Shown here: in pieces, positions 1-64,000 of the stretch
How the letters are laid out: the number at the start of each line of letters is the position of its first letter
Position numbering within the stretch: the first letter of the stretch is position 1
Assembly (NCBI RefSeq): GCF_007750855.1
Contig: NZ_CP036291.1
Coordinates: forward strand, 1,426,001-1,490,000
Length of the DNA stretch: 64,000 nucleotides
Source: Pirellulimonas nuda
Lineage (GTDB): Bacteria > Planctomycetota > Planctomycetia > Pirellulales > Lacipirellulaceae
Reading direction: 5' to 3'
Notes under the pieces: generated by a model
Databases searched by the model: none
Told to the model about the DNA's origin: nothing
The model's input: only the letters and a program-made list of their open reading frames with translations
Program-made: the position numbers and the translations under genes

Positions 1-1098
1 GGAAACTCGGCTGACAACACGATCGACCTGCTGGGGATGGCCGAGGTGGGCTCCGGCGTGGAGCTGGCCAGCTACGACTCGCCCGGGATCGGCACGCTCG
101 GGATCGGCAAGGGATGCTCGCCCAAGTTCTACGTGGGCGCCGAGTACCTTCAGGTCCGCGCCAACTTTAGTGAGAACATCACGTACGTTGAACGCGACCT
201 CTCGAACCTCCCGAACGGCCAGTTCACGTTCAACCAGTTCGACTTCAATTACGGAAGCTCGTACCGCATGTACGGCGGCTACCGGCTTTGTGATTGCGGC
301 TGCGACCTGCAGTTCACGTACTCGAACTTCAGCTCCGACGCCAGCTTCACCAGCCCCGCCGCCACGACGGACATCAGCTACGTGGCGCCGCTGGAAGTGG
401 TTGCGACCCTCCCGGGTCAGACGGTCTCCGGGTCGTCCAGCATGCAGCTGCTCAGCTACGACCTAGGCGTCTCGAAGACGATCCCGCTCGGCTCGCCGCT
501 GGGCTGCTGCGACTCGGGCTGCGGCGACGCGTGCTGTGGCGACGTCTGCTGCGGCGACGCGTGCGGCGGCTGCGGTTGCTTCTGCCCCGCCTGGGACATC
601 GTGTGGACCGGCGCCCTACGCTGGGCCGACCTCGACGTCACCCGCAACTTCGCCTCGCAGGGTGGAACGCCGACTCCCCTCGGGCAGCGTACTGGGAACA
701 GCCTGCTCGAGTTTGAAGGCGGCGGCTTCCGCACCGGCATGCTGGGGCGTCGCTACCTGGGCAAGAACGGCATGGCGAGCCTGTTCCTGAAGGGCGACAT
801 GTCTCTGCTGCTGGGCGATTTGACCATCACCAGCGCAAGCATCGACAGAACGACCGGCGTCAACAACGTCAGCCGGCAGTCGATTAGCTGCACCCACGTG
901 ATCCCGGTCACCGAGATCGAAGCGGGCGGCACCGTGTCGATCACCAAGTACATCAACGTCAGTGCCGGCTACTTCTTGGCCGCTTGGCACGACCTGGGGA
1001 TCCGCGAAGAGTACAACTTCGGACTCCAGAACCAGTACGACGACGCCAACATCTTGGGCCTCGACGGCTGGTTCCTGCGGGCCGAGGCCTCGTTCTAA
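1..1098 (+). CDS. Outer-membrane beta-barrel protein, Cys-rich, 5' end outside window
   Basis: The frame is open from base 1, so the start lies upstream and 365 residues are visible. The sequence has the alternating aromatic/polar strands of a planctomycete outer-membrane barrel (for example YRMYGGYR, FYVGAEYLQVRA) and ends in LRAEASF, with a terminal Phe as is usual for barrel proteins. I take it to be a porin-like or Lpg1974/BBP7-like surface protein; the exact family is not certain. A striking insert at bases 505-585 has 11 Cys in 27 residues, built from CCGD/CGD units, and further Cys occur in a LCDCGC segment. Such Cys clusters may form disulfides in the planctomycete envelope (inference). 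A bidirectional hairpin terminator follows about 30 bases after the stop. Confidence 0.7.
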   Translation, partial: GNSADNTIDLLGMAEVGSGVELASYDSPGIGTLGIGKGCSPKFYVGAEYLQVRANFSENITYVERDLSNLPNGQFTFNQFDFNYGSSYRMYGGYRLCDCGCDLQFTYSNFSSDASFTSPAATTDISYVAPLEVVATLPGQTVSGSSSMQLLSYDLGVSKTIPLGSPLGCCDSGCGDACCGDVCCGDACGGCGCFCPAWDIVWTGALRWADLDVTRNFASQGGTPTPLGQRTGNSLLEFEGGGFRTGMLGRRYLGKNGMASLFLKGDMSLLLGDLTITSASIDRTTGVNNVSRQSISCTHVIPVTEIEAGGTVSITKYINVSAGYFLAAWHDLGIREEYNFGLQNQYDDANILGLDGWFLRAEASF

Positions 1099-1130
1099 CG
1101 TCCGCGGCTGGAAGCGATACCTAGAGACCC

Positions 1131-1175
1131 AAAAAAAGGAGCCGCGCTAAACTTGGCGCGGCTCCTTCTATTTGT
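1131..1175. terminator. Bidirectional intrinsic terminator between barrel gene and rpsU
   Basis: An 11-bp perfect stem (1137-1147 with 1156-1166) encloses an 8-base loop. On the plus strand it is followed by TCTATTTG. On the minus strand it is followed by a run of seven T, from the A-run at 1131-1137. It lies between two convergent genes and can end both, and is stronger in the rpsU direction. Confidence 0.85.
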
Positions 1176-1273
1176 GGCTTGCTCGCGGGTTGCTGAGTTG
1201 CCCGCGGTCGATCGAGGTGGCGACGGGCGGTAGAGCGTCGGCGATTGGCTGACGAGCGTATGCGCTCAGTCGG

Positions 1274-1471
1274 CTACGCGCCCGCGAGCTTGCGGTCGCG
1301 GTAGGCCCGGCGCTCCGCACGGAGGCGGGCGCGACGCTTGGTTTCGCTGGGCTTCTCGTAGAACTCCCGCACGCGCATCTCTTTCTTGATGCCGCTCCGC
1401 TCGACGAGCTTGCGGAACCGTCGGACGGCTTCTTGGGCCGATTCTTTATCTCGTAGCGTCAGCTTTACCAC
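1274..1471 (-). CDS. rpsU: Small ribosomal subunit protein bS21
   Basis: This encodes 65 residues of ribosomal protein S21, which binds the 30S subunit near the 3' end of 16S rRNA and helps translation initiation. The sequence [19 protein letters not shown] followed by a strongly basic C-terminus ([22 protein letters not shown]) is typical of the family. The GTG start at 1471 is chosen because it begins the conserved VKL block and gives the family's usual length; a longer frame to 1564 has no homologous character. The gene is alone, with the terminator hairpin on its 3' side and ispF upstream on the same strand. Confidence 0.93.
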
Positions 1472-1547
1472 GTGTCGTCGTGTTCCGTAGCTCGGGGAAT
1501 GGGTTGAACTTTGGCCCGGTAGTATAGACGCAATGGGGGGACGCCGT

Positions 1548-2057
1548 CTAGTTGTGATCGGCAATCCGCGGCGGATCCCGGCTCAGCAGGGCCACGCAGC
1601 GGGCCTCGATGGCCTCCTCGCGGCCCACGGGGCCCACCCCTTCGCCCGTCTTGGCCTTGAGGCCAATCTGATGGGGGTTTACCCGCAAAACGCCCGCGAT
1701 CCGGTGGCGGATGGCTTCTTTAAAGTCCGCCAGCCTCGGTCGTTGGGCGGAAACAACGCAGTCTAGGTTGACCAGCGTCAGGCCGTCGTTCCGGACCCGC
1801 TCGTAGGCCAACTTTAGCATCTCGGCGGAGTCGCGGCCCCGGTTGGCGGGGTCCGAATTCGGGAAAAGCTGCCCGATATCGGCCAGTCCGGCGGCCCCCA
1901 GCAGGGCGTCGGTGACCGCGTGCAGCAGCACGTCTGCGTCGCTGTGGCCCACCGCCTGCATGTCGTGCGGCACCGCAATGCCCCCGATCCGCAGCGGTCC
2001 CCCCGGCTCAAGCCGATGCGAGTCCTCTCCCAGACCGATCCGCAGCGGTACGTCCAC
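1548..2057 (-). CDS. ispF: 2-C-methyl-D-erythritol 2,4-cyclodiphosphate synthase
   Basis: IspF converts CDP-ME 2-phosphate to MEcPP in the cytoplasmic MEP pathway of isoprenoid synthesis. The protein of 169 residues contains the family blocks: GEDSHRL near the N-terminus (the metal-binding D-x-H), [26 protein letters not shown] and, toward the C-terminus, [15 protein letters not shown] chose the GTG at 2057 because the homologous region begins a few codons later and a GAGGT lies just upstream, although the spacing is short. The open frame continues to 2186 through a Pro/Arg-rich stretch that does not look coding. The 3' end is about 77 bases upstream of the rpsU start, on the same strand. Confidence 0.92.
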
Positions 2058-2221
2058 ACTACCTCGGGAAAGCCGGAGGAACGAATCTCCACCGCGATCG
2101 GACCGGCAGCCGCGCGGCTTGATCCGCGCGGCGGACGCCCCGCTCGCAGTGGGTGGGCGCGTCCGCCACCGGCGACGCCGCGCCAATTACCCCGCCATTC
2201 CGATCCGCAATGGCGCGGCTA

Positions 2222-3478
2222 CTAGGTCGCGGCGGCCACGCCTGCGGACTTTGCCAGCTTGGCGGCCACGTCCGTCTTCTCCCACGTGAAGCTCCCGGCG
2301 CACTCTTCACCCGGCTTACGGCCGAAGTGCCCGTGACGCGCGGTGGGCAAGAAGATGGGACGCAACAGATCGAGGTGCTTGATGATCCGCCCCGGGGTGA
2401 GCGGGAAGTGCTCGGCCACCAGCTTGCTGATCTCTGCCTCGTCGATCTGGTTGGTGCCGTTGGTGTCGATGAACACGCTCACCGGCTTGGCGATGCCGAT
2501 CGCGTAGGCGAGCTGCACCTCGACCTCGTCGGCCAGACCGGCGGCGACGATGTTCTTCGCCACGTAGCGGGCCATGTAGGCGGCGGAGCGGTCGACCTTG
2601 GTGGGGTCCTTTCCGCTGAAGGCGCCGCCGCCGTGCCGGCCCCGTCCCCCGTAGGTGTCAACGATGATCTTGCGGCCGGTGAGCCCCGTGTCGCCATGGG
2701 GACCTCCGATCACGAACCGACCGGTGGGGTTCACGTGGTACTTGATCGCGCCCCGGATGTACTCTTCGGGGATGCAGGGCTTGATGACCTTGTCGATCAA
2801 TTCTTGCTTGGCGTCTTCGCTCATCACCTGGGTCTTCGCGTCGATCGCCTCTTCGCCGTGCTGGGTGCTCAGCACGATGGTCTGCACGCAGACCGGCTTG
2901 TTGTCTTCGTCGTACTGAACCGTGACCTGGCTCTTCGCGTCGGGGCGGAGCCACGGGATCTCTCCCGAGGCGCGTAGTTCTGCCTGCTTCTCCATGATCC
3001 GGTGGCTCAACCAGATCGGCAGCGGCATTAGGTCTTCGGTTTCACGGCAAGCGAACCCGAACATCAGCCCCTGGTCGCCTGCGCCCTCTTCGCCGGCGTC
3101 CGCTTGGCTGCCGTCGTCGCGGGCGTGGTCAACGCCGCGGGCGATATCGGCGCTCTGCGAGTGGATGGCGTTCAGCACGCCGCAGCTGTCGTAGCTGAAG
3201 CCGATGTCGTGGTGGTGGTAGCCGATCTTGCGGATCGTGTCGCGCACAATCTCGAGCACGTCGACATAGGCGCTGGTCCGAACCTCGCCGGCCACGACGA
3301 CCTGGCCCGTGGTGCACATCGTCTCGATGGCGCAGCGGACCTGAGAGACGTCTCCGCCGGACTTGAGCTCTTCGGCGTAGATGGCGTCTACGAGGGCGTC
3401 GGAGATCTGGTCGGACACTTTGTCCGGATGCCCCATGCTGACCGATTCGCTGGTGAACAAATGCTGACCGGATGCCAC
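2222..3478 (-). CDS. metK: S-adenosylmethionine synthase
   Basis: MetK makes S-adenosylmethionine from methionine and ATP in the cytoplasm. The 418-residue product shows the N-terminal HLFTSESVS-x-GHPDK block, the central [12 protein letters not shown] motif and the glycine-rich [21 protein letters not shown] segment. The GTG start at 3478 is supported by AGGAG eight bases upstream and by the family start position; the open frame to 3580 adds non-homologous sequence. The usual Glu of SVSEGHPDK is Met here (SVSMGHPDK). I saw no SAM-riboswitch-like structure in the short leader. A separate GC-rich gap of about 165 bases divides it from ispF on the same strand. Confidence 0.96.
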
Positions 3479-3738
3479 GGGCAGTTCTCCTGAAAGATAC
3501 GAAGGGGTGCTGAATTCTGCGGTCGAATCGGGCGAGCGATCCAGCGCAGCGCACCTCGAGCAGATAACCGACAAGCCCACAGTATAGAGAGAGAGTCGCC
3601 CGGGGTGAACGGGCCGCGTGGTCTAAAACCACCCCGCCCCCCCGGCGGAGGTCACCCTAGCCCGGCATGGCGCAGGAGCCGATAATCTGGGCTGGAGTGA
3701 CCCCGCAGACCGAATCCCAGCAGGCCACCGATAGCAAC

Positions 3739-5163
3739 ATGCAGATCAACCCAGCCCTGGCCGATCTCCTGCAGCGGCGCGGACAGCAGCACGTGCTGCG
3801 TTTCTGGGAGGAGCTAGACGAAGCGGGACAGAAGCGGCTTTCTGAGCAGCTCGAGGGAGCGGACCTCGACCTGATTGCTTCCCTGTTCCAGGGGAACCTA
3901 GAGCAGCCGGACTGGAGCGAGCTGGCCAGGAGCGCGGCGCCCCCCCCCGCGATGCGGCTGGTCGATCGGGCGCAAGGCAGGGGAGGGGGGCTGGGCGTCA
4001 CGCCCGCGGCCGCCGTCGAACGTGGGGCAGCGGCCTTCGCGGCGGGGGAGGTAGGCGTCCTGTTGGTGGCCGGAGGGCAGGGGAGCCGGCTCGGGTTCGA
4101 CCACCCCAAAGGGATGTACCCCATCGGGCCGGTCTCGAAGCACTCGCTGCTGCAAGTGCATCTGGAGAAGGTGAGGGCGCTCGCCAGCAAGTACGGGGCG
4201 AACGCGCCGGTCTACATCATGACCAGCCCGATCACCCACGACGAGCAAGCCGCGTTCATCGCCCAGCACGACCGCTTCGGCCTGGCCGAGGACGATGTGT
4301 TCTTCTTCTGCCAAGGGACCATGCCGGCGGTCGACGCCAAGACGGGCGGCTTGCTCATGGCGGACAAGGACAGCCTGTTCCTCAGCCCGGACGGGCACGG
4401 CGGCTGCGTGGCGGCGCTCGCCGGGAGCGGCGCCATCGACCACATGCGGCGCAGGGGGGTGAAGCACCTGTTCTACCTGCAGGTCGACAACCCGCTGGTC
4501 CCGATCGGCGACGCCGAGCTGGTGGGCTACCACCTACTCGCGGAGTCGGAGCTTACGTCGATGGCCATCGCCAAGCAGGACCCCCAGGACAAGCTGGGCA
4601 ACTTCGGCATGATCGACGGCCGGATGAACGTGATCGAGTACAGCGACATGCCGGACGACGTGGCCGAGCTGCGAGAGCCCGACGGCGGGCTGCGGTTCTG
4701 GGCCGGCAGCATCGCGGTGCACGTCTTCGGCGTCGCGTTCCTCGAGCGGATGCTCGGCGAGCGCGACGCGTTGCCGTTTCACGTGGCCAACAAGAAGGTT
4801 CCGTACTTAGACGAAGCAGGGAGCCTGGTCACTCCGGACGAGCCCAACGCGCTGAAGTACGAACGCTTCATCTTCGACCTGCTTCCAAAAGCCAAGAACC
4901 CGATCGTGGTGGAGTACGCCGAGGAGGAGGTGTTCGCGCCGCTGAAGAACGCCCCCGGGGCCCCCAAGGACACCGAGGCGTACGTCCAACGGCTCATGCT
5001 GGCGCAGCACCGCCGCTGGCTCGAAGCAGCCGGGGTGCACGTGGCCGACGGCGTCGATGTAGAGATCAGCCCGCTGTACGGGCTCGACGCACAGGGCGTC
5101 GCGTCCCGCCTGGCGCCCAAGACCACTTTTTCCCACACGACCTTCTTGCAGCCCGATGCTTGA
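3739..5163 (+). CDS. UDPGP-family UDP-sugar (probably UDP-GlcNAc) pyrophosphorylase
   Basis: This is a eukaryote-type UDP-N-acetylhexosamine/UDP-glucose pyrophosphorylase of 474 residues, which joins UTP and a sugar-1-phosphate. The nucleotide-binding loop LLVAGGQGSRLGFDHPKG lies at about residues 108-125. Other marks are the YIMTSP block and the FYLQVDNPL block (metal and uridine binding). The start at 3739 (MQINPALADLLQRRGQQHVLR) matches the N-terminus I recall for human UAP1. An in-frame ATG at 3667 would add 24 residues of non-conserved sequence, so the start is uncertain. The stop overlaps the next gene by 8 bases, which suggests co-translation. The sugar preference (GlcNAc, GalNAc or Glc) cannot be fixed from sequence alone. 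Confidence 0.87.
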   Translation: MQINPALADLLQRRGQQHVLRFWEELDEAGQKRLSEQLEGADLDLIASLFQGNLEQPDWSELARSAAPPPAMRLVDRAQGRGGGLGVTPAAAVERGAAAFAAGEVGVLLVAGGQGSRLGFDHPKGMYPIGPVSKHSLLQVHLEKVRALASKYGANAPVYIMTSPITHDEQAAFIAQHDRFGLAEDDVFFFCQGTMPAVDAKTGGLLMADKDSLFLSPDGHGGCVAALAGSGAIDHMRRRGVKHLFYLQVDNPLVPIGDAELVGYHLLAESELTSMAIAKQDPQDKLGNFGMIDGRMNVIEYSDMPDDVAELREPDGGLRFWAGSIAVHVFGVAFLERMLGERDALPFHVANKKVPYLDEAGSLVTPDEPNALKYERFIFDLLPKAKNPIVVEYAEEEVFAPLKNAPGAPKDTEAYVQRLMLAQHRRWLEAAGVHVADGVDVEISPLYGLDAQGVASRLAPKTTFSHTTFLQPDA

Positions 5164-5710
5164 AGTCGAAGTCAAATACCGACTGACCGACACCGGGGCC
5201 CTGGTTGAGAGGCTGTTGACTCTCGGCGCCCAGGCCAAGAGCCCCATGGCGCAGAGCGATCTCTACTTCTCGCACCCCGCGCGAGATTTTGCCCAAACGG
5301 ACGAGGCGTTGCGGGTCCGCTCCGTGGGGGGAGAGTCGGTAGCGACGTACAAGGGCGCCAAGATCGACACGCACACGAAGACGCGCCGCGAGATCGAGAC
5401 GCACCTGACCGACGCCCCGGCGTTCGTCCAGATGCTCGAGGCGCTCGGGTTCGCACGCGTCGCCACCGTCACCAAGTGCCGCCAGCCCTTCCTGCTCGCC
5501 CGCGAGGGGCGGACGCTCGAAGTGTCCATCGACGACGTCGAAGGCCTCGGCCACTTTGTCGAGATCGAGGCGATGGCCCAGCCGGCCGACTTGCAGGAGG
5601 CCCGCCGTTGCGTGACCGCCGCCGCGGAGAGCCTCGGCCTCGAGCATGGGGAGCGTCGCGGCTATTTGGAGATGTTGCTTCAAGCCCAGCAGCCGCCTAC
5701 CGTGGGGTAA
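5156..5710 (+). CDS. CYTH-domain protein (class IV adenylate cyclase / triphosphatase family)
   Basis: The protein has 184 residues and opens with EVEVKYRL, the ExExK motif that defines CYTH enzymes. It continues with the strand pattern of the triphosphate tunnel fold: SDLYFSHP, LRVRSVGGESVATYKG, RREIETHL and FLLAREGRTLEVSIDDVEGLGHFVEIE. CYTH proteins act on triphosphorylated substrates (inorganic triphosphate, thiamine triphosphate) or make cAMP; the substrate here is unknown. It overlaps the pyrophosphorylase gene by 8 bases and precedes an MFS gene, so it probably belongs to a small operon. Confidence 0.85.
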   Translation: MLEVEVKYRLTDTGALVERLLTLGAQAKSPMAQSDLYFSHPARDFAQTDEALRVRSVGGESVATYKGAKIDTHTKTRREIETHLTDAPAFVQMLEALGFARVATVTKCRQPFLLAREGRTLEVSIDDVEGLGHFVEIEAMAQPADLQEARRCVTAAAESLGLEHGERRGYLEMLLQAQQPPTVG

Positions 5711-5756
5711 CGCCCCGCCTCACGACCACCGCCCCCCCCCGCGTCCCTCCCTCTCC

Positions 5757-7100
5757 ATGCCCCAGTTGGCCGAACCCGCTGCCGCCGCGCCCCGGGCGGC
5801 GCCCCTCGAAGGGCGTGTGGCGACCAACGCGGCCTACAACTTCTGGTGGCTCGTGGCCCACCACGTGCTGCTGCGCGTCGGGTGGATTTTTAAGACCGAG
5901 AGCATCGTCATCCCCGCGTTCCTCAGCTTCATCGGCGGGGGACCGGCGCTGCTGGGATGGCTCCCTATGCTGCAGCGGTTCGGGCTGAGTGTCCCGCCGC
6001 TGCTGTACGCCCGCCAACTGACGGTGATGTCTAAGAAGAAGTGGTCGGTAGTGCGGACCACGGCCGGCATGGCCGCGCCGTTCGCCCTGCTGGCCGCGGT
6101 CTGGCTGTCGGGGGTTTGGCAGGGCGCCGACGGCGTCCGCGGTTGGGTGCCGTACGCGTTCCTGGCGGTCTACGCGGTCTTCTTTGTCGTGACCGGCATG
6201 AACCAGCTCGGGGAGCACTCGTTGAGCGCCAAGCTGGTGCCGATCGACCTCCGCGGGCGGTTGTTCGCGGCGGGGGTGATGATCGGTTCGCCGATCGCGA
6301 TCGCCGGCGCGCTGTGGGCCCTGGGGGACTGGCTCGAAAACCCCGACGTCGGGTTCGGCTGGATCTTCTTAACGGTGGCCACCGTGTTCGCACTCGCGGC
6401 CGTGGCCGCCGCGATGCTCCGCGAGGCGCCGTTGCGGATCGTCGAGCACCCGACCGGCGTTTTGAAGAAGTTCCATGCGGCCGCCGAGTCGATCGGCGCC
6501 TCGCCCGATCGTAAACGGCTCGCGTTGCTGGCGCTGCTGTGCAGCGCCAATTTCATGCTCTTCCCGCACTACCAAGCGATGGGCCGAGACAAGTTTGGGC
6601 TGGCGTTTACTTCGCTGGCCCACTGGGTGGCGTTGCAGAACGCGTCGACGGCGCTGTTTGGCATCATCGCCGGGCCTCTGGCCGACCGCCTGGGCAACCG
6701 CGCCGCGCTGCGGTTCGCGGTCTTCGGGCTGATGCTCGGGCCGATGCTAGCAGTTGTCCTTTCGATGCTGCCGGTGGAGTACGGGAAGGACTGGTTCTGG
6801 GTGGTCTTTACCGCTTTGGGCTTCACGCCCGTGACGGTTCGCTTCCTCATCAACTACGCGCTCGAAGTGGCGACCGGGGCCGACGAAGCCCGCTACGTCA
6901 GCGCCATCGGCATGTGCCAGGCGCTGCCGGTGATGATCGGGTCGCCGATCGTGGGGGTGCTGGTGGGGGTGGTCGGCGTGACGCCGGTGATGTTTGTGGG
7001 GTGGCTCGTGCTGCTGGCGGCGGGGCTGCAAACGTTCCGGATGGGCGAGCCCCGGCACGCCGCGCACCTAGAAGCCCCCCCCACGGTGCTAGTCCAGTAG
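5757..7100 (+). CDS. MFS transporter
   Basis: This is an integral membrane protein of 447 residues with about 12 hydrophobic segments, starting near NFWWLVAHHVLLRVGWIF and ending in a cluster of Gly/Val-rich helices (MIGSPIVGVLVGVVGVTPVMFVGW). The motif GPLADRLGNRAALRF between two helices resembles the MFS loop consensus. The start at 5757 (MPQLAEPAAA) lies 46 bases after the CYTH stop. The frame is open back to 5646 but that part overlaps the CYTH gene. The substrate is unknown. A weak GC hairpin without a T-run (7107-7132) follows the stop. Confidence 0.75.
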   Translation: MPQLAEPAAAAPRAAPLEGRVATNAAYNFWWLVAHHVLLRVGWIFKTESIVIPAFLSFIGGGPALLGWLPMLQRFGLSVPPLLYARQLTVMSKKKWSVVRTTAGMAAPFALLAAVWLSGVWQGADGVRGWVPYAFLAVYAVFFVVTGMNQLGEHSLSAKLVPIDLRGRLFAAGVMIGSPIAIAGALWALGDWLENPDVGFGWIFLTVATVFALAAVAAAMLREAPLRIVEHPTGVLKKFHAAAESIGASPDRKRLALLALLCSANFMLFPHYQAMGRDKFGLAFTSLAHWVALQNASTALFGIIAGPLADRLGNRAALRFAVFGLMLGPMLAVVLSMLPVEYGKDWFWVVFTALGFTPVTVRFLINYALEVATGADEARYVSAIGMCQALPVMIGSPIVGVLVGVVGVTPVMFVGWLVLLAAGLQTFRMGEPRHAAHLEAPPTVLVQ

Positions 7101-7239
7101 CCAAGCAGCCGACGGGGCGGAGCCGGTCGGCTAGCGGATCTTGCAAGGTTTGTGTTGGGTTTGCTTCTGCTGAACCGCTCTTTTTGTTCGACTGCCGTTC
7201 TGGCATACTCCCGCGCCTTCACCACCCCCTTGGCGTGCG

Positions 7240-8445
7240 ATGACCATCTTCTTTTCCGTTGGCGAGCCGAGCGGCGACCTCCATGGCGCCAACCTGATCC
7301 GTTCGATCCGCAGCCGCCGTCCCGACGCCAGGTTTGTGGGCTATGCCGGCCCGCGGATGGCGGCGGCCGGGTGTGAGCTGCACGCGGACCTCACCAAACT
7401 CGCGGTGATGTGGTTCTTCCACGCGATCCTCAACCTGCACAAGTTCTTCGCCCTCAAGTGGCGTGCGGAGCGATACTTCCGCGAAACGCCCCCGGACGCG
7501 GTGGTGCTGATCGACTACCCCGGTTTCAACTGGCACATCGCCCGTGTCGCCAAGAAAAACGGCATTCCCGTCTACTACTACGGCGCTCCCCAGCTCTGGG
7601 CCTGGGCCGGTTGGCGGATCAAGAAGATGCGTCGCGACGTCGATCACGTGCTCTGCAAGCTCCCGTTCGAAGAGGCGTGGTACCGCGAGCGCGGCTGCAA
7701 CGCCACCTACATCGGGCACCCCTACTTCGACGAGCTCCGTGGCCAGCGGCTCGACGGCGCGTTCGTGGCCGCTAGGGCGCAGCAGGAGCCGCCGCTGGTG
7801 ACGATCCTTCCCGGCTCGCGCAGCCAGGAGCTGGATTGGAACCTTACCGGGCTGCTCGACGCGGCGCGCGAGGTCGCAAGGCGCCGCCCCGACACCCGCT
7901 TCGCCATCGCCGCCTTCCGCGAAGACCACGCCCAGCGGGCCCGCGAGCTGGCGTTGAAGAACCAACTGTCCATCGAAGTCCATTCCGGCAAGACCGCCGA
8001 ACTGATCGCCGCGGCTGCGTGCTGCATGGCCGTCTCGGGTTCGGTTTCGCTGGAGCTGCTCTTCCACGCCAAGCCCGCGGTGATCCTCTATCGCATCTCG
8101 CGGGTGGGCTTCTTCGTCCAGCGGCAGCTCCGGCGGGTGAGGTACATCACCCTGGTCAACCTGCTCACCGCGAAGGAACTGTTTCCCAAAGAAGTGGGGG
8201 TCTACGACCCAGCGAATCCGGAGGACGCGCACGTGCTGATGCCCGAGTACCTGACGTGCGAAGACCGCTCGCCGCAGATCGCCGAACACGTAGTCGGATG
8301 GCTTGACGACCAGGCCAGCCGCGCGGCCCTAACGGCGAGGCTCGAGGCGCTCCGCGACGCCGTGGCGGCGGGCGGAGCGTCGGACACGGGCGCCGAGTAC
8401 CTGCTGCGTACGCTGGGCGCGCCGGCCACGGCGGCAGCGGCGTGA
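7240..8445 (+). CDS. lpxB: Lipid-A-disaccharide synthase
   Basis: LpxB transfers UDP-2,3-diacylglucosamine onto lipid X to give the lipid A disaccharide at the inner membrane. The 401-residue protein starts with FFSVGEPSGDLHGANLIRSI, the family signature, and shows YYGAPQLWAWAGWRIKKMR and the nucleotide-binding region TILPGSRSQEL. The C-terminal part SGSVSLELLFHAKPAVILYR is also typical. Its presence indicates that this organism makes a lipid A-like outer leaflet, in agreement with the barrel and Mla genes nearby. The stop overlaps the next gene in a GTGA arrangement. Confidence 0.95.
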   Translation: MTIFFSVGEPSGDLHGANLIRSIRSRRPDARFVGYAGPRMAAAGCELHADLTKLAVMWFFHAILNLHKFFALKWRAERYFRETPPDAVVLIDYPGFNWHIARVAKKNGIPVYYYGAPQLWAWAGWRIKKMRRDVDHVLCKLPFEEAWYRERGCNATYIGHPYFDELRGQRLDGAFVAARAQQEPPLVTILPGSRSQELDWNLTGLLDAAREVARRRPDTRFAIAAFREDHAQRARELALKNQLSIEVHSGKTAELIAAAACCMAVSGSVSLELLFHAKPAVILYRISRVGFFVQRQLRRVRYITLVNLLTAKELFPKEVGVYDPANPEDAHVLMPEYLTCEDRSPQIAEHVVGWLDDQASRAALTARLEALRDAVAAGGASDTGAEYLLRTLGAPATAAAA

Positions 8446-9215
8446 GCGGCCCGGTTGCGGACCGGCTCGTGGTGCTGGCGGCGAGCAACGGAGAGATCGG
8501 ACTGCCGGCCATCGCGAGGGCCGCCCGCGGCGCTTTCGCGGGGAGGTTCGAGCTCCTGGCGGCGGTCGGGCACGGCCGGTCGTACGGCGTTCCCGCGGGC
8601 TTTTTGGGGGCAAAACGGCCCGGGATCAGCCGCTGCCCGCTGTGGGAAGACCTCGCCGCGGCGCCCCCCGCGCCGACCCACGCCATCCTGACCGACATCG
8701 GCAACGACCTGCTCTACGGGACCGCCCCCGACGTGGTGCTTGGGTGGGTCGAGGCGTGCCTCGATCGGCTCCAGGCGGTCGACGCACGCGTGGTGGTGAC
8801 CGGCCTCCCGCTGAAGAATTTGCCGACGCTGGGATACGCCCGGTACCGGTTCTTCCGCACCCTGTTTGTCCCGAAGTGTCGGTTGTCTTTGGACGCGCTT
8901 GCCGCCCGCGCGGTGGAGGTCGACGACGCGCTTAGTGGGGTTTGCGACGCGCGTGGGGTGCGCAAGATCGACCCGCCGCGCGCTTGGTACGCGCTCGATC
9001 CGATCCACTTCCGGCGCGACGCGCTGGGGCGCGTTTGGGCGCGGCTACTGGCCTCGGCGACGCGCGCTCGTGTGCGGTCCAAGACGAGCGCGCTGATGCT
9101 TCGTGAGAGGGCGCGGCTGCGCGGATTCCATGCGCGCCCAAACGCGCCGCGCACGCTTCCCGGCGCGCGGCGCGAGGTCGCGCTGGGCGATGGTTCGATC
9201 GTTGCGCTCTACTAG
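8442..9215 (+). CDS. SGNH-hydrolase-like protein translationally coupled to lpxB
   Basis: The protein has 257 residues and begins at a GTG that overlaps the lpxB stop (GTGA). I do not recognise a named family with certainty. Three blocks recall SGNH/GDSL hydrolases: GHGRSYG as a possible nucleophile region, TDIGNDLLYG like the GxND block, and LDPIHFRRDALG like the C-terminal DxxH block. No signal peptide or membrane segment is visible, so it is probably cytoplasmic. The coupling to lpxB suggests a role in lipid A or surface-lipid modification (inference). The C-terminus is unusually rich in Arg and Ala. Confidence 0.6.
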   Translation: MSGPVADRLVVLAASNGEIGLPAIARAARGAFAGRFELLAAVGHGRSYGVPAGFLGAKRPGISRCPLWEDLAAAPPAPTHAILTDIGNDLLYGTAPDVVLGWVEACLDRLQAVDARVVVTGLPLKNLPTLGYARYRFFRTLFVPKCRLSLDALAARAVEVDDALSGVCDARGVRKIDPPRAWYALDPIHFRRDALGRVWARLLASATRARVRSKTSALMLRERARLRGFHARPNAPRTLPGARREVALGDGSIVALY

Positions 9216-9264
9216 CGCGGAGAGAGTCGCCAAAAGAATGTGGCGACATTTTGTCGAAAACGTG

Positions 9265-9292
9265 TTGCAAGAATTTCGCGATTGCGTACAAA
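9265..9292 (+). promoter_or_regulatory. Possible sigma-70-type promoter for the histone-H1-like gene
   Basis: TTGCAA (9265-9270) and TACAAA (9287-9292) are spaced by 16 bases inside an AT-richer stretch in otherwise GC-rich DNA. If used, it would give a leader of about 185 bases containing two small hairpins (around 9295 and 9376-9392). There is no experimental support. Confidence 0.35.
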
Positions 9293-9480
9293 TACCGACA
9301 ACGAAGTCGGTGACAGCTAAGCAAGCGGCAACAAGACGACTCCAAATCGTCGCCACTCGCGAGGCGCCCGACGGGCCGATCCGGATGATCGGCCGAACGT
9401 TAAGAGGCGCGTCGGGGCTGACGCATCATTACGACAAGCAGCCGCCGTAGCGCCGCGAAACCCTTTATGGAGGTGTTGTT

Positions 9481-9723
9481 GTGGCCACGAAGAAGAAGGT
9501 CGCTAAGAAGAAGACGGCCAAGAAGGCCGTGAAGAAGAAGTCGGCGAAGAAGAAGGTCGCCAAGAAGAAGGTGGCGAAGAAGAAGGTCGCCAAGAAGAAG
9601 TCGGCCAAGAAGAAGGTCGCCAAGAAGAAGACGGCCAAGAAGAAGGTCGCCAAGAAGGCAACCAAGAAGAAGGCCGCCAAGAAGAAGGTCGCCAAGAAGA
9701 AGAAGACCGCAAAGAAGGCGTAG
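9481..9723 (+). CDS. Lys-rich histone-H1-like DNA-binding protein
   Basis: This 80-residue protein contains only Met, Ala, Thr, Lys, Val and Ser; 46 residues (58 %) are Lys. It is a tandem series of KKK(V/T/S)A pentapeptides, like the C-terminal tail of histone H1 and bacterial H1-like nucleoid proteins. The GTG start has a good GGAGGT about 9 bases upstream. It probably binds and condenses DNA without base specificity (family knowledge). The gene is itself a 15-base tandem repeat, so length variation between strains is likely. A very strong terminator follows. Confidence 0.85.
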   Translation: MATKKKVAKKKTAKKAVKKKSAKKKVAKKKVAKKKVAKKKSAKKKVAKKKTAKKKVAKKATKKKAAKKKVAKKKKTAKKA

Positions 9724-9790
9724 TCTGGTCCGCTAGGACCCGGCCGGTTGATCTTTGCGGCTCGACCTTCCGAGCATGAAACAACAAGAA

Positions 9791-9838
9791 AGGGCCGCCT
9801 CGCTTCGCAGCGAGGCGGCCCTGATTTTTTCTCTTTTT
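9791..9838 (+). terminator. Intrinsic terminator after the histone-H1-like gene
   Basis: A perfect 14-bp stem (9791-9804 with 9809-9822) closes a TCGC tetraloop and is followed by GATTTTTTCTCTTTTT. This is one of the clearest rho-independent terminators in the window. Confidence 0.95.
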
Positions 9839-9894
9839 GCCGCCTTGCAGCCCCAGAAAGGGCCTGCCGCGTCCCCGGACCAAAGATTCAGCCG

Positions 9895-10953
9895 CTAAAG
9901 CACCGGCAGGCTGGGCATCGGCGGCGCCGCCAGCCGCGCCTCGGCCAGGCCGCGGACCAGCGTCCGGCACATGCCCATCAGCACCTCGGCAGAGGCGGGG
10001 TCGTCGAAGTTGTCTACGGTCCGCCCGTCGTCCCCGCGTTTCCGCAGGTCGACGTTGATCGGCACCTCGGCCAGCAACGGGATCTGCATCTCGGCCGCCT
10101 TCTGCTTGGCGCCCCCGGAACCAAAGATGTCGTGCCGAGCCCCACAGCCGCCGCACGCGAAGTAGCTCATGTTCTCCACCACCCCCAGCAGCGGGATGCC
10201 GACCTTGCGGTACATGGCGATCGCCTTGACCGCGTCGAGCAGCGCCACGTCTTGCGGGGTGCAAACCACCACGGCGCCGGTGAGGGGCAGCAGTTGCGAG
10301 AGCGTGAGTGCGATATCGCCGGTGCCGGGGGGCATATCGATGATCAGGTAGTCTAGGTTGCCCCAGTCGGTGTCCTTCAGGAACTGAGTGATGGCCCCGT
10401 GCAGCATCGGGCCGCGCCAAACCACCGCTTCTTCTTTGGGCACCAACAGACCCATGCTCATCACGGGCATGCCGTCCACCACCACCGGCTGTAAGCGGTT
10501 GTTTTCTGCGTGCGGCCGGTCGGTGATGCCCAGCAGGTGGGGGATGCTGGGCCCGTAGACGTCCGCGTCCATCAGACCCACCTTCGATCCGGCGCGGTGC
10601 AGGCCCAACGCCAGGGTCGCGGCGATCGTGCTCTTACCGACGCCCCCCTTGCCGGAGCCGACGGCGATCACGCTCTTGGCCGCCAGCCCGATCTGACCGA
10701 TCTTCTCTGCGGGGCGTTCGAACGGCCGCACCACGATCTCGACGTCTGCTCCGACCTGCGCGCGGAGGGCCTGGGCGTAGCGGTCGGTCGTTTCGCTCCA
10801 GATGCACGACGCCCAGCTCGTGAGCCCAACCTCGGCGACCAGCTTGTCGCCGTCGGCGCTAGCGCCCAGCGCCTGGCCCGTTACGCCCAGCGGCCGACCG
10901 GTCTCTGGGTCTTGGAGTTGCTTTACGGCCTCGAGGAGTTGCGTTTGGGTCAT
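9895..10953 (-). CDS. mrp: Mrp/NBP35-family iron-sulfur cluster carrier ATPase
   Basis: The protein has 352 residues. An N-terminal MIP18/DUF59-like domain (about 1-85) is followed by a P-loop NTPase with the deviant Walker [12 protein letters not shown], the [10 protein letters not shown] block and [13 protein letters not shown]. The CxxC pair in [10 protein letters not shown] is the site where members bind a bridging Fe-S cluster between two subunits. It delivers Fe-S clusters to apoproteins in the cytoplasm. It is the last gene of a minus-strand run in which the receiver-like protein and the NtrC-like regulator come first, with a gap of only 50 bases. Confidence 0.93.
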
Positions 10954-11003
10954 AGCGCTGGCAGGGGAATCCTATGGAAATGGAACACCCCGCAGGGTAG
11001 AGG

Positions 11004-11495
11004 TCACTGTGCCGGTTGCCAAGGCAGCCGGCGCATGACGCTCGCCTCGATCGACAGCCGCGACCGGGCCTCGGCCCAGGCCGCGGCTACTTCTGGCGCC
11101 AACGCCCTCAGCAGGCCGGACGCTTCCCGCGGTGAACCGACGACGTCGACGGCGCCCGCCTCGCGGAAGGCGGCCTCCGTGGGACCGTCGCGCGTTTCGA
11201 GCATCGCCACGACCAAACAGCCCGGAGCCTGACCCGCACGGCTGGTCCAACGGAGCATCTCAAGCATCCGCGCCGCGTCTGGGTCGCGATCCTCGCCGAT
11301 GACTTCGACCAGACAGACGGTCGGCGTCTCGAGCGAGCGGAGCCGCTCGGGCGCTGGGAGACGCGGCTCGGAGCGCACCCGGGGCGACCAGTCTCGCGGC
11401 GCGTGCTGCGCCAAGGCGAGCCGCAGGGCGGACGCCCAGCGTTCGCCCGACTCAACCACCCACAGGCTCACCGGGATCAGGTCGAAGGGGCTCAC
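11004..11495 (-). CDS. Receiver-like hypothetical protein coupled to NtrC-like regulator
   Basis: The protein has 163 residues, starts at a GTG that overlaps the stop of the upstream regulator gene (GTGA), and is of unknown family. Its pattern (TVCLVEVIG, GCLVVAMLE, AFREAGAVDVVGSPREASGLLRAL) resembles the later strands of a response-regulator receiver fold: a central acidic/hydrophobic strand, then an 'A-x-D-V-V-x-S-P' end strand and helix. No clear phospho-acceptor Asp region can be assigned. With the PAS/ATPase-like/Fis partner it may form a regulatory pair acting on the downstream mrp or elsewhere (inference). Confidence 0.6.
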   Translation of the reverse strand: MSPFDLIPVSLWVVESGERWASALRLALAQHAPRDWSPRVRSEPRLPAPERLRSLETPTVCLVEVIGEDRDPDAARMLEMLRWTSRAGQAPGCLVVAMLETRDGPTEAAFREAGAVDVVGSPREASGLLRALAPEVAAAWAEARSRLSIEASVMRRLPWQPAQ

Positions 11496-12907
11496 GGCGC
11501 GGTCCCCCCGGTCGGCGGATCGATCCCGAGCTCCTTCAGCCGGCGGTAGAACTTGGGCCGGGTCATGCCGACTAGCCGCGCGGCCTTGCTACGGTTCCCG
11601 CCGGCGCGGAGGATCGCGCGCTCGATCACTTCGCGCTCCACCCGTGCCGTCAGCGCCGCCAGGTCGAGCGGCTCTCCCTTGTCCCCGATCGTAGCCGCGG
11701 CCACCGCCGCGTGCCGGATCAGCGGGGGGAGGTCCGTGACACGGATCTCTGGCTGCTTGGCGTTGGCGTGCGCTTCGGCAATGACCCCCGCGAGCTGATC
11801 GACGTTGCGCGGCCAGGCGTAGAGGGCGAGCTGGTCGAGCGCCGCGGGTTCGATGGACCCGACCTGGTGCGTTGCGCCGGCGTTGCACTGCTCGATGAAC
11901 AACTGCGCCAGCCAGGGCAGGTCCGCGAGCCGGTCGGCCAACTGAGGCAACTGCACCTCGATGCCGAACATCGCCGCGAGGTTCGGGTCCAGCTCCGTGG
12001 TCGGGCCATCGTCGGGCGCCTCGATGGTCGCCAACAGCCGCGGCTGTTCTCGCTGGGCCCCCAGCAGCCGCACCAGCGCGTGTTGAGCTTCGGGAGAGAG
12101 CTCGTCGAGCCGCACGGCCAGCAGGGTGGCCGAAGGCTCCGACTTCGAGACGAGCCGTTCTAGCTCCTGCGCGCGCATCCCTCGGCAACTGAACTGCCAC
12201 AGCCCGGCGGCCGCGTCGGACACGGCGTAGTGGATCGCCCGCGCCACCCGTGTTTGCCCTGCGCCTCCCGGACCCGTGATCAGGCAGTTGGCCTGCGACC
12301 GGATAGCGGCCGTGGCCTGCCTGCGGGCGCGCGACGTGGCGGCGCTGACGCCCAACAGTGGATCGATGGCGTGGCCGGCCGCCTGTTCGGCGCGAAAGCG
12401 GCGGATCGCAAGGTGCAACGGGTTGTCGGCCGCGTCCGCTTCGGCCGAATCGGGGGGGAGGTCTTTCGTGTCGCCGATCGCCAACACGGCCGCCGTGGCC
12501 GACTGGCCGTCGTGCGGCTTGGCCGGCAGCGGACAGAAGCGGAACTCGCGCTGTCGGAGCTTGCCGTCGTGCAGGGTGATCGCCAACGCGGCGACCAGCG
12601 GTTGTCCCGCCAGCGCCTGCGGGGGAGGGCAGAGGTCTGCGCTGACCGCGCCTGCCCCGGGTGGCGCCTCGGAGTGGTACTCGACCCGGCTTCCGACAAC
12701 CTGATCGAGTGGCGCCACGAGCCAGTCGCAGAGCGCGGCGTTGGCGTAGACGATCACGCCGGAGGGATCGATGGCGTACACCGGCGGCTGCGCGGCGCCC
12801 AGCAACGCTTCGACGGGAGCGATCGCGGGTAGGACGGGACCCGACTTATTGCTGGTCTTGTTGATGGGCATCGGCGGCGCCGTGAGAGGGGTGTCTCTCG
12901 CCATCAT
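11492..12907 (-). CDS. NtrC-like PAS / degenerate AAA+ / Fis-type HTH regulator
   Basis: The protein has 471 residues from the ATG at 12907. A PAS-like domain occupies about 30-150 (PPVYAIDPSGVIVYANAALCDWL). A sigma-54-activator-like ATPase region occupies about 185-385. A Fis-type helix-turn-helix ends the protein (GGNRSKAARLVGMTRPKFYRRLKELGI). The Walker A is GPGGAGQT, with Gln in place of the essential Lys, and no GAFTGA loop is present, so it probably cannot remodel sigma-54 polymerase. The frame is open to 13066, but a terminator hairpin lies in that extension, which supports the downstream start. It overlaps the next gene by 4 bases. Confidence 0.8.
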   Translation of the reverse strand: MMARDTPLTAPPMPINKTSNKSGPVLPAIAPVEALLGAAQPPVYAIDPSGVIVYANAALCDWLVAPLDQVVGSRVEYHSEAPPGAGAVSADLCPPPQALAGQPLVAALAITLHDGKLRQREFRFCPLPAKPHDGQSATAAVLAIGDTKDLPPDSAEADAADNPLHLAIRRFRAEQAAGHAIDPLLGVSAATSRARRQATAAIRSQANCLITGPGGAGQTRVARAIHYAVSDAAAGLWQFSCRGMRAQELERLVSKSEPSATLLAVRLDELSPEAQHALVRLLGAQREQPRLLATIEAPDDGPTTELDPNLAAMFGIEVQLPQLADRLADLPWLAQLFIEQCNAGATHQVGSIEPAALDQLALYAWPRNVDQLAGVIAEAHANAKQPEIRVTDLPPLIRHAAVAAATIGDKGEPLDLAALTARVEREVIERAILRAGGNRSKAARLVGMTRPKFYRRLKELGIDPPTGGTAP

Positions 12908-12953
12908 GCGCGGCGGCCGCGGCTTGGGCCAATCGATCGTGGCCCAGGAAACG

Positions 12954-12986
12954 AAAAAAGCCGCGGCGCCCGCCCGGACGCCGCGG
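12954..12986 (-). terminator. Intrinsic terminator of the Tyr-rich secreted-protein gene
   Basis: An 8-bp GC stem (12961-12968 with 12979-12986) is followed, on the minus strand, by a run of six T (A-run at 12954-12959). It lies between the Tyr-rich protein gene and the NtrC-like gene, separating their transcripts. Confidence 0.8.
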
Positions 12987-13072
12987 CCCCCCTTTGAGCT
13001 GATTCCCGGTGGTCGGGCGGCGGTCTGGACTCCCCCAAGCCATTCCGCCGCGGACGCGAGTCGCATCCCAGA

Positions 13073-13396
13073 TCAGAGGGTGTCGAGAACGAAGTGGTGC
13101 CCTTGGTAGTACCGTCGCGAGCTCGGGTAGTAGTTGTGCCAGTGGCGGTTGTACGCCGGGATCCGCATTTCTGCCGGGTACCGGTAGTACAGGCTGTCTG
13201 CGCTGCGGTAGTACTCGCTCCCCCAGTAATTCTGGGGGTAGTAGACGTACGGGTAGTGGTAGAAGCGGTTCCAGTCGGTCTGAGAGGGGCTTGAACCCCA
13301 CTGCCGACCATACGCTTGCTGAGCCTGCGCCGTATCGGCGCTCAGTACGCCTAGCGCGAGCGCCAGCGCAGCGGCAACAACGATCCTGCGGACCAT
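13073..13396 (-). CDS. Small Tyr-rich secreted protein
   Basis: The protein has 107 residues and starts MVRRIVVAAALALALGVLSADTAQAQQ, a clear Sec signal peptide with AxA cleavage near residue 25. GGGAG lies upstream of the ATG at 13396; the frame is open to 13444 but without support. The mature part is rich in Tyr, Trp, His and Pro (WNRFYHYPYVYYPQNYWG, RSADSLYYRYP). I recall very similar small proteins in other Pirellulales, sometimes labelled calmodulin-binding; the function is unknown. A nine-base-phased CCGG array lies about 86 bases upstream of the start, as it does for the other Tyr-rich secreted protein at 25947-26552. Confidence 0.8.
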   Translation of the reverse strand: MVRRIVVAAALALALGVLSADTAQAQQAYGRQWGSSPSQTDWNRFYHYPYVYYPQNYWGSEYYRSADSLYYRYPAEMRIPAYNRHWHNYYPSSRRYYQGHHFVLDTL

Positions 13397-13481
13397 GTGA
13401 GATTCTCCCCCTCGGCGGATGCGACCCGTAGCATGGCCGCCCATGGTGGGCGCCGTGCCTCGGCCGTAGTAGCATCGGCCC

Positions 13482-13541
13482 CCGGCAGAACCGGAATTGA
13501 AGGAAAATCCGGCAGGAGCGGAATGACCGGCAAAGCCGGCG
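13482..13541. repeat. Nine-base-phased CCGG array (7 units) upstream of Tyr-rich gene
   Basis: Seven hexamers of the type CCGG(A/C)A or close variants begin exactly 9 bases apart, at 13482, 13491, 13500, 13509, 13518, 13527 and 13536, separated by variable triplets. The proximal edge is 86 bases upstream of the ATG at 13396. A shorter array with identical spacing lies at 26650-26673 in front of another secreted-protein gene. It may be an array of protein-binding sites; its role is not known. Confidence 0.75.
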
Positions 13542-13544
13542 GCT

Positions 13545-13634
13545 CTTGGCTTTCAGCGTTCAGCCGTTAACTCTCCGCTTTCGGACTCTGTCTGACGTCC
13601 ATGAGGAAAGCTGAGTGCTGAACGCTGATAGCTG
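13545..13634. repeat. Imperfect inverted repeat with TCAGCGTTCAGC core
   Basis: TCAGCGTTCAGC at 13553-13564 is inverted perfectly at 13617-13628, with partial similarity beyond the core. The 52-base loop holds no gene. It fills the space between the HAD gene stop and the CCGG array and looks like a member of a dispersed intergenic repeat family. Confidence 0.6.
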
Positions 13635-13639
13635 ACCGC

Positions 13640-14230
13640 TTACACAGACGAGCTACCCCACTCGGCGCCGCGGACGTCAATCGCGGCCATGCCGGCGCGG
13701 CGGGCGGCCTCTAGCCCCAGCTCGGCGTCCTCGAACACCACGCAGTTCTCCGGCGCCACGCCCATCTGTCGGGCGGCTTCCAGGAACACGTCGGGGTGGG
13801 GTTTGTGCAGCTCGGTGTCTTCGGCCGTCACGATCGCGTCGAACCAATCGCTCAGACCGATGTGCGCCAGTTGACGGTCGATCACCCAACGAAACCCCCC
13901 GCTGGCGACGGCCAGCTTGCGGAGCCCCTTCTCGCGACGCGCCAGCTCAACCACCTTCGCCACCGGAGGGACCTGGTCCAGCAATCGGAGGAAGTTTTCT
14001 TCCTTCTCCACCGACAGCTCTTCGGGGTTCAGGGGCACGCCCGACTCTTCGCTCATCAGCCCAATGATCCGGTCGCTCGGCATGCCCGCCAATGAGTAGA
14101 ACCGCTCCAGGCTGAACGCCACGTGGTGATGGTCGAAGGCCTGCTTCCACGCCAGGTAGTGCGTCGGCATCGAATCGGTCAGCGTGCCGTCGCAGTCGAA
14201 GATCAAGCCGGTGACGTGGGGGGCGAGCAT
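13640..14230 (-). CDS. HAD-superfamily phosphatase / beta-phosphoglucomutase-like
   Basis: The protein has 196 residues. GLIFDCDGTLTDSM carries the two catalytic Asp of HAD motif I. KLAVASGGFRW fits motif II, and the Lys in ELHKPHPDVF and the Asp pair in NCVVFEDAELG fit motifs III and IV. The helical cap after motif I is of the beta-phosphoglucomutase/GS1 type. It probably dephosphorylates a small sugar phosphate in the cytoplasm; the substrate is unknown. The start at 14230 (MLAPHVTG) precedes the core directly; the open frame reaches 14338 with non-homologous sequence. Confidence 0.85.
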   Translation of the reverse strand: MLAPHVTGLIFDCDGTLTDSMPTHYLAWKQAFDHHHVAFSLERFYSLAGMPSDRIIGLMSEESGVPLNPEELSVEKEENFLRLLDQVPPVAKVVELARREKGLRKLAVASGGFRWVIDRQLAHIGLSDWFDAIVTAEDTELHKPHPDVFLEAARQMGVAPENCVVFEDAELGLEAARRAGMAAIDVRGAEWGSSSV

Positions 14231-14379
14231 TTTGGGAGCTGATCGTGGTTCGATGATAGGGGCGCGCGAAGCGGGTAGAGCGGTCTGGTTAGTCGGGAGC
14301 GTGTCAGCGCCCGGAGGACTTTCGGATTTCTCGTACAAACTCCGCGCGCTGACGCCTGCGGCTGCATGTGTCCTATCCT

Positions 14380-15180
<801 letters not shown>

Positions 15181-15241
15181 CGGCAGGCGGCGGGGAGGGT
15201 GGCTGGCGGCGGCTGGCCTAGGTCGTTGGTGAGCACCACTT

Positions 15242-16111
15242 CTAACCGCTGCCGGCCGTGCTGCCAAGGATTGCGGCCAATCCGGCCCGGAAATCTGCGT
15301 AGCGCAGCTCGCAACCAAGCTCCTGCGTCATCCGGCGGTTCGAGACCCGCTTGTCGGCCGCCGCCCGGGCGGCCCGGGGGGTCCCTTCCGCTGGTTCGAC
15401 GAACACGGGGGGCTTTCCCCCGATCAGCCGAGCGGCCTCTGCGTAGTAGTCGCCGCGTTGAGGGGGGCGGCCGTCGCTGACGCAATAGACCGAAGAAACG
15501 GGCTGGGCCGCGGCCGCCGCAAGCACGGCCGTTGCGGCGTCGTCGACGTGGATCAGGTTGAGCCAGCCCTCGCGGACGGCGGGGATCGGGGCGCCGGCCC
15601 GCAGGTTTTCAAGAAACGGCGCCCTCCCGGGGCCGTAGATGCCCGCCAAACGCAACGCCACGCCCCGATCCGCGAAAAAGCTGGACCGCAAGGCTTCTTC
15701 CGCGGCCAGGCTGGCCCGCCCCCCCTCGCGGCGGGGATCGGGCGGGGTTGTTTCGTCCACCCACGCGCCCGCGGCGTCGCCGTACACGCCGGTCGAGCTG
15801 ATGTAGATGACCCGTCGGACAGACAGGGGCAGGGCGGAGAGCACGCCGCGTAGCCCATCGGCGTAAACCTCGCCGATCGAAGCGTCACTGCCGCGGTCGT
15901 ACCCCACGGCGAACAAGCACGTGTCTGCCTCGGGAAGCGGCGGCAACGGCCGGGTCACGTCGGCGACAAGGGGAGTGAAGCCCTCTCGGCGAAACGGATC
16001 GACCCTTGCCGGGCAGCGGGTGACGGCCACGACGTCGTCGCCCGCCTCGCGCCACAGGCGAGCGACGCGTAGCCCCAGGTAGCCACAACCGAAGACAAGC
16101 CGAGTCGTCAT
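15242..16111 (-). CDS. NAD(P)-dependent epimerase/dehydratase-like SDR
   Basis: This is an extended-type SDR of 289 residues. The nucleotide-binding segment [14 protein letters not shown] starts at about residue 7. [12 protein letters not shown] supplies the Ser region, and [11 protein letters not shown] plus [14 protein letters not shown] are typical of the YeeZ/epimerase-like families. The classical YxxxK is not clear (the motif region reads [18 protein letters not shown]), so a catalytic role is uncertain. It begins with ATG at 16111 and is followed by the MBL gene on the same strand. Confidence 0.8.
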
Positions 16112-16136
16112 ACGCCAATCTCTGAATGATCCCGAG

Positions 16137-16165
16137 CGCGCCGGGGGCGGGGACGCCCCGGCTCG
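16137..16165. repeat. GC-rich dispersed repeat, copy 1
   Basis: A 29-base stretch containing GGGGGCGGGGACGCCCCGG is identical to 30375-30403. It can fold on itself through its CCGGGG/CCCCGG ends. It lies in the spacer between the ruvX stop and the SDR gene start. Confidence 0.7.
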
Positions 16166-16171
16166 CCCGCG

Positions 16172-16645
16172 TTAGTCGATCCCGCCCGGGTCGGTTTGGC
16201 CCTGGGCCCCCGACTCGAGGTAGGCGGTGAGCATGATTTGCGCCGCCAGGGCGTCGAGCCTGGCCTTGCGTTTCTTCTTGGTGAGCTGTGCTTCTTGCAG
16301 CATCGCCTCGGCCTGGCTGCTGGTGTAACGTTCGTCGTAGAACTCTACCGGCAGGCCCGTTTCGTCCTGCAGCCACTTGCCGAACCGACGCGCCTCCTGT
16401 GATTTTTGGCTCTCTCCGCCGTCCAGGTGCACCGGCAGCCCCACGACCCAGCGGACCAGCCGCTCCTCGCGGGCCAGGGTGGCAAAGTACTGGGCGTCGA
16501 GCGCCGTGCTGCGACGGGTGTAATTCTCGTGCGGCGATGCCATCCGCACCTCGAGGTCCCCGATCGCCACGCCGATGCGGACGGTGCCGTAGTCGACCCC
16601 GCCGACGCGTCCCCTGGCTGCGGATCCCGTGGTCTCTGGGCTCAC
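16172..16645 (-). CDS. ruvX: RuvX/YqgF-family Holliday junction resolvase-like protein
   Basis: The protein has 157 residues with the RNase H-like fold: GGVDYGTVRIGVAIGD carries the first catalytic Asp, VVGLPVHLDGGES follows, and FYDERYTSSQAEAMLQ carries the conserved D-E-R-xTS block. Roles proposed for the family are Holliday junction resolution and 16S rRNA 5'-end processing. The GTG start at 16645 overlaps the manC stop (GTGA). The frame is open to 16912 but that part is antisense-like read of manC. Confidence 0.88.
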   Translation of the reverse strand: MSPETTGSAARGRVGGVDYGTVRIGVAIGDLEVRMASPHENYTRRSTALDAQYFATLAREERLVRWVVGLPVHLDGGESQKSQEARRFGKWLQDETGLPVEFYDERYTSSQAEAMLQEAQLTKKKRKARLDALAAQIMLTAYLESGAQGQTDPGGID

Positions 16646-17730
16646 AGGTGCTCGCTCCAGCCCCGGGTCTCGAGCTCTTTCACGACCTTGCGGATGGACT
16701 CTTCGTCGTGCTTGCTGGCGACCAGCGTCGCGTCGGGGGTGTGGACGACGATGCAGTCCTTGAGGCCCAATGTCACCACCAGGTGGTTGTCGTCCGAGCG
16801 GACGATCGACCCGGTGGTGTTCAGCCCGATGTGCTTGCCGACGATCGTGTTGCCGTTTTCGTCCTCGCCCAACCGCCGCTGCAACGACTGCCAGCCGCCG
16901 AGGTCGTCCCACTCGTACGGCGCCTCGATCACCGCGACGTCGGTCGCGTGCTCCATCACGGCGTAGTCGACGCTAATTCCTTCGATCGCCGTAAACTCGC
17001 GGTCAAACACGGACTGGCGGTCGGGGGTCTGCCAGGCGTCGACGATCTTCTCGAGGTGAGCCAGCATCTTGGGCTGCCGCTCCCGCAGCGCGTCGAGGAT
17101 GGTCTGCGCCCGCCAGACAAAGATCCCGCTGTTCCAGTAGAAGTCGCCCGACTTGAGGTAGTCCGCGGCGGTAGCGGCGCTGGGCTTCTCGACAAAACGC
17201 TCTACCCGGTAGACCGGCGCGCCGCCCGATTCCGCCGCGATCGCTTCGCCGCGCTGGATGTAGCCGAAGATCTCTGCCGGGTAGGTGGGCTTGATCCCGA
17301 AGGTCACGATCCGGCCCGGTCGTTCGTCGACCAGCGCAACGGCCTGTCGCACGGCGGCCTGGAACGCCTCGGGGGGGGTGATCACGTGGTCGGCGGGGGA
17401 GACAAGCATCGTTGCGTCGGGGTCGCCCGCGATGCGCGTCACCAGCAACGCGGCCAAGCCGATGCAGGGCGCGGTGTCGCGCTTGCAGGGCTCGCCGACG
17501 ATGGCGCCATCGGGGAGGTCCGGCAATTGATCCCGGACCGCCGCGACGAGCCTGCGGTTGGTGACCACCATCTGCCGCTCGGGGGGCGCGAGGTCGCCGA
17601 ACCGGTCGCAGGTCTGACGGATCATCGAAGCCCCACCCACCAGCGAGAGCAGTTGTTTGGGGGTCGAGAGCCGGCTCGCCGGCCAGAATCGGGTGCCGGA
17701 ACCGCCGGCCATCAAGATCGCGTGCAGCAT
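16642..17730 (-). CDS. manC: Mannose-1-phosphate guanylyltransferase
   Basis: The enzyme makes GDP-mannose from GTP and mannose-1-phosphate, the precursor for GDP-fucose and mannosylated glycans. The 362-residue protein has the nucleotidyltransferase signature HAILMAGGSGTRFWPASR...PKQ, SPADHVI for the catalytic metal region, RFVEKP and NSGIFVW. It lacks the C-terminal phosphomannose isomerase cupin of bifunctional enzymes. The ATG at 17730 is preferred to an in-frame TTG at 17745. ruvX is coupled to its stop. Confidence 0.93.
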   Translation of the reverse strand: MLHAILMAGGSGTRFWPASRLSTPKQLLSLVGGASMIRQTCDRFGDLAPPERQMVVTNRRLVAAVRDQLPDLPDGAIVGEPCKRDTAPCIGLAALLVTRIAGDPDATMLVSPADHVITPPEAFQAAVRQAVALVDERPGRIVTFGIKPTYPAEIFGYIQRGEAIAAESGGAPVYRVERFVEKPSAATAADYLKSGDFYWNSGIFVWRAQTILDALRERQPKMLAHLEKIVDAWQTPDRQSVFDREFTAIEGISVDYAVMEHATDVAVIEAPYEWDDLGGWQSLQRRLGEDENGNTIVGKHIGLNTTGSIVRSDDNHLVVTLGLKDCIVVHTPDATLVASKHDEESIRKVVKELETRGWSEHL

Positions 17731-17764
17731 GGTTAGTAGCGTCAATCCGCGGCTTGGCCGCGGG

Positions 17765-18889
17765 TTAGGGGGTAGGGGAGCTGGAAGCCGGAACCGAGGG
17801 GGGCGAAAGCAGCCTCTTGAGCGCCAGCACCGACCCTGCGGGGTCTGGGGCGGCGGTCACCGCGGCCCCGACCGCAATGCGGGTGGCGCCCGCGGCGAGC
17901 ACCTCGGGGAGGTTGTCTGCGTCGATGCCCCCGATCGCGAAGGTCGGCAACCGCACCTGCTGGGAAACCTCACGAAGGTAGCCCAGGCCGGCCAGTCCGT
18001 CGAACGCTTTTGTGCGCGAGGCGAATGTCGGTCCTGCGCCGAGGTAGTCCGCCCCGTCGCGGACGGCTTGCCCGGCCTGAGCCAGCGAATGGGTCGAGAC
18101 CCCGATTAACGCGTCGGGGCCAACGATCCGGCGGGCGTCACTCACGGCGAGGTCGTCTTGGCCGACATGCACCCCATCGGCGCCGGCGACCGCCGCGACG
18201 TCGGGGCGGTCGTTAACGATGGCGAGCACGCCAAGCGGCTTTGCGATGCGGACGAGCGTGCGGGCTCTTTCCACCAGCGCGTGGCCCGAGAGCCGCTTGT
18301 CTCGGAGTTGCAGGGCGTCGACCCCGGCACGGGCGAGGGCGTCGACGAGGTCGGCAAAACCCTGCGGGGTAGGGCCGCCATCGACCAACACGCAGAGCCG
18401 CACGCGACCTAGTCTTTGGAGGGCGCCGCGGGTGTGGCCGATCGCCTTTTCGAGCGTGTAGCACCGATAGCGGAGCGCTTCGACCCGCGATGCAAACAGG
18501 GGTGATAGCAGTTTTCCGTACTCTTCCAGCGAACGCAGCGACTGCTCGACCCGCTTGAGGCTCGCCTGGCAGACGTGCAGCGGATCGTCGCGGCGTTGCT
18601 CGCTATCGGTCGCAATGGAGACCCCCACGTCCCCCTGGGTGTCTCGCATCGCCACAAGGGATTGGCTCGGAAGCTCCTGGCAAGCCGACTGCAGGTCGTG
18701 ACGAAGCTGCTTGGCGAGGGAGGTGAGGTGGGGGTCGTCCAGCACAAACCGCAGGAAGTCCTCGACAACCCGCAGCCCCTCATTGGCCCGATTGCGGGAC
18801 GAGTCGACGATGCGCCAAGCGTCGTGTCCCCGAAAGGGCTTGCCCGGGGTCTGTTCGGCCGGGGCCTGTTTGGCCGGATTCTGGCTCAT
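17765..18889 (-). CDS. thiE: Thiamine-phosphate synthase with N-terminal ThiD2-like domain
   Basis: ThiE joins HMP-PP and thiazole phosphate to give thiamine phosphate. Of the 374 residues, the C-terminal 200 or so are the TIM-barrel ThiE: DALQLRDKRLSG, VNDRPDVAAVAGADGVHVGQDDL and GVSTHSLAQA. The first 150 or so carry RIVDSSRNRANEGLRVVEDFLRF, which fits the ThiD2-like domain found fused to ThiE in cyanobacteria and some other phyla; it was suggested to have an HMP-phosphate kinase-like role (from memory). The ATG at 18889 begins the gene. I saw no TPP-riboswitch motif in the 272-base divergent spacer to the next gene. Confidence 0.92.
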   Translation of the reverse strand: MSQNPAKQAPAEQTPGKPFRGHDAWRIVDSSRNRANEGLRVVEDFLRFVLDDPHLTSLAKQLRHDLQSACQELPSQSLVAMRDTQGDVGVSIATDSEQRRDDPLHVCQASLKRVEQSLRSLEEYGKLLSPLFASRVEALRYRCYTLEKAIGHTRGALQRLGRVRLCVLVDGGPTPQGFADLVDALARAGVDALQLRDKRLSGHALVERARTLVRIAKPLGVLAIVNDRPDVAAVAGADGVHVGQDDLAVSDARRIVGPDALIGVSTHSLAQAGQAVRDGADYLGAGPTFASRTKAFDGLAGLGYLREVSQQVRLPTFAIGGIDADNLPEVLAAGATRIAVGAAVTAAPDPAGSVLALKRLLSPPSVPASSSPTP

Positions 18890-19161
18890 GACCCTCGTTC
18901 AACTTGAGCGGGTTGCAGCGGACGGTAGCGTTGGGCGGGTTGGGAACGATCTCGATTCGCCCGCCGACTCACGGTATGCTCCGCCGGAGTGGCAGTCGAG
19001 GTCCGCCCAAACTGCCAGACCGCAAGAGTTTGCCGCAAGCCCGCTGCTCAATTTGTAGGGGTTTCGTTCGCTTCAAACTGTTCTATCGTAACGTTTTAGC
19101 GTCGTATCGCCCCGTCTGTACGGGTTTCGCCCCCAAATTTGCATCCGAGAGCCGCCAGCGG

Positions 19162-19848
19162 ATGAAGAGCCGCGAAGTGAGCCGAAAACACCGGCGGATG
19201 CACTGGGCCACGTATTTGTGGCCCGGGTTGCCGCACTTGTGGCTGCGTGGGTCGTGGGCGGGTCTGGCGCTGGCGATCGGATTCACGGTCCTACTAAACG
19301 TAACGGCCGTATCGATCTGGGTTTATCCCGAGTGGCTCGCTCCGCGACTTAAGCTTGCTTGTAGCGGCGCCACGCTGCTGGTTTGGGTGGTTGCTCTAGT
19401 GGAAACGCGGGGCGAACTCCGACGGTTGTCGGAGCGTCGCGAAGCCGAATCCGCAGGAACAACCCCGAGAGAAGAGGCCGTCGCCCGGCAGCGTGCCGAA
19501 GAGGCGGACCGCAGATTCGCGGACGCCCAACAAGACTACTTGCGGGGCGACTGGATCGCGGCCGAAAGGCTGCTGCTAGAGTTGCTCCGCTGCCGACCGG
19601 AGGACGTCGAGGGGAGGCTGCTGTTGGCGACCGTGTGGCGGCGGCAGAACCGTCGTCGTGAGGCCGCCGGACAGTTGAGAAAGCTCGACCGCATGGAGGC
19701 CGCGGGCGGTTGGAGGATGGAAATCGAGAACGAACGCTGTCTACTGACGAGTGAGAAGGGGGAATCGGGCCCGCTCGATGCTCCCGATGAGCCCCAGCTA
19801 AAGCCGAACCCCACCCGGCCGGCCGAGCAATCGGCGCCGGCCGCATAA
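19162..19848 (+). CDS. Membrane protein with TPR-like C-terminal region
   Basis: The protein has 228 residues and is not from a family I recognise. Two hydrophobic segments lie near the N-terminus (WAGLALAIGFTVLLNVTAVSIWV and LACSGATLLVWVVALVE), followed by a basic/charged coiled region and then a helical repeat-like part (FADAQQDYLRGDWIAAERLLLELLRCRPEDVEGRLLLATVWRRQNRRREAA) that looks like a TPR. The start at 19162 is the first ATG of the credible region; 19198 is an alternative. The open frame to 18904 is probably the divergent promoter region, which contains no other gene. It lies 99 bases upstream of clpC. Confidence 0.65.
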   Translation: MKSREVSRKHRRMHWATYLWPGLPHLWLRGSWAGLALAIGFTVLLNVTAVSIWVYPEWLAPRLKLACSGATLLVWVVALVETRGELRRLSERREAESAGTTPREEAVARQRAEEADRRFADAQQDYLRGDWIAAERLLLELLRCRPEDVEGRLLLATVWRRQNRRREAAGQLRKLDRMEAAGGWRMEIENERCLLTSEKGESGPLDAPDEPQLKPNPTRPAEQSAPAA

Positions 19849-19947
19849 ACCACCGAATCGCGCATTAGAGTAGTTACTCAGCGACTAACGCGCTAGAATG
19901 ACCCAACGGGCGCCGACGCCCAGCGCCCGACCAGCGGAGAACACACG

Positions 19948-22521
<2,574 letters not shown>

Positions 22522-22555
22522 CGCCCCCGCCGCGAGGCCATCCCGCCAAATCCGC

Positions 22556-22593
22556 GAGCCGGGCTGATACAATCAGCCCGGCTCGTTTTGTTT
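22556..22593 (+). terminator. Intrinsic terminator after clpC
   Basis: A 12-bp perfect stem (22556-22567 with 22573-22584) with a TACAA loop is followed by GTTTTGTTT. It separates clpC from the next small membrane-protein gene. Confidence 0.93.
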
Positions 22594-22612
22594 CCTAGCC
22601 CCACGCTCGCCC

Positions 22613-22912
22613 GTGAGCCGCTTCCCACGCATGCCCGGTCGCCCCTGGTGGAAATGGAACCTCGCGACGCTGGTCGTGGCGGTGATCGCCGTCGTGTTGG
22701 TCTGCTACGTCACGCCGATCCTGTTCCACTTGGCCTGGCTGCTGGTGCTGCTAGCGGTGACGGCGTGGGTGGTGGGCCCCGATGTCGCCGCCATCTCTGA
22801 GAAGAGCAAGCCGTGGGTCGGCCACGCCCGCAGGGCGATGAAGAACCCCCGCATCGTCCGGGCGATGGCCTACGTCGGGCTGGCGCTGGCTTGGTGGTGG
22901 ATGTTGTTCTAG
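22613..22912 (+). CDS. Small two- or three-TM membrane protein
   Basis: The protein has 99 residues with a GTG start at 22613; ATG at 22631 is possible. Hydrophobic segments are NLATLVVAVIAVVLVCYV, LFHLAWLLVLLAVTAWVV and the C-terminal AMAYVGLALAWWWMLF, linked by a short basic loop (HARRAMKNPRIVRAM). The family is unknown. It precedes the mla genes by about 100 bases, so it could be part of that operon, but no function can be given. Confidence 0.5.
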   Translation: MSRFPRMPGRPWWKWNLATLVVAVIAVVLVCYVTPILFHLAWLLVLLAVTAWVVGPDVAAISEKSKPWVGHARRAMKNPRIVRAMAYVGLALAWWWMLF

Positions 22913-23015
22913 CCGCCAATCCGGCAAACCCTTCTCAACCTGCGCAACCCTCAGGGTCGATACCTGGAAACGGGGCGTACTGCGCCCCGACTCTGAATCG
23001 ACCCCAGGCGCACGG

Positions 23016-23870
23016 ATGGCTGCCGAACCCACAACCGATCCGCCGAACAGCCTATTCGGCGAGATAAGCGAATCCATCGCCGACCTCGGCGAGCTGCTGA
23101 TGCAGTGGGCCGAGGCCATCGGCGCCATCGTGCTGTTCGCGGCGCAGACCGTCTCCTGGATGTTCTCCCGCCAGCCGCGGTGGGACAACGTCGTCCGTTC
23201 GATGTACGAGATCGGGGTCCGGAGCCTGCCCGTGGTGGCGCTCACCGGCACGTTCATCGGCATGGTGCTGGCGGTGCAGACGTTCCATCAGTTCCGCGGC
23301 TTCGGCATGGAAACGAAGCTGGGGGCGGTCATCAACCTGTCGATGTGCCGCGAGCTGGGCCCCGTGCTGGCCGCCACCATGCTCGCCGGCCGGGTCGGCA
23401 GCGCCATCGCGGCCGAGCTGGGCACCATGCGGGTGACCGAGCAGATCGACGCGCTGGAGAGCATGGGCGCCAGCTCGCTGCACCACCTGGTGGTGCCGCG
23501 GCTGCTGGCGTGCCTGCTGACCATCCCCTCGCTGACCATCATCGCGGTGCTGATGGGGGTCGTCGGCGGCGGCTTCTACTGCATTTACATCTTCAACGTC
23601 GACTCTTATTTCTACGTGAACAACTCGCTCGAAGAGACGCAGACCTGGGATCTATTCTACGGGGTCATCAAGAGCGTCTTCTTCGGCGCCACGATCGCCA
23701 TCATTAGCTGCTACCGGGGCTTCCACTGCTCCCCGGGCGCCGAAGGGGTCGGCCACGCCGCCACTACGGCCTTCGTGCAGTCGTTCGTGATCATCCTGGT
23801 GCTCGACCTGGGCCTCAGCGTCTTGCTCGACACGCTCTACTTCGTCATCTGGCCCCACGAGCTCGCGTGA
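23016..23870 (+). CDS. mlaE: ABC transporter permease of MlaE family
   Basis: The protein has 284 residues and about five membrane helices and belongs to the MlaE permease family (phospholipid transport between membranes). The blocks GTFIGMVLAVQTFHQFRGFG, ELGPVLAATMLAGRVGSAIAAELGTM and RLLACLLTIPSLTI are characteristic. The stop overlaps the mlaF start (GTGA). With mlaF and mlaD it makes a typical inner-membrane core; no MlaB or MlaC homologue is encoded next to it. Confidence 0.93.
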   Translation: MAAEPTTDPPNSLFGEISESIADLGELLMQWAEAIGAIVLFAAQTVSWMFSRQPRWDNVVRSMYEIGVRSLPVVALTGTFIGMVLAVQTFHQFRGFGMETKLGAVINLSMCRELGPVLAATMLAGRVGSAIAAELGTMRVTEQIDALESMGASSLHHLVVPRLLACLLTIPSLTIIAVLMGVVGGGFYCIYIFNVDSYFYVNNSLEETQTWDLFYGVIKSVFFGATIAIISCYRGFHCSPGAEGVGHAATTAFVQSFVIILVLDLGLSVLLDTLYFVIWPHELA

Positions 23871-24709
23871 TAGATACGCCCAGCGAGGCACCGCCGCTGA
23901 TCGGCGTCGACGCGCTCGGGGTGCGTTTCGGCGACCAGGCCGTGCTGCGCGACGTGTCGATCGACGTCCCCCGTGGCCAGACGCTGGCGGTGATCGGCGA
24001 GAGCGGGTGCGGCAAGACCGTGCTGCTCAAGACGCTGATCGGCCTGATCCAACCCACCCACGGCGCGGTCACGTTCGACGGGCAGCGGCTCAGCTCCCAC
24101 AGCGATCGCGAGCTCACCCAGGTCCGCACGCGGTTCGGCTTCGTGTTCCAGAGCGCTGCGCTGTTCGACAGCATGACCATCGCAGACAACGTGGCCTTCC
24201 CGCTGCGCGAGCACAGGCGGATCGACCGTGAGGAAGCCTACGGGATCGCCCGCGATCGGCTGATCGAGGTAGGGCTGCGGCCCGACGTGATGACCAAGAA
24301 GCCCGCGGAGCTCTCGGGGGGCATGCGCAAGCGGGTGGGCCTGGCGCGCGCGCTGGTGATGGACCCCGAGGTGCTGCTGTACGACGAGCCCACCACCGGC
24401 CTCGACCCCATCATGAGCGACGTGATCAACGAGTTGATCCTACGCACCCGCAACGCCCACGGCGTCACCAGCATCGTCGTGACGCACGACATGACCAGCG
24501 CCAAAAAGCTGGCGGACCGCATCGTCATGCTGTACCCGCTGGCCAGGCTCGACGACGGGCAGCCTCAGATGATTTTTGACGGAACGCCCAAACAAATCGA
24601 CCGGTCCGACGACCCGCGCGTGAGCCAGTTCGTGCGCGGCGAGGCGGGAGACCGGATCAGCGAGATCGCCGAAAAGAGCGGGCAGAAGGGGACGCGGAGC
24701 GGGGAGTAA
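23867..24709 (+). CDS. mlaF: ABC transporter ATP-binding protein of MlaF family
   Basis: This is the 280-residue cytoplasmic ATPase for the MlaE permease. Walker A is GESGCGKT, the signature motif LSGGMRKRVGLARAL and Walker B VLLYDEPTTGLDP are intact, and the H-loop is VVTHD. The GTG start at 23867 overlaps the mlaE stop. A C-terminal segment (PLARLDDGQPQMIFDGTPKQIDRSDDPRVSQFVRGEAGDRI) is typical of MlaF-type ATPases. Confidence 0.94.
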   Translation: MIDTPSEAPPLIGVDALGVRFGDQAVLRDVSIDVPRGQTLAVIGESGCGKTVLLKTLIGLIQPTHGAVTFDGQRLSSHSDRELTQVRTRFGFVFQSAALFDSMTIADNVAFPLREHRRIDREEAYGIARDRLIEVGLRPDVMTKKPAELSGGMRKRVGLARALVMDPEVLLYDEPTTGLDPIMSDVINELILRTRNAHGVTSIVVTHDMTSAKKLADRIVMLYPLARLDDGQPQMIFDGTPKQIDRSDDPRVSQFVRGEAGDRISEIAEKSGQKGTRSGE

Positions 24710-24774
24710 ACCCCGCGGCCGCCGTCGTCCGCTGCCTCACGCCGTCCGACCACTGCTACTCCCCCCCGTCTGCC

Positions 24775-25911
24775 ATGAACGAACGCACCGTCCAACGCCG
24801 AGTCGGCCTGTTCGTGATCGCCACGGTCGTTACGACCGGCGTGCTGATCGCGTTGACCAGCAAGTCGCCCCTGGGGTGGACCGGGGGGACCTACCCGGTG
24901 ACGATCGCGGTTGACCGGGCGCCCGGCGTCGGGCCCAAGACGCCGGTCCGCCGAGACGGCGTGCTGATCGGCCGGGTGTCGCGGACCGAGAGCATCCGCG
25001 GGGGCGTGTTGTTGTGGGTCGACGTGAACCGTGGCGAGGTGCTCTACACCACCGACGCCATCCGCATCCGCCCCTCGTCGCTGTTCGGCGACGCGGTGAT
25101 CGACATCTCGCAGACCGGCGGCGGCGGGCCCTCGCCCCCCATTGTGCAGGAAGGGCAGCAGCTACAGGGCGCGGCGATGCCCGACCCGATCGAGGCGCTC
25201 ACCGCGCTGCAGGTCGACGTCGGCCCGGCCATCAAGTCGCTCGGTCAGGCGGGGGACGAGGTCTCACGGCTCGCGGACCGGCTGAACACCGCCCTTGGGG
25301 AAGATATCGGCAAAGAGCGGGTGGCCCGCATGCTGGACGACGCCATCAGTGCGCTTAACACCTTCGAGGTGACGATGGCCAAGATGTCGACCACCATCGA
25401 CAACGTCGACGCGTTGTTCGGCGATCCTCAGGTGCAGCAGGACTTCCGCCGCGCCCTGGCTGCGGTGCCGGGGGTTGTGGAAAAGGCGGACAAGTTCCTG
25501 GACGAGGGAACGCGGGTGGTCGGCTCGCTCGACGGCGCCGTGACCAGCCTGCAAAACAACCTCGAGGCGGTCGAGGGGCTTACGCGCCCGTTGGGCGAGC
25601 GCGGCGGAGAAATCGTTCGCCTGCTGAACTCGGCGCTAGAGAACCTCGACCTTGTGCTGGTAGACGCGAAAAAGTTCGCCTTAGGGCTCAACAACACCGA
25701 GGGAACCCTGGGTCAGTTGCTCAACGATCGGAAGACGTACGACAACGTCAATACCGTGATCTGCAACGCCAACCTGGTGGTCCTCCGCCTCGACGAACTG
25801 CTCAAGCAGGCCCGTCCGATCCTGAACGACGCCCGTGCGTTCACGGACAAGGTAGGCCGGGAGCCGGGCCGGCTGATCCGCGGCGCCGCGGACCCCAGCT
25901 TCATCAAGTAG
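24775..25911 (+). CDS. mlaD: MCE-family (MlaD-like) substrate-binding protein
   Basis: The 378-residue protein has one N-terminal membrane helix (VGLFVIATVVTTGVLIALT) followed by the MCE domain (TIAVDRAPGVGPKTPVRRDGVLIGRV; IRPSSLFGDAVIDI) and a long helical C-terminal region rich in Leu/Asp that may form the extended MCE tube or needle. It is longer than E. coli MlaD (183 residues), closer to the MCE proteins of actinobacteria and planctomycetes. It probably carries phospholipids across the periplasm. It is co-directional with mlaF (gap 65). Confidence 0.9.
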   Translation: MNERTVQRRVGLFVIATVVTTGVLIALTSKSPLGWTGGTYPVTIAVDRAPGVGPKTPVRRDGVLIGRVSRTESIRGGVLLWVDVNRGEVLYTTDAIRIRPSSLFGDAVIDISQTGGGGPSPPIVQEGQQLQGAAMPDPIEALTALQVDVGPAIKSLGQAGDEVSRLADRLNTALGEDIGKERVARMLDDAISALNTFEVTMAKMSTTIDNVDALFGDPQVQQDFRRALAAVPGVVEKADKFLDEGTRVVGSLDGAVTSLQNNLEAVEGLTRPLGERGGEIVRLLNSALENLDLVLVDAKKFALGLNNTEGTLGQLLNDRKTYDNVNTVICNANLVVLRLDELLKQARPILNDARAFTDKVGREPGRLIRGAADPSFIK

Positions 25912-25946
25912 GGGGGGCCGCTGCCCCCCCAGGGCCGCCGGACCCC

Positions 25947-26552
25947 TTAGTAGGGGTACGGGTAGACGTGGTAGTGGATGCCGTTGTTCATCGGCCCGTA
26001 GCCGCCGAAGCCGTACGGGGCGTATCCCATCTCGTTCTGCTTATCGAGCCCGTTGTTCAGCTCGGCGTTCTCGCGGGTGTTGAGCTGGCTCTGTTCGGCC
26101 TGCGCGCTCTGGCTCTCCTCGGAGTCGATCGCCGAGTAGGCCCGCTGGGTGTTCTGGTTGGCGGCCTGCGCCTGTGCAAGGTTCGCGGCGTGGGCCTGCT
26201 GGAAGAAGGCCTGCTGTTGCTGCCGCTTCTCGTCTTGCTCGTCAAACTTCAAGAGCCACAGCTTCATCTGCACCGGCGAGAGTTGCTCCAGCTCCGCCAT
26301 GTAGGTCTTGGCCTCTTCGGGGGTGATCTTGGCGCTCTTGCTGGTGTAGTCCTGCACCCAGGCGCGGGCCCGCAGCATGGCGGGGCTGTTCCAGATCTGC
26401 TCGCGCTGGGCGTCGACCGACGCGGGGCTCGCGGCAGCCGTGCGGGCGGCAGCGGTCGCTGCCGGCGCTTGGGCGCTGCCCGACAAGGCAGCCGCACAAC
26501 AGGCCAACAAGGCGACAACGCCGACCAACGATCCGAGTCTTGCGATCTTCAT
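25947..26552 (-). CDS. Secreted Gln/Ala-rich protein with Tyr-rich C-terminus
   Basis: The protein has 201 residues. The signal peptide MKIARLGSLVGVVALLACCAAALSGSAQA is followed by an Ala-rich segment, a helical, Gln/Ala-rich coiled-coil-like region and a C-terminus of YAPYGFGGYGPMNNGIHYHVYPYPY type. No catalytic motif is seen. It probably belongs to the planctomycete cell envelope. It shares with the Tyr-rich gene at 13073 a nine-base-phased CCGG array about 98 bases upstream. The stop lies 35 bases from the stop of the convergent mlaD gene. Confidence 0.7.
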   Translation of the reverse strand: MKIARLGSLVGVVALLACCAAALSGSAQAPAATAAARTAAASPASVDAQREQIWNSPAMLRARAWVQDYTSKSAKITPEEAKTYMAELEQLSPVQMKLWLLKFDEQDEKRQQQQAFFQQAHAANLAQAQAANQNTQRAYSAIDSEESQSAQAEQSQLNTRENAELNNGLDKQNEMGYAPYGFGGYGPMNNGIHYHVYPYPY

Positions 26553-26649
26553 GGGAATCGAGCTCCAAGTGTCGAGTAACGGCGTCGTTCGCCGGAGAGG
26601 ACTATCCGTAGTTTAGCAGACAAAAGCGGCGCTGTTACGGGTTTCGAAA

Positions 26650-26673
26650 CCGGAAGAACCGGCATATCCGGGA
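26650..26673. repeat. Nine-base-phased CCGG array (3 units) upstream of secreted-protein gene
   Basis: CCGGAA, CCGGCA and CCGGGA begin at 26650, 26659 and 26668, exactly 9 bases apart. The proximal edge is 98 bases upstream of the ATG at 26552. The pattern and distance match the longer array at 13482-13541. Confidence 0.6.
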
Positions 26674-26722
26674 GGGCCCAAGAGCCCCCGTCCCCCGAAG
26701 CCGTCCAGCCAGACGCCTTTCC

Positions 26723-27760
26723 CTACAGCCCGCCCCGGTAGAGCGACTGCCCCAGCACATTCCGCCGGTTAGTGACCGCCTCGTCCCCTTCGGTCGTTCC
26801 CAGGATGGTGAGCATCATCTGGAACTTCGCGTCGCAGTCGTCGGCGAAGTGCACCAACAGCGCCTCGGGGGTCATCGGCGGCTTGGGGCTGCCCCACTCG
26901 GGGAGGCGTTGGTGGCTGACGATAATGTGCTCCAGCCGCAATAGCTGTTCTTCGTCCAGCGGCGGGTCGAGCGGGGCGGCGGCCTCGCGGACCATGTCGC
27001 GCCCTTGCAGGATGTGGCCGATCAACGAGCCGGCCGCGGTGTACGTGGCGCCGGCCGGGGAGACGCGTAGCTCGCGCAGCTTGCCGATGTCGTGCAGGAT
27101 GGCGCCGGCGGCGGTCATGCCGACGTCCAGCGGCGGGGTCATGTCTGGGTAGAGCTGCGCGTAGTTGTTGGCCAGGTCGACGGCGTGCCGGGCGACGTTG
27201 CGGACGTGCTCTAGGTAGCCCCCGACAAACGCGTGGTGGTTGCGCTGGGCGGCGGGCCAGACGAGCAGCGCTTCGCTGTGCTCTTGTAACAGCCCCACGA
27301 CCAGCGTGCGGAGCGGGCCCTCGGGGATCGACTGCTCGGCCAGCGCCAGCAGGTCGTCGAACATCGTTTGCAGGTCGAACCGCGACCGCGGCTGGCACAT
27401 CGTGGGGTCGAAGCCGTCCTCGGCGTCGGCGGGCTCCACGGGGCGGATCAGGCGGATGTCGAGCTGCGGGCCGTAGGTGGTTTCGTGGTACAGGGCGCGG
27501 AGCTTGTAGAATTCGCCCACCTGCCACTCGGTGTTGCACTTGCCAAACAGCGGGGCGTCGCTCCAGACGGGGAACGACACCTCGCGCCGGGCGTCGCGGA
27601 ACGTGACGCGGAAGTAGGGCTTGCCGTCCTTGGTGGTGAGCTGCGTGCGGTCGGAGAGCAGCGCGAAGAAGTCCCCTTCTTCGCCGTTCGTGAGGTCGGC
27701 CAGAGTGACGATAGGGTTGGTTTCGGGCACGTCGTCGAACAGGAGTGGGGGCTTGGGCAT
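26723..27760 (-). CDS. OB-fold/HD-domain protein, YhaM-like nuclease or phosphohydrolase
   Basis: The protein has 345 residues with an N-terminal OB-like domain (about 15-110, GDFFALLSDRTQLTTKDGKPYFRVTFRD) and a C-terminal HD domain (about 175-330). HHAFVGGYLEHVRNV supplies the first His pair, AGAILHDIGKL the HD motif, and VSHQ the later His. The arrangement resembles the 3'-5' exoribonuclease YhaM of Bacillus, so a role in nucleic acid trimming is likely but unproven. The inverted repeat at 27783-27840 precedes the start. Confidence 0.85.
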   Translation of the reverse strand: MPKPPLLFDDVPETNPIVTLADLTNGEEGDFFALLSDRTQLTTKDGKPYFRVTFRDARREVSFPVWSDAPLFGKCNTEWQVGEFYKLRALYHETTYGPQLDIRLIRPVEPADAEDGFDPTMCQPRSRFDLQTMFDDLLALAEQSIPEGPLRTLVVGLLQEHSEALLVWPAAQRNHHAFVGGYLEHVRNVARHAVDLANNYAQLYPDMTPPLDVGMTAAGAILHDIGKLRELRVSPAGATYTAAGSLIGHILQGRDMVREAAAPLDPPLDEEQLLRLEHIIVSHQRLPEWGSPKPPMTPEALLVHFADDCDAKFQMMLTILGTTEGDEAVTNRRNVLGQSLYRGGL

Positions 27761-27782
27761 GGTTCAATAGGCCAGGGCTTGG

Positions 27783-27840
27783 CCACGGATGGCGCGGATC
27801 GATCTCCGCTTGTGACCCGTGATATCTGTGCTATCCGTGG
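27783..27840. repeat. Inverted repeat of the CCACGGATAGCACAGAT family
   Basis: Arms 27783-27799 and 27824-27840 match at 14 of 17 bases when one is inverted, with a 24-base loop. The same arm sequence, in longer form, occurs at 49544-49682 and as a single copy at 47864-47892. It lies in the spacer between the acyltransferase stop and the HD gene start. Confidence 0.75.
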
Positions 27841-27862
27841 TTAACGTCGTGTCCGCACGCCG

Positions 27863-29119
27863 CTACATCAACTCCGACTCGTGCGGCGTCTTCCCCTTCC
27901 GCTCGGGGAGGCCGAGCTTCGCGCGACGCTCGGCGACCATCTGATCGAGCATCGTCTGGATGCTGCGGCGGGTCTCGGCCATCGCGGGGTCGCCCTCGGC
28001 GTCGCGGTTGCGCTTGGTGTCCACCTCGATCGCCTCGCCGACCATCATCGTGCAGTGCATCGGGCCGTGGTAGTTGGCGTGGTCGGTGAAGTCTTCCTCC
28101 ATCCGCTCGACGGTTTCGATGATACGCTCGGGCAGCGCGTCGCCCGCGCGGATGTAGCCGCGTGGGTAGTGGGCGATCTGCTGCACGTAGTAGCAGGCGG
28201 CCAGGTCGCGCCAGCGGGCCTGGCGTTCTTCCTCGGTCACCTTCTTCTCGATCATGCCCGGGAGGATGACCGACCGCAACGCCTTGACGCGGGCCACCAC
28301 GCTGCCCCCTTTGTCGGTGACGCGCCACTTGGATTCGAGGTCCCCCAAGACTTCGACGATCAGCTTCTCGGCCCGGGTGTGTGGGTTCCCCTCGCGGACG
28401 GCGCCGAAGTACTCAACCTCTTTCAGCCCGATCAACGCGGCGCCGATGCGGCCGATCCGCTCAACGATCCCCAGGTGACGCTGCGGCTGCCAACTGAATC
28501 GGTGCTCGAACGCCTCGACGTCGGGCAGCACGGCCCGCTCCGCGTCGCCGTCGAACGAGTAGCGGATGGCGACCGGGTGGATCACCACGCCCGGCTTGCC
28601 CGCCTTCTCGCGCCGCTTGGCGGCCTGACGGGCGATGAACGCGGGGCCGTCCATCACCTCCATCATCAGGTCGTTGTGCCGGCTGACGGCGCCCTCGGGG
28701 AAGATGATCAGCGGCCGGCGGCCGTGCTCCAGCATATCGATGGCGGTGTTGACGCTCTGGCGGTCGTTCCCCTCGCGGTAGATGCTGAAGGCGCCCATCC
28801 GGCGGATGAGGAACGTTTGGTAGGCGCTCTCCTTGAACAGGTGCCAACTGGCCATCGCGAACAGCTCGGTCCCGACCTGCTGCGACAGCACGCCCAGCAC
28901 CATCGGGTCGGAAAGCCGGCAGTGGTTGGGCGCCAGCACGATGCTGTGACCGGCGTCCAACGACGCCTTGAGGCGGTCCGCGTGCCGGCACTCGGTCGAG
29001 GTAACCTTGAAGACGTTGCGCAGATACCCCTTGAGCCGGAAACGGACCAACCAGCACCACCAGTCCGATTCGATCGGTGGAACGAACTTATACGGTTCTT
29101 CGAGAACGATTTCCTGCAT
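27863..29119 (-). CDS. PlsC-family acyltransferase
   Basis: The protein has 418 residues. LAPNHCRLSDP carries the catalytic H-x4-D of acylglycerolphosphate acyltransferases, and LIIFPEGAVSRHND the FPEG block that binds phosphate. It probably acylates lysophosphatidate or a related lipid at the membrane. At 418 residues it is longer than typical bacterial PlsC (about 250), with a C-terminal helical region of unknown role. The start at 29119 (MQEIVLEEPYKF) is the first Met before the conserved part; the frame is open to 29182. Confidence 0.82.
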   Translation of the reverse strand: MQEIVLEEPYKFVPPIESDWWCWLVRFRLKGYLRNVFKVTSTECRHADRLKASLDAGHSIVLAPNHCRLSDPMVLGVLSQQVGTELFAMASWHLFKESAYQTFLIRRMGAFSIYREGNDRQSVNTAIDMLEHGRRPLIIFPEGAVSRHNDLMMEVMDGPAFIARQAAKRREKAGKPGVVIHPVAIRYSFDGDAERAVLPDVEAFEHRFSWQPQRHLGIVERIGRIGAALIGLKEVEYFGAVREGNPHTRAEKLIVEVLGDLESKWRVTDKGGSVVARVKALRSVILPGMIEKKVTEEERQARWRDLAACYYVQQIAHYPRGYIRAGDALPERIIETVERMEEDFTDHANYHGPMHCTMMVGEAIEVDTKRNRDAEGDPAMAETRRSIQTMLDQMVAERRAKLGLPERKGKTPHESELM

Positions 29120-29222
29120 AGCTGCTGCCGATAGCGGGCGGGTGGCGCCGATTAGGGAAACCCCGGGGGGCGCCGCTAGCATACCGGTCCAGCTAGGGGG
29201 TTGCCCAGGCCGATAGAGCTAG

Positions 29223-29302
29223 AATGACCAATGCCCAAGCCTCAATGACCAAGCGACGTTCGCCTGCACGTATCGGTCATTGAGGCTTGGGCATTGGTCA
29301 TT
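29223..29302. repeat. Perfect 28-bp inverted repeat (hairpin with 24-base loop)
   Basis: Bases 29223-29250 and 29275-29302 are exact inverted copies (AATGACCAATGCCCAAG...). The stem is the longest perfect one in the window. It lies between the divergent acyltransferase and recombinase genes, 104 bases upstream of the acyltransferase start. No reading frame or transposase is linked to it. Confidence 0.9.
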
Positions 29303-29333
29303 TTGTTCTGCTCCGTTTCGTTTTACTCCGTCC

Positions 29334-29367
29334 GTCTCCGTGTTCTCCGTGCCTCGGTGGTTCAACC
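29334..29367. repeat. Dispersed GTCTCCGTGTTCTC element, copy 1
   Basis: GTCTCCGTGTTCTCCGTGCC followed by CGGTGGTTCAACC is closely similar to 48039-48071 before the cytochrome b gene. Both copies end within about 45 bases of a start codon. The function is unknown. Confidence 0.55.
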
Positions 29368-29380
29368 CTGAGGAACCCGT

Positions 29381-30313
29381 GTGGCTAAGAAACTCATCAA
29401 ACCGCAGCGTGCGGCCGCGGCCGAGGACTCGGCGCGGTTGTGTGAGTCGTTTGTGCGCTACCTGCGGACCGAGTGCCACTTCTCAGAAAACACCGTGACG
29501 GCGTACGCCCGCGACCTGCGGCGATTTACGGCCTGGCTGGCGGGGAGGCGGATCGCCGGGCTGACGATCCGAGACCTGGCGGCCTACCCCGGCTGGCTGC
29601 GGGAGCAGCAGCTCGCCGACGCCAGCATCGCCCGTCACGTGGTTTCGCTGAAGGTGTTCTTCAAGTACCTGCAGCTCGAAGGGGTGCTGAACGACAACCA
29701 GGCCTCGCTGCTGGGGTCGCAGAAGCTGTGGCAGCGTATCCCGACGGTGCTCTCGCCGTCGCAGGTCGACCTGCTGCTCACGGCGCCGCTGGCCGGTGAA
29801 CCGCTGTGGCGGCGCGACCGGGCCCTACTCGAGTCGCTGTACGCCAGCGGGGCGCGGGTCTCGGAGCTCTCCGGCCTCAAGCTCCCCGACCTGCACCTGG
29901 ACGAGCGGTTCTGTACCTGCCACGGCAAGGGAGACAAGCAGCGTGTGACGCCCCTTGGCCGGCGGGCGTGCGATGCGCTGGCGGCGTACCTAGAAAAAGA
30001 ACGCCCCAAGCTGGCCGCGCGCAGGGAGGCACAGAAGCCCAACGTGTTCCTGTCGTCACGCGGCGGCGTGCTGGGCCGGGCGCGGATCTGGGAACTGGTG
30101 AAGAAGTACGCCGCGATGGCGGGTGTTTCGGCCAAGCTGAGCCCCCACTCGCTGCGGCACAGCTTTGCGACCCACCTGCTGGCCGGGGGCGCCGACTTGC
30201 GGCAGGTGCAGGAGATGCTCGGCCACGCCAGCATCGCGACCACGCAGATCTACACGCACGTCGACCACTCGCGGCTGAAGCAGGTGCACAAGCAGTTTCA
30301 CCCGCGGGCGTGA
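29381..30313 (+). CDS. Tyrosine recombinase, XerC/XerD type
   Basis: The protein has 310 residues with an N-terminal core-binding domain (about 18-105) and a catalytic domain with R159 (ASGARVSEL), Lys in CHGKGDKQR (about 183), HSLRHSFATHLL (H256, R259), H282 (GHASIATTQ) and nucleophile Y291. All residues of the tyrosine recombinase set are present. XerC/D resolve chromosome dimers at dif; whether this is XerC or XerD cannot be told from the sequence, and no dif-like site was recognised nearby. The GTG start at 29381 has GAGGAA about 6 bases upstream. Confidence 0.93.
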   Translation: MAKKLIKPQRAAAAEDSARLCESFVRYLRTECHFSENTVTAYARDLRRFTAWLAGRRIAGLTIRDLAAYPGWLREQQLADASIARHVVSLKVFFKYLQLEGVLNDNQASLLGSQKLWQRIPTVLSPSQVDLLLTAPLAGEPLWRRDRALLESLYASGARVSELSGLKLPDLHLDERFCTCHGKGDKQRVTPLGRRACDALAAYLEKERPKLAARREAQKPNVFLSSRGGVLGRARIWELVKKYAAMAGVSAKLSPHSLRHSFATHLLAGGADLRQVQEMLGHASIATTQIYTHVDHSRLKQVHKQFHPRA

Positions 30314-30374
30314 GCCGTACGCAGGCGATCCCAGCGCGGGAGAAAAGTTGCTCTACTGCCGCGGCGCGTCCAGC

Positions 30375-30403
30375 CGCGCCGGGGGCGGGGACGCCCCGGC
30401 TCG
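30375..30403. repeat. GC-rich dispersed repeat, copy 2
   Basis: This is identical over 29 bases to 16137-16165. Here it lies between the recombinase stop and the sulfatase start, and is preceded by a related GCGGCGCGTCCAGCCGCGCC hairpin-like stretch. Confidence 0.7.
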
Positions 30404-30476
30404 CGCGCGGGACAGCGGCGCTCTTGGTATCATCGGGGCGGCCTGGCTCGCTTGCCCCGAAACTGATCCTACGCTC

Positions 30477-31901
30477 ATGTTTATCCGCTCGCTCCTGCTC
30501 TTGGCCCTCTGCCAGTCTGCGTCTAATGCCGCCGGCTCGCTCCCGAACATCGTGCTGGTGTTTGTCGACGACATGGGGTGGGGGGATCTCTCTTGTTTCG
30601 GCAACGAGGAAGCCCAGACGCCGAACATCGATCGGCTTGCGGCGGAGGGGATCCGGTTCGAGCAGTTTTATGTGAACTCGCCGATCTGTTCCCCGTCGCG
30701 CACGGCGATCTCAACGGGTCAGTACCCGCAGCGTTGGCGGATAACGTCGTTCTTGGCCAACCGTCAGGAGAACGAGCGGCGCGGCATGGCCCATTGGCTC
30801 GACCCGGCGGCGCCGATGCTGGCCCGTGCGCTGCACGACGCCGGCTACGCGACCGGACACTTCGGCAAGTGGCACATGGGGGGCCAGCGCGACGTCGGCG
30901 AGGCGCCGCTAGTCACCGAGTACGGCTTCGATGCGTCGCTAACCAACTTCGAGGGGCTCGGCCCCCGCGTGCTGCCGCTGTGCAACGCCTACGACGGCAG
31001 GCCGCCCCACAAGCACGCGCTGGGATCGGACAAGCTGGGCCGCGGGCCGGTCACTTGGGAAGACCGTTCGTTGGTGACCGCGGCGTTTGCCGACGCCGCC
31101 CTGCAGTTCATCAAGAAGTCAGAGGCGGACGACACGCCGTTCTACGTAAATATTTGGCCGGACGACGTTCACAGCCCGTTCTTTCCGCCCGAAGCCCGGC
31201 GCGGCGACGCGCAGAAGCGATCGCTCTACCTGGGTGTGCTGCGGACGATGGACGAGCAACTCGCCCCCGTTTTCGATCACATCCGCGACAGCCCCAAACT
31301 GCGTGACAACACTCTGGTGCTGGTCTGCTCCGACAATGGACCGGAGCCGGGCGCCGGCACTGCGGGGCCGTTCCGCGGGACGAAGGGGATGCTGTACGAG
31401 GGGGGGATCCGCTCGCCGCTGGTGGTCTGGGGGCCGGGGTTGATCGACGCCTCGCACACGGGCCAAGTGAACCAAACGTCGGTACTGGCTGCTATCGACT
31501 TGTGTCCGAGCCTGTTAGAGATCGCAGGGGTCTGGCCCGTCGCGGGGCTACGCACGGATGGCGAGCAGCTGTCGGGCGTGTTGCTTGGCCGTGCGACCGG
31601 CTCTCGGTCCCATCCCCTCTACTTCCGGCGTCCGCCAGACCGGGACTCTTTTAGCGGTGTCAGCAATCTACCCGACCTCGCCGTGCGCGACGGAAAGTGG
31701 AAGCTGCTGTGTGAGTACGATGGCAGCAACCCGGAGCTGTACAACCTCGATGTCGATCCAGGGGAAACAACGGACTTGAGCGCCACGCAGCGGCGGGTCC
31801 AGCGAAAAATGATTGGGATTGTGCGTCAGTGGCACGAGTCGCTCCCCCCCGACAACGGCCCAGACCTCACAGCGAACCAACCCAAGCGGGATCGGAAATA
31901 G
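30477..31901 (+). CDS. Secreted sulfatase (formylglycine-dependent)
   Basis: The protein has 474 residues. The signal peptide MFIRSLLLLALCQSASNAAG is followed by PNIVLVFVDDMGWGDL (metal-binding Asp pair) and the active site PICSPSRTAISTGQ, with the canonical C-x-P-x-R that is converted to formylglycine. YATGHFGKWHMGG supplies the Lys/His pair and VLVCSDNGPEPGA the second Asp/Asn pair. It hydrolyses sulfate esters, probably of algal polysaccharide, outside the cytoplasm. The start is the ATG at 30477, just before the signal peptide; the frame is open to 30348. Confidence 0.92.
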   Translation: MFIRSLLLLALCQSASNAAGSLPNIVLVFVDDMGWGDLSCFGNEEAQTPNIDRLAAEGIRFEQFYVNSPICSPSRTAISTGQYPQRWRITSFLANRQENERRGMAHWLDPAAPMLARALHDAGYATGHFGKWHMGGQRDVGEAPLVTEYGFDASLTNFEGLGPRVLPLCNAYDGRPPHKHALGSDKLGRGPVTWEDRSLVTAAFADAALQFIKKSEADDTPFYVNIWPDDVHSPFFPPEARRGDAQKRSLYLGVLRTMDEQLAPVFDHIRDSPKLRDNTLVLVCSDNGPEPGAGTAGPFRGTKGMLYEGGIRSPLVVWGPGLIDASHTGQVNQTSVLAAIDLCPSLLEIAGVWPVAGLRTDGEQLSGVLLGRATGSRSHPLYFRRPPDRDSFSGVSNLPDLAVRDGKWKLLCEYDGSNPELYNLDVDPGETTDLSATQRRVQRKMIGIVRQWHESLPPDNGPDLTANQPKRDRK

Positions 31902-31955
31902 CCGACGTGCTACGCACGTCGGAGTGCGGCGCGTCAAACAAGATCGCCCCGAAGG

Positions 31956-33503
31956 CTACACGCGCACGGGCCACCCAAGCGCCCTGCACAACCTGAGCTG
32001 CGCCTCGTTGTAGTCCAGCACCGCCTGCAGGTACGCCTGGCGGGCGCGGTCGAGCGCCTCGGCCGACTGCAGCGCCTCGATCGGCAGCCCCTGCCCGTCT
32101 CGGATACGCGCCAGGTTGCGGTCGTACGAGTCGGCCGCGGTCCCGATGGCGGCGCGGGCCGCCTCGATCCGGCCGGCGCGGGCGGTGACCTGGCCCTGGG
32201 CTTCGAGCACCTCGCGCGCCACCTCGTCCATCCGCCGCACGCGTTCGAACTTGGTCTGCTGCACCACCGCCTCGCGTTCGCGACGGATGGCCTGCTCGCC
32301 GAACCCAAGGTTCCGCACCTGCCACACGGCCAGGGCGTTAAACTCTGCGCGGTCGTTGAAGTCGCTCTGCTCCCATTGCAGGCCGCCGCCGAAGCCGCCG
32401 TACGTCATCCCCAGCAGCACGCTGGGGACCAGCGGGGCGTGCCGCTCGCGCTGCAGGCGTTCGCACGCCTCGGCCACGAGGCACTGGGCCTCTTTCAGCT
32501 CGGGACGGTTCGAGAGGCCGGTGACGACCAGGTCGGACGGCGTGCTGCCGATCGCCACCAGCTCGATCGGCGTCGCCATCGGTTCGGCGCAGGCCAGCAG
32601 CGTGCCGGGCGGCGCGCTGATGGCCTCGGCGAGCCGGGAGGACGCCGTGACCACCTGCTCTTCGCCAAGCCGCAGCGACGCGTCGGTGAGCCGACGTTCG
32701 GTGGCCAGGCGATCCGCGTCCGCCTGCAGCCCCTGGCCCGCCCGTGCGAAGTTCTCGGTGAGACCGGCGAGCGTGCCAATCCGATTGCTGTGGTCTTCGA
32801 GCAGCGCGAGCCGCTGCTGCGCCGCCAGCAACTGCTGGTGCGCCAGCCCCGCCGCTAAGAGCTGGTCGTTCTGCGCCGCCCGCGAGGCGTGGCCGCGGGC
32901 CCAGGCGCGTCGTTCGACGATCTTCGGCTGGTAGATGGCGTCGGCAAGGTGGAACTCGGCGACCAGGCCGGGGCGGATTGTCTGGCCGGCGCCCACGGCC
33001 CCGGCGCCGAGGCCTGCTTGGAGGCTCGACCGGTTCACGTCGAGGATGGTGCCGTCGCTGGCCTGCACGTTCCCGTCCAGCCGGCTGTAGCTGGCGCCGG
33101 CCTGCAGTGTGGGAAGCCACAGCACCCGCGCCTGGGAGAGTTGTGCGTAGGCCTGCTGAGTACGCCAACGGGCCAGCCCGACCACGGGGTGCTGGCCGTC
33201 GATGGCGGCAAGCGCCGTGGCTAGGTCGATGGCCTGGGTGGCGTCCGTGCAGGGGGGGAGCACGCGGGGGGTCTCAACGCCAGCCGCGGATGAGTCCAGG
33301 GAAGCGGGCTGGATGATCTGTTCACTGCCTCGCTCCGCCGTGTCGGCCTCGCTCTGGGCGGACACAAGGCTGAACGTGGGCGCGGCCGCCGCAACGACTA
33401 TCGGCGCCGCTGTCGGGGGCGCCACTTTCGCGTACCGATCGCCCGCGCAGCCCAGGGCCGCCAGTGCACAGACGCAGCAAGCCAGTGTCCAGCGGAGCGG
33501 CAT
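31956..33503 (-). CDS. TolC-family outer-membrane efflux lipoprotein
   Basis: The protein has 515 residues. The N-terminus WTLACCVCALAALGCAGD has a lipobox (ALGC), and the rest is the paired coiled-coil repeat structure of TolC-like proteins (long helices of ARAGQGLQADADRLATERRLTDASLRLGEEQV type, twice). It is divergent from the MFP-RND genes and with them makes a tripartite efflux system spanning both membranes. The region between this gene and the MFP gene is about 310 bases; a frame on the plus strand there (33669-33815) is not credible. Confidence 0.85.
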   Translation of the reverse strand: MPLRWTLACCVCALAALGCAGDRYAKVAPPTAAPIVVAAAAPTFSLVSAQSEADTAERGSEQIIQPASLDSSAAGVETPRVLPPCTDATQAIDLATALAAIDGQHPVVGLARWRTQQAYAQLSQARVLWLPTLQAGASYSRLDGNVQASDGTILDVNRSSLQAGLGAGAVGAGQTIRPGLVAEFHLADAIYQPKIVERRAWARGHASRAAQNDQLLAAGLAHQQLLAAQQRLALLEDHSNRIGTLAGLTENFARAGQGLQADADRLATERRLTDASLRLGEEQVVTASSRLAEAISAPPGTLLACAEPMATPIELVAIGSTPSDLVVTGLSNRPELKEAQCLVAEACERLQRERHAPLVPSVLLGMTYGGFGGGLQWEQSDFNDRAEFNALAVWQVRNLGFGEQAIRREREAVVQQTKFERVRRMDEVAREVLEAQGQVTARAGRIEAARAAIGTAADSYDRNLARIRDGQGLPIEALQSAEALDRARQAYLQAVLDYNEAQLRLCRALGWPVRV

Positions 33504-33815
33504 CAGGGGTCCTCGAAGCGCGTAGCGATTGGGTTGTGCGAGTCGTTATGGAGAAGATCGGAGCGCCGCATGCGCCACTGAAGCGGCGTGTAACGCTGGC
33601 GCCGGTAAGTTTGGCTGCCGGGTTCTCCTTGGCTCGGTCCTGCCGGTTGTACGGGGCGTGGGCCGCCGGTGGGGCGCGGATGGGCGGTCTTCCCGGCCCG
33701 CAAAATCGGCAAATTCTGGCGGCCGCCAGCCGCCGCAAGTAGACTCAGGGTTTGGCCTGGCGGGCCCGTTTTGCCCGCCATTCTCCCCGCGTCCGTGCTC
33801 CGAGCTCCTTCCCCC

Positions 33816-35141
33816 ATGCCGATGTCTCCCCTGGTTGCCGGCGCCGCGACGGCGCTCCTTGCGACGCTCGTCAGCGGCTGTTCCACCCCGCCGGCCGCGG
33901 CGGCTGAAGAGAAGAAGCCCGAGCCGGTCGCCGTGAAGGCGGTCGCAGCCGAGGCGGCCACGCTGCGACGCACCACGACGCAGCCGGCGACCGTGCACGC
34001 CTACTACACGGCCGACATCTACGCCAAGGTCAGCGGCTACGTCCGCGAGGTCCCCGTCGATATCGGCGACCACGTGAAGCAGGGGGACGTGCTCGCGGTG
34101 ATCGACGTGCCCGAGATCAAGAAGCAGCTCTTGGTAGCGGACGCCCGCGTGGCCCGCTCCGAAGCGCAGGTCAAGCGCGCCGAATCCGGCAAGCGGCTTG
34201 CCGAAGCGAACCTGGCGAGCGCCCGGGCCGGAGTCGTTGGGGCAGAATCGCGGATCGCCTCGGCCGACGCGTTGCTGCAGGCGGGCCAGGCCGAGTTCAC
34301 GCGCACCCAGTCGCTTGTCGAGCAGCGCTCGGTGCAGCAGCGGCTGCTCGACGAGGCGCGCCAGCGCCTCGACAGCGGCAAGGCCGATGTCGAGTCCGCA
34401 AAGGCGCTGGTCACGATGGCCCAGTCGCAGGTGGCGGTCGCCGAGGCCTCGGTCGCCGCGGCTCAGAGCGAGATCGAGGCCGCCAAGGCGGACACCCAGG
34501 TCGCCGAGGCCCAACGCGGCGAGCTGCAGGTGATGCTCGAGTTCGCCGAGCTGCAGGCGCCCTTCGATGGCGTCGTCACCCACCGCGGCGTCGCCCCGGG
34601 CGACCTGGTGCGTGCCGTGACCGAGGCGCGCGGCGTGGGGAGCCCCCACTTTATCGTTACGCAGCTCGACAAGGTCCGCGTCCGCACGATGGTCCCCGAG
34701 GCCGAGGCGTCGTTGGTGGATGTGGGAGACGCCGTGAGCATCGCGTTGAGCTCGGCCCGCCTCCCGGCGGTCGAAGGGAAGGTCACCCGCACCAGCGGCA
34801 GCCTCGACCCCAGCACACGCACGCTGACGGTGGAGGTCGAGCTCCCCAACCCCGACGGCAAGCTGCTGCCCGGCATGTACGGCGAGGCGACCATCGTGCT
34901 GTTCGAGAAGCCCGACGCCGTGAGCCTACCCGCCTCGGCCATCCGGTTCCGCACCACGGGGGAGAGCTATGTCTACGCCCTCGACAACGCGTCTGAGGTC
35001 AGTATCCAGGACGTCACGTTGGGGTACGACTCGGGAACCACCATCGAGATCGCCTCGCCCCTGGCCGCCGGCCAGAAGGTGATCGACGCCCACCTGAAAC
35101 GCTTCCGCGACGGCGACGTCGTTCGGGTCTTGGAGAATTAG
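33816..35141 (+). CDS. RND efflux membrane-fusion protein (HlyD/AcrA type), lipoprotein
   Basis: The protein has 441 residues from the ATG at 33816. The N-terminus ends in LVSGCSTPP, a lipobox, so it is probably anchored in the inner membrane. The barrel-sandwich half VSGYVREVPVDIGDHVKQGDVLAVIDVPEIKK is followed by a long coiled coil (about residues 100-245) and the second lipoyl half LQAPFDGVVTHRGVAPGDLV. It links the RND pump to the TolC-like protein. The inverted repeat at 35140-35232 lies directly after it. Confidence 0.9.
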   Translation: MPMSPLVAGAATALLATLVSGCSTPPAAAAEEKKPEPVAVKAVAAEAATLRRTTTQPATVHAYYTADIYAKVSGYVREVPVDIGDHVKQGDVLAVIDVPEIKKQLLVADARVARSEAQVKRAESGKRLAEANLASARAGVVGAESRIASADALLQAGQAEFTRTQSLVEQRSVQQRLLDEARQRLDSGKADVESAKALVTMAQSQVAVAEASVAAAQSEIEAAKADTQVAEAQRGELQVMLEFAELQAPFDGVVTHRGVAPGDLVRAVTEARGVGSPHFIVTQLDKVRVRTMVPEAEASLVDVGDAVSIALSSARLPAVEGKVTRTSGSLDPSTRTLTVEVELPNPDGKLLPGMYGEATIVLFEKPDAVSLPASAIRFRTTGESYVYALDNASEVSIQDVTLGYDSGTTIEIASPLAAGQKVIDAHLKRFRDGDVVRVLEN

Positions 35142-35232
35142 GACGCGGACCAACGCGGATGACGCGGATCCGCGCCGATGGGTTTGGGTTTTTCCCGCGC
35201 CGATCCGCCCGATCCGCCGTAATCCGCGTCCT
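35140..35232. repeat. Imperfect 35-base inverted repeat between MFP and RND genes
   Basis: Arms 35140-35174 and 35198-35232 match at 27 of 35 bases when one is inverted. The arms are built from GACGCGGAT-like units. It covers the whole spacer except about 47 bases before the RND start, so it can form a hairpin in the mRNA between the two genes. Confidence 0.7.
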
Positions 35233-35279
35233 GTTCGTCACTCACCGAAAGAACGGTTTCCACCAGCAGCCAACCGCGC

Positions 35280-38407
<3,128 letters not shown>

Positions 38408-38411
<4 letters not shown>

Positions 38412-39745
38412 GCCTGGGCGTCACGCCGGCCCGAGCCGGAGGTCATGCACCCGTAGATGCCGATCACGACGAAGCAGATCAGCGGCAGCACAAACGAGGC
38501 GCGGGTGGCCGAGAGGGTCATGCCCCCCAGCGAGAAGGCCGCGCCGTCCATGATCTTCGCTTGCAGCGGGGGCATCACGCAGCCGCCGCCGATGGCGCAG
38601 ATCAACCCCGCCGAGCCCAGCTTGGCGTCGTCGCCCATGCCGCGTAGGGCGATGCCGTAGATGGTGGGGAACATCAGCGACATGCAGGCCGAGACCCCCA
38701 TCAGGCTGTAGAGCCCCGGCATCCCTTCTAAGAAGATCGCCCCCAGGATCAGCAGCCCGCCCCCCGCGGCCAGCGTGGCGAGCAGCGTTCCGGGGTTGAA
38801 GAACTTCAGCAGGTAGGTGCAGACGAAGCGGCTCACCACGAAGACGATCATCGCGATAATGTTGTACGACTGGGCGTCGGCTTTTGGCATGCCGAGCTCG
38901 TTCTCGGCGTACTGGATGATGAAGGTCCAGCACATGATCTGGGCGCCGACGTAGAACGCCTGAGCAACCACCCCCCCCAGGTACCGCGGCGTGCTAAACA
39001 GCCTGCCGAGCGAAGCAGAAAGGCTGGAGTCGCGGGTGTCGGTCGACTCGCCGCTCGGGAGCCGCGTCAGGGCGAACAGCACCAGCGCCACGAGCACCAC
39101 GATCCCGAGCGTCACGTACGGCCCCACGATCACGGCCAGGTCGCTCTGCTGGATGGTCTGCAGGGCGGCCGGGTCGGACTCCGACAAGGCGCGACGGGTT
39201 GCTTCGTCGGCCGGGTCGAGCTTCGCGAGGATGAAGTCGCGGGCGATGAACATGCCCAGCAGCGATCCCATCGGGTTGAAAGCCTGGGCGAAGTTGAGCC
39301 GGCGCGGCGCGTTCGACTCGGGGCCCATCGCCAGGATGTAGGGGTTGGCCGTCGTCTCCAAGAACGCCAGGCCGCACGTCATGATGAAGTAGGCAGACAG
39401 GAACGCGGCGAACGCCATCGACGCTCCGGCGGGGACGAACAGCAGGCACCCCAGGGCGTAGAGGGCCAGCCCCATCAGCACGCCGGCCTTGTACCCGAAC
39501 CGGCGGATGAACAGCGCCGCCGGGATCGCCATGAAGCAGTAGCCGCCGTAGAACGCGCTTTGCACCAGCGAGCTCTCAAAGTGGCTCAGCAGCAGCACGT
39601 TCTTGAACGCCGCGACCATGGGGTTGGTGATGTCGTTCGCAAACCCCCACAACGCGAAGAGCGACGTCACCAGCATGAAGGGGATCAGGTACTTGCCGGA
39701 AACAACCGGCACGGGATGCGACGCGGGCTTGCTGGGTTCGGACAT
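38408..39745 (-). CDS. fucP: L-fucose:H+ symporter-like permease
   Basis: The protein has 445 residues and 12 membrane helices, of the FucP/FGHS branch of the major facilitator superfamily. The marks are the N-terminal LVTSLFALWGFANDITNPMVAAFKNVLLL, AYFIMTCGLAFLETTANPYILAMGPE and RRLNFAQAFNPMGSLLG. It brings fucose or a similar deoxysugar in with protons. It lies with an OYE-family gene and a GH29 fucosidase, which supports a fucose role. The stop overlaps the RND stop by 4 bases. Confidence 0.88.
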
Positions 39746-39802
39746 GGGCGAAGCGGCAGAGTGGGGGAGAGGAGTGGCGTCCGGACCCGGGGGCCGGCGT
39801 GG

Positions 39803-41245
39803 CTATTGTGCAGGATCGGCGGCGCCCTTGCCCAGGGCGCGCGCCAGCAGCTCGCGTTCGGGGCGGTCGCGGTAGAACTGGTCGAGCGGGAAGCACCCCG
39901 AAATCATCCCGTTGCGCGGCGCGGACGTGCACTCGCTAAAGGTGCGGCAGATGAGCTTGCGGACCAGCTTCCGACCGGCCAGCACGTCGGCCGGCAGCTC
40001 TGGGTAGGAGAGCACCATCCGCCCCAGGCCGATGGAGTCGACCCAGCCCTCGCGCACGACGTGCTGGGCGACGTTGGGCAGCCATTCCTGCAGATAGGTG
40101 TAGCCAGAGCCAACCAGGAGGAGCCCCGGGTGGTCTCGCTTGAGCCGCCGCGTGGCGTCGATCTGCCGGGCCACGCCCACCAGCGGGTCTTCCGGGGGGA
40201 GGTAGCCGTCCGATGGCGGGAAAGACGCGGGGCGTTGGATGTGGGGGTTGTAGTAGGGGCTCCCCACGGTGGTGCAGACCATCCGGACCCCGTGCTCTTG
40301 CAGCAGCGTGAGGTAGCGGCTCGGCTCTTCGAGGTCGAAGCCCACGCCGGTGCCATCGCCCCCGAAGGCGTAGCGGTACTCTACCGATTGCTCCGCGGCC
40401 CCGACCCCTTCTTCGCCCGGCCGGTAGGGTGAGAAGTCGAACACGCTCAGCCGCACGCCGATCTCTAGCCCCGGCGCCTCGGCGCGGATGCCGGCCGCGA
40501 TGTCGCGGAAGAAGCGGGTGCGGTTCTCGAAGCTGCCGCCGTACCGGCCCGGCCGATCGAAGCCCGAGAGCAGCTCGTGCCCCAGGTAGCCGTGGCACTG
40601 CTTGACGTCGACAAACGCGTATCCGGCGTCTGCCGAGAGCTTGGCGGCGACGACGAAGTCGTCGACCAGCCGGTCGAGCTGGTCGTCGGACAGCACAGGG
40701 CCGTCGTCCACCACCCCAACGCGCGGGTCGAGCAGCGGGTGCCGGTAGGCGACGCGCGGCTCCCACCGCTTCTTCTCGTTGGGACGCGAGAACCGGCCGG
40801 AGTGGGTGAGTTGGAGGCCGACCAGCAGGTCGTCCGTGTCGCCGAACCGTTCTGCGTGTGCGGCGACCAGGTCTTCGCGGAGTGAGGCGATCTCCGACAG
40901 GGTGTCGGCGTTGAGCATGAGCTGGTTGGGGTTCGCGCGGCCGTCGTGCCGCACGGCCACCGCCTCGCCCCCCCAGATCAGCTTGGCGCCGCTCTCGCCG
41001 AACCGCCGCCATCGGCGGCGGGTGAGGTCGGTGGGCCTGCCGTCGGTCTCGCCGTCCCAGCCCTCCATCGGCAAGATACAAAACCGGTTGCCGATCCGCC
41101 GGCCGCCGGCCTCGAGCGGCCGGGCGAGCGGCGCGTCGGGGCCGGTCTCGACCGTGTCGTCTAGCGGAAGCGCAATGCCGAGCGCGTCGGTGTGGGAGCG
41201 GAACGCGCTAGCGGTCTTCAGACCAGCGATCTTGGGGTAGCTCAT
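39803..41245 (-). CDS. NADH:flavin oxidoreductase (OYE family)
   Basis: The protein has 480 residues with the FMN TIM-barrel of the Old Yellow Enzyme family. [11 protein letters not shown] supplies the FMN-binding segment and [19 protein letters not shown] is the family's characteristic block. GVRLSVFDF and the C-terminal [10 protein letters not shown] fit the end of the barrel. No 4Fe-4S or FAD/NADH domain follows, so it is a single-domain enzyme. The reaction is unknown; it may act on a sugar-derived or enoate product in the fucose gene set. The ATG at 41245 is chosen; upstream frame is not conserved. Confidence 0.82.
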
Positions 41246-41413
41246 CGGTCTGTTTCTCTCGTGACGAAGCCGCGTCGGCGGCCGTAGGGGCCGGGGGTAC
41301 TTAGACAGGAAAACCACGCCGCCGGGCCCGCCGGCGGGCGAGGGGCCTCGGTAGCAGTGCACGCGACCGCGTGCGATGGCCGGCGGCTGCTGGGCAGCCG
41401 GCCCTCGCGCCGA

Positions 41414-42823
<1,410 letters not shown>

Positions 42824-43081
42824 GTGATCTCCCGTGCGATGAGCAACGCCGCCGGCCGAGCGCCCGCGTCGTGGTAGAAGTGGAACAAGCGGAGAGCCAG
42901 CCCCCGTTTTCGGGGTATCCCCGGCTAGGATTCTAAGGAACCCGCACTAGCGACGCCAGTCGCGCCGTGCGGCCCGAACGCGAGCGATCGGGCGCCGATG
43001 CAGAGAAAGCCTGTGGCCAGCGGCGGGGCGGGTGGTACCATAGCCCGCGTCACCCACGGATCTAAGCCCGCGCCACCCGCC

Positions 43082-44023
43082 ATGTTCCCCGTTTTTCAGC
43101 CAGAGTCACCGCAGGCGCAGGCGATTTTCGACCTGTTCGTCACGGTGCTGCAGATCAGCACCGCGATCTTCACGATCGTTGCGGTGCTGATCGTCGTGGC
43201 GGTCTGGCGGGGCAGGCGCCGCAGCGCGCTGCCGAAGCAGGCGTTCGGCGACCACCGCACCGAGATGGTGTGGATCGCGGGCCCGCTGGTGGTGCTGGTC
43301 TGGATCACCGCCATCAGCGCCAACCTGGTGCTGACCATCAACGCCGTGCCCAAGGTGCACCTGGAGCAGGCCGAGGCGGGCGCGGCCGACATCACCGTCA
43401 CCGGCCACCAATGGTGGTGGGAGATCGCCTACAGCGACTCGGGCCTGGTGTCCGCCAACGAGATCTACCTCCCGACGGGCAAGCGGCTCCGCGTGAAGCT
43501 TCAATCGGCCGACGTGATCCACTGCTTCTGGGTGCCGCAGCTCGCCCGCAAGATGGACGCCATCCCGGGACGCGAGAACTACATCTGGCTCGAGGCGAAC
43601 CGGCCCGGCGTGTACCAGGGGCGTTGCGCCGAGTACTGCGGCACGCAACACGCCTGGATGAACTTCAAGGTTTACGCCCTCAGCCCCAGCGACTACGCCC
43701 GGTGGCAGGCCAAGGCGGGCCGCGCGCCCGCCGACCCCGCCGAGGCAGACGCCCTGGCGGGCGAGCGGCTGTTCTTCTCGCTGACCTGCGCCAATTGCCA
43801 CACCGTCCGCGGGACGCGAGCGGACGCCACGATCGGCCCCGACCTGACCGACATCGCTTCGCGGAAAGAGCTGGGGGGAGGGGTGCTGGAGAACTCGCGA
43901 GAGAACCTGACCCGCTGGTTGAAGGACCCGCAAAGCGTCAAGCCCGGCAGCAAGATGCCCAACTTTCAGCTCAACGACGAGCACGTGCGGCAGTTGGTCG
44001 CCTACCTGGAGTCCCTGGATTGA
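43082..44023 (+). CDS. coxB: Cytochrome c oxidase subunit II with C-terminal cytochrome c domain
   Basis: The protein has 313 residues with two N-terminal helices (about 18-42 and 63-87), then the CuA cupredoxin domain with H147, C182, C186, H190 and M193 (GRCAEYCGTQHAWM), and a C-terminal cytochrome c domain with CANCH at 236-240. It receives electrons for a caa3-type oxidase. The start at 43082 (MFPVFQPESPQAQ) is at the first hydrophobic segment; the frame is open to 42998. The stop overlaps the next gene in a TTGA arrangement. The 258-base spacer upstream, divergent with the fucosidase, probably holds the operon promoter, but I cannot point to it. Confidence 0.94.
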   Translation: MFPVFQPESPQAQAIFDLFVTVLQISTAIFTIVAVLIVVAVWRGRRRSALPKQAFGDHRTEMVWIAGPLVVLVWITAISANLVLTINAVPKVHLEQAEAGAADITVTGHQWWWEIAYSDSGLVSANEIYLPTGKRLRVKLQSADVIHCFWVPQLARKMDAIPGRENYIWLEANRPGVYQGRCAEYCGTQHAWMNFKVYALSPSDYARWQAKAGRAPADPAEADALAGERLFFSLTCANCHTVRGTRADATIGPDLTDIASRKELGGGVLENSRENLTRWLKDPQSVKPGSKMPNFQLNDEHVRQLVAYLESLD

Positions 44024-46248
44024 GCGCCGAACCCGTCACACAAAGCGGATCGGCCCACCAGGCGGCGCCCACGGGGCTGCTGGCGTGGGTCGCGTCGGTC
44101 GATCACAAGAAGATCGGCGTGATGTACATCTTGCTCGCCGCGTTGTTCTTGATCGTCGGCGGCCTCGAGGCGGTGCTGATCCGCATCCAGCTCGCGGTCC
44201 CCAACAACACCTTCCTGTCGCCGCAGCTCTTCAACCAGCTCTTCACCATGCACGGCACCACCATGGTGTTCCTGGTGGGGATGCCAGTGTTCACGGGGAT
44301 GTCGAACTACCTGGTGCCGCTGATGATCGGCGCCCGCGACGTCGCGTTCCCCCGGCTCAACGCGATGAGCTTCTGGATGCTGCCGTTCGGCGCCTTCCTG
44401 CTGTACTTCAGCCTGCTGACCGGCTCGGCGCCCGACGCCGGCTGGTTCGCCTACGCCCCGCTCTCGACCAAGCCGTACAACCTGGGCCCGGGGATCGACT
44501 ACTGGATCGTCAGCCTGGTCGTGATGGGGATCGGCTCGATCGGGGGCGCCATCAACATCGTTGCGACGGTGCTCTGCATGCGCGCGCCGGGCATGAGCCT
44601 GCAACGCGTGCCGCTGTTCGTGTGGATCATGCTGATGCAGGCGCTGCTGATTTTGATCACGATCCCGCCGCTTAACTCGGCGTTGGCGCTGCTGTCGATC
44701 GACCGCTGGCTCGACGCGGCGTTCTTCCAGCCCCAGCGCGGCGGGTCGGCCCTGCTGTGGCAGCACTTCTTCTGGATCTTCGGGCACCCGGAGGTGTACG
44801 TCTTCGCGCTGCCGGCGTTCGCGATGATCTCCGAGATCATCCCGGTCTTCTCCCGCAAGCCGATCTACGGCTACGCGTTCGTGGCGGGGTCGTCCACCGT
44901 GATCCTGCTGCTCAGCTACGGCGTCTGGGCGCACCACATGTTCGCCGTGGGGCTGGGGACGGGGGCCAACATCTTCTTCTCCGTGATGACGATGCTCATC
45001 GCGCTGCCGACCGGCGTGAAGATCTTCAACTGGACCGCCACGATGTGGGGGGGCGCCATCCGGCTCACTACCGCGATGCTGTTCGCCATCGCGTTCTTGA
45101 TCCAGTTCGTTATCGGCGGCCTGACCGGCATCATGTTCGCCGCGGTGCCCATCGACTGGCAGATGACCGACACCTACTTCGTGGTGGCGCACTTCCACTA
45201 CGTGCTGGTCGGGGGCGTGGTGTTCGCCGTGTTTGCCGCCGTCTACTACTGGTTCCCCAAGATCACCGGCCGGATGCTCGACGAGCGGCTCGGCAAATGG
45301 CAGTTCTGGCTGTGGGTGGTGGGCTTCAACGGCACGTTCATGATCCAGCACCTGCTGGGCGCCATGGGCATGCCCAGACGCGTGTACACCTACGCAGACA
45401 ACCCCGGCTGGGCCGTAATGAACGGCGTTTCTTCGGCGTCGGTGGTGTTCATGGTGGTCGGCACCGTGGTGCTGGTGTGGAATGTCGTGAAGAGCCTCCG
45501 CAGCGGCGCTACCGCGGGAGACAACCCGTGGGACGCCTTCACGCTGGAGTGGGCCACGACCTCGCCCCCGCCCGAGGAGAACTTCGCCTCGCTGCCCCAG
45601 ATCAAGAGCCGGCGGCCTGTGTGGGACGCCAACTACCCGGAGCACGCCGACTGGAAGTCGTCCGCAACGCCCGAAGACAGGGGGTGGCGGCCCGATCGAT
45701 CGCGCGTGTGCGCCTGGGCGTTCGTGGTATCCGAGGCGGTCTTCTTCCTGCTGCTGTTGGTGAGTTACGTCATCTTCAACACCGGCCCCCACGGCGATGG
45801 GCCCTCCGCCACGTCGGTGCTCAACGTGCCGCGGACGGCTGTCTTCAGCGTCTTCTTGCTGACCAGCAGCCTGACGTTCTTGATCGCCGAGCGGCGCCTG
45901 CGGTACGGCAAGCAGCGGGCGTTTCGCGGCTGGCTGGGGGTGACGATCGTGCTGGGGATCGTCTTCCTGGGGGGCCAGGCCTGGGAGTACTGGGGTTTGC
46001 TCTCGGGCGGCGTGTACGCCAACAGCAACCTGTTCGCCGCCACCTTCTTCACCGTCACCGGCTTCCACGCGTTCCACGTGGCCGCCGGGTTGGTGGCGCT
46101 CGCGATTATGTTCTCGATCGGCAAGGATGCCCGCTTCGCCGCGCGCCAGTCTAGCCCGTTGGGCGCGGTAGGGGTCTATTGGCACTTCGTTGACGTCGTC
46201 TGGATTGCTGTGTTCGCGACCATCTACCTGGGGGTCTTCAAGCCGTGA
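44020..46248 (+). CDS. ctaD: Cytochrome c oxidase subunit I-III fusion
   Basis: The protein has 742 residues. The subunit I part (about 1-560) has the haem a and a3/CuB ligands: TMHGTTMVF, GHPEVYVFALP, the WAHHMF His pair and VVAHFHYVL. The subunit III part (about the last 195) has FVVSEAVFFLLLLVSYVIF, GQAWEYWGL and GFHAFHVAAGLV. It is the catalytic core of a caa3-type oxidase. No ATG lies before the conserved SVDHKKIGVMY, so I take TTG at 44020, which overlaps the coxB stop (TTGA). The fused form is known in some caa3 oxidases. Confidence 0.93.
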   Translation: MSAEPVTQSGSAHQAAPTGLLAWVASVDHKKIGVMYILLAALFLIVGGLEAVLIRIQLAVPNNTFLSPQLFNQLFTMHGTTMVFLVGMPVFTGMSNYLVPLMIGARDVAFPRLNAMSFWMLPFGAFLLYFSLLTGSAPDAGWFAYAPLSTKPYNLGPGIDYWIVSLVVMGIGSIGGAINIVATVLCMRAPGMSLQRVPLFVWIMLMQALLILITIPPLNSALALLSIDRWLDAAFFQPQRGGSALLWQHFFWIFGHPEVYVFALPAFAMISEIIPVFSRKPIYGYAFVAGSSTVILLLSYGVWAHHMFAVGLGTGANIFFSVMTMLIALPTGVKIFNWTATMWGGAIRLTTAMLFAIAFLIQFVIGGLTGIMFAAVPIDWQMTDTYFVVAHFHYVLVGGVVFAVFAAVYYWFPKITGRMLDERLGKWQFWLWVVGFNGTFMIQHLLGAMGMPRRVYTYADNPGWAVMNGVSSASVVFMVVGTVVLVWNVVKSLRSGATAGDNPWDAFTLEWATTSPPPEENFASLPQIKSRRPVWDANYPEHADWKSSATPEDRGWRPDRSRVCAWAFVVSEAVFFLLLLVSYVIFNTGPHGDGPSATSVLNVPRTAVFSVFLLTSSLTFLIAERRLRYGKQRAFRGWLGVTIVLGIVFLGGQAWEYWGLLSGGVYANSNLFAATFFTVTGFHAFHVAAGLVALAIMFSIGKDARFAARQSSPLGAVGVYWHFVDVVWIAVFATIYLGVFKP

Positions 46249-47063
46249 TGAATAGCCCATGGTGGAACTGGACCTCGAGCGTGTGGCTAGTGGTCGCCGC
46301 GATGCTCGCGGCGTACCCGGTGATCGTGCGCGACCGCACCGCTGTGCGGTGGCTCGCGCTGATCGGCGGAGCGGCGGTGCTGGCGTTGGCGTACGTCTCG
46401 CCCGTCGGCGTGCTGGCCGAGGGGTACCTGTTTAGCGCCCACATGGCCCAGCACCTGGTGCTGCTGCTGGTGCTGCCGGTGTGCCTGCTGATGAGCCTGC
46501 CGCGGGGGAGGGCCGCCTCTGGGGGAGACGGTTCCGCGGGCGATCGGACCGCCCGCTTTTTTGCTAGGCCGGGGGTCGGCTGGGCCTGCGGGGTCGGCGC
46601 CATGTGGCTGTGGCACGTGCCGCAGTTGTGCAGCGCGGCGGTCGGCAGCCCCGCGCTGGGTGTGCTGCGAGACGTGTCGCTCGTCGCCGCGGGCCTGGCG
46701 TTCTGGTGGCCCATCTACGCGCCGAGCGACCGCTACCGGCTCCCCCCGCTCACCGGCATCCTCTACCTTTTTTCTGCCTGCTTGGCGTGTACGCTGTTGG
46801 GCGTTTACATCACGTTCGCTACGCTCTCGGTCTGCCCCGCGTTCGCCAGCCCGGTCGACCGCATCGGGGTGCTGGGGTCGCTGTACGACATGGGGATCAC
46901 GCCGGGCGTTGATCAGCACCTGGCGGGCCTGCTGATGTGGGTCCCCCCGTGCGTGCTGTACACCGGCGCCATCGTCGGCCTGTTGAGCCGCTGGTACGCC
47001 GAGACCGAGCAAGAATTTGGCGGCGCAACGGGCGCAGCCAACCAGACCGTAGGAACGCCATGA
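46245..47063 (+). CDS. ctaG: CtaG-type cytochrome c oxidase assembly factor
   Basis: The protein has 272 residues and about seven hydrophobic segments, of the caa3-type CtaG family: FSAHMAQHLVLLLVLPVCLLM and HVPQLCSAAV. In Bacillus subtilis CtaG is needed for forming active caa3 oxidase, probably the CuB/copper step. The ATGA overlap with the upstream gene and the ATGA overlap with the next gene show tight coupling. Confidence 0.85.
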   Translation: MMNSPWWNWTSSVWLVVAAMLAAYPVIVRDRTAVRWLALIGGAAVLALAYVSPVGVLAEGYLFSAHMAQHLVLLLVLPVCLLMSLPRGRAASGGDGSAGDRTARFFARPGVGWACGVGAMWLWHVPQLCSAAVGSPALGVLRDVSLVAAGLAFWWPIYAPSDRYRLPPLTGILYLFSACLACTLLGVYITFATLSVCPAFASPVDRIGVLGSLYDMGITPGVDQHLAGLLMWVPPCVLYTGAIVGLLSRWYAETEQEFGGATGAANQTVGTP

Positions 47064-47296
47064 AGCCCGAGACGACCACGGCAGCTACCACGCTCCCCGA
47101 CCAGGCGCCGCCGGCGCCCACCTTCGCCCCCGTAGCGCTGGCGATGGGGGTCGCGATGACCTTCTGGGGCCTGATGGCGGTGAGCCTGAACATCGGCGCG
47201 TTGTGGTTCATGTCGATCGGGGGCGCCGCGCTCTCGGCGTGGGCGCTGCGGCGCTGGATCGGCGAGATCGTGCTCGCCTGGGAGGGGCGGCCATGA
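47060..47296 (+). CDS. Small membrane protein of the respiratory operon
   Basis: The protein has 78 residues with two hydrophobic segments (FAPVALAMGVAMTFWGLMAVSLNIGALWFMSIGGAALSAWAL). The size and position suggest a subunit IV-like or accessory protein for the oxidase, but no family is recognised. The start and the stop both overlap neighbours by 4 bases (ATGA). Confidence 0.7.
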   Translation: MKPETTTAATTLPDQAPPAPTFAPVALAMGVAMTFWGLMAVSLNIGALWFMSIGGAALSAWALRRWIGEIVLAWEGRP

Positions 47297-47829
47297 ACCA
47301 GACAGCCGGTCCACCCAAGGAGCGCCCCTGTTGCGGCGAAGCCCCAGACCGCCGCGCGTTCCACACCCGGCTTACGCTGGCCCTCTCGGGGGTCATCGGC
47401 GCGCTAATGGTTACGCCCGGGCTGGGGTTTGTGTTGGCGCCGCTGTTCCGGTCACGGGTGCAGAAGTGGCGGAGCGTCGGGAAGCTGGAAGACTTCAAGC
47501 CGGGGGCGACGGTGCTGGTAGAGTTCGAAGACCCGTCCCCCGAGCCCTGGGCAGGGACCACCGCCAAGACGGGCGCGTGGCTGAGGCGCGCCGGGGAGAG
47601 CGAGTTCATCGCGTTCAGCATCAACTGCCGCCACCTGGGCTGCCCCGTCCGCTGGGTCGAAACCGCGAGCCTGTTCATGTGCCCGTGCCACGGCGGCGTC
47701 TACTACAGCAACGGCGACGTAGCCGGCGGCCCGCCGCCGGAGCCGCTGGCCCGCTACCAGGTGCGCGTGCGCGACGGGGTCGTCGAGATCCTCACCGCGG
47801 CCGTGCCGCTTACCACCACGCCGATCTAG
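47293..47829 (+). CDS. Rieske iron-sulfur protein
   Basis: The protein has 178 residues with an N-terminal hydrophobic segment (about 27-50) and the Rieske domain. The cluster ligands are C112-x-H114 in CRHLGC and C130-x-x-H133 in CPCHGG. In high-potential Rieske proteins these read CTHLGC and CPCHGS; Thr is Arg and the Ser that hydrogen-bonds the cluster is Gly here, which would lower the midpoint potential and fits a menaquinol chain (inference). It precedes the cytochrome b gene. Confidence 0.9.
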   Translation: MNQTAGPPKERPCCGEAPDRRAFHTRLTLALSGVIGALMVTPGLGFVLAPLFRSRVQKWRSVGKLEDFKPGATVLVEFEDPSPEPWAGTTAKTGAWLRRAGESEFIAFSINCRHLGCPVRWVETASLFMCPCHGGVYYSNGDVAGGPPPEPLARYQVRVRDGVVEILTAAVPLTTTPI

Positions 47830-47863
47830 GCGGGCGACTAGTTTTTCTGCTGCGAAGAACGGG

Positions 47864-47892
47864 ACCACCCATAGCACGGATTTCACGGATGA
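47864..47892. repeat. Single copy of the ACCACnnATAGCACGGAT repeat arm
   Basis: This stretch (ACCACCCATAGCACGGATTT and continuing) matches the left arm of the inverted repeat at 49544-49682. It is followed by GGCCACGAAAAGGCACGAAA and similar, also a low-complexity repeat-like stretch. It lies after the Rieske stop inside the respiratory operon. Confidence 0.65.
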
Positions 47893-47940
47893 CGATGGCC
47901 ACGAAAAGGCACGAAAACGCACAAAGAAGACGGTAGGGAA

Positions 47941-48021
47941 CCGCCGATCGGCGTAGATGAACGCAGATAGAGAACAATGCTTTGGTGTTCCTAACCGTCG
48001 TTCATCTGCGTCCCTCGGCGG
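47941..48021. repeat. Imperfect 23-base inverted repeat in the Rieske-cytochrome b spacer
   Basis: Arms 47941-47963 and 47999-48021 match at 19 of 23 bases when one is inverted (GATGAACG / CGTTCATC core). The loop is 35 bases. It fills the middle of the 282-base spacer, in which no gene is seen. Confidence 0.65.
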
Positions 48022-48038
48022 GTCAGTTCTCTCTGTTC

Positions 48039-48071
48039 GTCTCCGTGTTCTCTGCGACTCTGTGGTAAACC
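48039..48071. repeat. Dispersed GTCTCCGTGTTCTC element, copy 2
   Basis: GTCTCCGTGTTCTCTGCGAC followed by TCTGTGGTAAACC is closely similar to 29334-29367. It ends 40 bases before the cytochrome b start. Confidence 0.55.
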
Positions 48072-48111
48072 TTTCTCCTGCATCAAGTCGTGCCGACCAA
48101 CCGCGATCGCT

Positions 48112-49536
48112 ATGAAGCAGCGTCGACAACAAGCGTGGGACTGGATCGATAGCCGGATCGGCTATACCGAGTGTTTCCTGCCGTTGCTGACGCACATCGT
48201 GCCGCGCGACGCCCGTTGGTGGTACGTGTTTGGCAGCGCCACGCTGACCGCGTTCTTGGTGCAGGTCGCCTCGGGCGTTTGCCTGGCGATGGCCTACGTG
48301 CCTGCCGGTGACCAGGCGTACGAGAGCCTGAAGTTTATCACCGAGCAGGCGCCGTTTGGCTCGCTGCTGCGGGGCATGCACGCCTACGGCGCCTCGGCGA
48401 TGGTGATGCTGGTGGTGATCCACCTGGCGCAGGTCTACCTGCACGCGGCCTACAAGTACCCGCGCGAGCTGAACTGGATGACCGGCGTGGTGTTGTTCTT
48501 CGCCGTGTTGGGGATGGCCTTCACGGGGCAGTTGTTGCGTTGGGACGCGAACGGCGTGTGGTCGGTGTTCGTGGCGACCGAGATGGCGGCGCGCGCGCCG
48601 CTGGTTGGTCCGTTGATCTCCGATTTCTTGATGGGGGGCGAGACCGTCGGGGGCTCGACCCTGACCCGGTTCTTTGTCTACCACGTCTTCGTGCTGCCGG
48701 GCGTGATCTTTGCGGGGGTGGGGCTGCACCTGTTCCTGCTGTTCCGGCACGGCGTGTCGGAGATGCCCGACGCGGAGCAGCCGGTCGATCCGGCCACCTA
48801 CAAGAGCGAGTACAAGGCCCGGCTCGCCGCCACGGGCGTTCCCTTCTGGCCCGACGCCATCTGGCGAGACGTGGTGTTTAGCGCAGCGGTGGTCGCCACG
48901 ATCGTGGGCTGCGCCGCGGTCTTCGGCCCGCCGGCGCTCGACGCCCCCCCCGACCCGGCCAGCATCAACGCCAACCCGATGCCCGACTGGTACTTCTGGT
49001 GGTACTTCGCGGTGCTGTCGCTCGTGCCCCCTTCGTTTGAGCTGTGGTTCATCCTGGGCGTCCCCGTGGTCGGCTTCTTGGTGCTGTTCTGCTTGCCGCT
49101 GTTCTGCGGCAAGGGGCACCGGGCGCCTAGCAAACGCCCCTGGGCGATAGGGATCGTCGTGGCGTCGCTGGCCGGCTTCGTGGTGCTCACCATCTACGGC
49201 TACCGCGAGCCGTGGTCCCCCGACTTCGGCGTGCCGCTGCTGCCCGAGAGCGTGGTCGGCGTCGACGGGGGCCCCGTCGCCCAAGGCGCGGTCATCGCCC
49301 ACGAGAAGGGCTGCTTGTTCTGCCACGCCGTCGGCGGCCTGGGGGGCCATCGCGGCCCCGATCTCTCCGACATCGGCCGGCAGCTCTCCCGCGACGAGCT
49401 GATCATCCGCATCAACAACGGCGGCTACAACATGCCCGCGTTCGCTGGAAGCATCGATTCCGAGCGGCTCTCGCTGCTGGTGGCGTTCTTGCAGTCGCGT
49501 GACGGGGGAACGCCGGCGCACTCGCCCGGCGAGTGA
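48112..49536 (+). CDS. Cytochrome b (b6-like) with C-terminal cytochrome c domain
   Basis: The protein has 474 residues. The haem b ligands are H90/H104 and H191/H206; the second pair has 14 residues between the His, as in b6 and not bc1 cytochromes. PDWY at 291-294 replaces PEWY at the quinol site, as in menaquinone chains. The haem ci Cys of b6/Bacillus QcrB (YCFGG) is Val39 here (YVFGS). About residues 385-470 form a cytochrome c domain with CLFCH at 401-405. With the Rieske protein it makes a menaquinol-oxidising complex, probably passing electrons directly to the cytochrome c of CoxB. Confidence 0.92.
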   Translation: MKQRRQQAWDWIDSRIGYTECFLPLLTHIVPRDARWWYVFGSATLTAFLVQVASGVCLAMAYVPAGDQAYESLKFITEQAPFGSLLRGMHAYGASAMVMLVVIHLAQVYLHAAYKYPRELNWMTGVVLFFAVLGMAFTGQLLRWDANGVWSVFVATEMAARAPLVGPLISDFLMGGETVGGSTLTRFFVYHVFVLPGVIFAGVGLHLFLLFRHGVSEMPDAEQPVDPATYKSEYKARLAATGVPFWPDAIWRDVVFSAAVVATIVGCAAVFGPPALDAPPDPASINANPMPDWYFWWYFAVLSLVPPSFELWFILGVPVVGFLVLFCLPLFCGKGHRAPSKRPWAIGIVVASLAGFVVLTIYGYREPWSPDFGVPLLPESVVGVDGGPVAQGAVIAHEKGCLFCHAVGGLGGHRGPDLSDIGRQLSRDELIIRINNGGYNMPAFAGSIDSERLSLLVAFLQSRDGGTPAHSPGE

Positions 49537-49543
49537 CGGTAAG

Positions 49544-49682
49544 AACCACGCATAGCACGGATGTCACGGATGAAGCGGCCAGGATTTTTCGAGGCGGAAG
49601 CTGTTAGCCGATGGCTGATACGCTTTTGGTTGGTATCGCTCGGCTGCATGATCAGTCCGTGAAATCTGTGCTATCCGTGGTT
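49544..49682. repeat. Long inverted repeat of the AACCACGGATAGCACAGATT family
   Basis: Arms 49544-49571 and 49655-49682 match at 24 of 28 bases when one is inverted, with an 83-base loop. It fills almost the whole spacer between the cytochrome b stop and the ClC gene. It is the longest member of the family found at 27783-27840 and 47864-47892. Confidence 0.8.
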
Positions 49683-49719
49683 CGACTTATTTTTCTCTAG
49701 GCGGTCCTACTTCCATCCA

Positions 49720-51446
49720 ATGACGATCCAACACGCCAAGTCCGACCCACAGCAGAACCTGCTGGTGATGTGCGTGCTGTCGCTGGCGGTCGGCGCCATC
49801 GGCGGGCTGGGGGCGTGGGTGTTCCGCTTGTTGATCGGCATGTTCCACAACCTCTTCTTCCTCGGCAAGTTCCAGCTCGCCTACGACGCCAACGCACACA
49901 CGCTGGAGAACCCCTGGGGCCCCTGGGTGATCGCGGTCCCGATGATCGGCGCGGTGATCGTCGCTTGGCTTGTCAAAACCTTTGCCCCCGAGGCCAAGGG
50001 GCACGGCGTCCCCGAGGTGATCGACGCCATCCACTACGGACGCGGCAACATCAGGCCGGTGGTCGCGGCGGTGAAGTCGCTGGCCTCTGCGGTGTGCATC
50101 GGCAGCGGCGGGTCGGTCGGCCGAGAAGGGCCCATCATCCAGATCGGCAGCGCGTTTGGGTCGACGCTCGGGCAGATCATGCGTCTCCCCACCCGGCAGC
50201 GGATCACCCTGGTGGCCGCCGGCGCAGCGTCGGGGATCGCGGCTACCTTCAACGCGCCGCTCGGCGGGATCGTCTTTGCGATCGAGCTGCTCTTGATCTC
50301 GGTCAACGTGCGGACGCTGCTGCCCGTGGCGACGGCGACGGTCACCGCCACTTACATCGGCCGGGCGCTGCTGGGCACCCACCCGGCGTTCGACATCGAG
50401 CCGCTCCGCATCACCGATTTCCATCTGGAATCCCCCTGGGGCCTGCTGCTGTTCGTCCCCTTCGGGCTCGTGATGGGCCTGGCGTCGATCGTGTTCGTGA
50501 AGGGGATGTACTGGACCGAGGACCGCTTCGACGCAATGCCGGGGGGCGCGTACACCCGCCACGTGTTCGGGATGACCATCGTGGGGAGCCTGCTGTTTGC
50601 GATGTTCCAGTGGCAGGGCAAGTACTACGTGGCGGGGATCGGCTACGGCACCATCGTAGACGTGCTGTCCGGGGCGCTCACCAATCCCGCCTTCCTGCTG
50701 CTGCTGTGCGCGCTGAAGCTGGTCGCCACGTTCTTGACCCTGGGGTCGGGGGGCTCGGGGGGGATCTTCTCGCCGGCAATGTACGTCGGCGCCACGTTGG
50801 GGGCGGCCTGTGGGCTGGCGATCAAGACGGCGCTGCCGGAGGCGCAGGTCGATACGCTCGCCTTCGCCCTGGCCGGCATGGCCGCCATGATCGGCGCCTC
50901 GACCGGCGCAATGGTGACCGCCGCGGTGATGCTGCACGAGATGACCGACGACAACAACGTGATGCTGCCGGTGATCACGACGATGATCCTGGCCTGCGCC
51001 GTGCGGAAGCACTTCTCGCCCGGAAGCATCTACACCATCAAGCTGCTGCGTCGCGGCCACGTGGTGCCCGAAGGTTTGCAGGCCGCGCTCGACGACGCCA
51101 GGAACGTCTCGCACGTGATGTCCGGCAGCTTCTCGGTGATCGAGGCGGCCTCCCCCCTGACCGCGTCCCCGACGATCGCAACGATCGTTGTCCACGGCGG
51201 CGAGGTCCAACGCTTGGTGGCGCCCGGCGAGGCGCCCGTCAACCGCGGCGCGGAGGCCCCCGGCGACCTCGTGATCTTGGCCCCCGACGAGCCGCTGGTC
51301 GACGCGCTGCGCAAGATGAAACTGGCCAAGACGGCGTGCGCGGTCGTCTCTTCTCGGCCCGATTCTGCGCGCGTCGAGGACGTGCTGGGTGTGCTCTCCG
51401 TGCAGGAGATCAGTTCGTACCGCACCGAGCTAGCGGAGCTGTTTTC

Positions 51447-51450
<4 letters not shown>
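49720..51450 (+). CDS. ClC-family chloride channel/antiporter with C-terminal regulatory domain
   Basis: The protein has 576 residues. The membrane part (about 1-430) has the ClC motifs GSGGSVGREGPIIQIGSAFGS (with the gating Glu), GIAATFNAPLGGIVFAIE and GSGGSGGIFSPAMYVGA. The C-terminal part (about 450-575) has the spacing of a CBS pair or other nucleotide-binding regulator. It exchanges chloride for protons or acts as a channel, and may serve pH or volume control. The stop overlaps the convergent GH15 stop in CTAG. Confidence 0.9.
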
Positions 51451-53797
<2,347 letters not shown>

Positions 53798-53801
<4 letters not shown>

Positions 53802-54580
53802 CCCCCTTGTTCGAAGCTTGGGTAATCTGTCATCCCGCCATCGACGAAAACAGTTGTCCCGGTCACGTAGCCGGCGGCGTCCGAGAGCAGCATCACGGCC
53901 ATCTTGGCGACGTCGTCTACTTCACCGATCCGGTCGAGCGGGATCTTCGACATCAGGTCCTTCATCTGCGCTGGATCGCTCCACACGCTCTTGTTGATCG
54001 GCGTCCGGATGGCCCCCGGCGCCAGGGAGACAACGCGCACCCCGTGCGGCCCCGCTTCTTGGGCCATGGTCTTGGTTAGCATCGACAGCCCCGCCTTGCT
54101 GGCCGTGTAGGCGCTGTACCCGCTCCAGGCGATCTTCTCGTGGACAGAGGTGATGTTCAGCACCACCCCAGACTTCTGCGGGATCATCCGCCGAAGCGCT
54201 TCGCGGCTGCACGAGAACGCTCCGATCAGGTTGATCTCCAGCACGCGGCGCCATTGGTCCGGGTCGCATTCCCAAGAGTCTGCCCGCGGCCCGTCGATCC
54301 CTGCGCAGTTCACCAGCAGGTCGATGCCGCCCCACTGCGAGTCGAGGTGGGCGAACATCGCGGCGACGCCGGCGCTGTCGGTGACGTCTGCCTGGAACGT
54401 CGTCGCCTCACCCCCCGCGGTTTCGATCTGGCCCTTGATGGCGTCGGCGGCTTCCGGGTGCGATCGATAATTGACGGCCACCTTCGCGCCGGCCTTGCCC
54501 AGGGCGAGCGAGATCCCTTCCCCGAGTCCCGAGGAGCCCCCGGTCACCAGCGCGCGTTTACCCGCAAGCTTCAGGTCCAT
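53798..54580 (-). CDS. SDR-family dehydrogenase, glucose 1-dehydrogenase-like
   Basis: The protein has 260 residues and is a classical SDR: TGGSSGLGEG binds the cofactor, NCAG is present, the catalytic Tyr/Lys are in YSAYTASKAG, and the Ser is in NITSVHEK. PGAIRTPIN and the GTTVFVDGGMTDYP end are as in glucose 1-dehydrogenases. Coupled with the GH15 gene by a 4-base overlap, it may oxidise the glucose released by that enzyme; the substrate is inferred from context. Confidence 0.85.
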
Positions 54581-54688
54581 CTCTGCAATCCCTCTGGGTG
54601 AACGGACGCGCAGGGACGCCTGCGGGAACAGGACGATTCTAGGGCGACCCGGCCCGGTACGCGATCACCCCAGCGCCGCCGGCCTCGG

Positions 54689-55288
54689 CTACGGCTCTGC
54701 CCGCAGCGCGTCGTTCGTGTAGTTCCATACGGCCAGCACCGGCGTGTTTGCGTGCTTGTCGTCGAGGCCCAGGGTGCTGATCGACGCCGTATCGAGCAGC
54801 AGGTGCTGCGCCTGCTGCACGCTCCAACCGATCCATCGCACCCCCAACACGCGGCCGAAGTGCCCGTGCGAGAAGATCGCGATATTGCCCTCCAGCCGGC
54901 GGAGCCTCTCGATCACCCGGTCGGCGCGACCGGCAACCTGCGTGGGGCTCTCGCCGCCGCTGCCGCCGTCGCGGAACAGGTTCCACGCCGGCCGCACCGC
55001 GTGGATCTCGCGCGAGGTGAGCCCCTCCTGCTCGCCGTAGTCCCATTCCCGCAGGTCGGCGTCAACCTGGGCCGACGCGACGAGCCCGGCGAGCTCGCAG
55101 GTCTCCCGGGCACGACGGAGGGGGCTGGTGAAGACGTGGGCGAAGCGCACCAGGCAAAGCTGCTCCCCGAGGCGTCGCGCTTGGTCTTCGCCCTGCGTTG
55201 TCAGCGGGATGTCGGAGCTCCCGGTGTGCCGACCGTTGAGCGACCACTCGGTCTGCCCGTGCCGAATCAGGTAGAGGCGTTGCTGCAT
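54689..55288 (-). CDS. Histidine phosphatase (phosphoglycerate mutase-like)
   Basis: The protein has 199 residues with LIRHGQTEWSLNGRHTGSSDIPLT, which contains the catalytic His of the family, and FTSPLRRARETCE. The second His is in FSHGHFGRVLGVRW. It could be a cofactor-independent-like phosphoglycerate mutase homologue or a small-molecule phosphatase such as CobC; sequence alone does not decide. It lies between NDH-2 and the SDR gene on the same strand. Confidence 0.85.
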   Translation of the reverse strand: MQQRLYLIRHGQTEWSLNGRHTGSSDIPLTTQGEDQARRLGEQLCLVRFAHVFTSPLRRARETCELAGLVASAQVDADLREWDYGEQEGLTSREIHAVRPAWNLFRDGGSGGESPTQVAGRADRVIERLRRLEGNIAIFSHGHFGRVLGVRWIGWSVQQAQHLLLDTASISTLGLDDKHANTPVLAVWNYTNDALRAEP

Positions 55289-55372
55289 CGCGGCGCTTTG
55301 GGTCGGGACGTCGTTAGGTGGTGGGAGGAGTCCCGCGATGCGACGGGCCGGCGTCGCACCGCCGCCGGGGGG

Positions 55373-56644
55373 TCACGGAGGGTCGTCGTGCGGCAGGTGA
55401 AACCCTTGCTGCGAGCAGTCCCTTCGAAAGAACATGTCGAGCAACCAATCGAGCCCCACGCGCGCCTTGCGGCCCAGCCCGGGCATCTTCGAGAGGTAAA
55501 CGGTCCGCCACATCAGCCAAGCGATCCGACCGGTGAAGTGCATGCCGAACACCTCGGCGATCGCGCGGCCCCCACCCAGCGGGGTCAGCGTCCCCTTGGA
55601 CTTGTACACCAGCGGCTCGGTCGGCTTGCCACGCAGCGTCGCAACGATGTTGCGGGCCGCTTGCTCGCCTTCCTGCAACGCGTGCTGTGCGGTCGGCGGG
55701 TAGGGGTGGCCGTCGGGGTCCGGGTTCACGGCGCAGTCGCCGATGCCCCACACGTTGGTCGTGTCGGCGACACGCAGGTCGGGCTCGCAGCTCAGGTAAC
55801 CGTGGTGCTCCACCGGCAGGCCCAGCTCCCCCAGCAGCGGCGGCGCCGCGATCCCCGCGGTCCACACCACCGTGTGCGTGGCGATTACCCGGCCGCTCGC
55901 CAGGGTGGCGGAAGATGAGTCGATGTTGACCACGGTGTCCGACGTCACGATCTCAAGCCCGCGCCGCGTCAGCAGTTCGGCCGCGCGGCTGGAGAGGGCC
56001 TCGCTCATCGTGTCTAGGATGCGGCCGCCGCGTTGCACCACGATCACGCGGATCTCTTTCTTGTCGATCCGCGGGTAGAGCCGGCTGGCGTCTTGGAGGA
56101 AGTCGAAGAACTCGCCGGCCACCTCGATGCCGGTGTAGCTGGCGCCCACCACCACGAAGCTCAGCAGCGCCCGGCGGCGTTGGTCGTCGTCGCTGGCGTC
56201 CGCCATCTCCAGCATGCCGATCGCGCGGTCGCGCAGCAGCAGCGCGTCGGGCAGCGACTTCATGAAGTAGCCGTGCTGCTTCAAGCCGGGGACGTCCGGG
56301 ACCATGTTCACGCTCCCCAGCGCCAGCACCAGGTGGTCGTACCCGAACGTGATCGGCTCGCCCAGCTCAGGCGCGGCGACCACTTGCTGCTTGGCGATGT
56401 CGACGCTCTCGACCTGGGCCATCACCAGCCGCGTCTTGCGGAGGAACTGCCGCAGCGGCGCCACCACGTGCCGGGGCTCGAGCGCGGAGGTCGCCGCCTC
56501 CACCAGCAGCGGGAAGAACACGAAGTAGTTGCGCGGGTTGATCAGCACCACCTGGGTCCCCTCCGGCGCGAGCCGTTCGAGGCGACGCGCGCAGTACGCG
56601 CCGGCGAACCCCCCGCCGGCGATCACGACCCGAGACTTCACCAT
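55373..56644 (-). CDS. Type II NADH dehydrogenase (NDH-2)-like FAD oxidoreductase
   Basis: The protein has 423 residues with two Rossmann motifs: VVIAGGGFAGAYCARRL near the N-terminus for FAD and VVVGASYTGIEVAGEF for NADH. LVLALGSVNMVPDVPG and VWTAGIAAPPLLGELG, WGIGDCA and PPTAQHALQEG are as in NDH-2. The C-terminus (LMWRTVYLSKMPGLGRKARVGLDWLLDMFF) looks like the amphipathic membrane anchor. It reoxidises NADH and reduces menaquinone without pumping protons. The ATG at 56644 (MVKSRVVIAGGG) is chosen. Confidence 0.9.
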   Translation of the reverse strand: MVKSRVVIAGGGFAGAYCARRLERLAPEGTQVVLINPRNYFVFFPLLVEAATSALEPRHVVAPLRQFLRKTRLVMAQVESVDIAKQQVVAAPELGEPITFGYDHLVLALGSVNMVPDVPGLKQHGYFMKSLPDALLLRDRAIGMLEMADASDDDQRRRALLSFVVVGASYTGIEVAGEFFDFLQDASRLYPRIDKKEIRVIVVQRGGRILDTMSEALSSRAAELLTRRGLEIVTSDTVVNIDSSSATLASGRVIATHTVVWTAGIAAPPLLGELGLPVEHHGYLSCEPDLRVADTTNVWGIGDCAVNPDPDGHPYPPTAQHALQEGEQAARNIVATLRGKPTEPLVYKSKGTLTPLGGGRAIAEVFGMHFTGRIAWLMWRTVYLSKMPGLGRKARVGLDWLLDMFFRRDCSQQGFHLPHDDPP

Positions 56645-56770
56645 AGCGGGCTTCTCAAAGGAGACAGAACACACGGGGACAAACAGAGTAGATGCAACAG
56701 CCGATCGGCGCGGATTAAAGCCGATGGGCAGCCCTCGTCACCGGCCGGCCATCCGCGTTCATTGGCGGTT

Positions 56771-57856
56771 TCATTTGGCGCCTGCCAGCGCGCTGCTCTT
56801 CTTTTCGATGCTCGCCAACAACGCGTTCCAGCTCTTGCTGAACGACTCGGCGCCCTCGCGCTGAAGCTGCTGGCTCAGCGCTGTGACGTCGACCCCCGCC
56901 TTGGCGAACGCCTCGAGCATGTGCTCGTAGTCGCGGATGTGGGCCGGCATCATCTTGTGCATGGCGTCGTGCTCGGCCACCGCCTTGAGCGTGGCTTCGG
57001 GCAGGGTGTTCACGGTCAGCGGGGCGGCCAGCGCCTGCACGTACAGGGCAGGGGGGGCCGCCGGGTCTTTGGTGCCGGTGCTGGCCCACAGCAGCCGCTG
57101 CCGGTCGGCGCCCGCGTTGAAGATCCGCTGCCAACGCGGCGACTCCATCATCAGCCGGTACGCCACGTACGCCTGCCCCGCGACCGCGATCCCCAACTGG
57201 TTCCGCAGCTCCTTGGGGACTTTGTCCTGCACGGCCACGTCCCAGCGGCTGATGAACAGCGACGCCACGCAGCCCACCTTCGGGTTCATCCCGGCGGCGA
57301 TACGCCGCTCCACGCCCCGCAGGTACGCGTCCGCGGCCTCCACGTACTGCTCGCGCGAAAAGAGCAGCGTCACGTTCACCGGCACGCCGGAGAAGATCGC
57401 CTCTTCGATCGCGGGGACCCCTTCGGGCGTGCCCGGGATCTTGATAAACAGGTTGGGCCGCGCCGCGCGGGCGTGCAGGTCCTTGGCCGCGGCGATCGTG
57501 CCGGCCGTGTCGTGGGCCAGCAGCGGCGAGACCTCGAGCGACACCCAGCCGTCGACGCCGTTGGTGCGGTCGTACACGGGCCGGAACAGGTCGGCCGCCC
57601 GCTGCAAGTCTTCGATCGCCAGCTCGAAGAAGAGCGCCTCGCCCGACTTGCCCTGCTGGTGCTTCTTGCGGATCGATTCGTCGTAGTCGCTGCTGCCGCC
57701 GATCGCCTTCTCAAAGATCGTGGGGTTCGAGGTCAGCCCCGTCACGCTCAGCTCGTCGATGTACCGGCTCAGCGTGCCGCTCTGCATGAGCTCGCGCGTG
57801 ATGTTGTCGAGCCACAGGCTCTGGCCCAGTTCGTGAAGAGATTGGGTCGCTTTCAT
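56771..57856 (-). CDS. tal: Transaldolase
   Basis: The protein has 361 residues. It moves a dihydroxyacetone unit from sedoheptulose-7-P to glyceraldehyde-3-P in the non-oxidative pentose phosphate pathway. TSNPTIFEKAIGGSSDYD, NLFIKIPGTPEGVPAIEEA with the Schiff-base Lys, and VGCVASLFISRWDVAV are seen, as in the longer (actinobacterial/cyanobacterial) transaldolase type. It begins 10 bases after the RpiB-Pgl gene. Confidence 0.94.
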   Translation of the reverse strand: MKATQSLHELGQSLWLDNITRELMQSGTLSRYIDELSVTGLTSNPTIFEKAIGGSSDYDESIRKKHQQGKSGEALFFELAIEDLQRAADLFRPVYDRTNGVDGWVSLEVSPLLAHDTAGTIAAAKDLHARAARPNLFIKIPGTPEGVPAIEEAIFSGVPVNVTLLFSREQYVEAADAYLRGVERRIAAGMNPKVGCVASLFISRWDVAVQDKVPKELRNQLGIAVAGQAYVAYRLMMESPRWQRIFNAGADRQRLLWASTGTKDPAAPPALYVQALAAPLTVNTLPEATLKAVAEHDAMHKMMPAHIRDYEHMLEAFAKAGVDVTALSQQLQREGAESFSKSWNALLASIEKKSSALAGAK

Positions 57857-57866
57857 CGTGTCGCTC

Positions 57867-59114
57867 CTAAGAGGGATTCAGCATGAGGTTGTAGTGGTTG
57901 GCCGAACTGTGCGGCTCTGCCGCCAGGTGTTCGACCGCGCGGGCCGCGGCCCGGTCGACTAGCCACAGCAGCCCCCCCCGCGTGGGGCGGATGAGCTGCG
58001 AAGGGAGCCGGGCGGGGGTCTTGGGGCCTTCGAGCACGGCCTGCAGCACCTCCGCCTTGGCGGCGCCGGCGGCCAGGAACGCCGCGGTGCGGGCGGTGTT
58101 CAGCGCTGCCGCGGTGAGCGTTACCCGGTCGGGCCCCGGCACGGGCGCCGGCACGCCGGCCGCTAGCTGACGTTGTTCGTCTAGCGCCGCCACGCCGGGG
58201 AACAACGACGCGGTGTGCCCGTCTTCCCCCAGCCCCAGCATCACCAGATCGAAGCGGACGCCCTCGGGGAACTGGGCGCTGAGCAGCGCGTCGTAGCGCT
58301 GAGCGCCCGTGGCGTGGTCGACCGAGCCGTCGATCGGGTGGACCTGACTCGTGGGGATCGGCACCTGCTCTAGCAATGCCAGCCGCGCCATGCGGTAGTT
58401 GCTGCGGGGGTCGTCGGGCCCGACGCAGCGTTCGTCTCCCCAGAACACGTGCACCTGGGGCCAAGGCACGCTGTCGCGATACGGGGGCTTGGCCAGCAGC
58501 TCGAACGTGCGGCGCGGGGTCTCCCCCCCAGAGAGGGCCACACAAAAACGCCCCCGCAGCGCCACCGCTTTCTGCGCCTCGGCCAGGAACAGCCGCGCGG
58601 CCGCGGCGCTCACGGCGTCGACATCGTCGTAGATTTCTACCTCGGCCCCGCGGCCGGCGGAGGCGCCCGTGCGTCGCTCTTGCTCCAGCACCTTGCCCAG
58701 CCGTCGGAGGTGGCGCTCGGCGTGCGTAAAGCGTGCGCCGAGGAAGGCGGTTACTACCTCCATCGCCAGCGAGGGCCCGATCACCCGCCCACCCAGGCAA
58801 ACGATGTTCATGTCGTCGTCCTCCACCCCCTGGTGGGCAGAAAACACGTCGTGGATGAGCGCCGCACGGACGCCGGCCACTTTGTTCGCGGCGATCGAGG
58901 CGCCCACGCCGCTGCCGCAAACCGCCACGCCGCGCTCGATCCGACCCGCGGCCAGCGCCTCGGCGAGTGGCAGGACAAAGTCGGGGTAGTCGTCCTCCGA
59001 GCAGAGCTCATTGGCGCCAAAGTCGACTGCCTCGTGCCCCGCGTCACGCAGCCACTGGGCGAGCTCCAACTTCAGCGACAGCCCCCCATGGTCTGCGGCG
59101 ATCCCGACTCGCAT
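57867..59114 (-). CDS. RpiB-Pgl fusion: ribose-5-phosphate isomerase B / 6-phosphogluconolactonase
   Basis: The protein has 415 residues. Residues 1-145 are RpiB (AADHGG, CGSGVGASIAANKVAGVRAAL with C66 catalytic). A short linker (about 146-158) is followed by 6-phosphogluconolactonase (ALSGGETPRRTFELLA, FWGDERCVGPDDPRSNYRMA, LGLGEDGHTASLFPG). The two activities are not consecutive: lactonase gives 6-phosphogluconate, and after oxidative decarboxylation the isomerase works on ribulose-5-P. The fusion has complete motifs in both halves. It is the first gene of the minus-strand cluster with tal. Confidence 0.94.
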   Translation of the reverse strand: MRVGIAADHGGLSLKLELAQWLRDAGHEAVDFGANELCSEDDYPDFVLPLAEALAAGRIERGVAVCGSGVGASIAANKVAGVRAALIHDVFSAHQGVEDDDMNIVCLGGRVIGPSLAMEVVTAFLGARFTHAERHLRRLGKVLEQERRTGASAGRGAEVEIYDDVDAVSAAAARLFLAEAQKAVALRGRFCVALSGGETPRRTFELLAKPPYRDSVPWPQVHVFWGDERCVGPDDPRSNYRMARLALLEQVPIPTSQVHPIDGSVDHATGAQRYDALLSAQFPEGVRFDLVMLGLGEDGHTASLFPGVAALDEQRQLAAGVPAPVPGPDRVTLTAAALNTARTAAFLAAGAAKAEVLQAVLEGPKTPARLPSQLIRPTRGGLLWLVDRAAARAVEHLAAEPHSSANHYNLMLNPS

Positions 59115-59275
59115 GCTTGTTCCCCTGTTGCTGCGTTATCCCGTTGGGCGACACGCCTTTGGGAGCACAGCTTACCGTGATCGAGCCGGTTCGCCCACAA
59201 GGGGCTTGCCGGAGGCGCACGAAGCGGGGCAGGGGGCTGCTAGGAACTAACGGATAAATGCCGGCGCACGGCCGA

Positions 59276-60421
59276 TCACGACCCGGGGTTGGCTTGCCGG
59301 CGTCGCAACCGCTGGCCGACCTGCTCTAGGGCTTTCACGTCTTCCGGAGGGATCGAACCGTCCGGCATGGGGCCGCTGTTGAGCAGCAGGTTCGCGCGGC
59401 TCTTCTCGGCCGACTTGAGCATCTGCATCACTTGGTCGGCCGACTTGTGCTTGCCGTCGTCCGCCTTGGTGTACCCCCAGCCATGCGGCTGGAGGGTGTC
59501 GCAGATCTCTAGCGGCACGTCGGACTCGCCCTTCCAGTTCCGTTCAGGCGCCCTGAAGTCTTCTGTGCCGAGCAGGCCCTGCTTGTACGACACCAGGACC
59601 TGCGGCTGGAGCGCGTGGATGTGGTCGTAGAGTTCTTGGCATTTGAACTGCCCCATCTTGTTGGGCCGCGACGCCGGGGTCGCGTGGCCGTCCAACCAGA
59701 TCGCGCCGATGGGCCCGTAGTTGGTCAGCAGCTCCGTGATCTGGTTGTGCATGAACTCAACGTAGACCTGCAGGTCGTGCTCGTCGCCGTACTTGTAGTG
59801 CGACTCACGAGGGTCGTAGTCGGGACGGGCGGCGCCGCCCCAATCTCCGTTGTTGGGGGCATGCGGGTGCCGCCAGTCGCGCCCGTGCGAGTAGTACAGG
59901 TAGAACCCGAGCCCCTTGGCGGCGCACTGCTCGGCGAACTCGCCGACGAAATCCCGCTTGGCGGGGCTGTTGACGCTCTTGAAGTCCGTGTACTTCGAAT
60001 CGAATAGGCAGAAGCTGTCGTGATGCCGCGTCGTTAGGTTGATGTACTTCATGCCGGCGTCGAGCGCCATGTCGGTGATCCTGTCGGGGTCGAAGCGGTC
60101 GGCCCGAAAGCGATCGACCAGCTTGGCGTACTCCGCGACGCGGATCTTCTCCTTGTACTGCACCCACTCGTGGCGGCCCAGCAGCGAGTAGAGCCCGTAG
60201 TGAAGGAACAGGCCAAACTTGGCGTCGCGGAACCACTGCACCGCTGCCTTGCGGGGGTCTTGCTGGTAGAGCTCCGAAACGTCGCTGAGGTACGACGGCG
60301 TCGAGCCGACGGCCCGACTGGCGGCGGGGGCTTGGCTCCACGCGGAGTCGCTGCGAGCGATGGCGCCGCAGGCGGCGGCGGCGACGCCCGCTTGGATAAA
60401 GTCGCGTCGATTCATCATCAT
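59276..60421 (-). CDS. Tat-exported alpha-L-fucosidase, GH29
   Basis: The protein has 381 residues. The N-terminal MMMNRRDFIQAGVAAAACGAIA is a Tat signal (RRDF). The GH29 barrel shows FGLFLHYGLYSLLGRHEWV, YINLTTRHHDSFCLFDS and GAIWLDGHATP, in which D244 is the likely nucleophile. It probably releases fucose from polysaccharides outside the cytoplasm. The ATG at 60421 is preferred to an in-frame GTG at 60433. Two GH29 genes in the window, with sulfatases and FucP, support fucose-polymer use. Confidence 0.92.
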   Translation of the reverse strand: MMMNRRDFIQAGVAAAACGAIARSDSAWSQAPAASRAVGSTPSYLSDVSELYQQDPRKAAVQWFRDAKFGLFLHYGLYSLLGRHEWVQYKEKIRVAEYAKLVDRFRADRFDPDRITDMALDAGMKYINLTTRHHDSFCLFDSKYTDFKSVNSPAKRDFVGEFAEQCAAKGLGFYLYYSHGRDWRHPHAPNNGDWGGAARPDYDPRESHYKYGDEHDLQVYVEFMHNQITELLTNYGPIGAIWLDGHATPASRPNKMGQFKCQELYDHIHALQPQVLVSYKQGLLGTEDFRAPERNWKGESDVPLEICDTLQPHGWGYTKADDGKHKSADQVMQMLKSAEKSRANLLLNSGPMPDGSIPPEDVKALEQVGQRLRRRQANPGS

Positions 60422-60599
60422 GCCTATTTTCACGCGGTTGGTTGAGCGAAACTCAGGCGCCGTCAGAGCGGTCGGTGGACCGAAGTCAGTCCGGCGGGCG
60501 GCTTCCAGTATAGTCGATCCCTCCGCACCCGGGGGGCGCCGTTGCTATTGTGGTCGCCCTCCCAGCCGGCAGCGTGAGTCAAGTGGTCGCTAGCCGGCA

Positions 60600-60734
60600 C
60601 TCCGACGCAAACGTAGAGCATTGCGCAGACGCGCGATTGACGACGCCGTTGAGCTTTATGTCGCCGCGGTCCTAGGTGTTCCAGTCGCCGACAGCGACGG
60701 ACCCAGACCCTCCCGCGATGAGGTTCTGGCTTGG
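60600..60734 (-). pseudogene. Dockerin-like remnant downstream of the PEP-CTERM gene
   Basis: The frame of the PEP-CTERM gene continues past its TGA at 60735 with dockerin-like sequence (VGDWNT, a TAG stop, then DRGDIKLNGVVN at about 60636-60668). Two in-frame stops thus interrupt a former dockerin domain. The rest of the 301-base spacer to the fucosidase start holds no gene. Confidence 0.55.
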
Positions 60735-62294
60735 TCACCCCGCCACGAACAGCGCCACGTCGCCGCTATTCACAGCGCCGTCCTTGTTCACGTTCCCCGG
60801 CCAGAGTACCCAGGTAGGGACCTTGCTTGTGACGTTGGCGGCGACAAACGTTGTTGCGTCCAACCCGGGGGTCCGCGTCCTTGGCCCTTTCCGCCGGCGC
60901 CGGGTCAGCCCCATGGCCCCCGCCAGGCCGATCAGGGCGAGCGTGGCTGCCGCCGGCTCGGGGACGGGCGCCGCGTCAACACCCCCCAGGGCGGCGGTGT
61001 TGCTGAAGCGGCTCTTCCAGTACGTATAGTCGAGCTGGTTCACCACGTTGTTCCCGTCGCCGTCCGCCGCCAAACCCGCGCCGGTGGCGCCGAGGGAGTC
61101 ACGCCACACCGTGTAGTCGGCGGCATCGACGAGGCCGTTGCCGTTGTAGTCGCCGGCGACCTGGGTGCTCACGTACTCGATGTTCGCGTTGAGGACGAGG
61201 CCGGTAGGAGACCGGAACTCAAAGCTGAGGGCGTTGGCGCCGGGGCCTTGGGTGTCGAAGGCGTTACCCAGTGAGATGGAGTCTCCGATCCCCAGCTCCG
61301 AGCTGCCGCCCAGGAACGCCTCGGCCAGCGAGGTTGAGCCCGGCGTGCCCAGCACTTCCCAGCCGTTGCCCTGGCCGTCGCCGCGGGGGAACTCGGCCAG
61401 GTCCTGGCCCTGGTTGGGGGTCGCGTCTTCTAGGCTGTTCCAGCCTGCGGGATTGAGCGATCCGGCGGGCCCCGACAGGCGGTACAGGTCCATGTCGAAC
61501 GTCTTCGACGTTGGGTTGGAAAGCACAACGGCGCCGGTGAGGGTGTTGACCGTGACGGTGGGCAACTCGAGTTCGCCGGTAGTCACGTAGGCGGTGAAAT
61601 GGGCGTTGCCGAAGCCGACCGCGTCGAGGGTGATGTCCTGGGTCGTTGCGTCCGCGATGAAGGCGCCAATGGCGAACTGATCGTCGAGGTCGACCGTGTT
61701 GCCGTTGCCATCGCCGAACTGCATCACCCGGGTGTTCCGACTATCCACAAACCAGAGCTGGATCTGGTACTGTTTACCCACGGTCAACAACCCCGACCCG
61801 AGCACGGAGGTGTCCCCGTCGCCGTCGCCAAGAGTAATCGTGAAGGGGTCTCCGCCGCCGCCGTAGGAGAGGGTGCTTACTAGTTGGTCGTACTCCGGGT
61901 CGCCCCCGTTCGTGGTCGTAGAAAAGTCGTTGGTCGCGAGCAGCGATGTCGGCAGCAAGCTAGAGGTCGCCACAAACGTAACGCCGTTCACGGTCACGTT
62001 CATCCCCGCCTGCGGGCTGTTGGGCGTTGTCGCCGTGAAGGCCTCGACCACGTCGCCGAAGACGACGTCCGACGAGTTGCCGGGCCCCGTGCTGATCGCC
62101 GTGGCCGGCCCCCAAGTGACTACCGCCGCTGCGGCGTGCTGAGCCGGCAGGAGCATTGCCGCTGTGGCCGCGAGCAGCAGCGCTACGCACGGCGCGGGGG
62201 CGACGCGCGTTCTGCGGAGCAGCCCGGCCGCGCAGGCCAGGCCGGCAAGCGCTACCAGCGCGAACGATCTTGGTTCGGGGACGCTTTGGGTCAT
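60735..62294 (-). CDS. Secreted PEP-CTERM/dockerin-type protein with extra tail
   Basis: The protein would be 519 residues from the ATG at 62294, but the start is uncertain. It contains a hydrophobic stretch like a signal peptide (CVALLLAATAAMLLPAQHAAAA), a beta-rich jelly-roll-like region (LTVGKQYQIQLWFVDSRN), two dockerin-type repeats (DYNGNGLVDAADYTVWRDSLG and ADGDGNNVVNQLDYTYWKSRF) and VPEPAAATLALIGLAGAMGLTRRRRK, a PEP-CTERM sorting signal. The frame then runs on into another dockerin-like piece (GNVNKDGAVNSGDVALFVAG), which is not normal after a PEP-CTERM. Its 5' end is fused with the remnant of another PEP-CTERM gene. Confidence 0.6.
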   Translation of the reverse strand: MTQSVPEPRSFALVALAGLACAAGLLRRTRVAPAPCVALLLAATAAMLLPAQHAAAAVVTWGPATAISTGPGNSSDVVFGDVVEAFTATTPNSPQAGMNVTVNGVTFVATSSLLPTSLLATNDFSTTTNGGDPEYDQLVSTLSYGGGGDPFTITLGDGDGDTSVLGSGLLTVGKQYQIQLWFVDSRNTRVMQFGDGNGNTVDLDDQFAIGAFIADATTQDITLDAVGFGNAHFTAYVTTGELELPTVTVNTLTGAVVLSNPTSKTFDMDLYRLSGPAGSLNPAGWNSLEDATPNQGQDLAEFPRGDGQGNGWEVLGTPGSTSLAEAFLGGSSELGIGDSISLGNAFDTQGPGANALSFEFRSPTGLVLNANIEYVSTQVAGDYNGNGLVDAADYTVWRDSLGATGAGLAADGDGNNVVNQLDYTYWKSRFSNTAALGGVDAAPVPEPAAATLALIGLAGAMGLTRRRRKGPRTRTPGLDATTFVAANVTSKVPTWVLWPGNVNKDGAVNSGDVALFVAG

Positions 62295-62517
62295 GGCTGC
62301 GGATACTCCGGGGCTGTTTTGGCCGTCATCAAGGGATTTGAATAGTCCGAAGTCAGTGATGTCAGTTTCGCCGTCGCGGTCGAACTCCAACTCGCTGAGG
62401 TCGGTGAACGACCCCGGCGCGCTCAGCACGGTCCAATTGTAATTGATGTCTACCGATCCGTTTCCGGTTGTCCCTCCGTTGGCCGGCGTGGCGTTTTTGT
62501 CCCCCGGCACGGAGGTC
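62204..62517 (-). pseudogene. 3' remnant of a PEP-CTERM (LamG/dockerin-type) gene
   Basis: The reading frame SVDINYNWTVLSAPGSFTD, followed by ELEFDRDGETDITDFGLFKS and then SVPEPRSFALVALAGLACAA with RRTR, is the C-terminal dockerin and PEP-CTERM end of a secreted protein whose front is missing. It begins abruptly at the truncated sigma factor and continues in frame, without a stop, into the signal-peptide-like part of the next gene. This suggests two deletions. Confidence 0.6.
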
Positions 62518-62763
62518 AACTCGCTTGGTGAGGATCTGAAAGTAGGCGACGCTCCTTGCCCAGGCGTCGAACGATTGGGAGGGGTCGTAGCCGTCAAACT
62601 GCTCCCACAGCCGGAGCTTGGTTTCTTGCAGCACCTCGTCGGCGTCCGCGAAGTTGGGCAGCAACGCCAGCACAAACCCGGCCAACTGTCGTTCGCTGGC
62701 GGCCAGCAGCGTCACGAACGCCGCCGATCGGTCGGACTGGGTTGCTTGCGGCGGCTTGGGCAT
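62518..62763 (-). pseudogene. Truncated ECF sigma factor
   Basis: About 80 residues of the N-terminal (region 2) part of an ECF sigma factor remain: FVTLLAASERQLAGFVLALL, ADADEVLQETKLRLWEQFDGYD and FDAWARSVAYFQILTK. The frame then leaves sigma homology at about 62524 and the HTH region 4 is absent. The family resembles the planctomycete ECF group found before FecR/LamG-type genes. It is probably non-functional, as promoter -35 recognition is lost. Confidence 0.75.
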
Positions 62764-63143
62764 GGGTGGCGAGGTAGAACCGGCGGCTAGGTCCGATCGA
62801 ATGGACCGAAACCCGACAGCGGAGACTAGTTGCGGATTAGCGACACGAGAACGAGAATAAGCAGTGCAAGGGAGGGCGGCGGGGCCCGTCGCACTAATTA
62901 GGCGCTGGAGTGACGAAAGGGGATAAGAAAAAGACAGAACCGAGAGAAATTTGTCTCATCTCGTTCCGGGCGCGCCTATTTCCTGTGTGGTTGGCCGGTC
63001 CGGTCCGCTTCGCCTGCTTCCTGGTAACTTTTCTTGAACGTCCCTTTCTTGAGCATCCCCCGCATCTGGTCGGCCTCGGCGGATCGCGTGGCAGTGGCGC
63101 TAGAGTTTCGCACCAGCGCTAAAGCGCCTACGAGGAGTCCGCT
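62764..63143. other. Spacer without a recognised gene
   Basis: The 380 bases between the truncated sigma factor and the sulfatase hold only short open frames on both strands without any homologous character. It must contain the sulfatase promoter, but none is clear. Confidence 0.5.
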
Positions 63144-64000
63144 TTGTTCGCACCTACTCGCCTCTTCCAACGGGCGGTTGCCGCCGTGGGTCTGCTGACG
63201 CTTGGCGTCTGGGTCGGCCTGGCCGCCGGCCAGAAGCCGAACATCCTGTACATCATCGCAGACGACATGTCGGCCGACGCCGTGTCGTTCGCGGCGCTCC
63301 AGGCGTCGCTTGGCAACGGGGCCAGCCAGGCGGGCAGCATCAACACGCCCACGATTGACGCCCTCGCCAATCAGGGGACGACGTTCGTCAACGCGTACAA
63401 CCAGGGTGGCTGGAGCGGCGCGGTCTGCGTGACTTCGCGGACGGCGATCATGACCGGCCGCTCGATGTGGAACGCCCCCGGCTCCAACCAAGCCGGCTCT
63501 GCGGTCGACAACGCCAACACGCTGCCGGGCTTGTTCAACGCGGCCGGCTACGACACGGCGCGGTTCGGCAAGTCTGGAAACGACTACAACAACGCCACCA
63601 ACACGTTCACCACGCACAGCGAGAGCGACCAACGCGGCGAAACCGCCAGCCAGTGGTTCGCCGATCAAGGGATCGCCTACCTGAATGGCAAGGTCCAAGC
63701 CAACGACTCCGACCCCTACCTGCTCTACCTGGGGCTTTCGAGCCCGCACGACCCCCGCAACGCGCCTCAGTCATTTCTAGACCTGCACGGCGCCAAGAAC
63801 GGCAGCCCCGCCCCGTCGGCGCCGCTGAGCGGCTACGACCCGCTCCCCAGCGCCTATCTCGGCGCCGCCCCGTTCGACAACGGCCACCTGAACGTCCGTG
63901 ACGAGAACTCCGTCGATGGCGCCGGCCAGAACCGCGACGAGCGGACGATCCGCAACGAGATCAGCAAGAACCACGCCGTGATCGAGTACATGGACAGCCA
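63144..64000 (+). CDS. Sulfatase-like hydrolase, 3' end outside window
   Basis: 285 residues are visible. The TTG start at 63144 has GAGGAG at 63132-63137, and no ATG is present before the conserved core. A signal peptide (AVAAVGLLTLGVWVGLAAG) is followed by PNILYIIADDMSAD, with the metal-binding Asp pair. The active-site region reads VCVTSRTAIMTGR, so the usual C-x-P-x-R has Thr where Pro is normal. The usual GKWH is GKSGN here. It is a divergent member of the formylglycine sulfatase family. It lies 3' of the scrambled sigma/PEP-CTERM region. Confidence 0.8.
   Translation, partial: MFAPTRLFQRAVAAVGLLTLGVWVGLAAGQKPNILYIIADDMSADAVSFAALQASLGNGASQAGSINTPTIDALANQGTTFVNAYNQGGWSGAVCVTSRTAIMTGRSMWNAPGSNQAGSAVDNANTLPGLFNAAGYDTARFGKSGNDYNNATNTFTTHSESDQRGETASQWFADQGIAYLNGKVQANDSDPYLLYLGLSSPHDPRNAPQSFLDLHGAKNGSPAPSAPLSGYDPLPSAYLGAAPFDNGHLNVRDENSVDGAGQNRDERTIRNEISKNHAVIEYMDS

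Follow-up and report, generated by a model that had tools for sequence, protein, structure and literature searches.

The window analysed here, a stretch of 64,000 nucleotides, corresponds to positions 1426001-1490000 of the Pirellulimonas nuda genome, which is assembled as one 6.6 Mb contig. Between an alpha-L-fucosidase gene on the minus strand (59276-60433) and a divergent sulfatase gene on the plus strand (from 63144) are minus-strand remains in two reading registers. The first is a truncated ECF sigma gene of ~77 codons that retains region 2 only (62534..62763, matching TIGR02989 and Sigma70_r2). The second is a long frame, in a register unlike that of sigma, that translates from ~62534 to a stop at 60735; a Pfam search of the window frames detects two PF07589 stretches and one Dockerin_1 domain in it, and its PEP-CTERM motifs are located at 62282 and 60965. 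The third-codon-position G+C bias, calculated over 240 bases at a time, agrees with the sigma frame upward of ~62430 and with the PEP-CTERM frame between ~60660 and ~62340, and because it tracks both frames, these are coding remains rather than chance frames. A megablast search of region 60600-62763 against plasmids found no plasmid relatives. A repeat at 60538-60559, between the remnant and the fucosidase gene, is 82% identical to a dockerin-coding repeat at 61134, is in another frame and is possibly one more scrap.

The sigma remnant resembles the TIGR02989 ECF sigma factors (Rhodopirellula/Verrucomicrobium family), a model matched by both the remnant and a paralogue elsewhere in the P. nuda genome. 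The paralogue aligns to positions 2-158 with 141.3 bits and passes the cut-off of 124.55, whereas the remnant aligns only to positions 1-71 of 158 with 68.8 bits and falls below this full-length limit; its Sigma70_r2 score in Pfam is 39.5 bits. The remnant is 68% identical to the paralogue and 76% and 74% identical to homologs in genomes G017 and G010, respectively, and its likeness to the sigma factors of three relatives stops in the alignment at ...AYFQILT. The intact sigma-FecR loci anticipated by an earlier sequence-only reading of this region do exist: a FecR gene identified by Pfam follows sigma in L021, L022 and L023, and in L101 sigma, a FecR gene with LamG, a PEP-CTERM gene and a three-module gene of the kind described below follow one another on one strand, which is the kind of gene order expected for the window before deletion. 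Compared with such TIGR02989 sigma and FecR loci, the window copy lacks the second half of sigma and the FecR gene. We also considered sigma/FecR as a constant neighbour of three-module genes and rejected it; among 55 loci with at least 3 kb of upstream sequence, sigma is present in 16 (once within an 811-codon frame) and FecR in 13.

Separate searches of 39 genomes (P. nuda and 38 relatives) with the dockerin remnant and with PEP-CTERM piece 1 of the long frame repeatedly matched frames of ~1300-1500 codons, such as one of 1494 codons in P. nuda itself and two of 1481 and 1434 codons in G012; many other matches to the PEP-CTERM piece in these genomes were shorter frames. The intact relatives are single open frames, as a rule composed of three modules, each with an export and an anchoring signal. 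The plan was drawn from 13 long-frame loci, five as full translations and the rest as hydrophobic segments. Module 1 consists of a signal peptide, a domain, a dockerin and a PEP-CTERM helix with an Arg cluster. Module 2 begins at once with a second signal peptide and continues with a domain that in many cases resembles that of module 1, then a middle domain, a dockerin and a PEP-CTERM signal, and module 3 comprises a third signal peptide, a LamG-like module, a dockerin and the last PEP-CTERM signal. At each module border the PEP-CTERM helix, the Arg cluster and the next signal peptide follow one another in frame and without a stop. Exceptions among the 13 loci are L085, which has two modules only, and L083, whose last part is out of frame. 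L083 (G000:C1:2330500-2337500) is a copy in P. nuda itself in which the module 3 dockerin leaves the reading frame shortly before its end, and is perhaps a second decaying copy in this genome. Pfam detects three PEP-CTERM stretches in the L101 protein; in a set of five proteins of this kind, Pfam and NCBIfam detect only some of the motifs.

We mapped the window copy, all of it on the minus strand, against L087, a homologue of 1481 codons. A fragment of the module 1 middle domain (62381..62533) is 57.7% identical over 52 aa to L087 residues 300-350, and a first deletion junction at ~62534 joins sigma out of frame to module 1 residue 300 (L087 numbering). At a second junction (~62381), ~90 aa are gone ahead of half a dockerin, which leads into PEP-CTERM 1 (62205..62380; VPEP at 62282, a helix and LLRRTR), as identified by the L087 alignment and PF07589. 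The predicted internal signal peptide of module 2, RRTRVAPAPCVALLLAATAAMLLPAQHAAAA, follows at 62124..62213 in the same kind of joint as in relatives such as L088. It has the Arg cluster in common with PEP-CTERM 1, no start codon was seen at its head in the window sequence, and the whole joint, VPEP...LLRRTR-VAPAPCVALLLAATAAMLLPAQHAAAA, is close to that of L088. Mature module 2, delimited by domain search and alignment, contains an N-terminal domain, a middle domain and a dockerin (60966..62123), and ends in PEP-CTERM signal 2 (60885..60965; VPEP, a helix and RRRRKG), which is the best PF07589 stretch and occupies residues 570-595 of the 646-aa window frame. At the third junction (60854..60884), L087 residues ~1010-1354 have no counterpart, a loss of ~340 aa that includes signal peptide 3 and the LamG-like part of module 3. 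What remains beyond it is a module 3 dockerin remnant (60633..60853) that matches the ends of the ~1300-1500-codon frames in relatives, covers positions 289-361 of the 415-position module 3 profile and carries two in-frame stops (60737-60735 and 60674-60672). The alignment columns in which these stops occur hold one same residue in 12/12 and 8/12 rows (alignment A1, in which five of the 12 rows are P. nuda copies). Relative to L087, the window copy is without the LamG-like module 3 part and the third PEP-CTERM signal; relative to the three-module plan, joint 1-2 is present, joint 2-3 is deleted and the order is kept.

By this alignment, the window copy has undergone three or more deletions, carries two stops and has lost its 3' end. 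The sequence-only reading had described a truncated sigma gene joined in another frame to a PEP-CTERM frame, with a dockerin tail interrupted by two stops, and had judged that at least three deletions or recombinations seemed needed; these elements are all present in the sequence, and the deletions now map to ~62534, ~62381 and 60885-60854 relative to L087. The same reading also named LamG remains. The domain search detected no LamG domain in any window frame, and what that reading called 'LamG' is the part of module 3 that the copy has lost. The window frame scores above both PEP-CTERM cut-offs, with two stretches for each model (33.4 bits against 20.7 for PF07589 and 19.5 against 16 for TIGR02595), but both of its motifs are internal rather than at the extreme C-terminus.

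We used a module 3 profile (12 rows, 415 positions) to examine how widely this architecture occurs. It matched 26 of the 43 genomes of the family, P. nuda included, and only two genomes, both of the same family, in a phylum sample of 392 with four candidates scored per genome. Among the matches listed, 78 were full length (covering some 340 or more of the 415 positions), with frames of 365-541 codons in 15 cases, 904-1024 in six and 1278-1806 in 57; some of the short frames end at contig ends. Module 3 was present in 72 frames from the 73 loci taken; six of the 78 full-length rows (one frame of 1392 codons and five of 365-492) were left out. An upstream PEP-CTERM module is fused in frame to module 3 in 61 of the 72 frames and unfused in 11, and because five of the six omitted rows are short, the split share is understated and would be 16/78 if all five were split. 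In eight of the 11 unfused cases, a PEP-CTERM frame ends in a stop 174-371 bases before module 3, and L148 and L150 are permuted such that module 3 stands first in a longer frame. Exactly three motif matches occur in 52 of the 72 frames, four in two and five in one, although in L097, one of the two four-motif frames, one match is a chance hit ('APEL'). The first modules of L123 and L136, which have four and five PEP-CTERM motifs, resemble tandem duplicates.

A tree of the 72 module 3 sequences implies seven changes between fused and split states, at least four of which are forced by well supported branches. Together with the split and permuted forms, these changes suggest that the modules can work apart, and the existence of split genes with the same modules suggests that their joining is not needed. 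The genes also tend to have a particular neighbour. In 39 of 66 loci, a DUF1559-type gene on the same strand starts no more than 1.5 kb downstream, in 37 of them within 135 bases, as counted among L081-L153 with a two-sequence profile that Pfam confirmed in the two cases checked (L022 and L082), so the two genes may form an operon. The two DUF1559 proteins checked have an N-terminal methylation, pilin-like motif.

A structure model of module 3 (mean pLDDT 81) retrieved ConA-like jelly-roll folds from the PDB, pentraxins first, with TM-scores of ~0.3 by query and 0.5 by target at ~10% identity. Other matches, at ~7-12% identity, were to trans-sialidases and the receptor-binding domains of clostridial neurotoxins. 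We take these predicted similarities to mean no more than that the fold is lectin-like and shared.

These results bear on how the long frame arose. According to the sequence-only reading, it is a chimera of unrelated genes, perhaps produced by recombination between dockerin/PEP-CTERM repeats, with the joint of PEP-CTERM and signal peptide near 62200 as one of the scars and the locus as a possible repeat-driven hot spot. Sigma does run out of frame into a gene for a surface protein, and short direct repeats exist, some of them dockerin-coding. However, the supposed scar is the ordinary joint of the 61 fused frames among the 72 homologous ones, the pieces in the window stand in the same order as in intact relatives, and none of the seven direct-repeat families found forms a pair flanking a mapped junction. 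Because its pieces stand inside single long frames of relatives, we dropped the chimera as an explanation and consider it very unlikely. The order of module 1 end, module 2 and module 3 dockerin points to one gene plus sigma, not to a mosaic of unrelated genes. An artefact of assembly at the junctions is barely credible, as the genome is a single contig, and decay accounts better than mis-joining for three junctions together with two separate stops at conserved columns. We favour, with good though not full confidence, the reading that these remains are a pseudogene derived from a sigma-linked gene that would encode a tandem surface polyprotein. As for the prospect that relatives make one protein from the long frame, the family keeps it as one frame, from which one protein may be made, and the window copy is broken.

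The polyprotein as such is probably no longer produced from the window copy. Alternatively, module 2 could persist as a functional remnant, still translated, for instance, from an ATG just ahead of PEP-CTERM 1, and be exported as a single surface protein. All of module 2 is present and retains the third-position G+C bias, and an in-frame ATG at 62294 has GGAG 11 bases upstream. Yet the signal peptide lacks a start of its own, the start of sigma is in a different frame, and module 2 has no close relative that would serve for a selection test, so that we find a functional remnant improbable beside plain decay.

This want of relatives was seen with the N-terminal domain of module 2 (61563-62129), whose only other match at E <= 0.001 in the 39 genomes, P. 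nuda included, is the neighbouring sulfatase. The C-terminal part of this sulfatase (gene from 63144; L024:4145-6970) is 39-42% identical to the domain, a likeness that possibly reflects a local copy or a shared ligand. In the alignment, the module 2 N-terminal domains of the window and L087 are unlike and L088 is closer there. A search of the genome contigs with the module 2 core found no relative, and a single-sequence structure model of the N-terminal domain was not usable (mean pLDDT 33).

We examined the joints between modules in all 72 frames, judging signal peptides by hydrophobicity (limit 1.5) and an AxA motif. A second hydrophobic segment follows 123 of the 127 internal PEP-CTERM motifs, and in 100 of these 127 cases AxA is also present (it is absent behind 27); when, as a control, translation was continued past the stop for 65 terminal motifs of the family, there were only 15 second segments, two of them with AxA. 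Of the four misses counted among the 127 sites, three are untrue joints, namely the third site of L081 and L116, both terminal motifs with longer tails, and the 'APEL' site of L097; the fourth, joint 1 of L106, has a hydrophobicity of 1.39. The second segment begins 20-79 residues past the motif (median 30), and the intervening residues have a median net charge of +4 with His counted as positive. Conservation is similar for internal and terminal motifs: xPEP is exact at 124 of the 127 internal sites and at all 66 terminal ones. At the N-terminus, where frames were taken from stop to stop, a hydrophobic segment lies within the first 120 codons in only 46 of 56 long frames, 31 with AxA. Codon-position G+C within the joints was uninformative.

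Internal sites are rare in other proteins from these loci. Under a stricter motif rule, 79 other PEP-CTERM frames from the same 73 loci have 79 terminal and three internal sites, the latter in L085, L125 and L133, each with two motifs. The L125 frame lies directly upstream of a split module 3. The frame in L133 (L133:3-2831, plus strand) leads from a phosphodiesterase- or sulfatase-like module to a LamG module, and this tandem of another protein indicates that the layout is not confined to the three-module family. Internal translation starts were considered as the reason for the fused frames and rejected as a general one, there being only 12 candidate starts that resemble ribosome sites. Among the joints to module 3, those of L127, L134 and L120 (all in G013) retain a ribosome-site-like stretch and an ATG within the fused frame, and could be intermediates between operon and polyprotein.

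If the features of the joints reflect their function, the first signal peptide would start export and the PEP-CTERM helix would stop it. The Arg cluster would then remain cytoplasmic and serve both as the end of the exosortase signal and as the positive head of the next signal peptide, a sharing that would make the hairpin very compact. The following hydrophobic stretch would re-start export, signal peptidase I would cut after AxA, and exosortase would cut and anchor at PEP, such that separate surface proteins would result in equal amounts from one start. In intact genes, we infer that the chain is cut by both signal peptidase and exosortase. The P. nuda genome has two PF09721 (exosortase) matches over the cut-off. 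One of them (G000:C1:3441252-3442016, L154) lies in a 1769-codon frame, which is unusually long for an exosortase.

The same joints might instead belong to a chain that stays uncut, in which the internal signal peptides would be uncleaved anchors and three outside domains would be held on membrane hairpins. The very short linker between the two helices in many joints, where the second core starts a median of 30 residues past PEP, would suit such hairpins. But the second segment is followed by AxA in 100 of the 127 joints as opposed to 2 of 65 in the read-through control, and in split forms module 3 begins with its own hydrophobic head; we regard an uncut chain as a doubtful but not negligible outcome. 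By a narrow preference, we lean towards a polyprotein widespread in Lacipirellulaceae, in which one gene may yield three (sometimes two, four or five) exported proteins through alternate cuts by signal peptidase I and exosortase around a shared Arg cluster, with repeated interconversion between operon and polyprotein and with enzymes linkable in like manner (L133).

Taken alone, the item in the window is an ordinary pseudogene, and its value is that it leads to the class of tandem PEP-CTERM proteins. It also carries a warning, in that reading a single window can mistake a conserved odd architecture for a chimera. If the proposed processing is true, exosortase substrates can be linked as polyproteins, which would make exosortase cutting straightforward to test, as any chain left uncut would be easily seen, and the fused and split versions would provide a natural series for the conversion of an operon into a polyprotein.

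Polyproteins are a rare strategy in bacteria. One bacterial case is FbcH of Bradyrhizobium, a cytochrome b/c1 polyprotein cut at an internal signal-peptidase site. The three-module family resembles FbcH in having one chain with an internal signal peptide, although cutting is only inferred for the family, and FbcH gives rise to two respiratory proteins whereas the family would give rise to three surface modules with a sorting signal at the end of each. A full-text literature search found no report of PEP-CTERM polyproteins or of internal PEP-CTERM signals, a weak negative given that few subscription journals were covered, and as far as these searches show, tandem PEP-CTERM surface proteins are a conserved, apparently undescribed class that resembles polyproteins. 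In Haft et al. 2006 (PMC1569441), the PEP motif is placed near the extreme C-terminus, very few PEP-CTERM proteins are noted to have much longer tails and may be non-functional, and no membrane segment is reported between the signal peptide and the motif except in one three-member family. The three-module proteins are like these PEP-CTERM/exosortase (EpsH) proteins in their PEP motif, helix, basic cluster, signal peptide and genomic exosortase, and differ from them in that their motifs are internal, well kept and then followed by a new signal peptide.
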